From positions 682,001 through 746,000 of the forward strand of contig NZ_CP008896.1 of the NCBI RefSeq assembly GCF_000730425.1: a stretch of 64,000 bases of DNA, in the 5' to 3' direction. This DNA is from Pseudomonas fluorescens (GTDB lineage Bacteria > Pseudomonadota > Gammaproteobacteria > Pseudomonadales > Pseudomonadaceae). The notes under the pieces were generated by a model that made no database searches, had not been told where the DNA came from, and saw only the letters and a list, made by a program, of their open reading frames with translations. The translations under genes and the position numbers were made by a program. Positions 1 through 64,000 of the stretch are shown piece by piece; the stretch's first letter is position 1, and each line of letters opens with the position of its first letter.

Positions 1-288
1 GAAAACCAACTGGTCTGTCTGTTGTTTTCACCGTTTATTCGGCAAGGACAGCGCCTGGAGGCTTTCTTGCGCCGTTGCCACCCCGGCATGCTGGTGGCAC
101 TGCCCGAACTGCATAAGGCCCTTCAGGGCAAACCCTCGGCAGAACTGGTCCAGCATTGGATTGTCGACACCAGCGGTTTACCCCTGGTGCTTTTGCAGCA
201 TCTGTATGGCACCGACGTCGCAGCCAATGCCGCTTCTATCAACAGCGAGGAGCCGACCACCGAGCCGTACGGCGTGTCAGGACGCTGA
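1..288 (+). CDS. 3' end of an unidentified gene (partial)
   Basis: Reading frame 1 is open from the first base of the window and stops at 286-288, so the gene starts upstream and only its last 95 codons are seen. The visible residues are a leucine- and histidine-rich soluble stretch (LVALPELHKALQGKP, then LPLVLLQHLYGTD) followed by a polar Ser/Glu/Thr-rich tail. I do not recognise the family. It lies 43 bp upstream of a MocR-type regulator on the same strand. Confidence 0.55.
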   Translation, partial: ENQLVCLLFSPFIRQGQRLEAFLRRCHPGMLVALPELHKALQGKPSAELVQHWIVDTSGLPLVLLQHLYGTDVAANAASINSEEPTTEPYGVSGR

Positions 289-331
289 GGATGGTTGCGC
301 TACAGCAGCCACTGTCAGGGCAGGCAGCATC

Positions 332-1732
332 ATGAAGGGGGACAAGCAGGCAGGCTTCGCCTATCAGGCCGTGTATCGCTACATGATCAACCTGATCAAT
401 GAAGTGGGCACCGAGGCCAGGGTCAAGCTGCCGTCCTTGCGACATCTGGCGGAGCGTTTGAATGTATCGATTTCCACGATTCAATACGCCTACTCGCTCT
501 TGGAAAAGGAAGGCAGGGTGTACTCGGTGGCCAAGTCCGGTTACTACGCCTTGCCCATTGCCAGAAACACGCCGTGCTGCACCGCTGAGGATTTGCTGGA
601 GCGCCTGTATGTCGGGGCACGCAGGCCGGGGATGTTGGTGCTCAGTGCCGATGAACCGGCGCAACTGCTTTCCCTCGACGGCCCATTGCTGCAACTGGAA
701 CGTGAACTGGTGCGCCAGCACCCACGCCAGTTGCAGCCCTATTCCCAGCCGTGTGGAATCTGGGAACTGCGGGCGGCGCTGGCGGCGCGCTACACCCGTT
801 CACCCACGCGCTGCTGGCAGGCAGATGACGTCTATATCGGCGCTGACCTGCGGGGCGTCCTGGCCATCCTGATCGACGTGCTGGCGCTCAAGGACGCCGC
901 GGTGCTGGTGGAGTCGCCGTGTGACTGGCTTGTCCTGCGGCTGCTGCAAGACGCCGGCGTGCGCGTAATCGAGTGGCCGTGCAATGAGCCGGGCAGGCTC
1001 GACCTGGCCTATCTGGAGCAGCAACTGCGTACCGAAGGTGTGCAGTTGGCATTGCTATCCTCGACCCCGGGCCTGGCCACGGGCAACGCCTTGACGCTGG
1101 TGGATCAGGCGCAGGTGGCAAGGTTGCTGGAGCAACACGGCTGTTGGTTGCTGGAGAACGACATCCATGGTGGGTTGGAATTCGAGGCGAGCACCAGCTA
1201 CCTGCGCGACGTGGTGAACCCTGAGCGGCTCATGGTGTTTTCCACCCTCGAAAAAGTCATGGGCCCGGAAGCTCCCTACGGGTATTTGCTGTCGCGGCAC
1301 TTGAGCACGCAATTGCAGCGCCAGTTCCTGTTGCGCACGTTTCGTTTGTCGTCCATTCGCCAGCGGGCGATTGCCCGGCTGTACCACAATGGACGCCTCG
1401 ACCAGCACCTGCATGACTTGCGCGCATTGCTCAAGGAGCAGGCTGGAGCGATGCACAAACGTCTGGAGCTGCATCTGGGCGAGCGCGTGACATACCGGCT
1501 GCCCCAGGCAGGCGCTACCTACTGGTTACGCTCGACCGAGGCCGTGGACATGCGCCGGGTATTCCAGAACATGCTGGCGCGCCAGGTGGTGATTGCCCCG
1601 GGGGAATTGTTCAGCGTGAGCGGCCTGTACCAGCAGCACTTTCGCTTGAGCCATGGGGGCAGCACTCATCACAGCCTGGACCTGGTGCTGGAGGAGTTGG
1701 CATGGGCACTCAGGCAGGGGCAGAGCGGATGA
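332..1732 (+). CDS. MocR/PdxR-type regulator (GntR wHTH fused to aminotransferase fold)
   Basis: 466-aa regulator with an N-terminal GntR winged helix (about residues 10-75: LPSLRHLAERLNVSISTIQYAYSLLE) joined to a fold-type I aminotransferase domain. The expected PLP-binding lysine is present as K308 in STLEKVMGPEAPYGY. In this family the aminotransferase half usually senses PLP or an amino compound rather than catalysing. The frame is open further upstream to 161, but that part overlaps the preceding gene and has no family similarity, so the ATG at 332 is preferred. Proteins of this family often control an adjacent gene; pgm follows 114 bp downstream, but a regulatory link is not shown by the sequence. 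Confidence 0.85.
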   Translation: MKGDKQAGFAYQAVYRYMINLINEVGTEARVKLPSLRHLAERLNVSISTIQYAYSLLEKEGRVYSVAKSGYYALPIARNTPCCTAEDLLERLYVGARRPGMLVLSADEPAQLLSLDGPLLQLERELVRQHPRQLQPYSQPCGIWELRAALAARYTRSPTRCWQADDVYIGADLRGVLAILIDVLALKDAAVLVESPCDWLVLRLLQDAGVRVIEWPCNEPGRLDLAYLEQQLRTEGVQLALLSSTPGLATGNALTLVDQAQVARLLEQHGCWLLENDIHGGLEFEASTSYLRDVVNPERLMVFSTLEKVMGPEAPYGYLLSRHLSTQLQRQFLLRTFRLSSIRQRAIARLYHNGRLDQHLHDLRALLKEQAGAMHKRLELHLGERVTYRLPQAGATYWLRSTEAVDMRRVFQNMLARQVVIAPGELFSVSGLYQQHFRLSHGGSTHHSLDLVLEELAWALRQGQSG

Positions 1733-1846
1733 ACGGGGCACATAGGAAACATCCCTGATTACTGTGGGATAGATACCGTCGCGTGGCGGTCAAACACCCA
1801 GTAAACTGTCTTCCTTTTCCGAATCCTTCTTTTCAGAGGTTTTTGC

Positions 1847-3487
1847 ATGACTCTCAGTCCTTTTGCGGGCAAACCGGCGCCAGCTCAATTGCTGGTGGAC
1901 ATCCCGCGACTGGTAACGGCCTATTACACCGGCCAACCTGATGCAGCGATCTCCACTCAACGCGTGGCTTTTGGTACCTCCGGGCACCGTGGCAGCTCTT
2001 TTGACTTGAGTTTCAATGAATGGCATGTGCTGGCGATCAGCCAAGCCATTTGCCTGTACCGTGAGGCGCAAGGTATCGATGGCCCATTGTTTGTCGGCCT
2101 TGACACCCATGCGCTGTCCACTCCGGCGGGCGCCAGTGCGCTGGAAGTGCTGGCGGCCAACGGCGTGCATGTGATGCTCGCCGAAGGCGACGAATACACA
2201 CCGACCCCGGCGATTTCCCACGCCATCATCTGCTACAACCGTGGCCGCACCAGCGGGCTGGCCGATGGCATTGTCATCACCCCGTCCCACAACCCGCCCC
2301 AGAGTGGTGGCTATAAGTACAACCCGCCCAACGGCGGCCCGGCCGATACCCATGTCACCAAATGGATCGAGGCCAAGGCCAATGAACTGCTGGCCGCCAA
2401 GCTGGCCGGGGTCAAACGCATGACCCACGCACAAGCCTTGAAAGCCGACACCACCCATCGCCATGACTACCTCAATACCTATGTGGCCGATCTGATCAAT
2501 GTGATTGACATGGACGCCATCCGCAGTGCCGGCCTGCGCCTGGGCGTGGACCCATTGGGCGGAGCAGGGGTGCGCTACTGGTCAGCCATTGCCGAGCATT
2601 ACCGTTTGAACCTGGAGGTAGTGAACACCGAGGTCGACCCGACCTTCCGCTTCATGAGCGTGGACTGGGACGGCCAGATTCGCATGGACCCGTCCTCCAG
2701 CTACGCGATGCAAGGCCTGATCGGCCTCAAGGAACGCTTCGACGTGGCGTTTGCCTGCGACCCGGACCACGACCGCCACGGCATCGTTACCCCGTCCGGC
2801 GGGCTGTTGGCGCCGAACAACTACCTGGCAGTGTCCATCGACTACCTGTTCCAGAACCGCCCCCAGTGGCGCGCTGATGCGGCCGTGGGGAAAACCGTGG
2901 TCAGCAGTGGCTTGATCGACCGCGTCGCCGCACGCATTGGCCGGCGCCTGTATGAAGTGCCGGTGGGGTTCAAGTGGTTTGCCGACGGGCTGTTCGAAGG
3001 CTCATTGGGCTTTGGCGGCGAAGAAAGTGCGGGCGCTTCGTTCCTGCGCAAGGATGGCCGCGTCTGGAGTACCGACAAGGACGGCCTGATCCCGGCCTTG
3101 CTGGCCGCCGAAATGACCTCGCGCAAAGGCCAGGACCCCAGCCAGATCTACCGAGGCCTGACCGACGCCCTGGGTGAGCCATTCGCGATTCGTGTGGACG
3201 CCAAGGCCACCCCGGCGCAGAAGGCACTGCTGGGCAAGCTGGCGCCGGAGCAGGTCACGTCGAAACAATTGGCCGGGGAAAGTATCCAGCAGATCCTCAG
3301 CCATGCGCCGGGCAACGATCAGGCGATTGGCGGGCTGAAAGTCATGACCGAAAACGGCTGGTTTGCTGCGCGGCCGTCGGGCACCGAGGATATCTACAAG
3401 ATCTACGCCGAGAGCTTTATTGGCGAAGATCACCTCAAACACCTGGTGGAAGAGGCGCAGGTGTTGGTGGACGGTGCCATTTCCTGA
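1847..3487 (+). CDS. pgm: Phosphoglucomutase (alpha-D-glucose phosphate-specific)
   Basis: 546-aa cytosolic enzyme interconverting glucose-1-phosphate and glucose-6-phosphate, linking glycolysis to UDP-glucose, trehalose and exopolysaccharide synthesis. The phosphoserine loop is intact ([20 protein letters not shown], active Ser about 147). The metal loop CDPDHDRHG, the sugar loop [10 protein letters not shown] and the C-terminal phosphate loop [15 protein letters not shown] are also present. Length matches the bacterial Pgm family. An upstream purine-rich stretch (CAGAGG) precedes the ATG. A perfect hairpin follows 3 bp after the stop, so the gene is probably monocistronic. Confidence 0.97.
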
Positions 3488-3490
3488 CCA

Positions 3491-3522
3491 AATGTGGGAG
3501 CGGGCAACCCCGCTCCCACATT
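3491..3522. terminator. Perfect 14-bp hairpin (REP-like) between convergent pgm and pirin genes
   Basis: The arms AATGTGGGAGCGGG and CCCGCTCCCACATT pair perfectly around a 4-nt CAAC loop. There is no long T-tract. It sits between convergent genes, so it may be a bidirectional terminator. The core GTGGGAGCGGGC is the Pseudomonas REP-type sequence seen elsewhere in the window. Confidence 0.7.
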
Positions 3523-3538
3523 GAGCTTAGAGTCCGGC

Positions 3539-4234
3539 TCAGGCCAGATCCACCAGCACCACTTCGCTGTCTTCGATCGCCGTCACCCGCAGCACGCGCT
3601 CATCCTCTACCGCAACGCCGTCCCGCGCCTGCGCTCGCAAGCCGTTCACATCGATGACCCCGGTCGCCGGCACCAGGTAGGCCCGACGCCCTGCATCCAG
3701 GTGATACTCGGTACTTTCCCCGGCCTTCAGGTTGGCCGCCACCAGGCGTGCATCGGCGCGGATCCGCAGGCTCTCATTGTCGCCATGCTTGCCGCTGGCC
3801 AAGGTCACGAACCCTTCGCGCTCGCCCTTGGGAAAAGGCTTGGCGCCCCAGGACGGTGGCAGGCCTGCCTCGTTGGGGATGATCCAGATCTGGAAGATCT
3901 TGGTCGCCGTGGCTTCCAGGTTGTATTCGCTGTGGGCGATCCCGGTGCCGGCACTCATCACCTGCACGTCGCCCGCTTCAGTACGCCCCTTGTTACCGAG
4001 GTTGTCCGCATGGCTGATGGCGCCTTCACGCACATAGGTGATGATCTCCATGTCCCGGTGCGGATGCTGTGGGAAGCCTGTGCCTGGAGCGATGATGTCG
4101 TCGTTCCACACCCGCAGGTTGCCCCAGTGCATGCGCCGGGCATCATGGTACTCAGCGAACGAAAAGTGGTGATGGGCATCCAGCCAACCGTGATTGGCGC
4201 CGCCCAGGGAGGTAAAAGGTCGAAGTTCAAGCAT
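3539..4234 (-). CDS. Pirin family protein (bicupin, quercetinase-like)
   Basis: 231-aa bicupin of the pirin/YhhW family. The N-terminal cupin carries the usual metal ligands His57, His59, His101 and Glu103 (HPHRDME... GTGIAHSE). The C-terminal cupin starts about residue 140 (PPSWGAKPFP...). Bacterial pirins of this type show quercetin 2,3-dioxygenase activity or modulate metabolic enzymes; the physiological substrate is usually unknown. The gene is alone on the minus strand, convergent with pgm, with an AT-rich upstream region (4235-4330) as its likely promoter. Confidence 0.9.
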   Translation of the reverse strand: MLELRPFTSLGGANHGWLDAHHHFSFAEYHDARRMHWGNLRVWNDDIIAPGTGFPQHPHRDMEIITYVREGAISHADNLGNKGRTEAGDVQVMSAGTGIAHSEYNLEATATKIFQIWIIPNEAGLPPSWGAKPFPKGEREGFVTLASGKHGDNESLRIRADARLVAANLKAGESTEYHLDAGRRAYLVPATGVIDVNGLRAQARDGVAVEDERVLRVTAIEDSEVVLVDLA

Positions 4235-4460
4235 GATCGTCTCCTGTTGATGGGCCTATCATCCGTCGGGTCATCATCGATAAAAAGCGTAAAAAATGCC
4301 TAATTCCAATCTAATTATTCGATTTATTTTTTGGTCCAAAAACTAGAGCCGGGCTTCAGTTCATCGCCTAACTGCATGAAGCCAAAGCAATTGGCTGGAA
4401 CTGTCGAAGGTTTCCAGCGACCATAGGGCCTCTGTTTGCCCAAGCCCCGCAGGAGTCCGC

Positions 4461-6926
4461 GTGCCGCGACACACCCCCGATCTGCCCCCCGAACTGCGCC
4501 CGCTGGCGCAAATGCCACTGTTCAAGCGCCTGGCTGCCCGGCTGTTTGGCCATGGCCTGACGCGTTTGCGGGCCCAGCATCGTTTTTCCTGGTTGCATGG
4601 CCAGGCCGATGGCTTTCGCAGCGGGCATGAGGCGGGCGTGGAGTACGGCTACCAGGAGGGCAAGCGGGATGGCATTGAAGAAGGGCGCCAGGTCCTGCTG
4701 ATTCGTGACTTTCGTAGCGATGAGCACCGTGCCCCGGGCGTCGACGACAGCCTGTTCGACGATTGGCGCGTGCCGCTGACCGCCGAGCTGAAAAAACGCA
4801 TCAAGGCCGATGTGGCACGCCTGCTGCCGGCCCATGCGCAGCCCAGCACGGCCCAATGGAAGATGATCTTCAGCGATACTCCGTCGACCTCGGTGGTTGC
4901 TGGCGCCGGGGCGGGTAAATCCACGTCGTTGGTCCTGCGGATCCTGCTGTTGACCCATTACCTGGGCTTTGAGCTGAGCTCCATGACGGTGGTGACCTTC
5001 ACCCGTGAGTCGCGCAAGGACTTCATCAGCAAGCTCATGGAAATTCTCAACCTGTGGGGCCAACCCCTTGGTTTCAAAGAAGCCCAGGCCGTGGTGCGCA
5101 CCTTTCACTCACGCATCCTGCCCATGGTGCGCAGCCTGCCGGGTTTTGAGCGTTTGCAGGCCTTCGAGAACCTGCGCAGCGGTACCTACGATGAGGATGC
5201 CGATAGCAACCCCTTCGACCTGCGCATCAACGATGCCCAGCGCCAACAGCTCAATGCCTGTTATCACGGGCTCTATGCCCGGCATCCGCGCTTTCGCGAG
5301 CTAATTGCGCCGATGGTTCGCCACGCCTTGCAACTCAAGGAGCTGGAGCGCGACCACCCGGATGTGCAAAAGCGCGTGGCGGTCACCGAGTTGGCGGCCA
5401 AGCGTGACGAAGAACTGTGTGATGTGATCGAGGACCTGTGGCTGCGTGCCGGCGCGTGGCCGATCAAGGGGATCGAGCCCAATCGCCAAAGTGTTGAAAT
5501 CAATGGTGCTGCCTTCCATTGCCATGGCTACAGTGCCGAGTTGGATGCCTGGGTGGTGCTGGGCTTCGACGCCAGGGAACACCCTCAGATCGCGCGTCCC
5601 GGCGCCAAGCTGTCAGTGCGGGCTGAATGGGCGGTAAAGCGCACCCTTTTTCAAGCTTTTTGCCGTAAACCATTGATTTGGATAGATAGTTATGAGTCAT
5701 CCAAGCGTCTGTTGAGCAGCCTGGCCGGTGATACCACCTCAGGTCCGGGGTTTGATTACAAGGTCAAGGGTGAGCTGGCTTCGGCCCCCTTGCTGGATGG
5801 TTTCGTCACCGCCGCCGGGTTTATCGAGAACCTCGGCCTGGACGTGCCCACGGCGGTTGGCCAGATGAGTTTTGCCAAGGATGACCCGGATCGTGGTTTC
5901 TTCGAGGCATTGAGTATTTTCTGGAAGGCCCTGGAAGACCACCTGCTCGATCAGTCGCCGCCGATCATGACGTACAACCGCATGTTTTCGCTGTTTGGCG
6001 AGAACACGCCGGAAAACCTCAAGTTGCTCAGCGATGGGCTGTTGCGCCCGCTGTCGCACTTGATGATCGACGAGTTCCAGGATGTTTCGCCACAGATCGT
6101 GTCGTGGATCCGCGCCAGCCTGCGCGAGATACGCCGCCGCGGGCCGGCAATGCATGTGGGGCGTGGTGCGCAGCATTCTTCGCTGTTATGCGTCGGTGAC
6201 GACTGGCAGTCGATCTACGGTTGGCGCGGCAGTTCGCCCAAGTACTTCATGGCGTTCAACCAAGAGTTCCCGTCACCGGCCACCACCCGGGTGATGCTCG
6301 GGGAGAATTTTCGCAGCCACCAGTACATCATCGACGCCGCCGAGCATATCGTTAAAGCCGCACCGGCGATCGCGGGCAAGAAGGCCAAGGCCAGCGGGGC
6401 AACCAGGGCGCTGGTCCCGGTACAGGTGCTGGATCGAGACGAGGCGGCCCTGGCGCAGCAGTTGCTCGCCCACTACCAACGGGGCGAATCAATATTAATG
6501 CTGTATCGAAAAAGTAGCGATAAGCTATTGATTCAAGATCATATTCAATCGGCAGTTAATCTTGATTCCAGCTTGCCGCCCGCCATGCGCCGCCTCAAAC
6601 AACTGACCTATCACAGCGCCAAGGGGCTGCAGGCGGATGCGGTGTTTTTGCTGGGCGATTGCCAGCACCTGACCCGCTCGCCGTACAAGAACCAGGTGTA
6701 TCGCATGGCTGGGCTTGGCAAGGACGGTGATACCGAGCCTTACGACAATGCGCAAAAAGACGAGGTGCTGCGCCTGGCCTATGTGGGGATTACCCGGGCG
6801 GTGAGCCATTGCTATTGGTATGTCGAAGGGCAGGATGGCCAGGGCGCGAATGCGCCGAGGGCGTCGGATCGAGTCATGGGGGGCAAAGTGTTCTTTGATG
6901 ACCGGCGCAAAGCCAAGGTGTTGTAG
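4461..6926 (+). CDS. UvrD/Rep-type superfamily 1 DNA helicase
   Basis: 821-aa SF1A helicase. Walker A is GAGAGKS at about 148-154, motif Ia is VVTFTRESRKDF, and Walker B is LMIDEFQDVSPQI. The QxxR-type region is LCVGDDWQSIYGWRGS, motif V is HSAKGLQADAVFLLGD and motif VI is AYVGITRAVSH. Roughly 130 residues precede the helicase core and look charged and repetitive (EAGVEYGYQEGKRDGIEEGRQ). That N-terminal part is absent from UvrD and Rep, so this is a distinct accessory helicase, not UvrD itself. The start is the GTG at 4461, with AGGAG at 4451-4455. Translocation 3' to 5' and a repair or replication role are inferred from the family. Confidence 0.9.
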   Translation: MPRHTPDLPPELRPLAQMPLFKRLAARLFGHGLTRLRAQHRFSWLHGQADGFRSGHEAGVEYGYQEGKRDGIEEGRQVLLIRDFRSDEHRAPGVDDSLFDDWRVPLTAELKKRIKADVARLLPAHAQPSTAQWKMIFSDTPSTSVVAGAGAGKSTSLVLRILLLTHYLGFELSSMTVVTFTRESRKDFISKLMEILNLWGQPLGFKEAQAVVRTFHSRILPMVRSLPGFERLQAFENLRSGTYDEDADSNPFDLRINDAQRQQLNACYHGLYARHPRFRELIAPMVRHALQLKELERDHPDVQKRVAVTELAAKRDEELCDVIEDLWLRAGAWPIKGIEPNRQSVEINGAAFHCHGYSAELDAWVVLGFDAREHPQIARPGAKLSVRAEWAVKRTLFQAFCRKPLIWIDSYESSKRLLSSLAGDTTSGPGFDYKVKGELASAPLLDGFVTAAGFIENLGLDVPTAVGQMSFAKDDPDRGFFEALSIFWKALEDHLLDQSPPIMTYNRMFSLFGENTPENLKLLSDGLLRPLSHLMIDEFQDVSPQIVSWIRASLREIRRRGPAMHVGRGAQHSSLLCVGDDWQSIYGWRGSSPKYFMAFNQEFPSPATTRVMLGENFRSHQYIIDAAEHIVKAAPAIAGKKAKASGATRALVPVQVLDRDEAALAQQLLAHYQRGESILMLYRKSSDKLLIQDHIQSAVNLDSSLPPAMRRLKQLTYHSAKGLQADAVFLLGDCQHLTRSPYKNQVYRMAGLGKDGDTEPYDNAQKDEVLRLAYVGITRAVSHCYWYVEGQDGQGANAPRASDRVMGGKVFFDDRRKAKVL

Positions 6927-7023
6927 GGGCGAGCTTGCCTGCGAAAGATCGTCAGCGATAACGCGGGTACCTGATGCCCTGCGGTGGCCTCGGTTTTTTC
7001 GCCGGCAAGCCGGCTCCTGCAAG
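6922..7023. repeat. REP pair (inverted), degenerate left copy
   Basis: The left copy (TGTAGGGGCGAGCTTGCCTG) overlaps the helicase stop codon. An inverted right copy (TCGCCGGCAAGCCGGCTCCTGCA) ends at 7022. The two copies face each other over about 50 bp, the usual REP-doublet arrangement between convergent genes. Confidence 0.75.
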
Positions 7024-7031
7024 GGTATCTG

Positions 7032-7304
7032 TCAGGCCTGCAGCAGCTGTGGCCGTACAAACGACTCCAACTCAGCCTCGATCGCCTCGATGATTCGCTC
7101 CACATCCGTGGCGTTCATTACCGTGGCACAGGGAATGCCGGCTATGGCAATCAGGGTTTCGCCGTTCACTCGATCAAACAATCGCGCGATCATGCTGCCG
7201 GGCGCGTCCATGCTGCCTTCAAAACCGAGCGGGTGAAAATGCCAGCGCATCAGTTGGCATGCATTGGGGAACGTCACTTTGTTCATACTGCCCACCTTGT
7301 TCAT
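7032..7304 (-). CDS. DUF1652 family protein
   Basis: 90-aa small protein matching the Pseudomonas DUF1652 pattern: an N-terminal helix (FPNACQLMRWHFHPLGFEGSM), a middle strand set (GSMIARLFDRVNGETLIAIAGI) and a C-terminal helix (DVERIIEAIEAELESF). Its function is not established. The ATG at 7304 is chosen because AAAGGAAG lies 7-8 bp upstream; an internal ATG at 7286 lacks one. It is encoded alone, convergent with the helicase. Confidence 0.8.
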   Translation of the reverse strand: MNKVGSMNKVTFPNACQLMRWHFHPLGFEGSMDAPGSMIARLFDRVNGETLIAIAGIPCATVMNATDVERIIEAIEAELESFVRPQLLQA

Positions 7305-7561
7305 TGAGCACTTCCTTTAGCTCGCGGCAAGGGCGTCAGGCCCATCAATGGTCCTGACCGTGAAGCTTAAAAAATAGCACTCACTCGCAATTAGCGTCGG
7401 GGTTTTTTCTATCCGTTCGGCAGGTCCTTGCAAGAAGTTTGACGTGGGTCATGTCTTACAAATGCTTAGGCAAAAGGCCATTACTTAAAACTGTCACTTG
7501 GCCATTGAAGCACTCGGTAAAGTTGTGCAAGCTCCAGGCTTTAGCCGTTTTCGAGTGTTGT

Positions 7562-8386
7562 ATGCCACAGACCGTCCTGGCCGATAGCCCACAACAGACG
7601 CAAGCGACTGCCGACGTGGTACTACGCCATCACCTGTGCTGGAAGCGTCGCGACCTGGACGGGGTCATGGCGCACTATCACCCGGATATCCAGTACCACG
7701 ACTTCTTCCAGAACCGCGTGATGGGCTTCGATCAGTTGCGTGAGTATCTGCAAGCCAGCATGCCGCGGGACCCGGACGAGGCCATTGAGCACACGGATCG
7801 CATCCGCACCGATGGGGATACCGCATTTATCCAGTACCGCGTGACTTTGCGTGGTGGCCAGGGGCTGGTGTCGTTTCGTACCAGTGAGGCCATCACCGTG
7901 CGCGACGGGTTGATCTGGCGCGTCAACGAATACGCGTCCCTGGTGCACGAGCCCGCCACCAGCCGTTCCCAGTCCCAGGGCACGCGGCCGACTGTCAGCC
8001 GCCTGGGCCTGTCGCCCCAGCAACTGAGCTACCTGGCCAACGATTTGCTGCAGTATTTCCAACGCCAGCAACCCTATCTCGACCCCGAACTGGACCTGCA
8101 GCGGGTGGCCAAGGAATGTGGCTACAGCCGCAACCAGATTTCCTACCTGCTCAATCAGGTGCTGGGGCAGAGCTTCTACCGCTACGTCAACCAGGCCCGC
8201 CTGCAGCACTTGCTGGTGGCACTGGAGGGCGCCACGCCGCCGATCCGTATCGATGAACTGGCGTTTGCCGCCGGGTTCAATTCGCTGTCGGCGTTCTACA
8301 GCTGTTTCCGCCAGCACACAGGCATGTCGCCCAAGGCCTATGTCAAACACATTTCCCTGCGTGCACGCGCGCAAGACGACGGCTGA
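7562..8386 (+). CDS. AraC-family regulator with N-terminal SnoaL/NTF2-like domain
   Basis: 275-aa predicted transcription factor. Residues about 15-130 form a SnoaL-like polyketide-cyclase/NTF2 fold (VLRHHLCWKRRDLDGVMAHYHPDIQYHDFF... GLIWRVNEYASLVH), replacing the usual AraC cupin sensor. The last 100 residues are an AraC double HTH (LDLQRVAKECGYSRNQISYLLNQVLGQSFYRYVNQARL... IDELAFAAGFNSLSAFYSCFRQHTGMSPKAY). The ATG at 7562 starts the recognisable domain; the frame stays open to 7439 without similarity. It lies 49 bp upstream of the amine oxidase gene on the same strand, so control of that operon is likely, with a small hydrophobic ligand inferred from the fold. Confidence 0.85.
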   Translation: MPQTVLADSPQQTQATADVVLRHHLCWKRRDLDGVMAHYHPDIQYHDFFQNRVMGFDQLREYLQASMPRDPDEAIEHTDRIRTDGDTAFIQYRVTLRGGQGLVSFRTSEAITVRDGLIWRVNEYASLVHEPATSRSQSQGTRPTVSRLGLSPQQLSYLANDLLQYFQRQQPYLDPELDLQRVAKECGYSRNQISYLLNQVLGQSFYRYVNQARLQHLLVALEGATPPIRIDELAFAAGFNSLSAFYSCFRQHTGMSPKAYVKHISLRARAQDDG

Positions 8387-8435
8387 AGCCAGGCACTAGG
8401 ATCACGCCATCGACGTTTGGTGGTGGAGTTTCGGC

Positions 8436-9842
8436 ATGCCGGCATGGCGCAAGATCAGTTTATGGATGGACCAGTTGCAAGAGCCGCTGCAAGCGCGTGC
8501 GCCCCTCGGCCAGGACCTGGATGTCGATGTGGCCATTATTGGCGCCGGCTACACCGGGTTATGGACGGCCTATTACCTCAAGTGTCACGCGCCGCATCTC
8601 AACGTGGTGATCGTCGAGGCGCAGACTGCCGGTTTTGGGGCGTCCGGGCGCAACGGGGGCTGGTTGATGGGCAACCTGCTGGGCGAAGACCGCTTGCTCG
8701 CGGGGTTGCCTGCCGAGCAGCGCCGGGCCTCATTTGATCTGCTGCACGGCATCCCCGACGAGGTCGGGCAGGTCCTGCAGCGCGAGGGCATCGACTGCGA
8801 CTACCGCAAGGGCGGGGCGCTGCACTGCGCCGCCCGTTACCCCGAGCAGGAAGCGAGCCTGCGCGAATACCTGGCCAAGCTCCACGACCAGGGCCTGACC
8901 GACGACGACTACCGCTGGCTCAACCCCGAGCAACTGGCCGGGCAGATCCGCATTGCTTCGGCCTATGGCGCGGTCTATACCCCCCACGTTGCGACGATTC
9001 ACCCGGCCAAACTGGTGCGCGGCCTGGCGCGGGTGGTCGAGTCCATGGGGGTGGCGATCTACGAGAACAGCCCGGTCACCCACTGGCAATCCGGCAGTTT
9101 GCGCACCGACAAGGCCCAGGTCCGGGCGTCCTGGATCGTGCCAGCAGTAGAGGGCTATGCACCGACGCTCAAGCCCCTGGGCCGCTATCAACTGCCGGTG
9201 CAGAGCCTGATCGTGGCGACCGAACCGTTGCCGGCCAGTACCTGGGAGGAAATCGGCCTGAGCCAGGGCCAGGCCTTCGGCGAAAGCAGCCGCCAGGTCA
9301 CCTATGGCCAGCGCACCGCCGATAACCGCCTGGTCTTCGGTGCCCGTGGCGGTTATCAGTTCGCCGGCAAGCTGCGCCATAACTTCGAGCTCACTGACAG
9401 CGAAGTGCAACTGCGCCGCTATCTGTTCTGCGAGCTGTTCCCGCAACTCAAGCATGTGCGTGTGACCCACTCCTGGGGCGGCAACCTCGGCATGTCCCGG
9501 CGGTTCAGGCCACACATGCTGTGCGATAAGCAGAGCGGCATTGCCCTGTCCGGTGGCTATGGCGGGGAGGGTGTCGGTGCCAGCAACCTCGGTGGTCGGA
9601 CCCTGGCCGACCTGATCCTGGCGCGTGACACCCCCCTGGTCCAGCAACCTTGGGTGCTGCGTGAAGGCGGGCTCAATGCCCTCAAGGGGTGGGAGCCGGA
9701 ACCATGCCGCTGGTTGGGCTACAACGCGATCATCCGCAGTTTTGTCCATGAGGACCAGACCCTGGCCAACCCGAATACCGCGCCCTGGCGGCGCAAGCTG
9801 GCCAGCACGATTGCCGGCTTCATGGAAGGTTTCATGCACTAA
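8436..9842 (+). CDS. FAD-dependent amine oxidoreductase (PuuB/PauB/OrdL-like)
   Basis: 468-aa DAO-fold flavoenzyme. The Rossmann FAD motif is at about 30-60 (VDVAIIGAGYTGLWTAYYL), followed by VEAQTAGFGASGRNGGWLMG and a C-terminal FAD loop SGGYGGEGVGASNLGGRTLADL. Sequence and neighbours (cupin, polyamine-type binding protein) resemble gamma-glutamylpolyamine oxidases, which oxidise gamma-glutamylputrescine or related amines to aldehydes. The exact substrate is not decided by sequence. GGTGGAG lies 8 bp before the ATG. It is first in a probable operon with the cupin gene (21-bp gap). Confidence 0.85.
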   Translation: MPAWRKISLWMDQLQEPLQARAPLGQDLDVDVAIIGAGYTGLWTAYYLKCHAPHLNVVIVEAQTAGFGASGRNGGWLMGNLLGEDRLLAGLPAEQRRASFDLLHGIPDEVGQVLQREGIDCDYRKGGALHCAARYPEQEASLREYLAKLHDQGLTDDDYRWLNPEQLAGQIRIASAYGAVYTPHVATIHPAKLVRGLARVVESMGVAIYENSPVTHWQSGSLRTDKAQVRASWIVPAVEGYAPTLKPLGRYQLPVQSLIVATEPLPASTWEEIGLSQGQAFGESSRQVTYGQRTADNRLVFGARGGYQFAGKLRHNFELTDSEVQLRRYLFCELFPQLKHVRVTHSWGGNLGMSRRFRPHMLCDKQSGIALSGGYGGEGVGASNLGGRTLADLILARDTPLVQQPWVLREGGLNALKGWEPEPCRWLGYNAIIRSFVHEDQTLANPNTAPWRRKLASTIAGFMEGFMH

Positions 9843-9863
9843 GTCGCTTCAATCACCACAGGT

Positions 9864-10211
9864 ATGACTATGAGTATTACCCAGTTCAAAGACACCCTTA
9901 ACCGCCATTTGCCGGACTCAAGCCCGGTGGCCGTGCCCCTGGGCGCCCCGGTTGCCGTGGCCTCCACCCTTAGCGTGGCACGCAACGACGGCGTCGAAAC
10001 CGGCATCTGGGAATGCACCCCGGGCCGCTGGCGGCGCCAGATCGTTGCCCAGGAGTTCTGCCACTTTATCCAGGGCCGCTGCACCTTCACCCCCGATAGC
10101 GGCGAAACCCTGCATATCGAAGCCGGCGATGCACTGATGCTACCGGCCAACAGCACCGGCATCTGGGATATCCAGGAGACCGTGCGCAAGACCTATGTGT
10201 TGATCCTTTAA
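9864..10211 (+). CDS. Small cupin protein (DUF861/cupin_3, EutQ-like)
   Basis: 115-aa single cupin. Its motif order fits the cupin_3 family: GIWECTPGRWRRQI, then EFCHFIQGRCTFTPDSGE, then IEAGDALMLPANSTGIWDI. These are often encoded with FAD-dependent amine oxidases and polyamine binding proteins in Pseudomonas, as here. The biochemical role is unknown. ATGs at 9864 and 9870 are both possible. Confidence 0.85.
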   Translation: MTMSITQFKDTLNRHLPDSSPVAVPLGAPVAVASTLSVARNDGVETGIWECTPGRWRRQIVAQEFCHFIQGRCTFTPDSGETLHIEAGDALMLPANSTGIWDIQETVRKTYVLIL

Positions 10212-10271
10212 TCTTTTGATCCTTGATCGCCTGCCATAAAAACAGCCCTATAATCGCCAGGAAATCGAACC

Positions 10272-11351
10272 ATGAGACCCATTGCCCTGTTGCCCTTGAT
10301 GTTGGTGGCGTCCCTGACGCAGGCCGCCGAAACGGTGAAAATCTACAACTGGTCGAGTTATATCGCGCCGGACACCACCAAGAATTTCCAGAAGGAAACC
10401 GGGATTGGTTTCAGTTACGACGTGTACGACAGCAACGAGACCCTGGACGGCAAGTTGATGACGGGTCATTCAGGCTACGACGTGGTTTTCCCGTCCAACC
10501 ACTTCATGGCCCGGCAGATCCAGGGCGGGGCCCTGAAAAAACTCGACAAGCGTCAGTTGCCCAACTGGAAAAACCTCAATCCGGTGTTGCTCAAGGCCCT
10601 GGAAACCAACGACCCGGGCAATGCACACGGCTTCCCGTACCTGTGGGGCAGCACCGGCATCGGCTACAACATCGACAAGGTCAAGGCGGTGCTGGGCGAC
10701 GATGCGCCGGTCGACTCCTGGGATTTGATTTTCAAGCCTGAGTACATGGAAAAACTCAGCAAATGCGGGGTGGCGATCCTCGATAACGGCCCGGAACTGC
10801 TGCCGATCGCCCTCAATTACCTGGGCCTGCCGCACCACAGCAAGAACCCCGAGGACTACAAGAAAGCTGAAGCGCTGCTGATCAAAGTGCGGCCCTACAT
10901 CGCCTACTTCCACTCCTCGAAATACACCGGTGACCTGGCCAATGGCGATATCTGCGTGGCCGTGGGCTTCTCGGGTGACGTGCTGCAGGCCGAAACTCGC
11001 GCCAAGGAAGCCAAGAATGGCGTGAATATCGGCTACAACATCCCCAAGGAAGGCGCGGCGATCTGGTTCGACATGGTTGCCATGCCCGCCGACGCCCCGG
11101 ATGAAAAGGCCGGCTACGCCTTCATGAACTACCTGCTGCGCCCGGAGGTGATGGCCGATATCACTAACTTCGTGCACTACGCCAACGGCAACAGCGCTGC
11201 CGACAGCCTGGTCGACCCGCTGATCAAGAGCGACACCAAGGTGTATCCGAGCGAGGAAATGATGGGCAAACTCTTCGCCCTCGAAGCCATGCCGATGAAG
11301 ATCGACCGCATCCGCACACGGATCTGGAACACCATCCGTACCGGGCGCTAA
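10272..11351 (+). CDS. Polyamine ABC transporter periplasmic binding protein (PotF/SpuD-like)
   Basis: 359-aa extracellular solute-binding protein with a Sec signal peptide (MRPIALLPLMLVASLTQAAE, cleavage after AQA). The mature start VKIYNWSSYIAPDTTKNFQKE is diagnostic of PotD/PotF-family putrescine and spermidine binders. Other family blocks are GYDVVFPSNHFMARQI, YLWGSTGIGYNIDKV and ANGDICVAVGFSGDVLQA. No permease or ATPase genes follow, so it must share a transporter encoded elsewhere. Together with the amine oxidase and cupin it suggests uptake and oxidation of a polyamine-like nitrogen source. Confidence 0.92.
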   Translation: MRPIALLPLMLVASLTQAAETVKIYNWSSYIAPDTTKNFQKETGIGFSYDVYDSNETLDGKLMTGHSGYDVVFPSNHFMARQIQGGALKKLDKRQLPNWKNLNPVLLKALETNDPGNAHGFPYLWGSTGIGYNIDKVKAVLGDDAPVDSWDLIFKPEYMEKLSKCGVAILDNGPELLPIALNYLGLPHHSKNPEDYKKAEALLIKVRPYIAYFHSSKYTGDLANGDICVAVGFSGDVLQAETRAKEAKNGVNIGYNIPKEGAAIWFDMVAMPADAPDEKAGYAFMNYLLRPEVMADITNFVHYANGNSAADSLVDPLIKSDTKVYPSEEMMGKLFALEAMPMKIDRIRTRIWNTIRTGR

Positions 11352-11353
11352 GG

Positions 11354-11538
11354 CCTGCACCCAACAGAGATCCCCTGTGGGAGCCGGCTTGCCGGCGATG
11401 GCGATAGCCCAGTCACTGTTTCTGGCGGCTGATACACCGCCGCCAGCTCCCACATTTGAATTGCGACGTGGCACCAAATCCTGCACCCAACGCAGATCCC
11501 CTGTGGGAGCGGGCTTGCCCGCGATGGCGATAGTCCAG
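11354..11538. repeat. Direct duplication of a 59-bp REP-containing unit
   Basis: Two near-identical 59-bp blocks at 11354-11412 and 11480-11538 are offset by 126 bp. Both read CCTGCACCCAAC-...-AGATCCCCTGTGGGAGC and continue through a REP core into GCGATGGCGATAG. The first core is GGAGCCGGCTTGCCGGCG and the second GGAGCGGGCTTGCCCGCG; the paired changes preserve the hairpin. Confidence 0.8.
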
Positions 11539-11577
11539 CCAGCCTCTTTGGTGGGGGGACACCGTCATCGCCGGCAA

Positions 11578-12372
11578 TCAGGGGTTTTCCAGGTCATGCC
11601 CCAACGACTGGATAAACAACGAAAACAACTCCGGTTGCGACGAGATATCCAGCTTGGCGTACAGGTGCCGCCGATGCACCTTGACCGTGTCCGGCGAGAT
11701 GCCCAGGCGTTCGGCCATGGCCTTGGACGAGAACCCACGCAGTACCAGGCGGGCGATTTCCAGTTCGCGTTCAGACAACACACCACTGCCAAAATGGCTC
11801 AATGCATCACGAATCTGGCTGGCCATGGCCGCACCGGCCGGTGCGCGCTGGGTGCTTTGTTGCCAGTGCTGCTGCATCAGCGGCAGCACCCACGCTGCCA
11901 GCAGCGTCAACAGCCCGGTTTGCGCCGCGCTAAACACACGCTGCATGCCCAACGACAACGACAAGGTGCCCACGCCCGGCAGTTGCAGGATGAATTGCAC
12001 TTCATCCTCCAGCACATTGTCGTGGAAGTAATTGAGGAAGTACTCGCTCTGGCGGAAATGGTCCGGCGCCACCTCTTCCAGACGATAGACGCCACTGGCA
12101 TAGCCTTCGCGGCACGCCTGGAAGAACGGGTCGAGCAAGTACAAGCCATTGAGGTACACCAGCATCGACGCCGGCTTGCTGGTGGGCTGTGCGTCGTACT
12201 CTTCCAAGGCCTGGGGTGGGCCCTCCAGCGGATAGAAGATCGCCAGGGCGTTATCGAAAGCCAGGTTCTGGTGCAGCAGCAACACCAGCTGTTTCCAGAA
12301 ACGCTCGGTGCCAATTTGCGACACGGTGCGCCCCAGGCCCGCATGCATGCCGATTTCCCTGAACAGGCTCAT
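11578..12372 (-). CDS. LuxR-family transcriptional regulator
   Basis: 264-aa regulator with a C-terminal LuxR/FixJ HTH (about residues 195-255: LSERELEIARLVLRGFSSKAMAERLGISPDTVKVHRRHLYAKLDI). The roughly 180-residue N-terminal sensor domain is of unknown type; it has no receiver Asp pocket and no evident autoinducer-domain motif. The start at 12372 (MSLFREIG) is preferred, with GGAG about 8 bp upstream; an upstream extension is low-complexity. It is divergent from the permease and peptidase operon 200 bp away, its most likely target. Confidence 0.87.
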   Translation of the reverse strand: MSLFREIGMHAGLGRTVSQIGTERFWKQLVLLLHQNLAFDNALAIFYPLEGPPQALEEYDAQPTSKPASMLVYLNGLYLLDPFFQACREGYASGVYRLEEVAPDHFRQSEYFLNYFHDNVLEDEVQFILQLPGVGTLSLSLGMQRVFSAAQTGLLTLLAAWVLPLMQQHWQQSTQRAPAGAAMASQIRDALSHFGSGVLSERELEIARLVLRGFSSKAMAERLGISPDTVKVHRRHLYAKLDISSQPELFSLFIQSLGHDLENP

Positions 12373-12572
12373 GTGAAGGGCTCCACTAGCTGAAAGATCG
12401 CCAAGGGTTCGGTTTTTGCACGAACACGTCAAGGGGAGTACTCCAATAGGGGGATTGGCGGGTGCCGGCACAGCGCCTAGATTCCCTGGCATTCAACGGG
12501 AAACATATCCCGCATCGGCTTTTTCTTTTTTCGTTTCTGCCTCAAACCAAGAATAAACAAGAGGATAACGAT

Positions 12573-13937
12573 ATGAGCACAACCCCCGCGCCCGATGGCG
12601 TGCTGAAACCTACCTTGAGTGTGTTCGATGTGGTGGCCATTACCGTTTCGGCGGTGACTCCGGCCAGTTCCGTGTTTGTTATTGCCCCGTTTGCGATCCA
12701 GCAGGCTGGCAGCGGGGTGTTCCTGGCGTTTGTAATGGCCGGGTTGCTGGCGCTGATGTTTGCCTTTTGCTACGCCGAGCTGGGGCGCGCCCATAACAGC
12801 GCTGGCGGCGAGTATGTGTACGCCAAGCGTGTGTTTGGTGGCATGGCCGGTTACGCGACCTTCCTCACGGTACTGGTGATGCTGCTGTTTATCCCGCCGG
12901 TGCTGGCGACCGGCGCGGCGACTTACCTCAACAATGCCCTGGGCACCACATTCGACTCACAAACCGTGGCCCTGGTGATTGTGGTGTGCAGCTACGCCCT
13001 GGGCATTCTCAATATCAAACTCAATGCCTGGATCACCGGCACCTGTCTGCTGCTGGAAGTGGCAGCGTTGCTGGTGATTGTGTTTATCGGCTTTGGCAAC
13101 CCGGTGCAGCCGGCCAGTGTGCTGTTCCAACCGCAGATCGTCGAGAACGGCGTGCTGCACCTGGCGCCCTGGGCGCTGGTGATCGGCGCGGTGGGCATCG
13201 GCCTGTTCTCGTTCAATGGCTACGGCCCTGCGGTGCTGCTGGCCGAGGACATGAAATGCGGCGGCAAGGGCGTACACAAGGCGGTGCTGTGGTCCCTGGG
13301 CCTGGTGGTGGTGATTGAACTGGTGCCGATCACCGCGCTGTTGATCGGCGCGCCGTCCCTGCAAGAGATGATCAGCAGCCCGGACCCCATCGGCTACCTC
13401 TTGACCAGCCACGGCAATGAAACCCTGTCACGCCTGGTCAGCGCCGGGATCTTCCTATCGGTGTTCAACGCCATCGTCGCCATCGTGATCCAGATTGGCC
13501 GGGTGGTGTTCAGCAGCGGCCGCGATGTCCTGTGGACGCCGACCGTCAACAAACTCTTCACCCGTATCCACCCGCGCTGGGATTCGCCATGGCTGGCCAC
13601 GCTGTTCCTGGCGATTCCTTCGGCGCTGCTCAGTTTCAGCTCCAATCTGGCAGACCTGACGTCCTTCAGTGTGTTGTTGATCATGCTGGTGTACCTGATC
13701 GTCGCGTTGAGCGCGCTGCTGAGCCGGGTGCTGTTGCGCGATCGCTTGCACCCGTATCGCATGCCCCTGTGGCCGGCGCCGGCATTGCTGGCCGTGGCGG
13801 GCGCGGGGTATCTGTTGTTTACCTTGTTTATCGCGGCGTCCATGCGCGACATCATGGTTATCATCGGCCTGCTGGCGTTGTCGGTGATCCTGTATTGCAT
13901 CAGCGGCCGGTCGAGTCCGGCGTTTCAGAAACTGTAA
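12573..13937 (+). CDS. APC-superfamily amino acid permease
   Basis: 454-aa inner-membrane protein with about 12 hydrophobic segments. It starts with the APC signature (LSVFDVVAITVSAVTPASSVFVIAPFAIQQAG, then AFCYAELGRAHNSAGGEYVYAKRVFGG). Substrate cannot be read from sequence. The downstream partner is a DmpA-type aminopeptidase, so uptake of a D-/beta-amino acid amide, small peptide or amine is plausible. Start ATG 12573 follows AAGAGGATAACGAT. It is transcribed with the peptidase (9-bp gap). Confidence 0.9.
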   Translation: MSTTPAPDGVLKPTLSVFDVVAITVSAVTPASSVFVIAPFAIQQAGSGVFLAFVMAGLLALMFAFCYAELGRAHNSAGGEYVYAKRVFGGMAGYATFLTVLVMLLFIPPVLATGAATYLNNALGTTFDSQTVALVIVVCSYALGILNIKLNAWITGTCLLLEVAALLVIVFIGFGNPVQPASVLFQPQIVENGVLHLAPWALVIGAVGIGLFSFNGYGPAVLLAEDMKCGGKGVHKAVLWSLGLVVVIELVPITALLIGAPSLQEMISSPDPIGYLLTSHGNETLSRLVSAGIFLSVFNAIVAIVIQIGRVVFSSGRDVLWTPTVNKLFTRIHPRWDSPWLATLFLAIPSALLSFSSNLADLTSFSVLLIMLVYLIVALSALLSRVLLRDRLHPYRMPLWPAPALLAVAGAGYLLFTLFIAASMRDIMVIIGLLALSVILYCISGRSSPAFQKL

Positions 13938-13946
13938 GGAGTGGTT

Positions 13947-15047
13947 ATGCGCGCACGTCAATTGGGCATTACGTTGGGGCTGGGTATGCCCGGCAAATTG
14001 AATGCGATTACTGATGTCCCCGGCGTTCGGGTCGGTCACAGCACGCTCAAGGAGCAGATCAACGGCAAGCAGGTGCGCACCGGGGTCACGCTGATCCAGC
14101 CACGGGCCGGGGCTGCACGTCTGCAGCCGTGTTTTGCCGGGTATCACGTGCTCAATGGCAACGGCGACGCCACCGGCCTGGAATGGATCGGTGAAGCCGG
14201 GCTGTTGACCACCCCCCTGGCGATTACCAACACCCACAGTATCGGCATTGTGCGCGACACCCTGATTGCCCTGGAGCGCGACAGCCTGGCGGACCCCGCG
14301 GTGTACTGGTGCATGCCGGTGGTGATGGAGACCTATGACGGTCTGCTCAACGATATCTGGGGCCAGCATATCGGTGCGGAGCACGTGCTCCAGGCCATGG
14401 CCGCTGCGGAATCCGGCCCGGTGCAGGAGGGGGCCGTGGGCGGTGGCACCGGGATGATCTGCCATGAGTTCAAGGGTGGCATCGGCAGTGCCTCGCGCCA
14501 GTTGCCGGCGCAGCAGGGCGGCTGGACTGTGGGCGTGCTGGTGCAGGCCAACCATGGCAAGCGCCAGGAACTGCGGGTAGATGGCTATCCGGTGGGGCGG
14601 CACTTGATGGAAATTGCCTCGCCGTTTGCCGACCGCGGCACGCCGGGCATGGGCTCCATTGTGGTGATTATCGCCACCGATGCGCCGCTGCTGCCGCACC
14701 AGTGCCAACGCCTGGCACAACGCGCGTCCATTGGTATTGCCCGCACCGGCGGTGGCACCGAGGACTCCAGCGGCGATCTGTTCCTGGCGTTTGCCACCGG
14801 CAACCATGACCTGCCGGCGGCCGATTACGGGCGCAAGGACCTGCCTCTCAGCACGGCGTTGAGCATGGTCAATAACGATCATATTTCGCCCTTGTTCAGC
14901 GCAGCGGCGGAGGCAGTGGAGGAGGCCATCATCAACGCGATACTGGCCGGGGAAGACATGACCACCGCCGATGGCGTGCTGGTACCGGGGCTGGAGGGGC
15001 AGACGCTGCTTGAAGCGCTGCGTCAGGCGGGGTGGCGGCGGCCTTGA
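13947..15047 (+). CDS. P1-family (DmpA/BapA-type) N-terminal-nucleophile aminopeptidase
   Basis: 366-aa member of peptidase family S58 (P1). These precursors cut themselves before a serine that becomes the catalytic N-terminus of the beta chain. Here the processing site is visible as GTPGMG/SIVVIIATDAPL, with Ser237 as predicted nucleophile. The conserved N-terminus (ITDVPGVRVGHSTL) and GAVGGGTGMICHEFKGGIGSASR blocks are present. Characterised relatives release N-terminal D- or L-amino acids or cleave beta-peptides and amides. There is no signal peptide, so it acts in the cytoplasm on what the upstream permease imports. AAGGAG lies 5 bp before ATG 13947. Confidence 0.9.
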   Translation: MRARQLGITLGLGMPGKLNAITDVPGVRVGHSTLKEQINGKQVRTGVTLIQPRAGAARLQPCFAGYHVLNGNGDATGLEWIGEAGLLTTPLAITNTHSIGIVRDTLIALERDSLADPAVYWCMPVVMETYDGLLNDIWGQHIGAEHVLQAMAAAESGPVQEGAVGGGTGMICHEFKGGIGSASRQLPAQQGGWTVGVLVQANHGKRQELRVDGYPVGRHLMEIASPFADRGTPGMGSIVVIIATDAPLLPHQCQRLAQRASIGIARTGGGTEDSSGDLFLAFATGNHDLPAADYGRKDLPLSTALSMVNNDHISPLFSAAAEAVEEAIINAILAGEDMTTADGVLVPGLEGQTLLEALRQAGWRRP

Positions 15048-15052
15048 GAGGG

Positions 15053-15084
15053 CTATCGCTGGCAAGTCGGCTCCTACAGGGGCC
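15053..15084. repeat. Single REP element
   Basis: GCTATCGCTGGCAAGTCGGCTCCTACAGG is an inverted-orientation REP core, slightly degenerate, just after the peptidase stop. Confidence 0.6.
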
Positions 15085-15504
15085 GGCATAACCCTATGCC
15101 AACCACTGCGCCAATAACAACCTGTCAATAATAATAAAACAATAGCTACTTAATCATTCCTAATGACACGGTGGCACTTTTAAAGTGCACCCCATTCAAT
15201 ATATTGGATCCATTCAATATTGAAATGTGACCTGTCTGGCATTTAGCTGTTTAGCACTATTTAATATTTAAATAGTCCGCTCCCCGCCAATCCGCCTATA
15301 AAAAGAATATAAACACCGCTTTCCCAGTGTTTGCAGGCATTATTCGTTCGGTGTAATTTTTCCGCAAAAAAAATACTGGACGTGTGATTTCGAAGTGTGT
15401 CAGCTTTCTTTCGCCTTCATAAGAGGCGAGTGATAGGACGATCTCGCCAGAGCGCGTCGCTATCGGACAAAAACTGTTCCACTTGCAAACAAGGAAGTAC
15501 GTTT
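15085..15504 (+). promoter_or_regulatory. aprA upstream region: AT-rich, with three clustered palindromes
   Basis: The 420-bp gap before aprA is much more AT-rich than its surroundings and holds no credible gene. It contains four notable sequences: GCACTTT-T-AAAGTGC (15174-15188); two direct copies of CCATTCAATAT (15192-15202 and 15210-15220), the second inside the perfect palindrome TTCAATATTGAA (15213-15224); and ACTATTTA-5-TAAATAGT (15256-15276). These look like operators for dimeric regulators of the protease/lipase operon. Which proteins bind, and where transcription starts, cannot be told from sequence. Confidence 0.6.
15489..15498 (+). promoter_or_regulatory. aprA Shine-Dalgarno overlapping a predicted RsmA/CsrA site
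   Basis: ACAAGGAAGT fits the RsmA/CsrA consensus A/U-CANGGANG-U/A exactly and is also the ribosome binding site, 7 bp before ATG 15505. Binding here would block translation until Rsm small RNAs titrate RsmA. Gac/Rsm control of aprA is established in related fluorescent pseudomonads; for this strain it is inferred. Confidence 0.65.
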
Positions 15505-16953
15505 ATGTCGAAAGTAAAAGACAAAGCTATTGTATCGGCAGCTCAAACAAGTAGCGCCTATTCACAAATCGATAGCTTTAGCCATTTGTATGACCGTGGC
15601 GGTAACCTCACGGTCAATGGCAAACCATCGTTCTCTGTCGACCAGGCAGCCGACCATTTGCTACGCGAAAACGCGGCATACCGGGACGTTGACGGCAACG
15701 GCAGGATCGATCTGACCTACACCTTCCTGACGTCGGCCTCCTCGTCGACCATGAACAAGCATGGCATCTCCGGGTTCAGCCAGTTCAGCAACCTGCAAAA
15801 AGGCCAAGCGGTACTGGCCATGCAATCCTGGGCCGATGTGGCCAATGTCACCTTCACCGAGAAAGCCTCGGGCGGCGACTTCCACATGACCTTCGGCAAC
15901 TACAGCGCGGGCCAGGATGGCGCCGCTGCCTTTGCCTATCTGCCGGGCACCAATGAGAAGTACCACACGAGCGGCACGGATGGCACCTCCTGGTACCTGA
16001 TCAATAACAGCTACACCGCCAACATCAACCCTGGCCTGAACAACTACGGACGCCAGACCCTGACCCACGAGATCGGCCATACCCTGGGCCTGGATCACCC
16101 TGGCGACTACAACGCCGGGACCGGTAACCCGTCTTACCGAGACGCGGACTACGGCCAGGACACGCGTGGCTACAGCGTCATGAGTTACTGGGGCGAGAAC
16201 AACACCAACCAGAACTTCACCAAAGGCGGCGTGGAGGCCTACGCGTCCGGCCCGTTGATCGACGATATCGCAGCGATCCAGAAGCTCTATGGTGCCAACT
16301 ACGACACCCGTGCCGGCGATACCACCTACGGCTTCAACTCCAACACCGGGCGCGATCACCTCAGTGCCACTTCCAATGCCGACAAGCTGGTGTTCTCGGT
16401 ATGGGACGGCGGCGGCAACGACACCCTGGACTTCTCCGGCTTTACCCAGAACCAGAAAATCAACCTCAACGAGACTTCGTTCTCTGATGTGGGCGGACTG
16501 GTGGGTAACGTATCGATCGCCCAGGGCGTGACAGTGGAAAACGCCTTTGGCGGCTCGGGCAATGACCTGCTGATCGGCAATGCCGTGGCCAACACCCTCA
16601 AGGGTGGTGCCGGCAATGACCTGATCTACGGCGGTGGCGGGGCCGACAAACTGTGGGGCGGCGCGGGTTCGGACACCTTTGTGTTCGGTGCCAGCTCCGA
16701 CTCCAAGCCGGGTGCTGCCGATCAGATCCTCGACTTCACCTCGGGTTCGGACAAGATCGACCTGACCGGTATCACCAACGGCAGCGGCCTGCATTTCGTC
16801 AGCGCGTTCACTGGCGCTGCCGGCGATGCGGTGCTCACGTACGCCTCGGGTACCAACCTGGGCACGTTGGCGGTGGACTTCTCCGGGCACGGCGTGGCGG
16901 ATTTCCTCGTCACCACCGTAGGCCAGGCGGCCTACAGCGACATCGTGGCCTGA
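15505..16953 (+). CDS. aprA: Alkaline metalloprotease AprA (serralysin)
   Basis: 482-aa secreted zinc protease of family M10B. The zinc site is [11 protein letters not shown] with His188, Glu189, His192 and His198, followed by the Met-turn YSVMSYWG. The second half holds calcium-binding RTX nonapeptides ([37 protein letters not shown]) and ends in the hydrophobic C-terminal signal ([14 protein letters not shown]) read by type I secretion. There is no Sec signal. ATG 15505 with AAGGAAG is chosen over upstream frame-open codons. It is the first gene of the operon; AprI inhibits it and AprDEF exports it. It digests milk casein and other proteins outside the cell. Confidence 0.98.
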
Positions 16954-16965
16954 TCAAGGGGTAAG

Positions 16966-16991
16966 GAGGGCGGCGCTGCAGCGCTGCCCTC
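16966..16991 (+). terminator. GC-rich hairpin between aprA and aprI
   Basis: GAGGGCGGCGCTG/CAGCGCTGCCCTC is a 26-bp near-perfect inverted repeat starting 13 bp after the aprA stop, with no strong T-tract. It probably acts as a partial terminator or mRNA 3' stabiliser that makes aprA more abundant than the downstream transport genes. Confidence 0.6.
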
Positions 16992-17025
16992 TGCCTTGCA
17001 ACAGGCCTGTAAACGGGTAATGGTG

Positions 17026-17391
17026 ATGAACATTTATCGCAACGCAATCGCCTGTTGTATCCAGGCATTGCTGGTGTTGGCAGGAGCCCACGCAATGGCA
17101 AGCAGTCTCATTTTACCCAGCGCCGCGCAGTTGGCTGGCCATTGGCAATTACGCCAGCAAGAGCAGGTGTGCGAACTGGACCTGATCGCCGACAACGGCT
17201 TGCGCGGTGATGTGCTGTGCGCGCAACAGTGGCTGGGGGAACAACCCCGGACATGGCTGCCCACGCCAGACGGAATATGGTTGATGAACGCCGAGGGTAC
17301 GGGGATTACCCATCTGAATCGGCAGAAAGAGGGCGAATATACCGCGACCTCCAAGTCCGGATTAGCCCTGATATTGCAACGCACGCAGTAA
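17026..17391 (+). CDS. aprI: Periplasmic alkaline protease inhibitor
   Basis: 121-aa inhibitor (Inh/AprI family) with a Sec signal peptide (MNIYRNAIACCIQALLVLAGAHAMAS). The mature protein begins SLILPSAAQLAGHWQL; in characterised members the N-terminal serine tail enters the protease active site. The two cysteines CELDL and DVLCAQQW form the family disulfide. It protects the periplasm from prematurely folded AprA. ATG codons at 17020 and 17026 are both in frame; the second is favoured by spacing to GGG at 17015. Confidence 0.93.
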   Translation: MNIYRNAIACCIQALLVLAGAHAMASSLILPSAAQLAGHWQLRQQEQVCELDLIADNGLRGDVLCAQQWLGEQPRTWLPTPDGIWLMNAEGTGITHLNRQKEGEYTATSKSGLALILQRTQ

Positions 17392-17402
17392 CTGAGCAAA
17401 AC

Positions 17403-17420
17403 GGTTATATCCTTATAACC
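17403..17420 (+). promoter_or_regulatory. Small inverted repeat in the aprI-aprD gap
   Basis: GGTTATA-TCCT-TATAACC is a perfect 7-bp inverted repeat just after the aprI stop. The 175-bp gap to aprD is AT-rich and could hold a separate promoter for the transport genes. It is too weak to be an intrinsic terminator. Confidence 0.4.
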
Positions 17421-17566
17421 ACTGACCGTAGAGTCATTTATTGAAATTGGCAGTCATCTATCTGTCACTTTCGATGAACTAAGCACATGTTAAATAGTTG
17501 CCTGCTTCCTTATGGAGTACCGGACAGACTATTGTGCGTATTTTAGCCCTGGGAAGATCAATCAAG

Positions 17567-19312
17567 ATGGCGAAGACCACTCGCGCTGCACCGTTGTTTA
17601 AGGCCCTTGGCGACTATAAAAGTATCTTGATCAGTGTGGGTTGCTTCACCGCATTGATCAATTTGCTGATGCTGGTGCCGTCCATTTATATGCTGCAAGT
17701 CTATGACCGGGTTCTGTCATCGCAGAACGAAACCACCCTGGTGATGTTGACCCTGATGGTGGTGGGTTTCTTTGCCTTTATCGGCGCCCTGGAAGTGGTG
17801 CGCAGCTTTATTGTGATCCGTATCGGCAGCCAGTTGGAGCGCCGGTTCAACCTGCAGGTGTACAAGGCCGCTTTCGAGCGCAACCTGCAACGAGGCGAAG
17901 GCCACGCCGGGCAATCTTTGGGAGACTTGACCCATATCCGCCAGTTCCTCACGGGGCCGGCGTTGTTTGCATTCTTCGATGCGCCGTGGTTTCCGATCTA
18001 CCTGCTGGTGATTTACCTGTTCAATGTCTGGCTGGGGGTACTGGCCACGGTGGGCACGGTGCTGTTGATCGCCCTGGCATGCCTCAATGAATACCTGACC
18101 AAAAAACCGTTGCGCGAAGCCAGCGGCTACTCCCAACAGTCCACCCAGTTGGCAACCAGCCACTTGCACAATGCCGAGACGATCCAGGCCATGGGCATGC
18201 TGGGAGCGTTGCGCAGCCGCTGGTTCCAGGTGCATTCACAGTTTCTCGGCTTGCAGAACCAGGCCAGCGATACCGGCTCGGTGATCAGCTCCCTGAGCAA
18301 ATCCCTGCGCCTGCTCCTGCAATCGTTGGTGTTGGGGCTAGGCGCCTTGCTGGTGATCAAGGGGCAGATGACGGCCGGGATGATGATTGCCGGCACCATC
18401 CTGATGGGGCGGGTGTTGAGCCCCATCGACCAGTTGATCGCGGTGTGGAAGCAATGGAGCTCGGCCAAGCTGGCCTATCAACGCCTCGATGAGCTGTTGC
18501 AGGAATTCCCGCCGGGGGCAGGGGCCATGGCCTTGCCGGCACCCCAGGGCCAGGTGAGTTTCGAACAGGTCAGCGCCGGGCCGCCGGGGCGGCGGGCGGC
18601 GACCTTGCATCAGGTCAGCTTCAAGCTGGCGGCCGGTGAAGTGCTGGGGGTGTTGGGTGCCTCTGGCTCCGGCAAGTCGACCCTGGCGCGAGTGCTGGTG
18701 GGCGTGTGGCCGACCCTGGCTGGCACGGTGCGCCTGGACGGAGCCGATATCCATCGCTGGGACCGCGACGACCTTGGCCCCCATATCGGCTACCTGCCCC
18801 AGGACATCGAACTGTTCAGCGGCAGCATCGCTGACAACATCGCACGTTTTCGCCAGGCAGATCCCGAGCGGGTGGTGCAGGCCGCCCAGCAAGCCGGGGT
18901 GCATGACCTGATCCTGCGCTTGCCCCAGGGTTACGACACTGTTCTGGGCGACGACGGCAGCGGCCTGTCCGGCGGGCAGAAACAACGGGTGGCCCTGGCC
19001 CGTGCGTTGTATGGCGGGCCACGCCTGATCGTGCTCGACGAACCCAACTCCAACCTCGACACCGTGGGTGAGGCGGCGTTGGCCAGCGCCATCATGCAGA
19101 TGAAAGCCCAGGGCAGCAGCGTGATCCTGGTCACCCACCGCTCCTCGGCCCTGGCCCAGGCCGACAAGTTGCTGGTGCTCAACGAAGGCCGCCTGCAAGC
19201 GTTCGGCCCAAGCCAGGAAGTGCTGCGGGCGCTGTCCGGGCAAGCGCCCCGGGAAAATCCCGAGGCACCAGGTAGGAGCCGGCTTGCCGGCGATGGTCGT
19301 GAGCGACCGTAA
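17567..19312 (+). CDS. aprD: Type I secretion ATPase/permease AprD
   Basis: 581-aa inner-membrane ABC exporter of the PrtD/AprD family. About five or six hydrophobic segments fill residues 20-300. The ATPase domain has Walker A GASGSGKST at about 364-372, signature LSGGQKQR, Walker B LIVLDEPNSNLD and H-loop VTHR. It powers export of AprA and TliA through AprE and AprF. ATG 17567 (MAKTTRAAPLF) is used; upstream codons lack similarity. The last 14 codons are read from an inserted REP element (GRSRLAGDGRERP), so the natural tail has been replaced or lengthened. It lies 71 bp before aprE. Confidence 0.96.
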   Translation: MAKTTRAAPLFKALGDYKSILISVGCFTALINLLMLVPSIYMLQVYDRVLSSQNETTLVMLTLMVVGFFAFIGALEVVRSFIVIRIGSQLERRFNLQVYKAAFERNLQRGEGHAGQSLGDLTHIRQFLTGPALFAFFDAPWFPIYLLVIYLFNVWLGVLATVGTVLLIALACLNEYLTKKPLREASGYSQQSTQLATSHLHNAETIQAMGMLGALRSRWFQVHSQFLGLQNQASDTGSVISSLSKSLRLLLQSLVLGLGALLVIKGQMTAGMMIAGTILMGRVLSPIDQLIAVWKQWSSAKLAYQRLDELLQEFPPGAGAMALPAPQGQVSFEQVSAGPPGRRAATLHQVSFKLAAGEVLGVLGASGSGKSTLARVLVGVWPTLAGTVRLDGADIHRWDRDDLGPHIGYLPQDIELFSGSIADNIARFRQADPERVVQAAQQAGVHDLILRLPQGYDTVLGDDGSGLSGGQKQRVALARALYGGPRLIVLDEPNSNLDTVGEAALASAIMQMKAQGSSVILVTHRSSALAQADKLLVLNEGRLQAFGPSQEVLRALSGQAPRENPEAPGRSRLAGDGRERP

Positions 19313-19371
19313 GGGAGAGCCGGTTTGACGCGGCGTTCTCAAGTTTTTCGCGAGCGAGCTCGCTCCTACAG
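19272..19371. repeat. REP pair spanning the aprD 3' end
   Basis: GTAGGAGCCGGCTTGCCGGCG (from 19272) lies inside the aprD frame. A facing variant, TCGCGAGCGAGCTCGCTCCTACAGG, lies before aprE. Together they form an inverted pair in the aprD-aprE junction. Confidence 0.75.
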
Positions 19372-19383
19372 GAATCGTGGTTT

Positions 19384-20691
19384 ATGAACGTTGATACGCA
19401 AGTGTTTCCCGAGCGCGATGCGCGCTTTTTCGCCCGCCTGGGCTGGCTGATGACCATACTCGGCGCCGGCGGTTTCTTTCTCTGGGCCAGCCTGGCACCG
19501 TTGGACCAGGGCATTGCGGTACAGGGCACAGTGGTGGTGTCCGGCAAGCGCAAGGCCGTGCAAACCCTCAGCCCCGGCGTGGTCAGCCGGATCCTGGTGC
19601 GCGAAGGCGAGGTGGTCAAACAAGGCCAGCCGCTGTTTCTCCTCGACCAGACCCAAAGCCAGGCCGACGTACAATCCCTGCAAGCCCAGTACCGCATGGC
19701 CTGGGCCAGCGTCGCCCGCTGGCAGAGCGAGCGCGACAGCTTGCCGGCGGTGATCTTTCCCGCCGCCCTGAGTACCGACCCCGATCCTGCCCTGGCGTTG
19801 GTCCTGGAAGGCCAGCGCCAGCTGTTCAGCAGCCGGCGCGATGCCTTTGCCCGTGAACAATCCGGGATCCGCGCCAACATCGAAGGCGCCAGCGCCCAAC
19901 TCAACGGCATGCGCCGTGCCCGCACGGACCTGAACGCCCAGGCGCAATCGCTGCGTGATCAACTGGCTAACCTGCAACCCCTGGCCGACAACGGCTATAT
20001 CCCGCGCAATCGCCTGCTGGAGTACCAGCGCCAGTTGTCCCAGGTGCAACAGGACCTGGCACAGAACAGCGGCGAAAGCGGGCGCCTGGAGCAGGGCATC
20101 CTCGAATCGCGCCTCAAGTTGCAACAACACAGCGAGGAATACCAGAAAGAAGTCCGCAGCCAATTGGCCGATGCGCAACTGCGCAGCCTGACCCTGGAGC
20201 AGCAGCTGGCGTCCGCCGGCTTCGACCTGCAACACAGTGAAATCAACGCGCCGGCCGATGGCATTGCGGTCAACCTGGGCGTGCACACCATCGGTGCGGT
20301 GGTGCGGGCCGGGGAAACCCTGCTGGAAATCGTGCCCCAGGACACGCGCCTGGAAGTGGAAGGGCGCCTGCCGGTGAACCTGGTGGACAAGGTCGGCAGC
20401 CATCTGCCGGTCGATATCCTGTTCACCGCCTTCAACCAGAGCCGTACACCACGGGTGCCGGGGGAAGTGAGCCTGATCTCTGCCGACCAGTTGCTCGACG
20501 AAAAGACCGGCGCACCGTACTACGTGCTGCGCACCACGGTCAGCGATGCCTCCCTGGAGAAACTCCAGGGCCTGGTGATCAAGCCCGGCATGCCCGCCGA
20601 GATGTTTGTGCGTACCGGCGAGCGCTCGTTGCTCAACTACCTGTTCAAGCCGTTGCTCGACCGTGCCGGCTCGGCGTTGACCGAGGAATGA
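19384..20691 (+). CDS. aprE: Type I secretion membrane fusion protein AprE
   Basis: 435-aa HlyD/PrtE-family adaptor. A single N-terminal transmembrane helix (about residues 18-38, LGWLMTILGAGGFFLWASL) anchors it in the inner membrane. A lipoyl/barrel-sandwich segment follows (VVSGKRKAVQTLSPGVVSRILVREGEVVKQGQPLFLLD). The periplasmic coiled coil covers about 90-280 and is rich in Gln, Leu and Arg heptads. The C-terminal beta-barrel ends in PGMPAEMFVRTGERSLLNYLFKPL. It bridges AprD to AprF. Its stop overlaps an ATG of aprF. Confidence 0.96.
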   Translation: MNVDTQVFPERDARFFARLGWLMTILGAGGFFLWASLAPLDQGIAVQGTVVVSGKRKAVQTLSPGVVSRILVREGEVVKQGQPLFLLDQTQSQADVQSLQAQYRMAWASVARWQSERDSLPAVIFPAALSTDPDPALALVLEGQRQLFSSRRDAFAREQSGIRANIEGASAQLNGMRRARTDLNAQAQSLRDQLANLQPLADNGYIPRNRLLEYQRQLSQVQQDLAQNSGESGRLEQGILESRLKLQQHSEEYQKEVRSQLADAQLRSLTLEQQLASAGFDLQHSEINAPADGIAVNLGVHTIGAVVRAGETLLEIVPQDTRLEVEGRLPVNLVDKVGSHLPVDILFTAFNQSRTPRVPGEVSLISADQLLDEKTGAPYYVLRTTVSDASLEKLQGLVIKPGMPAEMFVRTGERSLLNYLFKPLLDRAGSALTEE

Positions 20692-20693
20692 GC

Positions 20694-22031
20694 ATGAAAC
20701 CTGTGTTCATCGCCTTGCTCCTCGCGTGCAGCAGTGCCCAGGCCGCCATGGGCCCGTTCGATGTGTATGAACAGGCCCTGCGTAACGATCCGACGTTCCT
20801 CGGCGCGATCAAGGAACGTGATGCCGGCCTGGAAAATCGCACCATCGGCCGCGCCGGCCTGTTGCCCCGGCTGTCCTACAACTACAACAAGGGGCGCAAC
20901 AACTCCGAGGCCACAGTGCCCAATAGCCGGGGCGGTAAGTCCAGCGAAGATCGTAACTACAGCAGCTACGGCTCGACCTTCACCCTGCAGCAACCGCTGT
21001 TCGACTACGAAGCCTACGCCAACTACCGCAAGGGCGTGGCCCAGGCGCTGTTTGCCGACGAGAGTTTTCGCGACAAGAGCCAGGCGCTGCTGGTGCGGGT
21101 ACTGACTTATTACACCCAGGCCCTGTTCGCCCAAGACCAGATCGATATCGCCCGGGCGAAGAAGAAGGCATACGAGCAACAGTTCCAGCAGAACCAGCAC
21201 CTGTTCCAGCAAGGCGAGGGCACCCGTACCGACATTCTGGAGGCCGAATCCCGTTATGAGCTGGCCATCGCCGAAGAGATCCAGGCCCTCGACGAACAGG
21301 ACGCCTCGCTGCGCGAACTGGGGGCGCTGCTCGGCGTACAGAGCGTCAATATTGCTGACCTGGCGCCGCTGAACCCTGACTTTACCGCCTTCACCCTGGC
21401 ACCGGCCAACTACGACAGCTGGCACGAACTGGCGTTGACCAACAACCCGAGCCTGGCCTCCCAGCGCCAGGCCGTGGAAGTGGCGCGCTATGAGGTGGAA
21501 CGCAACCGCGCCGGGCACTTGCCACGCATCACCGCGTATGCCAGTTCGCGCCGGCAGGAGTCCGACAGCAGCAACACCTACAACCAGCGCTACGACACCA
21601 ACACCATCGGCATTGAACTGAGCATGCCGCTGTATGCCGGCGGCGGCGTATCGGCGTCCACCCGCCAGGCCAGTCGCTCCATGGAGCAGGCCGAATACGA
21701 GCTGGAGGGCAAGACCCGCGAAACCTTGATTGAGCTGCGTCGCCAGTTCAGCGCCTGCCTGTCCGGCGCCAGCAAGCTGCGGGCTTACCAAAAGGCCCTG
21801 GCCTCCGCCGAAGCGCTGGTGGTGTCGACCAAGCAAAGCATCCTCGGCGGCGAGCGCGTCAACCTCGATGCCCTCAACGCCGAGCAGCAGCTGTACAGCA
21901 CCCGTCGCGACCTGGCCCAGGCCCGTTACGACTACCTGATGGCCTGGACCAAATTGCATTACTACGCGGGCAACCTGCGCGACACCGACCTGGCCAAGGT
22001 CGATGAAGCCTTCGGCCCCACCCAACGCTGA
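20694..22031 (+). CDS. aprF: TolC-family outer membrane channel AprF
   Basis: 445-aa outer-membrane efflux protein of the PrtF/TolC family, with a Sec signal (MKPVFIALLLACSSAQAA) and two TolC repeats with heptad-rich helices (EQALRNDPTFLGAIKERDAGLENR near the start and NNPSLASQRQAVEVARYEVERNRAG midway). It completes the AprDEF channel across the outer membrane. An ATG at 20688 overlaps the aprE stop, but GAGGA is correctly spaced for the ATG at 20694, which is chosen. Confidence 0.96.
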   Translation: MKPVFIALLLACSSAQAAMGPFDVYEQALRNDPTFLGAIKERDAGLENRTIGRAGLLPRLSYNYNKGRNNSEATVPNSRGGKSSEDRNYSSYGSTFTLQQPLFDYEAYANYRKGVAQALFADESFRDKSQALLVRVLTYYTQALFAQDQIDIARAKKKAYEQQFQQNQHLFQQGEGTRTDILEAESRYELAIAEEIQALDEQDASLRELGALLGVQSVNIADLAPLNPDFTAFTLAPANYDSWHELALTNNPSLASQRQAVEVARYEVERNRAGHLPRITAYASSRRQESDSSNTYNQRYDTNTIGIELSMPLYAGGGVSASTRQASRSMEQAEYELEGKTRETLIELRRQFSACLSGASKLRAYQKALASAEALVVSTKQSILGGERVNLDALNAEQQLYSTRRDLAQARYDYLMAWTKLHYYAGNLRDTDLAKVDEAFGPTQR

Positions 22032-22102
22032 CCTGTGGGAGCCGGCTTGCCGGCGATGGCGCGCTCAAGCTCACCGCCGCCGGCAAGCCGGCTCCCACAG
22101 GG
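22032..22102. repeat. REP pair between aprF and prtA
   Basis: CCTGTGGGAGCCGGCTTGCCGGCG starts directly after the aprF stop and meets its exact inverse, GCCGGCAAGCCGGCTCCCACAGG, across about 25 bp. The pair can fold into one long hairpin. Confidence 0.85.
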
Positions 22103-22132
22103 GGAACACATACAATAAAAAGGACGCTCACT

Positions 22133-25090
22133 GTGAACGCGAAACAACAAGGCTATCGCTGCATCATGCTGTGTGGGCTGGCCAGCCTGGGGACCGCCCA
22201 GGCCGCAGCCTACGTGGAAACGGGCAAGCCGGGCGATCCTGGCAGTTGGCGCTCGGCGGAGTATCAGCGGGACTGGGGCCTGGGACGCATGCAGGCCGAT
22301 CAAGCCTATGCCATGGGGATCAGTGGTGCCGGGGTCAAGATCGGCGCCCTGGACTCGGGCTTCGATGCCAGCCATCCAGAAGCCTCCCCTGAGCGCTTTC
22401 ACCCGGTGAGCGCCAACGGCACTTATGTGGATGGCCGCCCGTTCTCCACCACCGGCGCGCTGAACCCCAACAACGACTCCCACGGCACCCATGTCACCGG
22501 CACGATGGGCGCGGCCCGTGATGGCAGCGGCATGCATGGCGTGGCCTACAACGCGCAGATTTATGTGGGCAACACCAACGCCAGCGACAGCTTCCTGTTT
22601 GGCCCGACGCCCGACCCCAAATACTTCAAGGCGGTGTACAGCGCCATGGTCGATTCCGGGGTGCGTGCGATCAACAACAGTTGGGGCAGCCAGCCCAAGG
22701 ATGTCAGCTACCAGACCCTGGGTGATCTGCACGCGGCCTACGCCCAGCACTTCAACCAGGGCACCTGGCTGGACGCCGCCGCCGATGTGGCCCGGGCCGG
22801 GGTGATCAATGTGTTCAGCGTCGGCAACAGCGGCTATGCCAACGCCAGCGTGCGCTCGGCGTTGCCGTACTTTGAACCGGCACTGGAAGGCCACTGGCTG
22901 GCGGTGTCGGGCCTGGACAAGGCCAATAACCAGAAATACAACCAGTGCGGCATCGCCAAGTACTGGTGCATTTCCACCCCAGGGGCGTTGATCGACAGCA
23001 CCATTCCCGGCGGTGGCTATGGGATCAAGTCCGGCACCTCGATGTCGGCGCCCCATGCCACCGGCGCCTTGGCACTGGTGATGGAGCGCTACCCGTATCT
23101 GAACAATGAACAGGCCCTGCAAGTGCTGTTGACCACGGCCACGCAACTGGACGGTTCACTGACCGAGGGGCCAACCGCCAAGGTCGGCTGGGGCGTGCCG
23201 GACCTGGCCCGGGCGATGCATGGGCCGGGGCAGTTGCTGGGCGCCATGGAGGTCAATCTGGCGGCCGGGCAGGGGGATGTGTGGAGCAATGGCATCTCCG
23301 ACAAGGCGCTGTTGCAACGCCAGGGCGAGGACAGCACCGAGCACCTGGCATGGCAACAGACCTTGAAGGACAAGGGCTGGGAAAATGGACTGGGCGCCGG
23401 CGCCAGCCAGCAGGAGCAGACTGACTACGCCGTGGGCATGGCCCGGGATGCGGCGGCGACCCAGCGCATTTACCAAGGCAGCCTGATCAAGTCCGGCGCC
23501 GGTAGCCTGGTACTCAGCGGCGACAGCACTTATCGCGGCCCGACCACGGTCAATGGTGGTGTGTTGAAGGTCGATGGCTCGCTGGCCTCGGCAGTGACGA
23601 TCAACAATGGCGGCACCCTGGGTGGTTCCGGGCGTGTCGGGGCGTTGCTCGCCAACAGCGGGGCCAGCGTGGCGCCGGGCAATTCCATCGGCACCTTGAA
23701 CGTGGCAGGGGATGTCAGTTTCGAGGCCGGCTCGACCTATGCAGTGGAACTGTCGGACAGCAGCAGTGACCGCATTGTCGCGGGCGGCAAGGCCACCCTC
23801 AATGGCGGTACCGTGACCCTGGCCCTGGAAAACAGCCCGACCCTGCTCAGTCAGCCCCAGGCGCAAAGCCTGATCGGCCGCCAGTACAACATCTTGCAGG
23901 CGGCGGGCGGGGTTACCGGCAGTTTTGGTGCGGTATTGCCCAACTACCTGTTCCTGGGAGGCAACCTCGATTACGCCACCAACGGTGTGCAGTTGGCTAT
24001 CGCGCGCAATGACGCGAGCTTTGCCAGTGTCGCCGCGACCCGCAACCAGCGCGCCGTGGCCGCCGCTGCCGAGCAGTTGGGGGCCGGTAACCCGGTGTAT
24101 GAAAGCGTGCTGAGTGCCGACTCCGTCGGGGTTGCCCGCCAGGCGTTCCAGCAGTTGTCTGGGGAGATCTACCCGGCGGTTGGCGCGATGCTGATCAATG
24201 ACAGTCGCCAGGTACGCGATGCCGTTGGCGAGCGCCTGCGCCACGTGCCTGCCACGGGCGAAAGCAACCTCTGGATCAAGGCCCTCGGTGCCTGGGGCAA
24301 GGCCGACAGCCGCAGCGAATATGCCGGTTACACCCGTTCTATCGGCGGGATGCTGCTGGGGGTTGACGGCCAATGGGACGAACAGACTCGCGTTGGCGTG
24401 ATGGCGGGCTACAGCGACAGCTCGCTGAACATGGGCGATGGCACGCATTCGTCGGCCGATGTCGACAGCTACCACCTGGGCACCTATGCCGGACGCGAAC
24501 TGGGCAACTGGCGGGTCAGCGTGGGTGGTGCGTACAGCTGGCATCGCGGCGATGTGCAGCGCGACCTGCAATACGGTGACGTCAGCGCCAAGCAAAAGGC
24601 CAAGCTGGATGCGCGCAGCTTGCAGGTATTCACCGAGGCGGCCTACCGCCTGGACCTGCACACGCTGGCCCTGGAGCCATTCGCCAACCTGGCCTATGTG
24701 CATCTGGACAGCGAACGTTTGCGTGAAAAAGGCGATAGCGCAGCCCTGCAACGCGGCAGCGATCGCCGTGACGCCACCCTCGGCACCCTGGGCCTGCGCG
24801 CCCTCAAGACGCTGCCCCTCAATGACCGGCAGCAACTGGAACTCTCCGGCTCCCTGGGCTGGCAACACAGCCTGTCACCCGTGGAGTCCGAGGAGCACCT
24901 GGCCTTTGTCGCGGGCGGTCCGTCGTTTGCCGTGCGCAGCACACCGTTGCAACGCGACGCCGCGCTGGTGGGCTTGAAGGCCAGCCTGGCGCTGAGTGAC
25001 AGCACCCGGATCAACCTCGATTACAGCGGCCAATTGGCTTCAAGGGAGAAGAACCAAGGCGTAGGCCTGAGCCTGGACTGGCAATTCTAA
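22133..25090 (+). CDS. prtA: Autotransporter subtilase PrtA
   Basis: 985-aa type Va autotransporter. The signal peptide ends at AQAA. The S8 protease domain has catalytic Asp74 (IGALDSGFD), His117 (NDSHGTHVTG) and Ser303 (GTSMSAPHATG). A linker carries one autotransporter beta-strand repeat (GSLVLSGDSTYRGPTTVNGGVLKVDG), then a passenger segment. A roughly 270-residue C-terminal beta-barrel starts about residue 715 and ends in the outer-membrane signature LDWQF. GTG 22133 is preceded by AAAAGGAC. It is the first of two tandem paralogues in the apr operon. It is self-transporting, so it does not need AprDEF. Confidence 0.95.
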   Translation: MNAKQQGYRCIMLCGLASLGTAQAAAYVETGKPGDPGSWRSAEYQRDWGLGRMQADQAYAMGISGAGVKIGALDSGFDASHPEASPERFHPVSANGTYVDGRPFSTTGALNPNNDSHGTHVTGTMGAARDGSGMHGVAYNAQIYVGNTNASDSFLFGPTPDPKYFKAVYSAMVDSGVRAINNSWGSQPKDVSYQTLGDLHAAYAQHFNQGTWLDAAADVARAGVINVFSVGNSGYANASVRSALPYFEPALEGHWLAVSGLDKANNQKYNQCGIAKYWCISTPGALIDSTIPGGGYGIKSGTSMSAPHATGALALVMERYPYLNNEQALQVLLTTATQLDGSLTEGPTAKVGWGVPDLARAMHGPGQLLGAMEVNLAAGQGDVWSNGISDKALLQRQGEDSTEHLAWQQTLKDKGWENGLGAGASQQEQTDYAVGMARDAAATQRIYQGSLIKSGAGSLVLSGDSTYRGPTTVNGGVLKVDGSLASAVTINNGGTLGGSGRVGALLANSGASVAPGNSIGTLNVAGDVSFEAGSTYAVELSDSSSDRIVAGGKATLNGGTVTLALENSPTLLSQPQAQSLIGRQYNILQAAGGVTGSFGAVLPNYLFLGGNLDYATNGVQLAIARNDASFASVAATRNQRAVAAAAEQLGAGNPVYESVLSADSVGVARQAFQQLSGEIYPAVGAMLINDSRQVRDAVGERLRHVPATGESNLWIKALGAWGKADSRSEYAGYTRSIGGMLLGVDGQWDEQTRVGVMAGYSDSSLNMGDGTHSSADVDSYHLGTYAGRELGNWRVSVGGAYSWHRGDVQRDLQYGDVSAKQKAKLDARSLQVFTEAAYRLDLHTLALEPFANLAYVHLDSERLREKGDSAALQRGSDRRDATLGTLGLRALKTLPLNDRQQLELSGSLGWQHSLSPVESEEHLAFVAGGPSFAVRSTPLQRDAALVGLKASLALSDSTRINLDYSGQLASREKNQGVGLSLDWQF

Positions 25091-25099
25091 ACACCCCTG

Positions 25100-25181
25100 G
25101 CAGGAGCCGGCTTGCCGGCGATGAGGCCCTTGAATCATGCGTGGGCTTCAAGGCCGCCATCGCCGGCAAGCCGGCTCTTAC
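25100..25181. repeat. REP pair between prtA and prtB
   Basis: CAGGAGCCGGCTTGCCGGCG and inverse CGCCGGCAAGCCGGCTCTTA flank a spacer reading ATGAGGCCCTTGAATCATGC. Nearly the same spacer occurs in the pair after tliA, so the doublet moves or copies as a unit. Confidence 0.85.
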
Positions 25182-25231
25182 CGGGTGTGTGAACAAGAAC
25201 AACAAACGCAACAAAACTAAGGAAGGTCACC

Positions 25232-28200
25232 GTGAACGCAAAACAACGAGGGTTTCACTCCGCCATCCCAACAGGCCCGGGCTACCCGCTCAAGGCCCTG
25301 AGTCGCGTGCCATACGGCGCGCTGCTGTGTTGCCTGGCCAGCCTGGGTACCGCCCAGGCCGCACCCTACGTGGAAGCCGGCAAGTTGGGGGATGTCGCCA
25401 GTTGGCGCAGCAATGAGTTCAAGGCCGATTGGGGCCTGGGCGCGGTCAATGCCGATGTGGCGTATGCCGCAGGTTACAGCGGCAAGGGCGTGAAGCTGGG
25501 GATTTTCGACCAGCCGGTATATGCCCAGCACCCCGAGTTCTCCAGCCCGGGCAAGGTGCAGACCCTGGTGACGCAAGGGATCCGCCAATACACCGACCCG
25601 TACATCCCGGTGAAGGCTGGCGAGGCGTTCCGCTATGACGGCACGCCGTCCCTGGGCTCCAACGGCAAGCTGGGCGATCACGGTACCCATGTCGGTGGCA
25701 TTGCCGCCGGCGACCGGAACGGCGGGCCGATGCACGGCGTGGCGTACAACGCCCAGATCCTCAGTGCCGAGAACGGCGACCCGGGCCCCGAAGACGGCAT
25801 CATCCTGGGCAACGACGGTGCGGTGTACGAGGCCGGCTGGGACAGCCTGGTGGCCCACGGTGCGCGCATCATCAACAACAGTTGGGGGATCGGCATCGGC
25901 GATCAGTTTGCCAAGGGCGGCAAGGACCCCGCGTTCCCCCATTTCAGTCTCAGCGATGCACAGGCCCAGTTCGACCAGATCAAACCGTTGCTGGGGACTG
26001 CGCCAGGGGGGGCCTACACCGGGGCGATCAATGCGGCGCGCAGCGGCGTGCTGACGATCTTTGCCGCGGGTAACGACTACAACCTGAACAACCCCGATGC
26101 GATTTCCGGTCTGGCGTATTTCGTACCTGAGATCGCACCTAACTGGCTGTCGGTGGCCGCCTTACAGCGCAACCCGGACGCTAACAGTCCCAACCCTTAT
26201 GTGATCAGCACCTTCTCGTCCCGTTGCGGCTATGCCGCCAGCTTCTGTGTGTCGGCACCGGGCACCGCGATTTACAGCTCGGTGATGGTGGGCACCACGG
26301 TCGATAACATGACCCTGGGCTGGAACAATAAAAACGGCACCTCCATGGCCGCCCCCCATGTGGCAGGCGCCGCCGCGGTGTTGATGGAGCGTTTCCCGTA
26401 TATGAGCGGCGAGCAGATTTCCACGCTGCTCAAGAGCACGGCCACCGACCTTGGCGCGCCGGGCATCGACTCGCTGTACGGCTGGGGCATGATCAACCTG
26501 GGCAAGGCGGTCAGCGGGCCGGGGATGTTTATCACCGCCGAGGACATTCCCACCGAGTTTCGCATCGATGGCGGCTACGGCAGCGGCCAGTTTGTCGCTG
26601 ACTTGCCGGGGGTTGGGGCTGTGGTCGACGCCGGCAAGCCCACCCAGCGCCTGTGTGACGATGTGCACTGCGGGCGGGACGTGTGGAGCAATGACATTTC
26701 CGGTCACGGCGGCCTGACCAAACAGGGCATCGGCACGCTGGTGCTGACCGGCAACAACACCTATAGCGGGCCGACCCTGGTCAATCAAGGCCTGCTGGCG
26801 GTCAATGGCTCGCTGACGTCGGCGGTCACGGTCAGCAACAGCGGGGTACTGGGCGGTTCCGGCGCCATCGGCGCGCTGCACGCGAAAAGCGGCGGTACGG
26901 TGGCGCCGGGCAACTCCATCGGCACCTTGAATGTGGCCGGGGATGTCAACTTCGACGCCGGTTCCACCTACGCGGTGGAACTGTCCAACAGCAGCAGTGA
27001 CCGTATCGTTGCCGGCGGCAAGGCGACCCTCAACGGCGGCACCGTGACCCTGGCCCTGGAAAACAGCCCGACCTTGCTCAGCCAGCCCGAGGCGCAAAGC
27101 CTGATCGGTCGCCAGTACAACATCCTCCAGGCGGCCGGGGGGATCAGCGGCAGCTTTGCTTCGGTACTGCCCAACTACCTGTTTGTCGGCGGCACCCTGA
27201 ACTATGGTGCCAACGGCGTGCAACTGGATGTCGCGCGTACGGCCAACAGCTTCGCCAGTGTGGCGGCGACCGACAATCAGCGCGCGGTGGCGGCCGCTGC
27301 CGAGCAACTGGGCGCCGGCAATGGCGTCTATGAAAGCCTGTTGCTGGCGCCGAGTGTGGCGTCGGCGCAAGGGGCGTTCCAGCAGTTGTCCGGGGAAATC
27401 TACCCGGCCCTGGAGACTGCGCTGGTCAACGACAATCGCTACCTGCGTGAAGCGGTGGGCGAGCGCCTGCAGCAGGGCGAAATGGGCGCCTCGCCACACA
27501 CCCTCGACACCCGCGGCAACGTCTGGGTCAAGGCCCTCGGCGCCTGGGGTAAAACCGATAGCCACAGCGATACGGCGGGCTACACCACCTCCATCGGCGG
27601 GCTGCTGGCGGGTGTGGACGGTGCGCTGGATGACGACACGCGCCTGGGGCTGGTCGCCGGTTACAGCGATACCTCGCTGAACATGGGCGATGGCACTCAC
27701 TCGCGGGCCTCGGTGGACAGCTACCACTTTGGCGCCTATGCCGGGCGTGAAATCGGCGCCTGGCGCCTGAGCGGCGGGGCGACCTACAGCTGGCATCGCG
27801 CCGATGTAAAGCGTGAGTTGCAGTACGGCGAGGTTGCCGGCAAGCAGAAAGCCAAGGTCGATGCCCGCAGCACCCAGGTCTTCACCGAAGCGGCTTACCG
27901 CCTGAACCTGCAACCGCTGGCGCTGGAACCCTTCGCCAACCTGGCTTATGTGCACCTGGACAGCGATGGCTTCAACGAGAAAGGCGACGCCGCCGCGCTC
28001 AAGGGCGGCGATGACACCCGCGACCTGGTGCTCAGCACCCTGGGCGTGCGGGCCTTGAAGACCTTCAACCTCACTGACCATCAGGCCCTGGACGTTTCCG
28101 GCACTCTGGGCTGGCAGCACAACCTCAGCTCTACCGATTCCGAGCGCCACCTGGCGTTCGCTTCGGGTGGCCCCTCGTTTGCAGTGGAAAGTTCGCCGAT

Positions 28201-28342
28201 GGTGCGCGATGCCGCCTTGGTGGGCGTGCGGGCCAGCCTGGCACTGACCAAGGATGCGCGGGTGAACTTTGACTACAACGGCCTGCTGGCCAGCAAGGAG
28301 AAAACCCACGGCGTGGGCCTGAGCCTGGACTGGGCCTTCTGA
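25232..28342 (+). CDS. prtB: Autotransporter subtilase PrtB
   Basis: 1036-aa paralogue of PrtA with the same plan: signal peptide (to GTAQAA), S8 domain with Asp93, His150 (GDHGTHVGG) and Ser371 (NGTSMAAPHVAG), one beta-strand repeat (GTLVLTGNNTYSGPTLVNQG), passenger linker and C-terminal barrel ending LDWAF. The Asp motif reads IFDQPVYAQHPEF instead of the common D-S/T-G. From the repeat to the barrel it is almost identical to PrtA, while the protease domains differ strongly. GTG 25232 follows AAGGAAGG. N-terminal residues before about 35 are longer than in PrtA. Confidence 0.94.
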   Translation: MNAKQRGFHSAIPTGPGYPLKALSRVPYGALLCCLASLGTAQAAPYVEAGKLGDVASWRSNEFKADWGLGAVNADVAYAAGYSGKGVKLGIFDQPVYAQHPEFSSPGKVQTLVTQGIRQYTDPYIPVKAGEAFRYDGTPSLGSNGKLGDHGTHVGGIAAGDRNGGPMHGVAYNAQILSAENGDPGPEDGIILGNDGAVYEAGWDSLVAHGARIINNSWGIGIGDQFAKGGKDPAFPHFSLSDAQAQFDQIKPLLGTAPGGAYTGAINAARSGVLTIFAAGNDYNLNNPDAISGLAYFVPEIAPNWLSVAALQRNPDANSPNPYVISTFSSRCGYAASFCVSAPGTAIYSSVMVGTTVDNMTLGWNNKNGTSMAAPHVAGAAAVLMERFPYMSGEQISTLLKSTATDLGAPGIDSLYGWGMINLGKAVSGPGMFITAEDIPTEFRIDGGYGSGQFVADLPGVGAVVDAGKPTQRLCDDVHCGRDVWSNDISGHGGLTKQGIGTLVLTGNNTYSGPTLVNQGLLAVNGSLTSAVTVSNSGVLGGSGAIGALHAKSGGTVAPGNSIGTLNVAGDVNFDAGSTYAVELSNSSSDRIVAGGKATLNGGTVTLALENSPTLLSQPEAQSLIGRQYNILQAAGGISGSFASVLPNYLFVGGTLNYGANGVQLDVARTANSFASVAATDNQRAVAAAAEQLGAGNGVYESLLLAPSVASAQGAFQQLSGEIYPALETALVNDNRYLREAVGERLQQGEMGASPHTLDTRGNVWVKALGAWGKTDSHSDTAGYTTSIGGLLAGVDGALDDDTRLGLVAGYSDTSLNMGDGTHSRASVDSYHFGAYAGREIGAWRLSGGATYSWHRADVKRELQYGEVAGKQKAKVDARSTQVFTEAAYRLNLQPLALEPFANLAYVHLDSDGFNEKGDAAALKGGDDTRDLVLSTLGVRALKTFNLTDHQALDVSGTLGWQHNLSSTDSERHLAFASGGPSFAVESSPMVRDAALVGVRASLALTKDARVNFDYNGLLASKEKTHGVGLSLDWAF

Positions 28343-28350
28343 TTTGCACT

Positions 28351-28434
28351 CCACAGGAACCGGCTTGCCGGCGATAAGGCCCTCAAGGCTTGCGATGAGC
28401 TTGAGTACGCCATCGGCAAGCCGGTTCCTACAAG
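28351..28434. repeat. REP pair between prtB and tliA
   Basis: CCACAGGAACCGGCTTGCCGG and inverse CGGCAAGCCGGTTCCTACA; the GGAACCGG variant appears in both arms, so pairing is preserved. Confidence 0.8.
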
Positions 28435-28499
28435 GGAGGGTGGGTGATATCCCGAATTTTTGACTTTCTCGACAATTCCAACAAAAGAGAGGCAATACC

Positions 28500-30347
28500 A
28501 TGGGTGTCTATGACTACAAAAACCTCACCACTGAGGACTCCAAAGCACTGTTCGCCGACGCCATGGCGATCACGTTGTATTCCTACCACAACCTGGATAA
28601 CGGCTTTGCCGAGGGCTACCAGCAAAATGGCTTCGGCCTGGGCCTGCCGGCCACGCTGGTGCAGGCATTGATTGGCAGCAGCAACTCCCAAGGCGTGATT
28701 CCCGGCATCCCGTGGAACCCCGACTCGGAAAAGGCGGCCCTGGATGCCGTGCAGAAGGCCGGTTGGACGCCCATCAGTGCGAGCACCCTCGACTATGGCG
28801 GCAAGGTCGATGCCCGGGGCACTTTCTTTGGCGAAAAGGCCGGCTATACCAGCGCCCAGGTCGAGGTCCTGGGTAAATACGACGATGCTGGCAAACTGCT
28901 GGAAATTGGCATCGCCTTCCGTGGCACTTCGGGCCCTCGGGAAAACTTGATCCTTGATTCCATTGGCGATGTGATCAACGACCTGCTGGCCGCTTTCGGC
29001 CCTGCGGACTATGCAAAAAACTACGCTGGCCAAGCGTTTGGCGACTTGCTTGGCAAAGTCGCCGCGTATGCCACTGCCCAGGGGCTGAGCGGCCAGGATG
29101 TACTGGTCAGCGGCCATAGCTTGGGCGGCCTGGCGGTCAACAGCATGGCGGACTTGAGCAACGACACCTGGTCGGGGTTCTACAAGGACGCCAACTACGT
29201 GGCCTATGCCTCGCCGACCCAGGCCAGCGGCGACAAAGTGTTGAACATCGGCTATGAAAACGATCCGGTGTATCGAGCCCTCGACGGCTCGTCGTTCAAC
29301 CTGTCGTCCGTTGGGGTGCACGACCAACCCCACGCCTCCAGCGCCGATAACATTGTCAGCTTCAACGACCATTACGCCTCGACACTGTGGAACATCCTGC
29401 CGTTTTCCATCCTCAACCTGCCGACCTGGGTCTCCCATTTGCCCACCGGTTATGGCGATGGCATGAGCCGTATCCTGGAGTCTAAGTTCTATGACCTGAC
29501 CAGCCGCGACTCCACCATCATCGTTGCCAACCTGTCCGACCCGGCGCGCGCCAATACCTGGGTGCAGGACCTTAATCGCAACGCCGAAGCCCACAAGGGC
29601 AGCACGTTCATTATCGGCAGCGACGGCAATGACCTGATCCAGGGCGGCCGGGGCAATGACTACCTGGAAGGGCGTGCCGGCAACGACACCTTCCGCGATG
29701 GCGGTGGCTACAACATCCTGCTGGGCGGCAAGGGTTTCAATACCCTGGACCTGCAACAATCGCTGAAAAACGTCGAGGTGGCCAACGATGGCGCGGGCAC
29801 CCTGTATATCCGCGACGGGCAAAGCGGTATCAGCATGACCCGTGATATGGGCGCGATAGTCAGCAAGGAGAGCTATCTGTTGCTGTTCAGCAAGGACGTG
29901 ACCCACAGCGTGACCGACAAGGGCCTGCTGGCGGGCAAGGACCTGACAGCCTACGCGTCGTCACTCAAGGGCGATACCGGTGCCAATGTGCTCAAGGCGG
30001 GCGATGCCGGGCAGTGGCTGTTTGGCCTGGATGGCAGTGACCACCTGATTGGCGGCAAGGGTAATGATGTGCTGGTGGGCGGAGCCGGCAATGACCTGCT
30101 GGAAGCGGGCGGCGGGCGCAATACCTTCCTGTTTGAAGGCGACTTTGGCCAGGACCGGATCCTGGGCTACCAGTCCACGGACAAGCTGGTGTTCATGGGC
30201 GTGGAGGGTGTGGACGGGCAGTACAACTATCTCGACCATGCCAAGGCGGTGGGCAGCGATACGCTGCTGACGTTCGGCGATAACTCGGTGACGTTGGTGG
30301 GAGTAGGGCTGGGCAGCCTGTCGGCGGAGGCGTTCGTTATCACCTGA
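28500..30347 (+). CDS. tliA: Extracellular lipase TliA/LipA (subfamily I.3)
   Basis: 615-aa triacylglycerol lipase exported by AprDEF without a Sec signal. The catalytic triad lies exactly at the subfamily positions: Ser207 (GHSLGG), Asp255 (YENDPVY) and His313 (VSHLPTGYG). RTX calcium repeats occur at about 380-410 (GSDGNDLIQGGRGNDYLEGRAGNDTF) and 505-545 (GGKGNDVLVGGAGNDLLEAGGG). The C-terminal secretion signal ends in a hydrophobic run (VTLVGVGLGSLSAEAFVIT). Length places it with the roughly 617-residue group rather than the shorter 476-residue TliA. AAAGAGG precedes ATG 28500. It is the last gene of the operon and a major cause of lipolytic spoilage of dairy fat. Confidence 0.97.
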   Translation: MGVYDYKNLTTEDSKALFADAMAITLYSYHNLDNGFAEGYQQNGFGLGLPATLVQALIGSSNSQGVIPGIPWNPDSEKAALDAVQKAGWTPISASTLDYGGKVDARGTFFGEKAGYTSAQVEVLGKYDDAGKLLEIGIAFRGTSGPRENLILDSIGDVINDLLAAFGPADYAKNYAGQAFGDLLGKVAAYATAQGLSGQDVLVSGHSLGGLAVNSMADLSNDTWSGFYKDANYVAYASPTQASGDKVLNIGYENDPVYRALDGSSFNLSSVGVHDQPHASSADNIVSFNDHYASTLWNILPFSILNLPTWVSHLPTGYGDGMSRILESKFYDLTSRDSTIIVANLSDPARANTWVQDLNRNAEAHKGSTFIIGSDGNDLIQGGRGNDYLEGRAGNDTFRDGGGYNILLGGKGFNTLDLQQSLKNVEVANDGAGTLYIRDGQSGISMTRDMGAIVSKESYLLLFSKDVTHSVTDKGLLAGKDLTAYASSLKGDTGANVLKAGDAGQWLFGLDGSDHLIGGKGNDVLVGGAGNDLLEAGGGRNTFLFEGDFGQDRILGYQSTDKLVFMGVEGVDGQYNYLDHAKAVGSDTLLTFGDNSVTLVGVGLGSLSAEAFVIT

Positions 30348-30353
30348 AACAAA

Positions 30354-30438
30354 CTGTAGGAGCCGGCTTGCCGGCAATGAGGCCCTTGAATCACATGTGG
30401 GTTTCAAGGCCGCCATCGCCGGCAACCCGGCTCCTGCA
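30354..30438. repeat. REP pair after tliA
   Basis: CTGTAGGAGCCGGCTTGCCGG and inverse CCGGCAACCCGGCTCCTGCA close the operon. The spacer (AATGAGGCCCTTGAATCACA...) resembles that of the prtA-prtB pair. It lies between convergent genes and may also act as terminator. Confidence 0.8.
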
Positions 30439-30441
30439 CGG

Positions 30442-30660
30442 TCAGTCTTCCTTGCGCACGGTGGCGACATCCGCCGCCTTGACCCGCACGCGCTTGCCGG
30501 CGATATCGGTGAACTCGTAAAAACCATCAGGTGTGTTGGCATTCGGCGTGTCTGTGGTCAGGTACTGAGTACCGTTCTGCAAGGTCACGACGGTCGGCGT
30601 CGAGCACCCGGCCAATGCCAGAAATGCCAGTGCAGCCAGCGGCAGGCCCCAGTTCTTCAT
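30442..30660 (-). CDS. Small YgdI/YgdR-type (DUF903) lipoprotein
   Basis: 72-aa lipoprotein with a signal peptide ending in the lipobox LALAGC (Cys19). The short SH3-like mature part (VVTLQNGTQYLTTDTPNANTPDGFYEFTDIAGKRVRVKAADV) is typical of DUF903. Its function is unknown; it is probably in the inner leaflet of the outer membrane. AAAGG is spaced 8 bp before ATG 30660, so this is chosen over the in-frame ATG at 30666 and GTG/ATG codons further upstream. Confidence 0.88.
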   Translation of the reverse strand: MKNWGLPLAALAFLALAGCSTPTVVTLQNGTQYLTTDTPNANTPDGFYEFTDIAGKRVRVKAADVATVRKED

Positions 30661-30854
30661 GTTCATAACCTTTACTCTCATCCTTCAAAAAACCCATGCT
30701 CAACGGCTGCGGGCAACAAATGTTACGCGGATCCACTCCCATCTGATCACTTTTATGCAAAAAGTTGCGTGCGCCACTGATCTATTAGCGATTGCAACAC
30801 AAGCCTGACGGCGGCAATCTGTATGCATAACCAGTATTTTTCCAAGTGCCTGTC

Positions 30855-32504
30855 ATGTCCAACCCCCTCGAAGACCCGCTTTACTACCTGCATAACTTCC
30901 AGCAAGTGCTCGATTGGCTGGGGCAGCGCTATGCCGATGTGCTGGATGACGAAGAACAGCGGTTTATGGCGCAGTTCGCCCAGTTGCCACAACCGGCCCA
31001 GGCCTTGTTGGTGCGGATGGTGATGCGCAAGGGCGTGCATTTTCGCGCGAGCAAGCTCAACTACGGCGAGATCGGCCCGATCGACGTGGCCGTGCAGCCG
31101 TTGCTGGCCCACGGCTGGGTCAGCGAGCAGGGCCTGCTGTCGATTGATGAACTGTGGGGCCAGTTGCAAAAAGGCGAGGTGCTGCAGGCGTTCAAGCCGT
31201 GGATCGAGCAGCCCAGGGGCAAGAAGTCCGACTGGCTGCCGGATTTATCCAGTCATTTCAACGAACCCCGTACGTTTGCGCAGTGGTGTCCTGCACTGGA
31301 CGAGCGGCTTTACAGCCTCACGGTGATGGGCCTGTGTGACCGCCTGCGCCTGATGTTCTTCGGCAACCTGTACCAGGACTGGTCGGAGTTTGTACTGGCG
31401 GACCTGGGGATCTACACCTACGAGAAGGTCGAGTTCTGCGCTGAATCCCGGGGGCTGCGCCATCGTGACGATGTGGATGGCCTGCTGTTCCTGCACCAGT
31501 GCCAACAGGCCTTCGAGGCGGGCCAGGCGCTGGAGGAGGTGCTGGCGCAGATTGCCACGTTGAGCACCGACAACCCCTGGCTGGAAAAGCGACGGGCCAA
31601 GCTGCTGTTCCAGATCGGCCAGCATTGCGAACGGCTCGCCGAACTGACGCTGGCCGAAGTGATCTATCGCGGCTGTCCCTATCCCGGCGCGCGCGCACGC
31701 CTGATCCGGGTACTGGAACGCCAGGAGGATTTCGCCCAGGCGATGGCCCTGGCCCTGGAGGCCCAGGCCGCCCCACAGAGCGCGGCCGAGCAGCAACACC
31801 TGCTGCGGGTGCTGCCGCGGTTGCGGCGCAAGCTGGGTGAGCCGGCGCAGCCCAGGCCCAAGCCCCAGGTGATCCAGCGCCTGGACCTGGAACTGCCATT
31901 CCCGCAACCGCTGGCAGCGGTGGAGTTGTGTGTGCAGGCGCACCTGGGGGATCAAGAGGGGCCGGTGCACTACGTGGAAAACACCCTGGTCAACTCGCTG
32001 TTCGGCCTGCTGTGCTGGCCGGCGATCTTCGCGCCGTTGCCCGGCTCGTTCTTTCACCCGTTCCAGCGCGGGCCGGTGGATTTGCACAGTGAGGACTTCC
32101 AGCCGCGCCGCGCCGAGTTGTTTGCCGCCTGCCTGGAGCAACTGCACGACCAGCGCTACAAAAGCACGATCCGCCAGCGCTACGCCGAAAAATGGGGGAT
32201 CCAGTCGCCGTTTGTGTTCTGGAATGTGTTGAGCGAAGAACTGCTCGAACAGGCCCTCGCTTGCTTGCCCGCCGAACATCTGCGGCACTGGTTCGAGCGC
32301 CTGTTGCTGGACATCCGCGCCAACCGCGCCGGGATGCCGGACCTGATCCAGTTCTGGCCGGCGCAAAAAACCTACCGCATGATCGAAGTCAAAGGCCCGG
32401 GCGATCGCCTGCAGGACAACCAACTGCGCTGGCTGGAGTTCTGTGGCGAGCACCAGATGCCGGTTACCGTGTGTTATGTGCGCTGGGCGGAGCAGGGCGC
32501 TTGA
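30855..32504 (+). CDS. VRR-NUC domain nuclease (bacterial FAN1-like)
   Basis: 549-aa protein with the VRR-NUC nuclease domain at the C-terminus. The core is GMPDLIQFWPAQKTYRMIEVKGPGDRLQDNQLRWLEF, with the PD-(D/E)xK residues Asp, Glu and Lys all present. The N-terminal half is helical, like the SAP/TPR parts of FAN1. Bacterial FAN1 proteins are structure-specific 5'-flap nucleases able to process interstrand crosslinks. ATG 30855 is chosen over the GTG at 30846. Its end overlaps the start of the next gene, so the nuclease and helicase are translationally coupled and probably act together. Confidence 0.9.
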   Translation: MSNPLEDPLYYLHNFQQVLDWLGQRYADVLDDEEQRFMAQFAQLPQPAQALLVRMVMRKGVHFRASKLNYGEIGPIDVAVQPLLAHGWVSEQGLLSIDELWGQLQKGEVLQAFKPWIEQPRGKKSDWLPDLSSHFNEPRTFAQWCPALDERLYSLTVMGLCDRLRLMFFGNLYQDWSEFVLADLGIYTYEKVEFCAESRGLRHRDDVDGLLFLHQCQQAFEAGQALEEVLAQIATLSTDNPWLEKRRAKLLFQIGQHCERLAELTLAEVIYRGCPYPGARARLIRVLERQEDFAQAMALALEAQAAPQSAAEQQHLLRVLPRLRRKLGEPAQPRPKPQVIQRLDLELPFPQPLAAVELCVQAHLGDQEGPVHYVENTLVNSLFGLLCWPAIFAPLPGSFFHPFQRGPVDLHSEDFQPRRAELFAACLEQLHDQRYKSTIRQRYAEKWGIQSPFVFWNVLSEELLEQALACLPAEHLRHWFERLLLDIRANRAGMPDLIQFWPAQKTYRMIEVKGPGDRLQDNQLRWLEFCGEHQMPVTVCYVRWAEQGA

Positions 32505-34753
32505 GCTATACCGTCGCCGTGCGGGCATTGTGCGAGTTCACGGCCAAGGCGGGTGACCTCGATTTGCGGTTTACCCCGTCGCCCAGTGCCCAGGAAGGCA
32601 TGGTTGGGCATCGCATGGTGGCATCGCGCCGCAGCGCGCACTACCAGAGCGAAGTGGCTCTGGAGGGGCTCTACCAACAGTTGACCGTGCGTGGCCGTGC
32701 CGATGGCTATGATCCGGATCGCAATGTGCTGGAAGAGGTCAAGACCTACCGTGGCGACCTGGCTGCCCAGCCGGCCAACCACCGGCAACTGCACTGGGCC
32801 CAGGCCAAGGTCTACGGCTGGCTGATGTGCAGCACGCTGGGGTTGCCCGAGATTGGCTTGGCGCTGGTGTATTTCGATATCGTCAGCGAGCGCGAAACGG
32901 TGATCAGCCAGGTTTGCACGGTTGATGAACTGCAAGCGTTCTTCAATCGCCAGTGCGCGTTGTTTCTCGGCTGGGCCGAGCAGCAGGCCCGCCAGCGCCA
33001 GGCCCGGGACGCCGCGACCAAGGCCCTGGCCTTTCCCCACGCAGGCTTTCGCCTGGGCCAGCGCACCCTTGCCGAGTCGGTGTACAAGGCCGTCAGTACC
33101 GGGCGCTGCCTGATGGCGCAGGCCCCCACGGGGATCGGCAAGACCATGGGGACGGTGTTCCCGATGCTCAAGGCGATGGCGCCGCAGCAGTTGGACAAGC
33201 TGTTCTTCCTCACGGCCAAGACCCCGGGCCGCAAACTGGCGCTGGACGCGGTGCAGGTGCTGCACGCCAGTACCGACCTGCCATTGCGCGTGCTGGAGCT
33301 GGTGGCGCGAGACAAGGCCTGCGAGCACCTGGACAAAGCCTGCCACGGCGATTCCTGCCCGCTGGCCAAGGGCTTTTATGATCGCCTGCCAGCCGCGCGC
33401 GAAGCTGCCGCCGAGGTGCGGCTGCTGGATCAGCGTCATTTGCGCGAGGTGGCGCTGGCCCACGGGGTGTGCCCCTATTACCTGAGCCAGGAAATGGCGC
33501 GCTGGTGCGACATGGTGGTCGCCGACTACAACTATTACTTTGATTTTGGCGCCATGCTGTTTGGCCTGGCCCAGCTCAACCAATGGCGGGTCGCTGTGCT
33601 GGTGGACGAAGCCCATAACCTGGTGGAGCGGGGCCGCTCGATGTACAGCGCCGACCTTGATCAGTTTGCCCTGAAGAGCTTGCGCGATACCGCCCCCGAA
33701 CCGTTGAAAAAACCGTTGCAGCGGCTCAACCGAGAATGGAATGCACTGCACAAGGAGCAGGTCGCGGCGTACCAGGCTTATGCCAGCAAACCGGACAAGC
33801 TGTTGCAGGCCCTGGCCCTGTGCACCAGCGCCATGGGCGAGTATTTCAACGACCATCCGCAGGCACTCACGGGCCAACTGCAAGGCTTTTACTTCGAGGC
33901 CTTGCAGTTCGCCAAGGTGGCGGAGCTGTTCAACGAGCAGTTTGTTTTTGACATCAGCCAGCGCGACCCGCTGGCCAGGCGCCGCTTCTCACGCTTGAGC
34001 CTGCGCAATGTGGTCCCGGCTGAGTTTCTCCGCCCACGCTTGACGGCGGCCCGCAGCAGCGTGCTGTTTTCCGCAACCCTGAGCCCCCGGCATTACTATG
34101 CCAACCTGCTGGGTCTGCCGGCGGATACCCCATGGATCGACGTGGAATCGCCCTTCGAGGCTGCGCAACTGCAAGTGCACATCATCGACCGCATCTCCAC
34201 CCGTTTTGTGCATCGCCAGGCCTCCCTGGCGCCCATCGTCGCGCTGATCGCCGAGCAGTTTGAACGTGCGCCCGGCAACTACCTGGCATTTTTCAGCAGC
34301 TTTGATTACCAGCAGCAGGTGGCGCAGTTGCTGGCCGAACGGTATCCGTCGATCCCCACCTGGCATCAGTCGCGGGGCATGGCCGAGGCCGAGCGCCAGG
34401 CCTTCCTCGACCAGTTCACCGCGCACAGCCAGGGCGTGGGGTTTGCAGTGCTGGGCGGAGCGTTCGGCGAAGGGATCGACCTGCCTGGCGCACGCCTGAT
34501 CGGGGCCTTTATCGCCACCCTGGGCCTGGCGCAACTCAACCCGGTCAACGAACAGATAAAGCTGCGCATGGGCGCGCTCTTCGGTGAGGGGTATGACTAC
34601 ACCTACCTGTATCCCGGGATCCAGAAGGTGGTGCAGGCGGCGGGGCGGGTGATTCGCACCCAGCAGGACCAGGGGGTGGTGATGCTGATCGATGACCGTT
34701 TTGCCGAGCCCAAGGTGCGGTCGCTGTTGCCGCGTTGGTGGTCGCTGACCTGA
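32501..34753 (+). CDS. DinG/XPD-type Fe-S helicase with N-terminal PD-(D/E)xK nuclease domain
   Basis: 750-aa superfamily 2 helicase. Walker A is QAPTGIGKTMG, DEAH box VLVDEAHNLVERG and motif VI QAAGRVIRTQQDQGV. A four-cysteine Fe-S cluster segment is visible (CEHLDKACHGDSCPLAKG, then GVCPYYLSQE). About 100 N-terminal residues contain GRADGYDPDRNVLEEVKTYRGD, a Cas4/RecB-like nuclease core. The start is TTG 32501, with GGAGCAGGG upstream; its TTGA overlaps the stop of the VRR-NUC gene. Earlier codons in this frame lie inside that gene and are not used. It probably unwinds and trims DNA repair intermediates with the VRR-NUC partner. Confidence 0.88.
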   Translation: MSYTVAVRALCEFTAKAGDLDLRFTPSPSAQEGMVGHRMVASRRSAHYQSEVALEGLYQQLTVRGRADGYDPDRNVLEEVKTYRGDLAAQPANHRQLHWAQAKVYGWLMCSTLGLPEIGLALVYFDIVSERETVISQVCTVDELQAFFNRQCALFLGWAEQQARQRQARDAATKALAFPHAGFRLGQRTLAESVYKAVSTGRCLMAQAPTGIGKTMGTVFPMLKAMAPQQLDKLFFLTAKTPGRKLALDAVQVLHASTDLPLRVLELVARDKACEHLDKACHGDSCPLAKGFYDRLPAAREAAAEVRLLDQRHLREVALAHGVCPYYLSQEMARWCDMVVADYNYYFDFGAMLFGLAQLNQWRVAVLVDEAHNLVERGRSMYSADLDQFALKSLRDTAPEPLKKPLQRLNREWNALHKEQVAAYQAYASKPDKLLQALALCTSAMGEYFNDHPQALTGQLQGFYFEALQFAKVAELFNEQFVFDISQRDPLARRRFSRLSLRNVVPAEFLRPRLTAARSSVLFSATLSPRHYYANLLGLPADTPWIDVESPFEAAQLQVHIIDRISTRFVHRQASLAPIVALIAEQFERAPGNYLAFFSSFDYQQQVAQLLAERYPSIPTWHQSRGMAEAERQAFLDQFTAHSQGVGFAVLGGAFGEGIDLPGARLIGAFIATLGLAQLNPVNEQIKLRMGALFGEGYDYTYLYPGIQKVVQAAGRVIRTQQDQGVVMLIDDRFAEPKVRSLLPRWWSLT

Positions 34754-34832
34754 GGTATTTGCCCGATCAATGATGCTGGCGCAGGCCATGCCGGTGGGGC
34801 AGTCTGCAGCAGTCCCCTCATGGAGCTGCGCG

Positions 34833-35768
34833 ATGAGTGCTATCGAACAACAGACGATCCCGGTCAACGGTATTCAATTGAGCCTGTATATCGCCGGCCC
34901 CGAGAGCGGAACGCCGGTGTGGTTGCTCCATGGTTTCCCCGAGTGTTGGCACTCCTGGCGCCAACAGATACCCGCGCTGACCGCCGCCGGGTATCGGGTG
35001 TTCGTGCCGCAGATGCGCGGCTATGGACGCAGCAGTGCCCCCGCAGACATTGTCGACTACGACGTGCTGACCCTGTGCGCCGATATCCAGGGCGCCATGG
35101 ACCTGTTCGGGCACCGTCGGGTGGCGATGGTTGGCCATGACTGGGGCGCAGTGGTGGCCTGGCACCTGGCCTTGCTGGAGCCGCAGCGCATCAGCGCTCT
35201 GGTCACGATGTCGGTGCCCTTTGCCGGTCGCGCCCGCAGGCCGGTGATCGAGATCATGCGCGAGCTGTATGCCGGGCGTTTCAACTACATCCTGTACTTC
35301 CAGCAGCCCGGCGTGGCGGAGCAGGAACTGGAGGCGGATATCGAGCGCACTCTGCGCCTGTTTATGCAGGACCAGGATGTGTTCCTGCAGCAAAAGCCGG
35401 CCACCGCCCGCTTGCTGGAAGGCGTCACGCCACCCGGCGCCTTGCCGGCCTGGTGCAGCCAGCACGACCTGGATATCTATGTGCAGACCTTCGCCAAGGG
35501 GTTTCGCGGGCCGTTGAACTGGTATCGCAACTTCGAGCGCAACTGGCAACGCACCGAGTTCCTGGCGGGCCGCCAGGTGTTGCAACCGACGCTGTTCCTG
35601 ATCGGTGACCGCGACCCGGTGGGGGTGTTTGAGGCCCACACGCTCAAGCGCATGCCGCAGGTGGTGCCGCAGTTGGAACAGCATGTCCTGGCCAACTGCG
35701 GGCACTGGATCCAGGTGGAGCAGGGCGCGCAGGTCAACGCCCTGTTGCTGGCGTTTCTCGGGCGCTGA
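34833..35768 (+). CDS. Alpha/beta hydrolase (epoxide-hydrolase/haloalkane-dehalogenase-like)
   Basis: 311-aa alpha/beta hydrolase. The oxyanion motif is LLHGFPECWHSWRQQ, the epoxide-hydrolase-type block is VPQMRGYGRSSAP, the nucleophile elbow is GHDWGAVVAWHLAL (Asp nucleophile), a late Asp lies in LFLIGDRDPVGVF, and His in ANCGHWIQVEQ. An Asp nucleophile rather than Ser favours soluble epoxide hydrolase or dehalogenase chemistry over esterase activity. The substrate is unknown. GGAG about 8 bp upstream supports ATG 34833. Confidence 0.88.
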   Translation: MSAIEQQTIPVNGIQLSLYIAGPESGTPVWLLHGFPECWHSWRQQIPALTAAGYRVFVPQMRGYGRSSAPADIVDYDVLTLCADIQGAMDLFGHRRVAMVGHDWGAVVAWHLALLEPQRISALVTMSVPFAGRARRPVIEIMRELYAGRFNYILYFQQPGVAEQELEADIERTLRLFMQDQDVFLQQKPATARLLEGVTPPGALPAWCSQHDLDIYVQTFAKGFRGPLNWYRNFERNWQRTEFLAGRQVLQPTLFLIGDRDPVGVFEAHTLKRMPQVVPQLEQHVLANCGHWIQVEQGAQVNALLLAFLGR

Positions 35769-35771
35769 GTG

Positions 35772-36203
35772 TCAGCCCTTGGCCTTGGCCAGGAACGGCG
35801 CCAGGCGCCGGCCCATTTCGTCGCCAAGGGCTTGCAGCCCGCTCAAGGGGCGGACCATCACTTCAAACTCGATGATCTGCCCCTGCTCGTTGAAGCGGAT
35901 CAGGTCGATGCCCTTGAGCTGCTTGTCGCCCACCCGCGCGCTGAACTCCAACATCACGTTGTGGCCGTCGGCGCTGGCCAGTTCGCGGTGGTACTGGAAG
36001 TCTTCAAAGACGGTAGACACTGTGTTGAGGATCATTGATACCACCGGCGCGCCGGGGTAGGGCGTATGCGCCATCGGCGAGCGAAACACCGCCTGTGGGG
36101 CCAGCAGCTCGGGCAGGGCCGTCAAGTCTGCGGCGGCGAGCATGGCGTGCCAGCGTTGCAGGGTGTGGGCGGCCCCGGGGGCCAATTGCAGGGCTTCGGA
36201 CAT
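35772..36203 (-). CDS. NTF2-like/SnoaL-type protein
   Basis: 143-aa single-domain protein of the NTF2/SnoaL superfamily: helix LQRWHAMLAAADLTALPELLAPQAVFRSPM, then strands HNVMLEFSARVGDKQLKGIDLIRFNEQGQIIEFEVMVRP. It has no signal peptide. Members bind small hydrophobic ligands or act as isomerases and cyclases; the role here is unknown. It is convergent with the alpha/beta hydrolase (3-bp gap). Confidence 0.85.
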   Translation of the reverse strand: MSEALQLAPGAAHTLQRWHAMLAAADLTALPELLAPQAVFRSPMAHTPYPGAPVVSMILNTVSTVFEDFQYHRELASADGHNVMLEFSARVGDKQLKGIDLIRFNEQGQIIEFEVMVRPLSGLQALGDEMGRRLAPFLAKAKG

Positions 36204-36305
36204 GGTCTGTACCTGTTCTTATGGATGTCGAGCAACCATAAGAGCAGCCGCGAGGTGGGATCAATGATCCAAACTGACAGTTATATGTCTGGAGCAAACA
36301 CCAGA

Positions 36306-36337
36306 CCTGTAGGAGCGGGCAAGCCCGCTCCTACAGG
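36306..36337. terminator. Perfect 15-bp hairpin (REP-like)
   Basis: CCTGTAGGAGCGGGC-AA-GCCCGCTCCTACAGG is a perfect inverted repeat with a 2-nt loop, just downstream of the alpha-E gene stop. It has the REP core and may terminate the minus-strand operon. Confidence 0.7.
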
Positions 36338-36349
36338 GACGTGCGGTAT

Positions 36350-37300
36350 TTACACGACTTCCAGGTAGGAACTGTGGATTGCCCGCGCCAGTTCGCGCAC
36401 GGTGTCGATAAACTCGGTCAGCCGGCTGTGCAGGCCTGCTTCGAGGATCTCGTCGATGCCGGTGTAGCGCAACCTTGCTTCGAATTCGGCAGCCAGGCGC
36501 TGGGCAGTGCGACCGTAGCTGCCTGGCAGGTCGGCGAGGATATGGCTCAGTTCCTCGATACAGGCATGTAGCGAACGCGGCACGTCGCTGCGCAACAGCA
36601 GCAGTTGCGACACCGAACGTGCATTCAGCGCGTTGGGGTACAGCTCGGTGTAGGCCTCGAACGACGACAGGGCACGCAGCAGGGCACTCCATTGGTAGTA
36701 GCCGCGTGCGGACAGGTCGCTGACTTCTTCGGACTCTTCGCCAAACATCTCGTAGCGCGCGTCCAGCAGGCGCAAGGTGTTGTCGGCACGTTCGACAAAG
36801 GTGCCCAGGCGGATAAAACGATAGGCATCGTTGCGCATGATCGTACCGGACGTGGCACCACGGAACAGGTGCGAGCGCTGCTTGACCCAGTCACAGAAGT
36901 GGCTGATGCCATGGCGCGCCAGGCCGCCGGCCGCCATGCTGCGCATCTCCAGCCAGGTAGCGTTGAGGTTTTCCCACATGTCGGCGGTGATCCGACCGCG
37001 CACCGCATGGGCATTGCCTCGGGCGGCGCGCAGGCAGTTGTAGATACTGGCCGGGTTTTCCTCGTCGAGGGCAAAGAAGTGCAGCATGCGCTCGGCGTCC
37101 AGTTGCCGGTGGCGCTCCAGGTAGCTGTCCAGGGTGCCACTGCTGAGCAGCGACATCGCCAGTTCGTCCAGGCCATCACTGCGTCCGGCCTGGGGCATCA
37201 GCGACAGCGAATAGCTGACCTCCAGCATGCGCGCCAGGTTTTCCGCGCGTTCCAGGTAGCGCGACATCCAATACAGATCTGCGGCGGTTCTACTCAGCAT
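36350..37300 (-). CDS. Alpha-E domain protein (DUF403)
   Basis: 316-aa helical protein of the alpha-E family. It begins with the family signature MLSRTAADLYWMSRYLERAENLARMLEV and contains FVERADNTLRLLDARYEM. It is encoded 2 bp after the circularly permuted ATP-grasp protein, the standard pairing. In this conserved cassette a peptide is thought to be made or modified by ATP-grasp ligation. The usual third partner, a transglutaminase-like protease, is not adjacent here. Confidence 0.92.
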   Translation of the reverse strand: MLSRTAADLYWMSRYLERAENLARMLEVSYSLSLMPQAGRSDGLDELAMSLLSSGTLDSYLERHRQLDAERMLHFFALDEENPASIYNCLRAARGNAHAVRGRITADMWENLNATWLEMRSMAAGGLARHGISHFCDWVKQRSHLFRGATSGTIMRNDAYRFIRLGTFVERADNTLRLLDARYEMFGEESEEVSDLSARGYYQWSALLRALSSFEAYTELYPNALNARSVSQLLLLRSDVPRSLHACIEELSHILADLPGSYGRTAQRLAAEFEARLRYTGIDEILEAGLHSRLTEFIDTVRELARAIHSSYLEVV

Positions 37301-37302
37301 AC

Positions 37303-38712
37303 TCAGCCCTCCACCACCCAGGTGTCCTTGGTTCCGCCGCCTTGCGACGAGTTGACGATCAATGAGCCTTCACGCAGTGCCACCCGGGTCAGGCCACCCG
37401 GTACCAGGCGCGTCTCCTGGCCCGACAGTACAAACGGGCGCAGGTCGATATGCCGTGGGGCGATACCGTTTTCGACAAAGGTCGGGCAGGTGGACAGGCT
37501 CAGGGTGGGCTGCGCGATATAGGCATGGGGCCGCGCCTTGATACGCTGGCGGAAGTCCTCGATCTCGGCGACCGAGGCGGCCGGGCCCACCAGCATGCCG
37601 TAGCCGCCGGAGCCCTGGGTTTCCTTGACCACCAGCTCAGGCAAGTGCGCCAGGACGTGGGACAGCTCCTCGGGCTTGCGGCACTGGAACGTCGGCACGT
37701 TTTGCAACACCGGCTCTTCATCCAGGTAGAAGCGGATCATCTGCGGCACATAGGGGTAGATGGATTTGTCGTCCGCCACACCCGTGCCGATGGCATTGGC
37801 CAGCACCACGTTGCCGGCACAGTAGGCGGCCACCAGGCCGGGCACGCCGAGCATGGACTCGGGGTTGAAGGCCTGGGGGTCGAGGAAGGCGTCGTCGATG
37901 CGCCGGTAGATCACATCCACGGCCTTCGGGCCATCGGTGGTGCGCATGAATACCTTGAGCTCATGCACGAACAGGTCGGCGCCTTCCACCAGCTCCACCC
38001 CCATTTCCCGGGCCAGGAACGCGTGCTCGAAGAACGCGCTGTTAAAACGGCCAGGGGTCAACACCACTACATTGGGGTTCTCCAGGCGGCTTGCGCTTTT
38101 CAGGGTCTTGAGCAGCAGGTTGGGGTAGTGGTCCACCGGCGCGATGCGCTGTTTGGCAAACACTTCCGGAAACAGGCGCATCATCATCTTGCGATCTTCG
38201 AGCATGTAGCTGACGCCGCTGGGCGTGCGCAGGTTGTCTTCGAGGACGTAGTAGGTGCCGTCGCCATCGCGCACCAGGTCGACACCGGAAATGTGGGAAT
38301 AGAGGTTGCGATGCAGGTCCAGGCCAACCATCGTCTTTTGATAGCCCTCATTGCCTAGCACCTGCTCGGCGGGAATGATCCCGGCCTTGATAATGCGCTG
38401 GTCGTGGTAGATATCAGCGAGGAACATGTTCAGCGCATTGACCCGCTGGATGCAGCCGCGCTCGATCAGGCTCCACTCACGGGCGGGGATACTGCGCGGG
38501 ATGATATCGAAGGGGATCAGGCGCTCGGTGTCTTGCTCGTCACCGTAGAGGGTGAAGGTGATTCCGGCGCGATGGAACAGCAGGTCGGCCTCACGGCGGC
38601 GCTGGGCCAACAGTTCCGGCGGCGTGTTGGCCAGCCAGCGTGAGAATTCCTGGTAGTGCGCACGGCAGACGCCATTTGCGTCATTCATTTCATCAAAGAA
38701 AGATCGAGCCAT
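37303..38712 (-). CDS. Circularly permuted type 2 ATP-grasp protein (DUF404/DUF407)
   Basis: 469-aa ATP-grasp enzyme. Family blocks include GITFTLYGDEQDTERLIPFDIIPRSI, VSGVDLVRDGDGTYYVLEDNLRTPSGVSYMLE, VLTPGRFNSAFFEHAFLAREMG and LPELVVKETQGSGGYGMLVGPA (nucleotide-binding). It is predicted to form amide bonds on an unknown acid substrate together with the alpha-E protein. The frame is open upstream to 38916, but family similarity starts at MARSFFDEMND, so ATG 38712 is used, preceded by AAGG. Confidence 0.92.
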   Translation of the reverse strand: MARSFFDEMNDANGVCRAHYQEFSRWLANTPPELLAQRRREADLLFHRAGITFTLYGDEQDTERLIPFDIIPRSIPAREWSLIERGCIQRVNALNMFLADIYHDQRIIKAGIIPAEQVLGNEGYQKTMVGLDLHRNLYSHISGVDLVRDGDGTYYVLEDNLRTPSGVSYMLEDRKMMMRLFPEVFAKQRIAPVDHYPNLLLKTLKSASRLENPNVVVLTPGRFNSAFFEHAFLAREMGVELVEGADLFVHELKVFMRTTDGPKAVDVIYRRIDDAFLDPQAFNPESMLGVPGLVAAYCAGNVVLANAIGTGVADDKSIYPYVPQMIRFYLDEEPVLQNVPTFQCRKPEELSHVLAHLPELVVKETQGSGGYGMLVGPAASVAEIEDFRQRIKARPHAYIAQPTLSLSTCPTFVENGIAPRHIDLRPFVLSGQETRLVPGGLTRVALREGSLIVNSSQGGGTKDTWVVEG

Positions 38713-39176
38713 TCCAATTACCTTGTCAGTGCCGGGTGAAAGGGGGCAGGCACTGCCGCTTAAAAAACGCATTGTTATAAGCCCGTGGCTATTGGCACCA
38801 ACGGACCGGGTCCTTACTTTCTCTTGGGGGCGGCTCTGAGTCGGGGGGTAACAGTTGCTCCTGTGTTCACCCTGGCAGGCAGGGGGTACAGGAGTAAAGC
38901 AATGGCTGTGCCGCAAGCGTGTTTATAGGGATTACGCGGTGTATCAGCCCCTTAATGTACAGGCCTGCGCAAGAGTGGTGCGTGTCACGGCCGCCAAACG
39001 CCCCGGGACGGTGCGCGCAATGAGCGTCGCGTAGATCTTGCAATAGCTTGTCATGCCACGTTATGGAGCATATGGAACAAATTTCCGGCCGGGGCCACAT
39101 AAGGATTACAAGTAACGGGTAATAAATACCGCGTTGCTTGGGGATAGCTCCGTCAATAATTCCCGGATTTTTTATT
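38713..39176. other. 464-bp intergenic region between divergent genes
   Basis: No credible gene is seen; a minus-strand open frame overlapping the toxin start has no recognisable content. The region should hold the promoter of the ATP-grasp/alpha-E pair and that of the toxin-like gene. Composition shifts from GC-rich to AT-rich at about 39050. Confidence 0.5.
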
Positions 39177-41339
39177 ATGACGACCATGACCATCAGTGCT
39201 TCGCCGCCGCCCATCACGTCTATATCTACAACTGAGGGGATACCCCAGCGTAATCCCCGAAGTGTGTCCGCCGAAGGCTCTGCATCCGCCATGCAGGACA
39301 AGTACAACGATCTGAGGGTAAAAGAGCTGAACGATGGAACCCTTGATAGTGAAGCTGAAAAGCTGGTCGATACAGTACTGGCACCTGGCAAGGAGGGAGC
39401 AGCAAAAGTTCAAGTCAAGACTTTTGCCATAGATGGTATTCAGGCGAGGGACATTATTTACATAGCGCGTGTGCCCGCAGAATCAGGTCGGACCAATATC
39501 GTGTTATTCATTCCCGATAAGGACGGCAAATCCTTCCAGTCATTTAATAGCAAAGAGGATATGAACACCTGGCTCAAAGGCGTCACCAACGACGTGTTCG
39601 AACTGCATAAATTTTATTCGCACTTTGCTGAAGACGGCGATACGGCATGTAACCAGCGGATCAACGATACGCTGATTGGATTTAAAAACGACGACCGCAA
39701 TGCTGTCATTGGACCGTATGCGACTGAACAAGGCGATATTTTCGCGCGACTCGATAAACCCATAGATGCCCCACCAGCATCGGTCAACGGATTGAGCAAC
39801 GTTAAAAAAGCGCCGGGGTCCACCACAGGTCGCGCAGCCTACTTGGGCTACCGCCCAGATGGCGAAAAAGTGTTGTTTGAGTACGATGCCTATGGAAATT
39901 TATTGGGCATAGGTAATAAAGGCAATTATTACTTTGTCAAAAATGGGATTGATAGAACTAGTCCCTTGAAGGCCATTACCGCAGAAGAGTTCAAAAGGGT
40001 GGTGCACCATGAAGTGCTGAACAACTTGGATGGCAACTCCATCAGAGGATTTTATGACGAACTTTTGACCCAGCTCGAACATCCCTTTAATGGCATAGGG
40101 GATTTCTTGCAGTTGTTGGGCGTTGATAAAACGACAGCAGATACCGTAGAGCGGTACATAGATAATCCCGTCAGCGCACTGTTGCTTGACCTGAATAAAA
40201 ACAATCAGCTCGGCAAGGTATTTGGTGTTGATAAGAAAACCATGGACGAGGATTTAAAGTATATAGGTGATTTCGCCCAAGGCTTCGTACCTGCTTATGG
40301 TCAAGCCCGCAGCCTGGGCAAGCTCATCTCCATGGCCATAAAAAATGAACCCATCAGCGAACAGGATACCCGCGACTTCGCGGATGCCCTCAGTTTGAAA
40401 CCTGGCAGCCCGGCGAGAAAGAACATCAAACCGCTGCCCAAGGAGCTGCCACCCAAGGCAAGTGGACCTGTGGAGCAAGCACATAGCAGGGGCCCTGTGG
40501 ACCAAGCACTCGGCAGGGGCCAAGAAACCGTGGTGGCAGATGCGGTGCCACCCACTGCGCAGGGCGTGGCGCTTAAGGAAATTGAATTTGAAGGGCGCAA
40601 ATACTTCATAGCCGACAAGCCAGATGCAGGGGACGGCGTGCATTACCTGCTGCGTATCTCCGACCCGAGAGACCCGACCCGAACGGTCAGCAGTAGCATT
40701 GTCGCCAAACCCAACGACAACGGGATCTGGAAGCGAAGGGGGGTTGAAGGCGGCGGGCCGGGCCGTTCAAAAATGCCATCGGGAGAAACCCCGCCGGCTC
40801 TGAGTCCCTCTGAGACTTTTATGGAAAATCTGCTTCAACAGCGTAACAACCAGCCTGGCGCCAAAATGAGTGTCAGGTCCGTGGCTCAGATAAAGGCGGC
40901 AGACTTCAACATCCCAGCACAGATTTATCGCGCCCATACTGCCCTTGGAGATAACGCTACCACCGGCCTCAGGCGCGCAGCAGGCACTAACACCTCAGGT
41001 GATGACTATCTGGCGGCCATTATCAAACACACTGCCCGACAAGGCGGGAGTGGCGGTGAAGTCATGTCTTTCAGTGCGCGCAGGTCAAAGGCAGAGAGTT
41101 TCTCCAGAGAGTATTCAACCAATCACAATACCGTTCCGGTGTTTACCGTCGACACGACCAAAGAACCGGGGGCTTTCCGTACGGTCGCCGACATTATTCT
41201 CAAAGACGGTCAAAGATTGGTCGAAGATCGCAAAGTTACCCGGGCCACGCTTTTACAAGCGGCTGAACAACTCAATAACCAGGAGTTCGAGGTTTTTTAT
41301 GTTAAGGGGGATATACCACCGCAATACATCGTGCCTTGA
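39177..41339 (+). CDS. Putative ADP-ribosyltransferase toxin (DUF6543-like N-terminal region)
   Basis: 720-aa protein, AT-richer than its neighbours. Residues about 70-360 resemble the helical region of Pseudomonas dermonecrotic-toxin-like proteins (NIVLFIPDKDGKSFQSFNSKEDM, then FYSHFAEDGD). A Pro/Ala linker with a short repeat (SGPVEQAHSRGPVDQALGRG) leads to a C-terminal domain. There the three ADP-ribosyltransferase motifs appear in order: Arg585 in QIYRAH, Ser631-Phe-Ser633 in VMSFSARRSKAESFS, and Glu703-x-Glu705 in QEFEVFYVKGDIPPQYI. The last closely resembles the E-x-E and G-IP-x-x-I block of cholera/heat-labile enterotoxin A. No Sec signal is present, and no immunity gene is obvious. 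ATG 39177 is chosen, with a poor RBS. Confidence 0.7.
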   Translation: MTTMTISASPPPITSISTTEGIPQRNPRSVSAEGSASAMQDKYNDLRVKELNDGTLDSEAEKLVDTVLAPGKEGAAKVQVKTFAIDGIQARDIIYIARVPAESGRTNIVLFIPDKDGKSFQSFNSKEDMNTWLKGVTNDVFELHKFYSHFAEDGDTACNQRINDTLIGFKNDDRNAVIGPYATEQGDIFARLDKPIDAPPASVNGLSNVKKAPGSTTGRAAYLGYRPDGEKVLFEYDAYGNLLGIGNKGNYYFVKNGIDRTSPLKAITAEEFKRVVHHEVLNNLDGNSIRGFYDELLTQLEHPFNGIGDFLQLLGVDKTTADTVERYIDNPVSALLLDLNKNNQLGKVFGVDKKTMDEDLKYIGDFAQGFVPAYGQARSLGKLISMAIKNEPISEQDTRDFADALSLKPGSPARKNIKPLPKELPPKASGPVEQAHSRGPVDQALGRGQETVVADAVPPTAQGVALKEIEFEGRKYFIADKPDAGDGVHYLLRISDPRDPTRTVSSSIVAKPNDNGIWKRRGVEGGGPGRSKMPSGETPPALSPSETFMENLLQQRNNQPGAKMSVRSVAQIKAADFNIPAQIYRAHTALGDNATTGLRRAAGTNTSGDDYLAAIIKHTARQGGSGGEVMSFSARRSKAESFSREYSTNHNTVPVFTVDTTKEPGAFRTVADIILKDGQRLVEDRKVTRATLLQAAEQLNNQEFEVFYVKGDIPPQYIVP

Positions 41340-41423
41340 CCGCCGCGCCTCCATCCACCTGAACGTAGCTATCCGCCAGTACGCCCTGGGCCACGCCCCA
41401 GTCCTTGAGCGCACAGTGCCCGG

Positions 41424-41870
41424 CTAACTGCCATCCGCCAACGGCGGCAGCCGGCGTTTGACCGGGGTTTTCTTGACGATGGCGGTGTTGGTTTCGGCGT
41501 AAGCATTGAGACGGTCGAGCAAGGTATCCAACTGATCCATGGTGCGTACATGCAGCCGCGCGATAAAGCAGTCGTCACCGGTGACCTTGTCGCATTCGGT
41601 AAATTGCGGGATTGCCTGGATCTGCCGCTCCACCTCCTGCAATTGCCCGGGCAGAGGGCGGATGCGCACGATGGCTTGCAGCAGGTAGCCAAAGTGTTTC
41701 GGCTCGATATCCACGGTATAGCCCTTCAGGACGCCGCGCTCTTCCAAGCGTCGCAAGCGTTCGCCAACACTGGGCGAGGACAGGCCGGTAATCCCCGCCA
41801 GGGTCTTGAGCGAGCAGCGCGAGTCGTCCATCAGGGCGGCGATCAGTTGTTGGTCGATAACATCAATCAT
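41424..41870 (-). CDS. Lrp/AsnC-family transcriptional regulator
   Basis: 148-aa regulator with an N-terminal AsnC HTH (IDVIDQQLIAALMDDSRCSLKTLAGITGLSSPSVGERLRRLEERGVLKGY) and a C-terminal RAM ligand-binding domain (FTECDKVTGDDCFIARLHVRTMDQLDTLLDRLN). It is divergent from the EamA transporter gene 131 bp away, which is its likely target. The tail (KKTPVKRRLPPL) is basic. Confidence 0.92.
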   Translation of the reverse strand: MIDVIDQQLIAALMDDSRCSLKTLAGITGLSSPSVGERLRRLEERGVLKGYTVDIEPKHFGYLLQAIVRIRPLPGQLQEVERQIQAIPQFTECDKVTGDDCFIARLHVRTMDQLDTLLDRLNAYAETNTAIVKKTPVKRRLPPLADGS

Positions 41871-42001
41871 CCTGGGCTCCTTAAGTAAACCTGCTGTTTT
41901 GCCTAATAAGAATAGGCAGTGACCACCTTTGACCTTATTCAGGCGCTGGAGCCTGATTGGCGCAGATTGCCATAATTTAGCCTCAATCGAGGAACTTAAT
42001 C

Positions 42002-42904
42002 ATGGACTCATCCATACGTCGCGGTTCGTGGGAAATGGTTGGCGCCATGCTGATCTCCGGCACCATCGGCTGGTTTGTGCTGGTGTCTGGCATGCCGATC
42101 ATCGAAGTGGTGTTCTGGCGCTGTGTCATCGGCGGCCTGACCCTGTTGCTGGTGTGTTGGTGGCTGGGGTATTTGCGTGGCGGATGGTTGAGTTACCCGA
42201 TACTCGGCTGGGCGATGTTGAGCGGCGTGGCCATCGTCGGTAACTGGTTGTTGCTGTTTGCCTCCTATGCCAAGGCCTCCATTGCGATCAGCACGGCGGT
42301 CTACAACGTTCAGCCATTCATGCTGGTGATGCTGGCGGCGCTGTTTCTTGGCGAAAAAATTACCTTGCAGAAGCTGGCATGGTTGAGCGTGGCTTTCGTG
42401 GGCATGCTGGCCATTGTCAGTGCCAAAGCCGAGCAGCAGGGCAGTGGCGAGCAATACCTGTGGGGGATCGCGCAGGCCTCAGGCGCGGCGTTTCTGTATG
42501 CCGTCGCTGCGCTGATCATCAAGCGCCTGAAGGCCGTACCACCCCATCTGCTGGCGCTGATTCAAGTGGGTACCGGTGCGCTGCTGCTGGTGCCGCTGGT
42601 CTCGTGGCACAGCCTATCGGCACCCGTCGATGCCTGGGTGATGCTGCTGACCCTGGGCGTGGTGCATACCGGCCTGATGTATGTGTTGCTCTATGGGGCG
42701 ATCCAAAAGTTGCCGACGGCATTGACCGGGGCGCTGTCGTTCATCTACCCGATTGCGGCGATCCTGGTGGATTGGATGGCCTACGGGCATCGTTTGGGTT
42801 GGGCACAATGGCTGGGCGTTGCGGCGATTCTACTGGCGGCGGCGGGGCTGCAGCGGGGATGGTGGTGGCGCGTGACGCCATCACCCGCCAAACGCCTTTT
42901 GTAG
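42002..42904 (+). CDS. EamA/DMT-family transporter
   Basis: 300-aa inner-membrane protein with about ten hydrophobic segments in two EamA repeats. The repeats are visible around AVYNVQPFMLVMLAALFLGEKITLQKLAWL and ALTGALSFIYPIAAILVDWMAYGHRLGWAQWLG. It probably exports an amino acid or metabolite. The divergent Lrp-type gene suggests amino-acid-responsive control. The stop overlaps a REP element. Confidence 0.9.
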   Translation: MDSSIRRGSWEMVGAMLISGTIGWFVLVSGMPIIEVVFWRCVIGGLTLLLVCWWLGYLRGGWLSYPILGWAMLSGVAIVGNWLLLFASYAKASIAISTAVYNVQPFMLVMLAALFLGEKITLQKLAWLSVAFVGMLAIVSAKAEQQGSGEQYLWGIAQASGAAFLYAVAALIIKRLKAVPPHLLALIQVGTGALLLVPLVSWHSLSAPVDAWVMLLTLGVVHTGLMYVLLYGAIQKLPTALTGALSFIYPIAAILVDWMAYGHRLGWAQWLGVAAILLAAAGLQRGWWWRVTPSPAKRLL

Positions 42905-42961
42905 GAGCCGGCTTGCCGGCGATAGCGCCCGTAAGATCGCAATCGCCGGCAAGCAGGCATC
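42901..42961. repeat. REP pair between convergent genes
   Basis: TGTAGGAGCCGGCTTGCCGGCG and inverse AATCGCCGGCAAGCAGGCATC lie between the transporter and rlhA stops. The left copy overlaps the transporter stop codon. Confidence 0.75.
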
Positions 42962-42963
42962 AC

Positions 42964-44967
42964 TCAGTGCGGCGCGCGCGGGATGGTCTTGAGCAGGTCG
43001 GCCGGGCTGATATGCCCCACGACTTGCTGTTGCACACCGCTGCCCGGCAACGGCAGATCCAGGATATGCCCCTTGATCTTGCCGACCACGTGCATTTCGC
43101 AAGGCTTGCAGTCGAACTTCAAGGTCAGCACTTCATCGCCATGGATCAACTGCATCGGCGCTACCTTGGTGCGTACGCCGGTCACGCCCTTGGCCTGCTT
43201 GGGGCACAGGTTGAAGGAGAAACGCAGGCAGTGCTTGGTGATCATCACCGGCACTTCACCGGTTTCTTCGTGGGCCTCGTAGGCCGCGTCGATCAGCTTG
43301 ACGCCATGGCGGTGGTAGAAGTCGCGGGCTTTCTGGTTGTAGACGTTGGCCAGGAACGATAGGTGCGACTCGGGGTACACCGGCGGTGGCGTGGTTTCGG
43401 CTTTGCGGCCACCCCGGGGATGAGCCTCGACACGGGCCACGGTCAGCGCTTCGATCACGTCGCGACGCAGGGCCTTGAGTTGCGAGTTGGGAATGAAGTA
43501 GGCCTGCGGTGCATCCAGCTCGATTGCCGTGGCGTGATACTGGGTGGTGCCCAGTTGGCCGAGCAGGTCGCGCAAGGTATCCAGCGCCTGTTCCGGCTTG
43601 TTGGCCTCACCGAACGGGCCGGGCAGGGTGGCGTTGGCGCTTACGCCTTCTTCGCTGGTGGCGGTCAATTGCAACTGGCTTGCGCGCAGGTTGGCCTGCC
43701 AGGACACGCCGATCCGGCGCTCGGCAGACGTCTTGAGCAACGCTTGCTGCCAGTTATGGTCCAGGTTGCGATTGAGCGGGTGATTCGGCCGCAACTGGTG
43801 CAAGCCCACTGGCATTTCATTGGGCTCGACGCGGTAGCGGTAGCGCTTTTCGCCGTCTTCCTCGAATTGCCCCTTGGGCTCGGCGATATTGGCACGAAAG
43901 CCTACGACTTCGCGTTTGATCAGCACATTGAGGCCATCACCGTTGGACAGCGGCTCATGGGTGATCACCTGCAAGTCGCGCTTGCCGGCTTTTTCCACCA
44001 CGCCGACTGGCAAACCCGTAAAGGTCGGCGTGTCGAAGGCGCCGATATCGATCTTGCGGTCACTGACGAAATAGTCGGTGCTGCCACGGTGGAAGGTCTT
44101 CTCCGGGTCCGGCAGGAAGAAATGCGCGGTGCGACCGCTGGACGCGCGAGCCAGGTCCGGGCGGTCTTCGAGGATCTCGTCCAGGCGCTGGCGGTAATAG
44201 GCGGTGATGTTCTTCACATAGCCCATGTCCTTGTAGCGGCCTTCGATCTTGAACGAACGCACGCCGGCATCCACCAGGGCGCGCAGGTTGGCGCTCTGGT
44301 TGTTGTCTTTCATCGACAGCAGGTGTTTTTCAAAGGCGACAACACGACCCTGGTCATCCTTGAGGGTGTAGGGCAGGCGGCAGGCCTGGGAGCAATCGCC
44401 ACGGTTGGCACTGCGACCGTTCTGCGCGTGGGAAATGTTGCACTGGCCGGAAAACGCCACGCACAACGCGCCATGGATGAAGAACTCGATGGCAGCATCG
44501 GTTTCATCGGCAATCGCGCGGATTTCCTGGAGGTTCAGCTCGCGGGCCAGTACCAGTTGGGAAAACCCGGCCTGGTCGAGGAACCTGGCCCGGGCCAGGG
44601 TGCGGATATCCGTCTGGGTGCTGGCATGCAGCTCGATGGGCGGGATATCCAGCTCCATCACGCCCAGGTCCTGGACGATCAACGCATCAACCCCGGCCTC
44701 GTACAACTGGTGGATCAGCTTGCGGGCTGGCTCCAGTTCGTCGTCATGCAAGATGGTGTTGATGGTCGTGAACACGCGGGCGTGGTAACGACGGGCGAAC
44801 TCCACCAACTGAGCGATCTCGCTCACGTCGTTGCACGCGTTGTGGCGCGCACCGAAGCTTGGGCCGCCGATGTACACAGCGTCGGCGCCGTGCAGGATCG
44901 CCTCGCGCGCGATGGCGACATCGCGGGCAGGGCTGAGCAATTCCAGGTGATGCTTGGGCAAGGACAT
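42964..44967 (-). CDS. rlhA: U32-family 23S rRNA C2501 hydroxylation protein (RlhA type)
   Basis: 667-aa member of the U32 family. Its length fits RlhA (formerly YdcP, about 650 aa) rather than the shorter TrhP/YegQ. The U32 signature is present as FFIHGALCVAFSGQCNISH, followed by GRSANRGDCSQACRLPY. Conserved cysteines late in the protein (FSFNLCPKQAKG, FDCKPCEMHVVG) fit an Fe-S or prephenate-dependent RNA hydroxylation role. ATG 44967 (MSLPKHHLELLSPARD) is chosen; the upstream in-frame extension is unconserved. Confidence 0.88.
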   Translation of the reverse strand: MSLPKHHLELLSPARDVAIAREAILHGADAVYIGGPSFGARHNACNDVSEIAQLVEFARRYHARVFTTINTILHDDELEPARKLIHQLYEAGVDALIVQDLGVMELDIPPIELHASTQTDIRTLARARFLDQAGFSQLVLARELNLQEIRAIADETDAAIEFFIHGALCVAFSGQCNISHAQNGRSANRGDCSQACRLPYTLKDDQGRVVAFEKHLLSMKDNNQSANLRALVDAGVRSFKIEGRYKDMGYVKNITAYYRQRLDEILEDRPDLARASSGRTAHFFLPDPEKTFHRGSTDYFVSDRKIDIGAFDTPTFTGLPVGVVEKAGKRDLQVITHEPLSNGDGLNVLIKREVVGFRANIAEPKGQFEEDGEKRYRYRVEPNEMPVGLHQLRPNHPLNRNLDHNWQQALLKTSAERRIGVSWQANLRASQLQLTATSEEGVSANATLPGPFGEANKPEQALDTLRDLLGQLGTTQYHATAIELDAPQAYFIPNSQLKALRRDVIEALTVARVEAHPRGGRKAETTPPPVYPESHLSFLANVYNQKARDFYHRHGVKLIDAAYEAHEETGEVPVMITKHCLRFSFNLCPKQAKGVTGVRTKVAPMQLIHGDEVLTLKFDCKPCEMHVVGKIKGHILDLPLPGSGVQQQVVGHISPADLLKTIPRAPH

Positions 44968-45039
44968 AGTTGTTTTATTCAGGCTTGTCACGGTTGAGGT
45001 GCGCATTGTAGCCGCGATTTGCATGGAAATGCGCCGCGC

Positions 45040-45420
45040 TTATCCCTTGGCCGCCATTGCCGTGACTTCCACCCGCATGCCTTCGACCGCCAACGAGGCC
45101 ACGCCAACCGCCGCGCGTACCGGCCAGGGTTTGGCGAAGAAGCGCTTGTATACCTCGTTGAATGCTGCGCGCTCGGCCATATCGGTAAGGTAGATGGTCA
45201 AGTGCATGACCCGGTCCATGGAGCTGCCGGCACGTTCAAGGGCCACCTTGAGGGCTTGCAGGGTGCATTCGCTTTGCACCGTGATATCGCCCAGTTCCAG
45301 GCTGCCGTCGGCACGCACCGGGATCTGCGTGGAGACCAGGATGCCGTTGAAGCCGATGACGTCGGAGGAAATCGAGTCGGGGTCGAGGTCAGGGGTGAAG
45401 TCAAGATCGTGGTTGGCCAT
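45040..45420 (-). CDS. RidA-family enamine/imine deaminase
   Basis: 126-aa Rid protein. The catalytic arginine is present in WPVRAAVGVASL, and the acidic strand VEVTAMA follows, so it fits active RidA-type deaminases that hydrolyse reactive enamines and imines. It is the last gene in the same direction as the tryptophan/aromatic catabolic train, 115 bp after the permease. It could serve that pathway by removing an amino group, or be an independent housekeeping gene. Confidence 0.88.
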   Translation of the reverse strand: MANHDLDFTPDLDPDSISSDVIGFNGILVSTQIPVRADGSLELGDITVQSECTLQALKVALERAGSSMDRVMHLTIYLTDMAERAAFNEVYKRFFAKPWPVRAAVGVASLAVEGMRVEVTAMAAKG

Positions 45421-45535
45421 GGGTATTCTCAGGTTCTGGAACGGGGGGGCAGTTTAGCCGGGCGTTGGAGTGACTCCTATCTGATTTTGCCGCCAGGGTA
45501 GCCTTGTGCCTGCACACAAGGCCGCAACGCTGCTC

Positions 45536-46942
45536 TCAAGGGGTCTGCGCCTGCGCATCCTTGTGCCGGCGCTGGCCGGGAATTTTCCGGTAGGCCAGGT
45601 AAAGGCCGAGCAGCCAGACGGGCAAGATCATCACCGAAATTTGTACGGCGGGTATGAACGCCATGGTCAGCAAGATCCCCAGCACCGAGGCGATACACAA
45701 ATAGTTGCTCAACGGTGAAAACGGCGCAGGGAAGCCCTGGGGTTGTGCCGCACGCCGGGCTTGCTTGAATTTCAAGTGAGTGAGGCTGGTAAGCACCCAG
45801 TTGATCACCGTGATGGCAACGGCGAGGGCCATCAGCAACTCAAGGGTCCCATTGGGATAGAGAAAGTTAAGCCCGACGGCCACGACGGTGATGATGGCCG
45901 TGACGAACTGGGCGTTCACCGGAATCCCATGTTTGTTGAGTTTCAGCAGCTTGGTCGGGGCGCTGCCCTGTTGTGCCAGGCTGTGCAACTGGCGCGTGCT
46001 GCAATAGACCACACCGTTGTAAACCGAGAGCGCTGCGGTGAGTACCACGAAGTTCAGAATATCTGCCGCGTGGGTACTGCCGATCAGGCTGAGGATTTTT
46101 ACAAACGGGCTGGCACTGTAGGCATCGCCGCCGGAGTTCAGCGCGTCAACGAGGCTGTTCCAGGGAATCAGGGACAGCATCACCAGTAGTACACCGATGT
46201 AGAAAACAGCAATCCTGAACAGCACCTGGTTGACGGCGCGGGGGATGGTTTGCCTCGGGTTTTCGGTTTCTCCGGCCGCAAACCCGACCATTTCCAACCC
46301 ACCAAAGGCAAACATGATAAATGGCAAGGCCAGCACGATCCCGGAAATGCCATAGGGCATGAACCCGCCGTGTGCCCAGAGGTTGTTCACGCTGGCACCG
46401 GGCACCGAGTCGGTAGTGAGCAAATACACACCAAAGCCGATCATCAACACAATGGCCACCACCTTGACCAGGGAAAAGGCGAACTCCACCTCACCAAAGA
46501 CCCTGACATTGAGCGTATTGAGGATATTGATCAGCAGGAAGAATCCGGTTGCGCTCATCCAGAGCGGGATGTCCGGGAACCAGTAATGGACGTATTTACC
46601 CAGTGCCGTAAGCTCGGCCATGCCGACCAACAGGTACATCGCCGCATAGTTCCAACCGGCGAGAAAGCCAAAGAAGCGCCCACAGTACTTGCCTGAAAAG
46701 TGGCTCAGGGAACCGGACACCGGTTCGTCAACGAGCATTTCACCCAATTGCCGCATCATCAGGAAGGCGATCAGGCCGGCGAATGCATAACCCAATATCG
46801 CGGCAGGCCCCGCCGCCTTGATCACTCCGGCGCTGCCAAGAAATAGCCCGGTACCGATTGCACCACCGAGGCCGATCATCTGGATGTGACGCCCGGAGAG
46901 GTTGCGGCGAAGCTGTTGTGCTGGCTGTTGTGATCCGCTCAT
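45536..46942 (-). CDS. Amino acid permease (AroP/ProY-type APC transporter)
   Basis: 468-aa inner-membrane permease with about 12 hydrophobic segments. The amino-acid transporter signature opens the protein (LRRNLSGRHIQMIGLGGAIGTGLFLGSAGVI, then LGEMLVDEPVSGSLSHFSGKYCGRFFGFLAGWNY). The AroP/PheP/ProY branch is the best fit. Position within the tryptophan operon suggests tryptophan, hydroxytryptophan or kynurenine as substrate. It begins 87 bp after the maleate isomerase gene. Confidence 0.88.
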   Translation of the reverse strand: MSGSQQPAQQLRRNLSGRHIQMIGLGGAIGTGLFLGSAGVIKAAGPAAILGYAFAGLIAFLMMRQLGEMLVDEPVSGSLSHFSGKYCGRFFGFLAGWNYAAMYLLVGMAELTALGKYVHYWFPDIPLWMSATGFFLLINILNTLNVRVFGEVEFAFSLVKVVAIVLMIGFGVYLLTTDSVPGASVNNLWAHGGFMPYGISGIVLALPFIMFAFGGLEMVGFAAGETENPRQTIPRAVNQVLFRIAVFYIGVLLVMLSLIPWNSLVDALNSGGDAYSASPFVKILSLIGSTHAADILNFVVLTAALSVYNGVVYCSTRQLHSLAQQGSAPTKLLKLNKHGIPVNAQFVTAIITVVAVGLNFLYPNGTLELLMALAVAITVINWVLTSLTHLKFKQARRAAQPQGFPAPFSPLSNYLCIASVLGILLTMAFIPAVQISVMILPVWLLGLYLAYRKIPGQRRHKDAQAQTP

Positions 46943-47029
46943 GTTTCCTCACTGTATTTGTTATATCGCGAACGCAGGTCGGCCCGGCGCCGCAGAGATT
47001 GAGGGCAGCGTAAAAATTCGTGGGTGTGT

Positions 47030-47788
47030 TCAGTAAGCGCCGGACAACAGGGTGCCAAAGCCGTCAATACGGGTGGGTAACCCCAGTTTTTTCAACATTT
47101 GGTAGGTGGTGGCAATCGAGGACGACAGCACCGGTATGTTTTCCCTGTCTTCAATGATCTGCACGGATTGCAGCGAGGGCATCTGTACACAAGCCGAGGC
47201 AATGATTGCGTCGACGTTGTGGGTGATCAGTTGCTTGGTGATCTCCACCGGCGCCAGGGGCGAGCGGTTGGCAACCTCCAGGTTGTCGGCAATCTCCAGG
47301 GAGATGCTGTCGACGACCTCGATCCCTTCGTTTTCGAGGTAGTCGATGACCAGCCGGGTCAACGGCTTCATGTAAGGCGTGAGCAGGGAAACTTTCTTCG
47401 CTCCCAGGGCCTTGATGCCCTCGACCAGGGCGCCGGCGCTGGTGACCACAGGGGCGGCAGCGTTGTTTTCGAGGGTGCGCGTGTGCAGGCGCTGCTCGGA
47501 GACCCGGTGATAGCCCAAGCCCATGCTCATGATTGCGACGAGGCAGGCGTAGCCAAGCACATCGACGCGGGCATCCGAGAGCTCCAGGGCGCAGCGATCA
47601 CTGTCGCTGTCCATGCGCTGGAGTTCTTGTGCGGTCACCTGTTTCATCCGCATGCGACTTGAGTGAAAGGTGAAGCGCTCTGGGTAGAGGCCTTCCCGAG
47701 CACGCAGTATCTGCGGGATTTCGGTCTCCATGGTGGTGTTGGAGCTGGGGACAATCTGGCCTATACGGATAATCTTGTTGGCTTGCAC
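47030..47788 (-). CDS. Maleate cis-trans isomerase (NicE/MaiA-like)
   Basis: 252-aa Asp/Glu racemase-superfamily enzyme that converts maleate to fumarate. It resembles NicE of nicotinate degradation across its whole length: IGQIVPSSNTTMETEIP at the start, FHSSRMRMKQV, and LLSGAY at the end. Both catalytic cysteines are at the family positions, Cys82 (GYACLVAIMSMG) and Cys200 (ASACVQMPSL). Maleate is made only by a few ring-cleavage pathways, so this gene strongly constrains the pathway of the operon. It lies 5 bp after the amidohydrolase gene. Confidence 0.9.
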   Translation of the reverse strand: MQANKIIRIGQIVPSSNTTMETEIPQILRAREGLYPERFTFHSSRMRMKQVTAQELQRMDSDSDRCALELSDARVDVLGYACLVAIMSMGLGYHRVSEQRLHTRTLENNAAAPVVTSAGALVEGIKALGAKKVSLLTPYMKPLTRLVIDYLENEGIEVVDSISLEIADNLEVANRSPLAPVEITKQLITHNVDAIIASACVQMPSLQSVQIIEDRENIPVLSSSIATTYQMLKKLGLPTRIDGFGTLLSGAY

Positions 47789-47793
47789 GAACC

Positions 47794-48810
47794 TTACTCC
47801 TCTGCTGAAAGCGATGCCTCGCCCCCTCCAGCGCCGGGCTGGGGGAAGTCGTCGACGAACTGCACAGGGCTCAATACGCGGCGGTTGACCGTGAGCCCGA
47901 ATATGTCAAAGCGGTTGTAGTGCCCGGTGATGTCATGCATTTGCCGAGGCTGGATACACCGGGACAGATCAATGTCGGCGTAGGCGATACCCTCCCGGTC
48001 GATCAGCGGCTCGCCCAGCACTCGCCCATCAGGGCCAAGAAAACCACTGAAGGCGCTGTTGGGGCGGCTCAGCAGTTGGCGGGCGTCGGGGTTGAGCGTT
48101 TCCATGTGCTCGATGATCTCTTCGGAAATCGTCGAGCAAGAAACAACGGTGAAGACTTTGCCTTCAAAGGAGTGAGCAGCCGCTCGAAGTTGGATGGCCT
48201 GCGCCATGTCGTAGTCAGGTGGGGCGACCGGCAAGGCGATGTAGCTGGCGACATGCACCATTTCACCCTGGGCTAGCAGGGCAAAGCGTGCAAGCGTGTT
48301 GGTGTTCTCGCCGCAGGCCAGCGACCCCAGTGCACCGACACTGGTGTGGTGAACCTGCAACGCAGAAGCGTCGCCGGCCGCCCAGGTGAGTTTTTCCGCC
48401 CAGGTAGGTACCAGTTTGCGGTGCGCGCCCAGCACCACGCCCTGATCGGAAATGGTCACCAGGGTGTTATAGAGCGTACCGACACTGTGCGCCGCGCGCT
48501 CATTCACGCCGATGACCACGTTGATCTTGTAACGGGCGGCGGCGTTGGCCAGTTTGCTGATTTGCGGCCCGGGGATCTGGATCGCGGTCTTTACCAGGCG
48601 TTCAAACCAGGGACTCCCTTGCAGCGGGTTGGCAATCCAGTTCCAGTAGGGGTAAGCGGCCACGAACACTTCAGGGAAGGCAATCAGTTTCGCACCGTTG
48701 CCCGCGGCTTCTTTCATCAGCCCGATAGCTTTATCCAGGGTCGCCTGTACATCCAGAAAGACCGGCGATGCCTGCACCGTTGCGGCGCGAAACTCATGAA
48801 AATCGAACAT
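47794..48810 (-). CDS. Nitrilase-superfamily C-N hydrolase (possible maleamate amidohydrolase)
   Basis: 338-aa nitrilase-fold hydrolase with triad Glu47 (AFPEVFVAAYPYW), Lys132 (GAHRKLVPTW) and Cys166 (ACGENTNTLAR). By sequence it falls near aliphatic nitrilases; the residue after Cys is Gly, not the Trp common in true nitrilases. In this operon the logical reaction is hydrolysis of an amide such as maleamate, giving maleate for the adjacent isomerase. That is an inference from context. The start ATG 48810 has a perfect GGAGGT. The frame continues upstream inside the next gene without similarity. Confidence 0.82.
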   Translation of the reverse strand: MFDFHEFRAATVQASPVFLDVQATLDKAIGLMKEAAGNGAKLIAFPEVFVAAYPYWNWIANPLQGSPWFERLVKTAIQIPGPQISKLANAAARYKINVVIGVNERAAHSVGTLYNTLVTISDQGVVLGAHRKLVPTWAEKLTWAAGDASALQVHHTSVGALGSLACGENTNTLARFALLAQGEMVHVASYIALPVAPPDYDMAQAIQLRAAAHSFEGKVFTVVSCSTISEEIIEHMETLNPDARQLLSRPNSAFSGFLGPDGRVLGEPLIDREGIAYADIDLSRCIQPRQMHDITGHYNRFDIFGLTVNRRVLSPVQFVDDFPQPGAGGGEASLSAEE

Positions 48811-48850
48811 GGCAACCTCCGTCAAAAAGTGGGCCTTGGGGCCCGTTCGG

Positions 48851-49792
48851 TCAGCAATCACGGCCTGCCCGCGGGTCGTTGCCCACGGCAACCACCGGGT
48901 TGCGCAGGTAGCCAATCTGCTCGATTTGCGCCTCGATAACGTCACCGGGCCACACCCACTCCTGGGGCGTACGGCCGGCACCGACACCTTCAGGCGTGCC
49001 CGTGGCGATGATGTCGCCAGGTTCGAGAGTGATGCCTTGGGAGATATCGGCAACCAGCGTCGCGACGTCAAACAGCATGTGCCGGGTGTTGGAACTCTGT
49101 TTGGTGACGCCATTGACCTTGAGGCTCAAGTCGAGCACCTGGGGGTTTTCGATCTCATCTGCCGTCACGATCACCGGCCCGAATGGCGCGTAGGTATCCT
49201 GGCCTTTGGAATAGATCCATTGGCCGGCGCGGCGGCAATCCCGGGCGCTCATATCGATCATCAGGCTGTAGCCGAAGACGTGTTGCAGCGCCTGCTCAAC
49301 GCCCACGCCTTTAGCCGTCGTGCCAATGATCACCGCCAGTTCCACTTCCCAGTCCAATTGACGGGTGATCGCCGCGTTATGCTCGATCGCATCGCCTGGA
49401 CCAATGACCGTGGTGGGCGGCTTGGAGAAGATCACCGGCGCCTTGGGCAGCTCGTTGGCGGTGTCCAGTGATTTGCTCGACTCTGTGACATGCTCCACGT
49501 AGTTCAGGCCGATGCCGAAGATGTTCTTTCGTGGCCGGGGAATCGGCGCCAACAGTTTGACCGTCGACAAGCTATGGCTGACGCCGGCGGGCAGCCCCTG
49601 TTCATAACGGGCCAACACCCGGTAGGCCGCCTCAAGGCCGGGCCGCCCCAGGTCGATAAAGGCCAGCATCGAGTCAGGCAGTGACTCGCCGGCGTGAGCG
49701 GCGAGGGCACACAGGTCGATGACCCGCTCGTCAACAAGAACGCCCAGAACGGCGGGCGCGCAGATATCAGTTCTGTAGGTAACCAGTCGCAT
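48851..49792 (-). CDS. Fumarylacetoacetate hydrolase family enzyme (acylpyruvate hydrolase-like)
   Basis: 313-aa FAH-family protein. A short N-terminal domain precedes the metal-dependent core (IFGIGLNYVEHVTES, PPTTVIGPGDAIEHNAAITRQLDWEVELAVIIGTTAKGV, then LEPGDIIATGTPEGVG). The acidic metal ligands in DWEVELA and the invariant GTPEGVG loop are intact. The family cleaves C-C bonds of acylpyruvates, for example maleylpyruvate or fumarylpyruvate to a C4 acid and pyruvate, which suits its place after a gentisate-type dioxygenase. ATG 49792 is used, with AGAGGTT; an upstream in-frame codon at 49825 would overlap the previous gene. Confidence 0.9.
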   Translation of the reverse strand: MRLVTYRTDICAPAVLGVLVDERVIDLCALAAHAGESLPDSMLAFIDLGRPGLEAAYRVLARYEQGLPAGVSHSLSTVKLLAPIPRPRKNIFGIGLNYVEHVTESSKSLDTANELPKAPVIFSKPPTTVIGPGDAIEHNAAITRQLDWEVELAVIIGTTAKGVGVEQALQHVFGYSLMIDMSARDCRRAGQWIYSKGQDTYAPFGPVIVTADEIENPQVLDLSLKVNGVTKQSSNTRHMLFDVATLVADISQGITLEPGDIIATGTPEGVGAGRTPQEWVWPGDVIEAQIEQIGYLRNPVVAVGNDPRAGRDC

Positions 49793-49821
49793 TTCTAACC
49801 TCTGACGGCAATTGGCAAAAA

Positions 49822-50946
49822 TCAAACCAAGGGTTGTTGACCGTGGTTGTCGAGAAGACCTTCCTCCCGATACAGCCCCAGGGCCGTGATGACAGGCAGG
49901 TCGTTGAAACAGAACAGGCAGGCGTCATCGCTTGCACTCAGGTTGACGTGCTCATGCCAGGCCCAGGAGGGGACACAGAAAATGTCACGGGCTTGCCAGT
50001 CGAAACGCTGGCCGTTGATGACCGAGTAGCCGTTGCCCTTGGCTACCTGATACAGGAAGCTGCCGGTGTGCCGGTGGGCTTTGCCAACGAAGCCAGGCCG
50101 CAGCAACTGCATGCTCGCACCGATTGTGGGCATGACCGGGCCGCCGGTGACCGGGTTGGTGTAGTGCATCAGGGCATCGTCATAGACACTGCCTGGCGTA
50201 CTTTGCGAAAAGCGCTTCAGCGCGTCATAGGTGGCCTGCCACTCGTACTTGAACAGCGGGGAGTAGGGCTTGTTCCAGCCGACGTTGTCCGGCCTCAGGC
50301 TGTTGGCCCCCCAAATCGCCGAGGAATCGTTGAGTGCATAGCCGACAGTTTGTGCCAACTGCGGATGAACCTCATAGAACCCGGCCTCCAGCGCATTGAC
50401 CAGCGGGATATCCAGCCCGTCCTGCCAGATACAGATCTCGCCATCGGCCTCGACACCGTGTTCATGCCATGTGCCATTGGGCGTGAGCACGAAGTCATTT
50501 GCGCCCAAAGTGATCTTGTGCCCGTCAACGATGGTGTAAGCACCCCGGCCCTCCATGATGAAGCGCAGGGCCGATGCCGAATGCCGGTGTGCCGAGGCGG
50601 CTTCGCCGGGGTGCATGACTTGCAGGCCGGCGTACAGCCAGCCGACGGCGGCAGACACCTGCTGGCGCCCGGGATTGTTCAGGTAGATGACCCGTCGCCC
50701 GGCTTTCTCGGGCGTGACCAGCTCCACGGAACGCAACACATGCGGGCGCAGTTGTTGATAACGCCAGAGCACGGGAACGGACTCAGAGCACGGTTGCCAG
50801 GGCTCGATCTTGTTTGCCACCGTCCATAAGGCGCCGGCCTTCAACGCCTCCAGTTCCTGGTAATAGGCCACCAGCTCAGGCGTTACTTCGACATCAGCGC
50901 GGCCGGCAACCGCTTCGCGATGCTGTCCGTAATCAATGTTTTCCAT
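49822..50946 (-). CDS. Gentisate 1,2-dioxygenase-like bicupin (candidate 5-hydroxyanthranilate dioxygenase)
   Basis: 374-aa bicupin of the gentisate/salicylate/1-hydroxy-2-naphthoate dioxygenase family. The first cupin has SAHRHSASALRFIMEGRGA. The second has KAHRHTGSFLYQVAKGNGY and later SWAWHEHVN. Both HxH iron motifs and the late His are present. The family opens rings between the carboxylated carbon and its ortho hydroxyl- or amino-bearing carbon. Placement directly after kynureninase points to an anthranilate derivative; with a 2-amino group the product would be an amide. ATG 50946 has GGAGA upstream; ATG 50958 is an alternative. Confidence 0.87.
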   Translation of the reverse strand: MENIDYGQHREAVAGRADVEVTPELVAYYQELEALKAGALWTVANKIEPWQPCSESVPVLWRYQQLRPHVLRSVELVTPEKAGRRVIYLNNPGRQQVSAAVGWLYAGLQVMHPGEAASAHRHSASALRFIMEGRGAYTIVDGHKITLGANDFVLTPNGTWHEHGVEADGEICIWQDGLDIPLVNALEAGFYEVHPQLAQTVGYALNDSSAIWGANSLRPDNVGWNKPYSPLFKYEWQATYDALKRFSQSTPGSVYDDALMHYTNPVTGGPVMPTIGASMQLLRPGFVGKAHRHTGSFLYQVAKGNGYSVINGQRFDWQARDIFCVPSWAWHEHVNLSASDDACLFCFNDLPVITALGLYREEGLLDNHGQQPLV

Positions 50947-51066
50947 AGCTTTCTCCATTCGCTTGCCCCCTCATGCAGCCGTTGGCAGGAAACCTTGGGC
51001 AGCACAAACCCATCGCCTCGTAATGTGTGACGAGGCGTCGAGTGAAGGGCGGGGCGTTTCTAGAAC

Positions 51067-52260
51067 CTAGGTAAAGTCGCGGCGCTGCTGATAGGCCGGT
51101 TTATCCCAGGCGCGGGTGTCCATGATCAGTTTGATTTCGCTGAGCAGTTCGCACACATCCTGTTCATTGTTGTACAAGGGGGCGAAACCAAAGCGCATGT
51201 AGTCGGGTGTGCGGAAGTCACCGATGTAACCGCGCAAGGCCAATTCCTGCATGATCCCGTAGCCCTGTTGGTGTCGCAGCGAAACATGGCTGCCGCGCTT
51301 TGCGGCCTCGCGGGGCGAGGCGAGGTGAAAACCAAGCCCGACGAGCTCGGTGTCGACACCGTCGATGAATTGCCCGGTCAGGACCACGCTACGCGCGCGG
51401 ATCTCCTGCATATCAACACCATCGAACTCATCGAGCGCCCTGGAAAGGACCGACAGCCCGATGACCGGGTTGGTACCGCAGAGGAACCGCGACACACCTT
51501 CAGCCGGCGTGTAGTCCTGGCTGAAATCGAACGGGCGTGCGTGCCCGAACCAGCCGGCAAGGGGTTGCTCGCACTTGTCCAGATGCCTGGCTGCAGCGTA
51601 AAGATAGGCGGGGGCGCCCGGGCCGCCATTGAGGTACTTGTAGCCACATCCCACTGCGAAGTCGACATTGTCCGCCTCCAGGTTGCAGGGAACACCGCCG
51701 GCGGTATGGGACAGATCCCAGACAATCAGCGCACCGACCCCGTGGGCCTGCCGGGTGTATTGGCCCATGTCATAGATCTCGGCGCTGCGGTAATCGACAT
51801 GGGTCAAGACTACGGTTGCCACCTGTTCATCCAGATGCGACGCAATCTGCGCCGCCGGGACAGCAACCACCTTGAGGTCAAACAGCCTGGCCACCTGGTA
51901 GACGATGTACAGGTCGGTGGGGAACGCGTCGGCGTCGGTGACAATCGTGTTGCGACCAGGGCGCAGCCGCACGGCACTGACCAGCACTTTAAACAGGTTG
52001 GCCGAAGTCGAGTCGCACGCCACGACGTGGGCGGGCTGGGCACCGATCAGGCGCGCGACCTTTTGCCCGACCGTCTGTGGCAACACGCGCCATTGGGCCT
52101 CGTGCCACGACCGAATCAGCCCCTGGGCCCACTGTTTTGTCACCACTTCGTTGACGTGGGATGCCACCGCGCCAGGCATCAAACCCAGGGAGTTGCCGTC
52201 AAAGTAACGCACGCCTTCGGGCACATGAAAGCGTGCGCGTGTTTGTTCGAATTTGTTCAT
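51067..52260 (-). CDS. kynU: Kynureninase
   Basis: 397-aa PLP enzyme that splits kynurenine (or hydroxykynurenine) to anthranilate (or hydroxyanthranilate) and alanine. Family landmarks are YFDGNSLGLMP at the N-terminus, VLTHVDYRSAEIYDM, WDLSHTAGGVP, and the PLP-lysine motif GCGYKYLNGGPGAPAYLY. C-terminal FGFAPLYNNEQDV matches too. It starts 26 bp after the dioxygenase gene and shares its transcript. An AGGGAATAGGT stretch precedes ATG 52260. Confidence 0.96.
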   Translation of the reverse strand: MNKFEQTRARFHVPEGVRYFDGNSLGLMPGAVASHVNEVVTKQWAQGLIRSWHEAQWRVLPQTVGQKVARLIGAQPAHVVACDSTSANLFKVLVSAVRLRPGRNTIVTDADAFPTDLYIVYQVARLFDLKVVAVPAAQIASHLDEQVATVVLTHVDYRSAEIYDMGQYTRQAHGVGALIVWDLSHTAGGVPCNLEADNVDFAVGCGYKYLNGGPGAPAYLYAAARHLDKCEQPLAGWFGHARPFDFSQDYTPAEGVSRFLCGTNPVIGLSVLSRALDEFDGVDMQEIRARSVVLTGQFIDGVDTELVGLGFHLASPREAAKRGSHVSLRHQQGYGIMQELALRGYIGDFRTPDYMRFGFAPLYNNEQDVCELLSEIKLIMDTRAWDKPAYQQRRDFT

Positions 52261-52286
52261 ACCTATTCCCTAATAGACCGGCGTAA

Positions 52287-53228
52287 TCAGGCGCCCAGAA
52301 CCGTTCTGATCGTCCACAGTTCCGCAAAGAAGCGGTGTTCTACGACGTGCTTCAACCAACCGACACCCGCCGAGCCACCGGTACCCGGCTTGAAGCCCAG
52401 AATGCGTTCGACTGAAGTGAAATGCCTCCAACGGTATTGGGCAAAAAGATCGGAAATCTCGATCAGGCATTCGCCGAGTGCGTAAAGCCGGTTTTCAGGG
52501 CAAGGGGTCTTGTACACCTCTAGCCAGGCCTGCTCCACGCCTTCGTTGAGGGTGTAGGTTTCACTCCAGTCCCGCTCCAGTGCCGACTGCGGAACGGCAA
52601 TCCCTTGGCGGTGGAGCAGGGCCAGAACGTCGTCATACAGGCTCGGCTCGTTCAACGCCTTGAACAGCTGCGGATAGACATCCGGGTTGTTCTCGTGCGC
52701 CTTGGCCAGGGTGACCGACTTATTGCCAAGGATGAACTCGACGTGGCGGTACATGTACGACTGCTGTCCGGAGGAGACACCCAGGCAATTGCGAAACTCA
52801 TTGAAACCTTCGGTCGTGATGGTCGACAGCACATCCCAGGATTTGATCAGGTACTCAAATAGCTTTTTGATTCGAGGAGCCAGCTCCAGAGCACCTTCAA
52901 TATCGTCATTTTTGATCCGCTGTTGCAGGTTGTAGGCTTCATAGTGAATCGCCTTGAAAATGAGTTCCTTGGTTTGCGTCATGATGATGAACACCATCTC
53001 ATCATGCCCCTCGCTGCGCATGTTCTGCATGCTGAGCAATAGATCGTTGCGGTGGTAGTCGATGTACGGGTTGCTCTTGCCATCGAACGCAATCAGCGGC
53101 TCTCCATCAGTGGTTTTCACCGTTTCATTGCGGGACGCATTGGTTGAGATACTGATGTTGCGCACCAGGCTGAGCTCCAGTTCGGGTGCACGGACGTTGG
53201 GGATGACTCGTTTGCGTTGAATGCTCAT
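52287..53228 (-). CDS. kynA: Tryptophan 2,3-dioxygenase, divergent
   Basis: 313-aa heme dioxygenase opening the indole ring of tryptophan to N-formylkynurenine. The proximal heme ligand is His269 (RWRHFTSVERILGFKPGTGGSAGVGWL). Substrate-binding Tyr and Arg are kept in SGQQSYMYRHVEFILGNK. In the canonical block HQTxELWFK the distal histidine is replaced: here the segment reads MTQTKELIFK, with Thr84 at the His position and Ile for Trp. The N-terminal 50 residues are unusual. A GTG at 53237 overlapping the formamidase stop is an alternative start. The changes suggest altered substrate range, for example 5-hydroxytryptophan; this is inference. Confidence 0.9.
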   Translation of the reverse strand: MSIQRKRVIPNVRAPELELSLVRNISISTNASRNETVKTTDGEPLIAFDGKSNPYIDYHRNDLLLSMQNMRSEGHDEMVFIIMTQTKELIFKAIHYEAYNLQQRIKNDDIEGALELAPRIKKLFEYLIKSWDVLSTITTEGFNEFRNCLGVSSGQQSYMYRHVEFILGNKSVTLAKAHENNPDVYPQLFKALNEPSLYDDVLALLHRQGIAVPQSALERDWSETYTLNEGVEQAWLEVYKTPCPENRLYALGECLIEISDLFAQYRWRHFTSVERILGFKPGTGGSAGVGWLKHVVEHRFFAELWTIRTVLGA

Positions 53229-53233
53229 GTCAA

Positions 53234-54061
53234 TCACAGGCTCGCTAAAGTGACACTCAGTAAGTGGCTGTCTGGTTTGTCAAACTCAAACAGGATGTCG
53301 AAATGATCGACGTCGTTTATTTGATAACAACCGGCACGTACGCCTTGCTCCAGCAGGAACTCGCAATAGGTTTGACTTTGCTGTTTGAACGCCCAGGTTT
53401 CGTACTCGCCGTAGCAGAGCGTCACGGGGAAGGGCGTCCTGGCCCGCTGTAGCCCCGGGCTGAGTCCGGTTGCCGAGTGCAGATCCAGGTGCAGTGGGGC
53501 GTTGATATAGGTCTCTACCAAGGGGCGCAGGTCGTAGATGCCGGAGATCAGCAAGCCCGCGCGAATGGGGCAGGGCACGCAGCCGAGGCTGTGCCAATCG
53601 ACATGCATCATCATGGCGCACAGGTGGGCACCGGCCGAACTGCCGGCTACCACGATGGGCAAGCCGGGGTGCTGTCGGCGGATGGCCACAATTGCCGTTG
53701 CGCATTGCTGCACCATGTCGCCAATCGTGGCGTGCGGGGCCAGCCTATAGTTGAGCGCGGCGTAGGCCCAATCGTGCTGCAGGAATGGCCCGGCCATGAA
53801 GCACGTGTCAAACGCTGACAATGCCTGCCAGTAGCCGCCATGTATGAAGACCAGGACAGCTTTCGTCCTGCCTGAGGCGGGCTCAAACAGCAGGGCATAT
53901 TCATCCTCCGCCAGGCCGTAGGCGATCTGTCGGTTCGGATAGTGCGACAGTGCCTGATCGCTTTTAGAGGCATACAGCTGGACTGTCTGCTCGTAGCACC
54001 TCGCGGCGGTGCTGGGCGAATAGGCTTGTTCAAGCTCACTGGGTTTTTTATTAGTGTTCAT
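53234..54061 (-). CDS. Kynurenine formamidase, eukaryotic-like alpha/beta hydrolase type (AFMID)
   Basis: 275-aa alpha/beta hydrolase with the HGGxW oxyanion motif (FIHGGYWQA, His74-Trp78) and nucleophile elbow GSSAG (Ser142). A late Asp/Glu lies in YGEYETWAFKQQ and His in VDHFDILFEF. This is the architecture of arylformamidases of the AFMID family, which hydrolyse N-formylkynurenine. The usual Pseudomonas KynB is an unrelated metal-dependent cyclase-family enzyme, so a non-homologous enzyme fills the step. It is first gene of the minus-strand operon, 167 bp from the divergent regulator. Confidence 0.88.
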   Translation of the reverse strand: MNTNKKPSELEQAYSPSTAARCYEQTVQLYASKSDQALSHYPNRQIAYGLAEDEYALLFEPASGRTKAVLVFIHGGYWQALSAFDTCFMAGPFLQHDWAYAALNYRLAPHATIGDMVQQCATAIVAIRRQHPGLPIVVAGSSAGAHLCAMMMHVDWHSLGCVPCPIRAGLLISGIYDLRPLVETYINAPLHLDLHSATGLSPGLQRARTPFPVTLCYGEYETWAFKQQSQTYCEFLLEQGVRAGCYQINDVDHFDILFEFDKPDSHLLSVTLASL

Positions 54062-54228
54062 GACACCTCCCTTGTTATGCCCAGTTTATGCCTGGCATGC
54101 AGAACGTTTTTTTCTATTTCTGCCTGATCGGGAGGCCCACCAGAAATGATTTTGCTGATCCGGGGCTTCTGACGTAAATTCGTCTCTTTGCGACCCAGCG
54201 CAGTCGACATCGTCCTTCGAGGCCCGTT
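54062..54228. promoter_or_regulatory. Divergent promoter region of the tryptophan catabolic operon
   Basis: This 167-bp gap must hold both promoters. Two inverted repeats are visible: ATGCC-T-GGCAT (54088-54098) and ATTTCTG...CAGAAAT (54116-54122 and 54141-54147). Either could be an operator for the Lrp-type regulator; T-rich DNA (TTTTTTTCTATTTC) lies between them. Confidence 0.45.
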
Positions 54229-54702
54229 ATGAGCGAGACGCTAACCACCTTTGACCTGAGCATCCTGGCGCACCTGCAGACAGACCCAAGGATGTCGATG
54301 ACCAGCCTGGCCGAGCGGATGAACAGCTCGGTATCGCCTTGCTGGCGACGGGTCAAGCGTATGGAGGAGCAAGGGGTTATTTGCGGATACGACCTAAGGT
54401 TGGACAGGAAGGCACTGGGCCTGGGAATCGAGGCGTTTGTCTTCGTCAACATCACCTCACACCTTGAAAAGGATGCCGCCGAGTTTGAGGCATCGCTGCA
54501 ATCGATCGATCAGATCCTGGAGTGTTACATCCTCTCGGGTAACGAGGACTATCTGCTGAAGATCGTCGCGGCAGACCTGGATGCGTTCGCGAGTTTCAGC
54601 CGCAGGGTCCTCGCGGCGCTTCCACATGTCGAAGAAGTGCGCAGCGCGTTCGTCATGCACAAGATCAAGCAGAGCAGCAGATTGCCGATACCGCGCGGCT
54701 AG
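54229..54702 (+). CDS. Lrp/AsnC-family regulator of the kyn operon (KynR-like)
   Basis: 157-aa Lrp-type regulator with an HTH (LSILAHLQTDPRMSMTSLAERMNSSVSPCWRRVKRMEEQGVICGYDLRL) and RAM domain (ILECYILSGNEDYLLKIVAADLDAFASFSRRVL). Divergent placement beside kynurenine genes matches KynR, which activates kyn genes in response to kynurenine in P. aeruginosa. Here it may sense kynurenine or a hydroxylated analogue. The TniABQ element begins soon after its stop codon. Confidence 0.92.
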   Translation: MSETLTTFDLSILAHLQTDPRMSMTSLAERMNSSVSPCWRRVKRMEEQGVICGYDLRLDRKALGLGIEAFVFVNITSHLEKDAAEFEASLQSIDQILECYILSGNEDYLLKIVAADLDAFASFSRRVLAALPHVEEVRSAFVMHKIKQSSRLPIPRG

Positions 54703-54777
54703 ACTGATGTGATGCCCGATCAAAAAAAAGAATATCATTTATCTCTAATAATCAATCACATACCTTGATTAACTTTT

Positions 54778-54824
54778 AAAAAATAGACTGACGCGGCAGA
54801 AAAGCTAGCAATAGTCTATTTTTT
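54778..54824. repeat. 12-bp inverted repeat upstream of tniA
   Basis: AAAAAATAGACT (54778-54789) and AGTCTATTTTTT (54813-54824) pair perfectly across 23 bp. AGACTGAYG also recurs at 54701, 54785 and 54873, roughly every 85 bp. These may be transposase-binding sites near the left end, or a terminator for the kynR-like gene. Confidence 0.5.
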
Positions 54825-54934
54825 GAACGTGACGTCGTATCGTGTTCGGCAGCCAATTTCGATCGTTGATAGAGACTGATGTAAGTCGCCGCTCGGCAGA
54901 CTTCGCCTAGATTAGCGTTGTGGAGAGTACATCC

Positions 54935-56752
54935 ATGGCAAATCAGCTAACCCCTGGGGAACTCATTGTCGCCAAGGGAAAAGTTGCGAAAGTCAAACAG
55001 GTATTTAGTGACAAAACGATAAGGGTAACAATTGTCGACTCTGGTGAAGTAATACTGGTGTCGGCGCGCGACATTCAGCGAATCCCTAGTGTTACGGCAA
55101 TTAATGGTAGTGATCATGGGGAGGGTTTGAATGTCAATGATTACACCGTTGATCAACTTTCATTGGCAGCTGAGCGTTTTGAAATTATCAGAAAGTGGAA
55201 GGTTGAGGGAGGGGTAGTCACTAAGTACTGTTCTTTACTGGGTGTATCAAAGAGTTACTTCTATCGTTTGGCTAAAATTTTTGACGCTGACGTAGGCCCA
55301 CTATCTTTAATTGCGCAGACACGGGGTGTCAAGAAAGGCGTTACGAGACTGGATGAGTCGGTTGAGGTCATAATTTTCAAGGCTGCTAAAAAATTCAAGT
55401 CGAAAGGAGCCAGCTACAGCAAAGTGTGGAGCGAGGTGGATGTTGCATGTAAGGAGCAAGGTTTTTCATGCCCTTCCAAAGATACGGTATTGAGGCGTGT
55501 ACGCTTAATCCTCTCAGAAAAAACAAGAATGAGAATTAAAGAAGGTCCTGATGCCGCGACGCAAGAATTTTCAGCTCGCCCGGGTAAAAAAAATCTTGAA
55601 AGGCCGCTGCAATGGGTACAGATGGATCACACCCTCGTCGATATAATTCTGTTGGCTGATGATCGCATAAATATTATTGGACGCCCGTGGCTGACAATTG
55701 TAATTGATGTCTATACCAGGGTTATTCTTGGTTACTATCTTAGCCTTTACGTCCCGTCTACTGTTTCAGTGGCTTGCGCTCTTAGTCATTCTGTCCTTCC
55801 TAAAGTAAACTTTTCGGCAAGTGTTGGCTTGGATCCAGAAGACTACCCCTACTATGGAAAGCCTGAAGTCCTTCATATGGACAATGCCGCAGAGTTCACC
55901 AGCCCAAAATTTAAAGTAGGGTGTGAATCTTTTGGGATTTCCCCCGAATACCGACCTGTAGGAAGAAAACATTTTGGCGGTCATGTTGAACGGCTGATAG
56001 GCACGTTCATGACTACTAAGGTGCATTTCTTGCCGGGGACTACAATGTCAAATTCTGTTGCGCGCAGAGGACTTAACAGCGAAAGAAATGCAACCATGAC
56101 CTTCTCTGATTTTTTTCGCTGGTTCTCTCGCGAAGTAGTTGTCTATCACTCAACAGTTCATAGCGCATTAAAGTGTAGCCCGCGACAAGCGTGGACAAAC
56201 TATTTCGCGCCCAACGGAGGGCTTCCTTACCCCCCGGCAGGCTTGAATTCCGAGCAATTAAAGATTTGGTTCATGCCTCAAGAAGACCGAAAAATTAATC
56301 CTGGTGGCATTAATTTGCATGGCCAAGTTTATTGGGATCCTATATTGGGGTCTCATGTGGGGACTAGAAATGTCATAGTCAAATATGACCCGTACGATAT
56401 GAATGTTGTATGGGTGAAATTGGATGGCCAATTTTGCCCAATACACCTGTCTGACGTAACCGTTGAGGCTCCTACCTATGAGGAATATCGTGCCGGCAAG
56501 CTCTATCGTCACCCAGTCCGCATCGGAGCCATAGATAGTGATGGCGGGTTAAAAGCCTACAGAGGGAAGCAAAAAATTGAAGAGGAAAGTAAAAAGTTAA
56601 CGCAGAAGGAAAGACGCCGAGAGGCCGCTGAAAAAGTCTATACTGAGGCAAATCCAAATCCTAGAAGTAGTAGCTTTAACGCTGACAGGGAACATATCAA
56701 GCCAAATTATTCAGCCTCTCCAAAAAAATTTCGACCTGGGGATGAGTCATGA
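54935..56752 (+). CDS. tniA: TniA/TnsB-like DDE transposase
   Basis: 605-aa Mu/TnsB-type integrase. N-terminal helix-turn-helix regions cover about 60-180 (LAAERFEIIRKWKVEGGVVTKYCSLLGVSKSYFYRLA). The rve core follows with catalytic Asp in WVQMDHTLVDI, Asp in VLHMDNAAEFTSPKF and Glu in GGHVERLIGTFM. The C-terminal Mu-type domain and a basic lysine-rich tail follow. It catalyses strand transfer. ATG 54935 has GGAGAG 7 bp upstream; GTG 54920 is an alternative. The stop overlaps tniB (ATGA). Confidence 0.92.
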   Translation: MANQLTPGELIVAKGKVAKVKQVFSDKTIRVTIVDSGEVILVSARDIQRIPSVTAINGSDHGEGLNVNDYTVDQLSLAAERFEIIRKWKVEGGVVTKYCSLLGVSKSYFYRLAKIFDADVGPLSLIAQTRGVKKGVTRLDESVEVIIFKAAKKFKSKGASYSKVWSEVDVACKEQGFSCPSKDTVLRRVRLILSEKTRMRIKEGPDAATQEFSARPGKKNLERPLQWVQMDHTLVDIILLADDRINIIGRPWLTIVIDVYTRVILGYYLSLYVPSTVSVACALSHSVLPKVNFSASVGLDPEDYPYYGKPEVLHMDNAAEFTSPKFKVGCESFGISPEYRPVGRKHFGGHVERLIGTFMTTKVHFLPGTTMSNSVARRGLNSERNATMTFSDFFRWFSREVVVYHSTVHSALKCSPRQAWTNYFAPNGGLPYPPAGLNSEQLKIWFMPQEDRKINPGGINLHGQVYWDPILGSHVGTRNVIVKYDPYDMNVVWVKLDGQFCPIHLSDVTVEAPTYEEYRAGKLYRHPVRIGAIDSDGGLKAYRGKQKIEEESKKLTQKERRREAAEKVYTEANPNPRSSSFNADREHIKPNYSASPKKFRPGDES

Positions 56753-57609
56753 GTGATGAGCACGTCCGGTCGGACATCAGAAAATATTTGTCTTCTAATA
56801 TTGATACGCGAATAGCCTTAATTCATCAAGAAATATGGGTGAACAATAACTCTAGTGCAGCTGTTTTTCGCATGATGAATAATATCGCGGATGTACCAGA
56901 TCGTATGAGTGCGCCTGCTTTGCTTGTGGTTGGCCCAGGTGGCTCTGGAAAGACGGCTATAATATCTAAGATTCCAAACCATGTAAAAAGGAGTGCAGGG
57001 TTGATTTTTGTCTCCTTGGCTGCATCCCCAGAAATAGATACCAAAAAAAGCCTTAAAGATGAGATAGCTTTAGCGCTCGGAATACCAGTTGGCTCTGGCT
57101 CAAGTCGCCGAAGTAGCTCTGACCTGCCAAGCGAGATTAGAGAGGTTATTAGGCTGAGGCAAATTTGGGGGCTGGTGATCGACGAGTTTCATGATGCACT
57201 GCTACGCTCGAAGCAAGAGCAGCGTTTTAACATGTCTATTCTTAAAAAGCTGCTCGGCCCTGAATATGGATTGAAACTATTTTGCTTTGGCACTGCTAGT
57301 GCGCGCAACGCACTTAAATCCAATTATGAATTTAAGAGACGTTTTCACGAAGTTGCTCTTGATGACTGGATAGAGAGTGAGGAGTTCAGGTCATTCCTCT
57401 TGGAGGTAGAGGAGTCCCTACCGCTAAAACAGCCATCACATTTGTACTCTGAGGAGATGGTAGGCACTATTTTATCTATGTCGAATGGGCGCATGGACAA
57501 AACACTCGAATTGATAAGGGCGGCTGCCTGTTATGCCATAAAAATGGGGGGGGAGAAGGTGGATGTTGATATGCTGCGGCGAGCAAACAAGAATCCTTGG
57601 GGCTATTAG
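56749..57609 (+). CDS. tniB: TniB/TnsC-like AAA+ ATPase
   Basis: 286-aa AAA+ protein with Walker A VVGPGGSGKTAIISK, Walker B WGLVIDEFHDAL, sensor-like FCFGTASARNALKSN and a helical C-terminus (GTILSMSNGRMDKTLELIRAA). It links the target selector TniQ to the transposase and imposes target choice. ATG 56749 overlaps the tniA stop by 4 bp, implying translational coupling. Confidence 0.92.
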   Translation: MSDEHVRSDIRKYLSSNIDTRIALIHQEIWVNNNSSAAVFRMMNNIADVPDRMSAPALLVVGPGGSGKTAIISKIPNHVKRSAGLIFVSLAASPEIDTKKSLKDEIALALGIPVGSGSSRRSSSDLPSEIREVIRLRQIWGLVIDEFHDALLRSKQEQRFNMSILKKLLGPEYGLKLFCFGTASARNALKSNYEFKRRFHEVALDDWIESEEFRSFLLEVEESLPLKQPSHLYSEEMVGTILSMSNGRMDKTLELIRAAACYAIKMGGEKVDVDMLRRANKNPWGY

Positions 57610-57611
57610 TA

Positions 57612-58655
57612 GTGAGTTTCTCTGGCTTGCCAACACCAAGTTCTGAAGAAACACTTTCATCTTGGTTGTTTCGATGCAGCATTAATCCAAACGCCGCTGG
57701 CTTCCCTCGATTATCATCAACAGAACGCCCAGCGTATTGGTGGGAGGGTGTGGAGATCAAATATTCGGACCCAGACTCAGAATTCTTATCCGCCAGCCAG
57801 CGATTAAGTTGTGTAGCCGGGGACATTACCCCTGAACTATTACGAAATTTTTTTTGCCTTCGAGGCGATAAATTAGTCGAATGGAGGTATCGCCGTTTTT
57901 TTTGCCCTGATTGCTTACGCGATGATGTGGCGAATGGTCGTTTGCCTATATGGCGGAAGGACTGGTGTTACATTTATTCTTGTGTCTGCGCTGCCCATGA
58001 TCGAGAGTTGGTGAGACTAGTTGATACACCGCGTTACTCAAGGGCATGGGATGCGTTTGTCCAAAGCTGCAATTCGATATCAAACAATGCCTCCATAGAG
58101 GAAACTCTATTCTTTCGTTTTTGCTCAAGTACCTTCACAAAGATTGAGCATGCTCTGATCAGTAGAGACAATCAACAACCTACATTGCACGATTTATTTT
58201 ATAGGCTATTCAATATTTTCCTTCAATGTCCCTTTCGTGGTAGTAGAGGCGGAATCGCTAGAATCCACTTGCAAACGAGGAAAGATGCACGAGCACCCGA
58301 CGCAAGCTCTTTTGAGCAGAGTATATTATTGGGGGCGTCCACGGCCGATCCATCAAGTAGATTTGGTAGTTTGGTCTTAACCGCATCACTACTGGAGATT
58401 ATCCCCTACTCAAGGTTTTTGATATTTACTAAACTGTGTGAGAAAAGAAGGGGCGGGATGCTGATCCCAAGAGACCTGCATAAGGCAGCGATTTTTCCAT
58501 ATATCAACAGGGCAGGCTATGAAACCTTGTACCGTTTTTTAGGGGGTTTCCCTAGGAAAGATTTTCCGTTGCTAGATCGCCATCTTCAACTTCAAGAACA
58601 TTCGTATGTTCAAGATGGTGTCCTTGGCAAGCGTCTATTCGGATACTCACAATGA
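57612..58655 (+). CDS. tniQ: TniQ-family target-selection protein
   Basis: 347-aa TniQ/TnsD relative. The N-terminal region has the family opening LPTPSSEETLSSWLFRCS. A zinc-binding motif follows (FFCPDCLRDDVANGRLPIWRKDWCYIYSCVCAAH). The C-terminal part is unlike TnsD DNA-binding domains and may recognise a specific site. The start is probably GTG 57612, 2 bp after the tniB stop; TTG 57597 is possible. It defines the target preference of the element, which is unknown. Confidence 0.88.
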   Translation: MSFSGLPTPSSEETLSSWLFRCSINPNAAGFPRLSSTERPAYWWEGVEIKYSDPDSEFLSASQRLSCVAGDITPELLRNFFCLRGDKLVEWRYRRFFCPDCLRDDVANGRLPIWRKDWCYIYSCVCAAHDRELVRLVDTPRYSRAWDAFVQSCNSISNNASIEETLFFRFCSSTFTKIEHALISRDNQQPTLHDLFYRLFNIFLQCPFRGSRGGIARIHLQTRKDARAPDASSFEQSILLGASTADPSSRFGSLVLTASLLEIIPYSRFLIFTKLCEKRRGGMLIPRDLHKAAIFPYINRAGYETLYRFLGGFPRKDFPLLDRHLQLQEHSYVQDGVLGKRLFGYSQ

Positions 58656-59020
58656 GCTATTAAATGCGCATGCCTATCGTTGCCGGCTGGCTGCAAGGAG
58701 AAAAACTCCACATGCTAGATGCACGCAGGGCTTTTAACATTTAATTTCCTGCTAGTTAATGTAAGGATTATGCCGAGATTAAGGAAAATCAGGACATAAG
58801 ACCTGTATATTATTGATATAAAGCAGTTTATATATTTGCGCCTTGCCCCTCCTGCGTCATACCTGCGAGCGTCTATGCTGATCTTTTTGCATGCTTGGGT
58901 GCTAAGCGATGGCTGCTTTGGAGAGAACGGCATACCCACGACTCCGCAGCTATTCGTTTCCTCAGAAGAGCTTGGCTGGATTTCCAGAACAGCGCAATCC
59001 TGCTCTTTCGCTTGGGCTGA
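58656..59020. other. AT-rich region right of tniQ
   Basis: 365 bp without a supportable gene. It should contain the right end of the TniABQ element and the join to chromosomal siderophore-locus DNA. Composition changes from AT-rich to GC-richer at about 58835. A short minus-strand open frame here has no recognisable content. Confidence 0.5.
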
Positions 59021-59230
59021 CGGTTCAGTTCAAGGTATTTCAATGACACCGGCGAGAGCGAGGCGACGACCTTGTTTGATGCAGCCTTCAATTACCAGAT
59101 TGCCAAGGACACGGATCTGGCGGTCAATGTCAGTAATCTTTTGGATGAGCAGCATGTCGTGGGCTCCGGAACTGCGGATTACTACAATCCGGGCCGAGAA
59201 CTCACCGCCAAGCTGAGCTACAGCTGGTGA
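59021..59230 (+). pseudogene. 3' fragment of a TonB-dependent siderophore receptor
   Basis: About 69 codons remain of an outer-membrane receptor. They include RYFNDTGESEATTLFDAAFNY-type barrel strands and the diagnostic C-terminus NVSNLLDEQHVV..., YNPGRELTAKLSYSW followed by a stop. The rest of the receptor (normally 700-800 residues) is absent; a stop lies just upstream and the TniABQ element lies further left. It is a deletion remnant. Confidence 0.85.
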
Positions 59231-59241
59231 GCCTGTCAGTA

Positions 59242-59498
59242 ATGGCTCCTGTTGTGGTGGTATCTCGTGTTCTGGCCGCGATCTTCGGCTGCTATGCATT
59301 CGTCTAGGGCGTGGCGGCGCTGAATGGGGTTGGGGTCGATTACCATGCCGCCGAGCAGGCGATGATGATGCTGGCCTTCGTCCTGTATCTCGCGCTGTTT
59401 CCGCAGCCAGTCTGTGGCGGGTCTCGATGGTACTGGCGCTCGGCAGCGTCTTGATGCTGGCTGTTGCCTGGCAGCTGCAGCGCATGATCATCGGATAG
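59242..59498 (+). pseudogene. Broken DUF3649 membrane protein gene
   Basis: Translation from ATG 59242 gives MAPVVVVSRVLAAIFGCYAFV, then an in-frame TAG, then GVAALNGVGVDYHAAEQAMMM and LAFVLYLALF. A frameshift leads to SLWRVSMVLALGSVLMLAV and AWQLQRMIIG with a stop at 59496-59498. This is the small DUF3649 protein normally encoded between a siderophore receptor and a PepSY protein. One nonsense codon plus one frameshift make it non-functional. Confidence 0.8.
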
Positions 59499-59508
59499 GA
59501 GCAGAGCC

Positions 59509-60930
59509 ATGCTGAACAACTTTCGCCAATCCATGGCCTGGGTACACACCTGGTTCGGTTTGGTGCTGGGCTTCGTGCTGATGGTCGTCTTCTTTTTCGG
59601 TGCACTGTCGGTGTTCGACCGCGAGATCGATCGTTGGGCGATCCCCGATACGCGCTTCGAGCCGCAGCCTATGCCGTCCTACAACAACCTGCTGAAACAG
59701 GTATTTGCCGATCTCAAACCGCATCCGGTGGATATGGCGGCAACCAAAGGGCGGGTAATCGGCGACCTGCCGGCGCCGGAAACCATGCCCATGGTCTCGC
59801 TCTATGCCTACACCACCCACCGAGATCCCGTGCTGAGCATTGGTGGCGAGTTTGGTATCCCCAACCAGCCAAAGGACCCAGCGGATGATCAATCGTAAGA
59901 TCTTCAAGGAGTTTTTCACCTTCCGTCCGCGCAAGCGGACCCAGCGCAGCGCGCTGGACCTGCATAACATGACTGGCGTGGTGGCGTTGCCGTTCCACTT
60001 CTTTTTTGCCTTCACCGGTTGGTGATCTTCGCGTCGATGTACTACTTCCCGGTCTCCGGGACCTTGCTCAAACCGCTGCATAATCGGCATGAGGTGATCG
60101 AGGCGGCGCATACCGGCTTGCCCCATGATGAGGCCGGTGTGCCCGCGAAGATGGCCTCCGCCAATGCCATGGTGGCCGAGGCCAAGCGCATCTGGGCTAC
60201 GCGCGATATGCCGGGAGAGGTCGGGCTGCTGACTATCGAGCATCTAAATGACGCCAACGGCTACGTCAGCATCTACCGCGCCGGCAGTGATCGTGTGGCG
60301 CTGGTCGGGGAGGGCATTCACTTCAAGGCCAGTACCGGCGAGCTACTGCGCAACGACCCGCCGAGTGACCCGGTTGGTTCCGTCAATCAATTTCTCACCG
60401 GCTTGCACCTGCAGCACTTCGAACACTGGGCGCTGCGCTGGCTGTACGTGGCGGGCGGTCTGCTCGGCTGTGTGTGCATCGCCAGCGGTTTTGTGTTCTT
60501 CGTCGAGATACGCAAGCAGGAGCACGCCCGACTCGGGCTGCAGGGCTGTCGGTTGGTTGACGCCATGGCAGTCACCACGGTTACCGGCATGCTGCTGGCA
60601 GCGGTCGCCATGCTGGCGGCCAACCGGCTGCTGCCTGAGCCCATGCCTGGCCGTGGCGAATGGGAAAAGTGGGTGTTCTGGGGTGCCTGGCTGCTGAGTT
60701 TGCTGCATGCGCTGTTGCGTAGTGCACCAGTGGCCCAGGCGCGGCACAATCCGGCCTGGCGCTGCTCTGCGTCGCTGCGGTGCTGCTCAACTGGATCACC
60801 ACGGGGGACCACCTGGTCAAAAGGATGCTGCTTGAACCCTACTGGGCCGTGGCCGGCGTCGATCTGAGCCTGTTGGCCTGCGCGCTGATAGCGCTACTCA
60901 CCGCGCGTCGTCTGGCAAGGCCGGTTGAGG
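59509..60930 (+). pseudogene. PepSY-associated membrane protein, frameshifted and interrupted by IS66
   Basis: The remnant begins MLNNFRQSMAWVHTWFGLVLGF with a first transmembrane helix and continues in three further frames. Frame breaks are near 59885, near 60018 (FTGW-stop where FTGLVIFASMYYF is expected) and near 60755 (restoring LALLCVAAVLLNWITTGDHLVK). The PepSY and transmembrane segments are recognisable. The IS66 insertion at 60931 removes the last codons, which survive at 63322-63362 (VADRTRIGGVAYE, stop). Intact relatives are inner-membrane proteins, often linked to reduction of siderophore-bound iron. Confidence 0.85.
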
Positions 60931-61030
60931 GTAAGCGTCCGGCGAACTCACCTTCCGAACTCCAGCATTAAGGGCGATGGTGTCCGCGTATTTTTAAGCG
61001 GACGCGATCACCCTTATCGCCAGGATTTCC

Positions 61031-61351
61031 ATGCGCCAACGAAGCTCTTATCCCAAACCATTCAAAGCCCAGGTCGTTCAGGAATGCCTGCAACCTGGCG
61101 CAACCGTGTCCAGTGTCGCCATCAGCCACGGCATCAATGCCAACGTCATCCGCAAATGGCTGCCGCTCTATCGAGATCAGCCCGCAGCGGCTTCACTACC
61201 GGCTTTCGTCCCGCTAAAAGCCCCACCTAAACGGTCAGTCGAAACGTCAGTGATCATCGAGTTGCCCGTGGCCGGGCAAGTGATTACGGTGAAATGGCCA
61301 GCCTCGGATCCCGAGGGTTGTGCGCAATTTATTCGGGCTGTCGCTCAATGA
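61031..61351 (+). CDS. tnpA: IS66 TnpA (accessory, HTH)
   Basis: 106-aa IS66 accessory protein with a Tc1/IS3-like helix-turn-helix (YPKPFKAQVVQECLQPGATVSSVAISHGINANVIRKWL). It is needed with TnpB and TnpC for transposition of IS66 elements. ATG 61031; its stop overlaps the tnpB start (ATGA). Confidence 0.93.
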   Translation: MRQRSSYPKPFKAQVVQECLQPGATVSSVAISHGINANVIRKWLPLYRDQPAAASLPAFVPLKAPPKRSVETSVIIELPVAGQVITVKWPASDPEGCAQFIRAVAQ

Positions 61352-61683
61352 TCCGCATCGATGCCATCTGGCTGGCCACCGAGCCGATGGACATGCGCGC
61401 TGGCACCGAGACGGCATTAGCCCGGGTGATTGCGGTGTTCGGTGCGGCGAAGCCGCACTGCGCTTATCTGTTCGCCAATCGCCGGGCTAATCGAATGAAA
61501 GTGCTGGTGCACGATGGCGTCGGCGTCTGGCTCGCAGCGAGACGACTGAACCAAGGCAAGTTCCATTGGCCCGGCATTCGCCACGGCGGCGAGGTCGAAC
61601 TCGACAGCGAACAACTCCAGGCATTGGTGCTGGGCCTGCCGTGGCAGCGCGTCGGTGCAGGCGGTGTGATTAGCGTGCTGTAA
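61348..61683 (+). CDS. tnpB: IS66 TnpB (orf2 accessory)
   Basis: 111-aa IS66 Orf2 protein. The family signature is complete: IDAIWLATEPMDMRAGTETALARV, then AYLFANRRANRMKVLVHDGVGVWL and LNQGKFHWP. Translation is coupled to tnpA by a 4-bp overlap. Confidence 0.95.
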   Translation: MIRIDAIWLATEPMDMRAGTETALARVIAVFGAAKPHCAYLFANRRANRMKVLVHDGVGVWLAARRLNQGKFHWPGIRHGGEVELDSEQLQALVLGLPWQRVGAGGVISVL

Positions 61684-61746
61684 ACGCCGGCCATTTGGCC
61701 GGTCTGCTTGTCGTCGCCCCGTGCCTGCTCTGGCACAATTGGCGGC

Positions 61747-63282
61747 ATGACTTTCTCGCCCAGCCTCGACCAGATGACCCCGGAACAGCTTCGTGCCTTG
61801 GCGGCACAGGCGTTGCAGTTGCAGTCCCAGGTCGAGGCGATGAGCAGGAAGATTCAGAACGATGAAATCCTCATCGAACAGTTCATGTTCGAAATCGCCC
61901 TGCTCAAACGGCACAAGTTCGCCAAGCGCAGCGAACAAATCAGCCCGGCGCAAAGCAGCTTGCTGGATGACCTGCTCGACACCGACCTTGAGGCTATCGA
62001 GGCCGAGCTGAAACAGCTTCTTCCCGCTGCGCCACAGGTCGAACCACGGCAATCGCCGAAACGTGCGCCATTGCCGCCACAGTTTCCACGCACGGTGATT
62101 CGTCACGAACCCGAAAACACCCAGTGCGCCTGTGGCTGTCAACTTCAACGCATCGGCGAAGACGTCAGCGAGAAGCTGGATTACACGCCGGGCGTGTTTA
62201 CCGTCGAGCAACATGTGCGGGGCAAATGGGCCTGTCGCCAGTGCGAAACCCTGATCCAGGCGCCGGTGCCGGCGCAGGTTATCGACAAAGGTATACCGAC
62301 CGCAGGCCTACTGGCCCACGTGATGGTGGCCAAGTTTGCCGATCACTTGCCGCTGTACCGGCAGGAGAAAATCTTTGGTCGCGCCGGACTGGCAATTGCG
62401 CGCTCGACCTTGGCGCAATGGGTCGGAGAAACTGGCGTGAGACTTCAACCGCTAGTTGATGCTCTGCGTGAGGCGGTGTTGAACCAGCGTGTGATTCACG
62501 CCGATGAAACACCGGTGCAAATGCTTGCGCCAGGCGAGAAGAAAACCCACCGGGCCTACGTCTGGGCCTACAGCACGACGCCGTTTTCGGCGCTCAACGC
62601 GGTGGTTTACGACTTCAGCCCAAGCCGTGCCGGACAACATGCACGCAACTTCCTGGGCGACTGGAACGGTAAGCTGGTTTGCGATGACTTCGCTGGCTAC
62701 AAGGCCGGATTTGAGCAAGGCATCACTGAAATCGGCTGCATGGCTCACGCCCGTCGCAAGTTTTTCGATCTGCACGTGGCGAACAAAAGTCAGCTGGCCG
62801 AACAAGCGCTGCACTCGATCAGCGGCTTGTACGAAGTCGAACGCCAAGCGCGGGAAATGAGTGATGAAGATCGGTGGCGAATACGTCAGGAACTGGCGGT
62901 ACCGATCCTCAAAAAACTGCATGACTGGATGTTGGCCCAGCGCGACCTGGTGCCCAACGGATCAGCCACGGCCAAAGCCCTCGACTACAGCCTGAAACGC
63001 TGGGTAGCGCTGACGCGCTACCTGGACGATGGAGCTGTGCCGATCGACAACAATCAAGTCGAGAACCAGATACGGCCCTGGGCACTCGGGCGCTCGAACT
63101 GGCTGTTTGCCGGGTCGCTACGCAGTGGTAAACGGGCTGCGGCAATCATGAGCCTGATCCAGTCGGCGCGTATGAATGGGCATGATCCGTATGCCTATCT
63201 CAAAGATGTGCTGACTCGGTTGCCAACACAGAGGGCCAGTGAGATCGGGCAGCTGCTGCCACATCAGTGGGTGCCTGCCTAA
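61747..63282 (+). CDS. tnpC: IS66 TnpC transposase
   Basis: 511-aa DDE transposase. It has an N-terminal coiled coil/leucine-zipper part (LDQMTPEQLRALAAQALQLQSQVEAM), a zinc-finger segment (CACGCQ... KWACRQCETLIQAPVPAQ) and the catalytic core. The core includes VIHADETPVQML, LVCDDFAGYKAGFEQGI with GCMAHARRKFFDL, and NNQVENQIRPWALGRSNWLFAGS. Full length, no disruption. ATG 61747. Confidence 0.96.
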   Translation: MTFSPSLDQMTPEQLRALAAQALQLQSQVEAMSRKIQNDEILIEQFMFEIALLKRHKFAKRSEQISPAQSSLLDDLLDTDLEAIEAELKQLLPAAPQVEPRQSPKRAPLPPQFPRTVIRHEPENTQCACGCQLQRIGEDVSEKLDYTPGVFTVEQHVRGKWACRQCETLIQAPVPAQVIDKGIPTAGLLAHVMVAKFADHLPLYRQEKIFGRAGLAIARSTLAQWVGETGVRLQPLVDALREAVLNQRVIHADETPVQMLAPGEKKTHRAYVWAYSTTPFSALNAVVYDFSPSRAGQHARNFLGDWNGKLVCDDFAGYKAGFEQGITEIGCMAHARRKFFDLHVANKSQLAEQALHSISGLYEVERQAREMSDEDRWRIRQELAVPILKKLHDWMLAQRDLVPNGSATAKALDYSLKRWVALTRYLDDGAVPIDNNQVENQIRPWALGRSNWLFAGSLRSGKRAAAIMSLIQSARMNGHDPYAYLKDVLTRLPTQRASEIGQLLPHQWVPA

Positions 63283-63313
63283 CTTACGCAAGGTGAGTTG
63301 GGCGGACGCTTAC

Positions 63314-63321
63314 GGTTGAGG
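63314..63321. repeat. Right copy of IS66 8-bp target duplication
   Basis: GGTTGAGG here is identical to 60923-60930, left of the IS. Removing the IS and one copy restores the PepSY reading frame to a stop at 63360-63362. Confidence 0.95.
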
Positions 63322-63354
63322 TCGCGGACCGGACTCGCATCGGTGGGGTGGCCT

Positions 63355-63672
63355 ATGAGTAATGCAGGTCTGTGGTTGCTGGGTGCCGCCGCCAGCATGG
63401 GCTTGGCGACCAGTTGGTTGGCGTTGTCCCTGCCGGCGCACTGGCGCCAGGTGTTCAGCGCCGACGAGGTTGCGCCGGACTATCTACGCAGCCTGGGCTG
63501 GCTGGCGCTGATGGTATCGGCTGTGTGCTGCTTCAAGGCTGACCATCCGTCGATGGCGGTGCTGGTCTGGCTCACCCTGTTGCCGGTCGCCGCCGTAGCA
63601 ACGGCCATAACGCTGAGCTACCGGCTGGGGCTGCTGCGCCTGTTTTGCCCGTTATTTCTGCGCACTCGATAA
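63355..63672 (+). CDS. DUF3325 small membrane protein
   Basis: 105-aa protein with three hydrophobic segments (LWLLGAAASMGLATSWLAL, LGWLALMVSAVCCF, LVWLTLLPVAAVATAITL), fitting the DUF3325 family that ends receptor-DUF3649-PepSY clusters. It is the only intact gene of this siderophore locus. Its ATG overlaps the original PepSY stop. With IS66 inserted just upstream, expression depends on a promoter outside the original operon. Confidence 0.85.
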   Translation: MSNAGLWLLGAAASMGLATSWLALSLPAHWRQVFSADEVAPDYLRSLGWLALMVSAVCCFKADHPSMAVLVWLTLLPVAAVATAITLSYRLGLLRLFCPLFLRTR

Positions 63673-64000
63673 GAGTGCGCGGCTTCTGTATCTGCAACAT
63701 TGTGGTTGATCCGATCGTACTGCTCACCTCAAACCGGGCGAGCTTGTTCACACTGGATACGCCGACCATCCCATGTCACCTCGTTGTGGGATGCTTGCAG
63801 GATCGAGCGACGCGAACTCTTACCAACGTATTTGCGCTCTAGCGTCGGCAACAGTTGGCTGACCTCGGTTCGTTTCCGGCTAACACCCGCCCCCAACGTT
63901 TAAAGGCGCTAGACGCGATGCAGGTCGAGCCGAACGACATTCTGGCAGGAACTGTGTTGAAGTCGCAATCCGGGTTGTACCGTCCGCTTCTGGCCGTTTG
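63673..64000. other. 328-bp terminal region, no gene recognised
   Basis: Open frames on both strands are short and unlike known proteins. The final bases (GTCCGCTTCTGGCCGTTTG) resemble a sequence repeated in many Pseudomonas intergenic regions. Nothing further can be supported. Confidence 0.4.

Follow-up and report, generated by a model that had tools for sequence, protein, structure and literature searches.

The first three reaction types of the kynurenine-anthranilate pathway (kynA, kynB, kynU) recur in an operon of Pseudomonas fluorescens, which likewise has a divergent Lrp-type regulator, as do six of the seven canonical tryptophan 2,3-dioxygenase (TDO) loci used here as control; these loci belong to the same genomes as the comparison set of 12 divergent-TDO loci, which covers two phyla. 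Unlike the known pathway, the operon contains a divergent TDO, a formamidase of the alpha/beta-hydrolase type and a ring-cleavage module, the last absent from all seven control loci. The auxin pathways described in the accessible parts of PMC9613470 and PMC12633357 end at anthranilate, and the terms gentisate, maleate and cupin do not occur in those parts. None of the open-licence papers listed dealt, in the sections available, with this operon or with a bacterial route from 5-hydroxytryptophan to maleamate.

The operon is probably a catabolic unit dedicated to a tryptophan hydroxylated at C5, with 5-hydroxy-L-tryptophan as the likeliest candidate. It appears to be rare among bacteria and real as a gene set, and it would turn a pre-hydroxylated tryptophan into fumarate. 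The supports for this reading, namely gene content, family matches, conserved linkage, a separate TDO family and a paralogous module in the same genome, are read directly from the DNA.

Gene organization and predicted route

Translation of the open reading frames (ORFs) of the window (the whole 64,000-nucleotide stretch analysed) placed nine genes without internal stops on the minus strand and the Lrp regulator divergently on the plus strand. This is in agreement with the single minus-strand gene train of a first-pass annotation of this DNA, all of whose named genes are present:

54229..54702, plus strand: Lrp/AsnC-family regulator, divergent from the operon (Pfam PF01037/PF13412)
53234..54061, minus strand: alpha/beta hydrolase, predicted N-formyl-(5-hydroxy)kynurenine formamidase (Pfam BD-FAE/Abhydrolase_3; HGGYW at residue 74, GSSAG at 140)
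52287..53228, minus strand: divergent TDO-family enzyme, predicted 5-hydroxytryptophan 2,3-dioxygenase (PF03301)
51067..52260, minus strand: kynureninase, predicted products 5-hydroxyanthranilate and alanine (TIGR01814 above cut-off; best solved match 1qz9)
49822..50958, minus strand: bicupin ring-cleavage dioxygenase, predicted 5-hydroxyanthranilate 1,2-dioxygenase (nearest solved structure 3bu7; HRH and WHEH motifs, both cupin domains)
48851..49792, minus strand: FAH-family hydrolase, predicted maleamylpyruvate or maleylpyruvate hydrolase (PF01557, FAA_hydrolase)
47794..48810, minus strand: nitrilase-superfamily amidohydrolase, predicted amidase on maleamate or maleamylpyruvate (PF00795, CN_hydrolase, 125 bits)
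47030..47788, minus strand: maleate cis-trans isomerase, Amdase fold (match to 4fq7)
45536..46942, minus strand: AroP-like amino-acid permease, predicted aromatic amino-acid uptake (PF00324; nearest NCBIfam AroP)
45040..45420, minus strand: RidA-type protein, operon membership uncertain (PF01042)

The intergenic gaps from formamidase through isomerase are, in order, 5, 26, 108, 29, 40 and 5 nt, a spacing that fits a single transcription unit, followed by 87 nt to the permease and a further 115 nt to ridA. The nitrilase start was taken as 48810 rather than the start of the 439-aa ORF, and the FAH start as the ATG at 49792; the TDO may start at ATG 53228 or GTG 53237. A promoter consensus scan gave no sigma-70-like sites (3.4 expected), and a terminator scan gave 14 terminator-like sites against 8.7 expected (sd 3.2), the majority of them inside genes. 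The RidA gene, counted in the operon by the first-pass annotation, is indeed present, but its membership is doubtful, since the next gene (U32 peptidase) is only 15 nt away and the closest relative cluster, L038, yielded no homologue of it.

We infer all substrates and products of the route as follows. The permease would import 5-hydroxytryptophan, the divergent TDO would open the indole to N-formyl-5-hydroxykynurenine, and the formamidase would give 5-hydroxykynurenine, from which the kynureninase would produce 5-hydroxyanthranilate and alanine. The bicupin is predicted to cut the ring of 5-hydroxyanthranilate between C1 and the amino-bearing C2, so that the product, maleamylpyruvate, would be an amide. 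The FAH hydrolase and the amidase would release pyruvate, ammonia and maleate, either perhaps acting before the other, with maleamate as intermediate if the hydrolase comes first, and the isomerase would convert maleate to fumarate. The conversion of 5-hydroxyanthranilate through an amide, maleamate and maleate to fumarate had already been suggested in the first-pass annotation and is now the best-supported reading, on account of the second module, the TDO family and the conserved linkage, except that the order of hydrolase and amidase may be reversed. The proposed entry at 5-hydroxytryptophan or hydroxykynurenine stands as regards 5-hydroxylation, but the hydroxykynurenine must be the 5-isomer, because the common 3-isomer would lead to 3-hydroxyanthranilate, a compound outside this chemistry. 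The conservation of TDO and of a formamidase homologue would make 5-hydroxytryptophan a likelier entry than 5-hydroxykynurenine.

A formamidase homologue is present in 9 of the 12 related loci, in L046 about 7 kb away from the TDO, and an Lrp homologue occupies the equivalent divergent position in seven (L038-L042, L044, L049). The permease scored 539.6 bits against the AroP NCBIfam model, below its cut-off of 848; an 80% identical protein occurs in L038, and there are other permeases in other loci. The kynureninase exceeded the TIGR01814 cut-off (284.3 versus 246.4 bits), and its residues W64, G281 and T282 (1qz9 numbering), which we take to be ring contacts, look unchanged in the alignment; they do not inform on a 5-hydroxyl.

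The divergent tryptophan dioxygenase

The window TDO scored 306.8 bits against TIGR03036 (cut-off 390.7), and the divergent TDOs of all 13 genomes holding one were below this cut-off (279.7-316.1 bits), as were the TDOs of L112 and L113, which lie outside the divergent group. The operon's TDO is about 40% identical to canonical ones, and the divergent TDOs form one side of a branch with support 100/99 in the TDO tree; by its sequence, the window TDO is a member of a separate TDO family. This unusual TDO and the second genomic module described below were absent from the first-pass annotation.

Alignment to XcTDO, on which the whole pocket argument is based, showed that all 40 of the other TDOs have L/H/F at positions 28/55/126 and that none of the 14 divergent ones does; all 14 were changed, mostly to H/T/Q, as in the window protein. 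The window protein thus has Thr in place of His 55, which presumably acts at the indole nitrogen. His 240 and Arg 117, assumed here to be the haem ligand and a carboxylate-binding residue, are kept in 14/14 divergent TDOs. His 28 was partly selected for, since one of the scan patterns, IDYHRNDL, contains that residue. Enrichment of group-specific positions in the pocket was considered and not adopted (3 of 12 pocket positions, taking our own list of these, with 24 such positions in 259 columns; Fisher p = 0.09).

Three simultaneous changes say only that the substrate or its binding differs, and they would suit a start from exogenous 5-hydroxykynurenine or from some other modified tryptophan or indole amino acid that carries an electron-donating substituent at C5. 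The TDOs of Ensifer L131 and of L048 fit such a start as well, having another combination (Q/G/Q) and no bicupin found nearby (the L048 stretch being 5.8 kb). We consider a start of this kind very improbable, as the carbon chemistry of the maleate isomerase and FAH hydrolase would add up only if C5 bears an oxygen, and the simplest such compound would be 5-hydroxytryptophan.

The ring-cleavage module and its second copy

Of the 12 divergent-TDO loci, 10 have the bicupin and FAH genes next to the TDO, against 0 of the 7 canonical ones, which argues that the grouping is not due to chance; such a comparison of gene neighbourhoods in other genomes had been suggested in the first-pass annotation. 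The isomerase is absent from five loci (L040, L043, L045, L046 and L048), of which L043 is an orphan TDO and L048 and L045 are short or start at a contig end. Its match to maleate cis-trans isomerase 4fq7 had E = 2e-103, with both Cys positions present (YACLV, SACVQ). The solved relatives of the FAH protein include maleylpyruvate hydrolase 6jvv, and the amidohydrolase contains FPEV (Glu), HRKL (Lys) and ACGEN (Cys), taken here as the nitrilase catalytic triad.

The best family model for the bicupin was TIGR02272, gentisate dioxygenase, below its cut-off (323.6 versus 442.1 bits), and the match to 5-aminosalicylate dioxygenase MabB (NF049978) was likewise below (265.4 versus 650). Alignment to 3bu7, 2d40 and 2phd, together with motifs, revealed the three-His iron site and the outer-shell Gln, His and Asp; the Gln and Asp positions, retained here, have been put forward as the ones that deal with the 5-hydroxyl group of gentisate (PMC4019311, in the part available). 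The family name, which 3bu7 also bears, would suit a route in which 5-hydroxyanthranilate is first deaminated to gentisate, the bicupin being an ordinary gentisate dioxygenase and the nitrilase-fold enzyme having another role; this order was proposed for Nocardia opaca, according to the portion of a review at hand (PMC4539516). Among eight plasmid bicupin loci, moreover, a close nitrilase and an isomerase occur together in only three (L133, L137, L140); in L136, L138 and L139 the nitrilase is about 33% identical and an isomerase match is lacking, and L134 and L135 have neither gene. Deamination first nevertheless seems very unlikely, since no deaminase gene was found among the operon ORFs and their family matches, the bicupin falls below the gentisate cut-off, and the amidohydrolase, which gentisate cleavage would not need, is retained by nine of the 12 loci with a divergent TDO as well as by several paralogous modules.

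A paralogous module lies at C1:1.646-1.653 Mb of the same genome (nitrilase 72%, FAH 72%, bicupin 78% and isomerase 77% identical; bicupin 314.8 bits against TIGR02272). It adjoins a thioesterase and a CoA-ester 5-hydroxylase-like fusion (FAD monooxygenase-OYE, FMO-OYE), which passes the NCBI model for bifunctional salicylyl-CoA 5-hydroxylase/oxidoreductase (1278.7 versus 1078 bits). Embleya scabrispora (L047, L103) and P. gessardii (L044, L095, the latter stopping inside the nitrilase gene) each have both a TDO-linked and a hydroxylase-linked arrangement. In the bicupin tree the members of the two sides interleave (5 label changes, at least 3 forced by supported branches), as expected if both arrangements use one substrate; plausibly, a TDO route and a CoA-ester route meet at 5-hydroxyanthranilate. 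For this second locus an iad-type auxin locus was also considered, given the Rieske-type oxygenase and CoA-ligase genes of the relative L122, and was not adopted because one flank here is a hydroquinone dioxygenase set (L129).

A full-length FMO-OYE is encoded somewhere in 10 of the 13 divergent-TDO genomes, and hydroxylation elsewhere in the genome is therefore possible: tryptophan itself could be the substrate, with the C5 hydroxyl introduced into anthranilate before cleavage by the product of a gene outside the operon (for example the second-locus FMO-OYE acting on anthraniloyl-CoA). Such a start would be in line with a Rhodococcus plasmid cluster combining TDO, kynureninase-like genes, CoA ligase, 5-hydroxylase and thioesterases, and with Embleya sp. 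NBC_00888, where module and kynureninase are joined to a TDO with canonical L/H/F residues; for the latter, the ORFs listed over some 34 kb surrounding the locus revealed no hydroxylase, and FMO-OYE was not found on the 5.7-Mb replicon. A genome search of P. fluorescens gave no other TDO or kynureninase match, which also fits. The first-pass remark that no hydroxylase is present holds for the operon ORFs, but its extension to every related cluster was given up in view of assorted oxidoreductases near some relatives, none common to all: a luciferase-like monooxygenase (L045), a P450 (L047), an FMO-like flavoprotein beside the TDO (L048) and FAD oxidoreductases (L036, L039, L046). These enzymes would fit tryptophan as substrate, and together with the plasmid bicupin loci they slightly weaken the preferred reading. 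Against tryptophan as substrate, the operon has no CoA ligase or thioesterase gene either, G149, G153 and G159 have no full-length FMO-OYE, the stretch with the FMO-OYE gene lacks the module in 7 of the 10 genomes that have this gene, 7 of the 13 genomes encode, beside the divergent TDO, another that exceeds the NCBI cut-off, and the residues at 28/55/126 differ from canonical. The TDO of the Rhodococcus plasmid, whose cluster does include a CoA ligase and the 5-hydroxylase, has kept L/H/F, which favours 5-hydroxytryptophan as the substrate of the divergent TDO. We regard tryptophan as unlikely and retain 5-hydroxytryptophan as the preferred substrate.

Significance and relation to known pathways

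The wider proposal, for which the chances are close to even, is that a new haem dioxygenase family specific for 5-hydroxytryptophan is wired to a bicupin module that would cleave 5-hydroxyanthranilate directly to an amide, that these genomes also employ this module in a second, CoA-dependent route of the anthranilate type, and that 3bu7 of Ruegeria pomeroyi, located in such a cluster, may act as a dioxygenase on 5-hydroxyanthranilate. Serotonin is made from 5-hydroxytryptophan, and an operon consuming this precursor completely would link soil and host microbes to it. The proposal would also provide a first substrate for a TDO family whose members, where sequence models name them at all, would be called ordinary tryptophan dioxygenases, and a physiological role for a bicupin module whose members bear names such as gentisate dioxygenase or NADPH dehydrogenase (among the best 120 of 3955 matches).

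The 5-nitrosalicylate dioxygenase of Bradyrhizobium is likewise a cupin enzyme that cleaves the ring of a substituted ortho-hydroxybenzoic acid; it is a monocupin reported as inactive on 5-hydroxyanthranilate (PMC10306065, in the part available). The gentisate pathway shares with the operon bicupin cleavage between the carboxyl carbon and C2 and a FAH-family hydrolase, whereas the operon substrate is predicted to bear an amino group, which would account for the added amidase and maleate isomerase. The end of the nicotinate (nic) pathway, NicF/NicE, likewise leads from maleamate through maleate to fumarate, and the operon isomerase is closest to 4fq7; the operon amidase, however, belongs to the nitrilase superfamily, NicF presumably having another fold. 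The 2-aminobenzoyl-CoA pathway (anthraniloyl-CoA monooxygenase/reductase) has a FAD monooxygenase-OYE fusion in common with the second locus, which, unlike that pathway, adjoins a thioesterase and a bicupin module; this would point to the free acid as the substrate of an oxygenolytic ring cleavage.

Organization of the operon and assignment of its products

The source genome is a single contig (C1) of 6.06 Mb, of which the window spans positions 682001-746000. The operon and its surroundings comprise the following features.

45040-54061, minus strand: nine operon genes, from formamidase (54061) to RidA (45040)
54229-54702, direction opposite to the nine operon genes: Lrp-type regulator
54920-57609: genes of a transposase with a Mu-transpos_C domain and of a TniB-type ATPase

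All nine operon genes are without internal stops and show a G+C bias at the third codon position. From formamidase through tryptophan 2,3-dioxygenase (TDO), kynureninase, bicupin, FAH-family hydrolase and nitrilase-superfamily amidohydrolase to maleate isomerase, the intergenic gaps are 5, 26, 108, 29, 40 and 5 nt; the AroP-like permease gene lies 87 nt past the isomerase and RidA another 115 nt on. The bicupin, FAH, amidohydrolase and isomerase genes are hereafter called the module. The transposase and TniB genes, which lie in a region of lower G+C, begin 218 nt past the Lrp regulator, and the operon adjoins a transposon-like element.

The kynureninase scored above its NCBI cut-off, whereas the TDO (306.8 vs 390.7 for tryptophan dioxygenase) and the bicupin (323.6 vs 442.1 for gentisate dioxygenase) scored below theirs. 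The nearest solved structures were 3bu7 for the bicupin and the maleate cis-trans isomerase 4fq7 for the isomerase (E = 2e-103, both cysteine positions kept); the FAH protein matched 31 solved sequences, including maleylpyruvate hydrolase 6jvv, and nitrilase-superfamily motifs containing Glu, Lys and Cys are present in the amidohydrolase. The nearest relative cluster fetched by name was that of Pseudomonas sp. C2B4, and the nearest named bicupin, among the best 120 of 3955 matches, was that of Pseudomonas sp. GZD-222 (95% identical).

The observed gene content and linkage are best accounted for by a route in which 5-hydroxy-L-tryptophan, the predicted substrate, would probably be degraded via 5-hydroxyanthranilate and a maleamate-type branch. 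The end products would be fumarate, pyruvate, alanine, ammonia and formate.

The divergent tryptophan dioxygenase and its linkage to the module

A TDO match was found in 27 of 149 genomes sampled from the genus, with the divergent kind in two (the window genome and G142), and in 108 of 398 sampled from the phylum, with the divergent kind in the window genome only (719 bits; runner-up 235.7 bits, 44% identical). When the first two divergent TDOs were used to scan named genome contigs, 12 loci were recovered; they come from Pseudomonas, Burkholderia, Paraburkholderia, Sphingomonas, Embleya, and one MAG each of the Bradyrhizobiaceae and the Acidimicrobiales. With the window genome included, all 13 genomes hold a divergent copy (279.7–316.1 bits), and seven also hold a second TDO of at least 425 bits. 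A score below the cut-off is not unique to this group, being found also in L112 and L113, which have canonical residues. In the tree, a branch with 100/99 support separates the 13 divergent proteins from the rest.

All 40 other TDOs compared have Leu28, His55 and Phe126 (XcTDO numbering). Among 14 divergent TDOs, position 28, which was included in one of the two scan patterns used to find the loci, is His in 12 and Gln in two; position 55 is Thr in 11, Ala in one and Gly in two; position 126 is always Gln, and Arg117 and His240 are retained. We take position 55 to contact the indole nitrogen and position 28 to be contributed by the neighbouring subunit. A small residue occupies the counterpart of position 55 in indoleamine dioxygenase, an enzyme that accepts 5-hydroxytryptophan. 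Enrichment of group-specific positions in the pocket was not significant (p = 0.09).

The first-pass annotation had proposed a comparison of gene neighbourhoods across genomes, and this comparison shows conserved linkage: bicupin and FAH genes lie beside the divergent TDO in 10 of the 12 loci and beside none of seven canonical TDOs. Indeed, none of the four module genes was seen at any of these seven above-cut-off loci, taken from the same genomes as 17–20 kb stretches. Kynureninase and a formamidase homologue were each present in 9/12 divergent loci, a nitrilase of at least 63% identity in 9/12 (the L046 copy has 35%) and the isomerase in 7/12. L043 is an orphan TDO; the views of L048, a 5.8-kb contig, and of L045, which starts just ahead of the TDO, are incomplete. 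Gene order varies among L038, L039, L042, L044, L046 and L047. The L045 contig (1-1423; Bradyrhizobiaceae MAG) opens with the last part of a gene for a class I/II aminotransferase, immediately followed by the divergent TDO.

A later match, Ensifer L131 (plasmid NZ_CP098809), has formamidase, TDO and kynureninase, with no bicupin match within 12 kb. Together with L048, near which no bicupin was found on its short contig, it forms a subgroup with Gln/Gly/Gln that may act on a different substrate. Embleya sp. NBC_00888 (L140/L141) does not fit the simple picture of a divergent TDO with the module, and counts against it: a Leu/His/Phe TDO, kynureninase and the full module stand in one stretch, with an amidohydrolase-like ORF (judged by eye) between kynureninase and TDO. 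No hydroxylase was evident among its ORFs over about 34 of 50 kb, and an FMO-OYE match (see below) was absent from the 5.7-Mb replicon searched.

A second module locus and possible sources of the hydroxyl group

The module is repeated at about 1.646-1.653 Mb in unchanged gene order (bicupin 78%, FAH 72%, nitrilase 72%, isomerase 77% identity).

C1:1638001-1658000 (L006, second module locus): two indolepyruvate-oxidoreductase-like subunits, MFS transporter, thioesterase, FAD monooxygenase-OYE fusion (FMO-OYE), four-gene module, MarR regulator
C1:1624001-1638000 (L129, near the second locus): hydroquinone 1,2-dioxygenase large subunit, aldehyde dehydrogenase, iron-type alcohol dehydrogenase

The thioesterase and the fusion precede the module, with the oxidoreductase-like subunits upstream, and the fusion scored above the cut-off of the NCBI model "bifunctional salicylyl-CoA 5-hydroxylase/oxidoreductase". 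Similar clusters occur in L095, L120, L121 and L127. The locus possibly encodes a CoA-dependent route of the anthranilate type that would finish with cleavage of 5-hydroxyanthranilate; a salicylyl-CoA/gentisate reading would leave its amidohydrolase unexplained. According to PMC3534580, 5-hydroxyanthraniloyl-CoA arises in the 2-aminobenzoyl-CoA monooxygenase/reductase reaction when NADH is limiting. Hydrolysis of this thioester would give 5-hydroxyanthranilate, the same compound as the predicted kynureninase product from 5-hydroxykynurenine, and this putative meeting of two entries at one compound is the strongest argument for it as the node.

As the first-pass annotation had stated, there is no hydroxylase among the operon genes. 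The main alternative, which we regard as rather unlikely, is that tryptophan is the substrate and hydroxylation is encoded elsewhere. A full-length FMO-OYE homologue, which could contribute from elsewhere, is present in 10 of the 13 divergent-TDO genomes; it adjoins its own module in three (L006, L095 and L103, the last with a CoA ligase too) and has no module gene nearby in seven (L096-L102, L102 being a 10.6-kb contig), and G149, G153 and G159 gave partial matches only, so that the composite operon seems not to need it. Nine suspicious ORFs near the relative loci were compared with Pfam. In L045 a luciferase-like monooxygenase lies about 4 kb past FAH, and in L047 a P450 lies about 8.5 kb past the TDO. 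L048 has an FMO-like flavoprotein adjoining the TDO on the opposite strand, and FAD oxidoreductases occur in L036, L039 and L046, the last of which also has a flavin reductase. No oxidoreductase among these ORFs was common to all loci. For the remaining ORFs of L036, L038-L043 and L045-L049, the assessment relied only on BLAST labels and visual inspection.

Spread of the module and comparison with known systems

Bicupins beside TDO (n = 11) and those beside FMO-OYE or indolepyruvate-oxidoreductase genes (n = 6) interleave in the tree, with five label changes, at least three of them forced by supported branches; random labels do no differently, 312 of 500 shuffles being as low. Embleya scabrispora has both arrangements, and its bicupins are sisters. 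The set of four genes is not universal: among eight plasmid bicupin loci read, of 62 records with a match, three (L133, L137, L140) have a close nitrilase and isomerase, three others (L136, L138, L139) gave no isomerase match and carry a nitrilase that is about 33% identical, and in L134 and L135, the latter broken up by transposon genes, neither was seen. Strong nitrilase matches (E ≤ 1e-100, at most five candidates scored per genome) were rare, at 5/398 genomes in the phylum, 1/369 in the class and 3/398 in the genus, the window genome being counted each time.

3bu7 groups with L123 (100/100) and, with E. coli 2d40 added on a very long branch, falls inside the module bicupins. Its gene (L133, Ruegeria pomeroyi megaplasmid NC_006569) has a nitrilase-family gene on one side and FAH and Asp/Glu racemase genes on the other, and therefore the physiological substrate of this protein, named "gentisate 1,2-dioxygenase", may be other than gentisate; indolepyruvate-oxidoreductase-like and thioesterase genes are also near.

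On Rhodococcus plasmid NZ_AP026692 (L132), a TDO with Leu/His/Phe stands together with a kynureninase-like protein, FAH, a small cupin, two thioesterase-family proteins, a CoA ligase and a salicylyl-CoA 5-hydroxylase. This looks like a tryptophan version bringing its own hydroxylase, and a complete tryptophan route via a 5-hydroxylated anthranilate is possible there. The Embleya sp. NBC_00888 locus, with Leu/His/Phe and no evident hydroxylase in the stretch covered, goes against so neat a contrast.

No description of this operon or pathway was found in the titles, abstract openings and passages of the open-licence literature. In earlier reports, 5-nitrosalicylate dioxygenase is inactive on 5-hydroxyanthranilate (PMC10306065), Arthrobacter Rue61a does not grow on this compound though it converts it cometabolically (PMC3534580), and for Nocardia opaca its conversion to gentisate has been proposed (PMC4539516).
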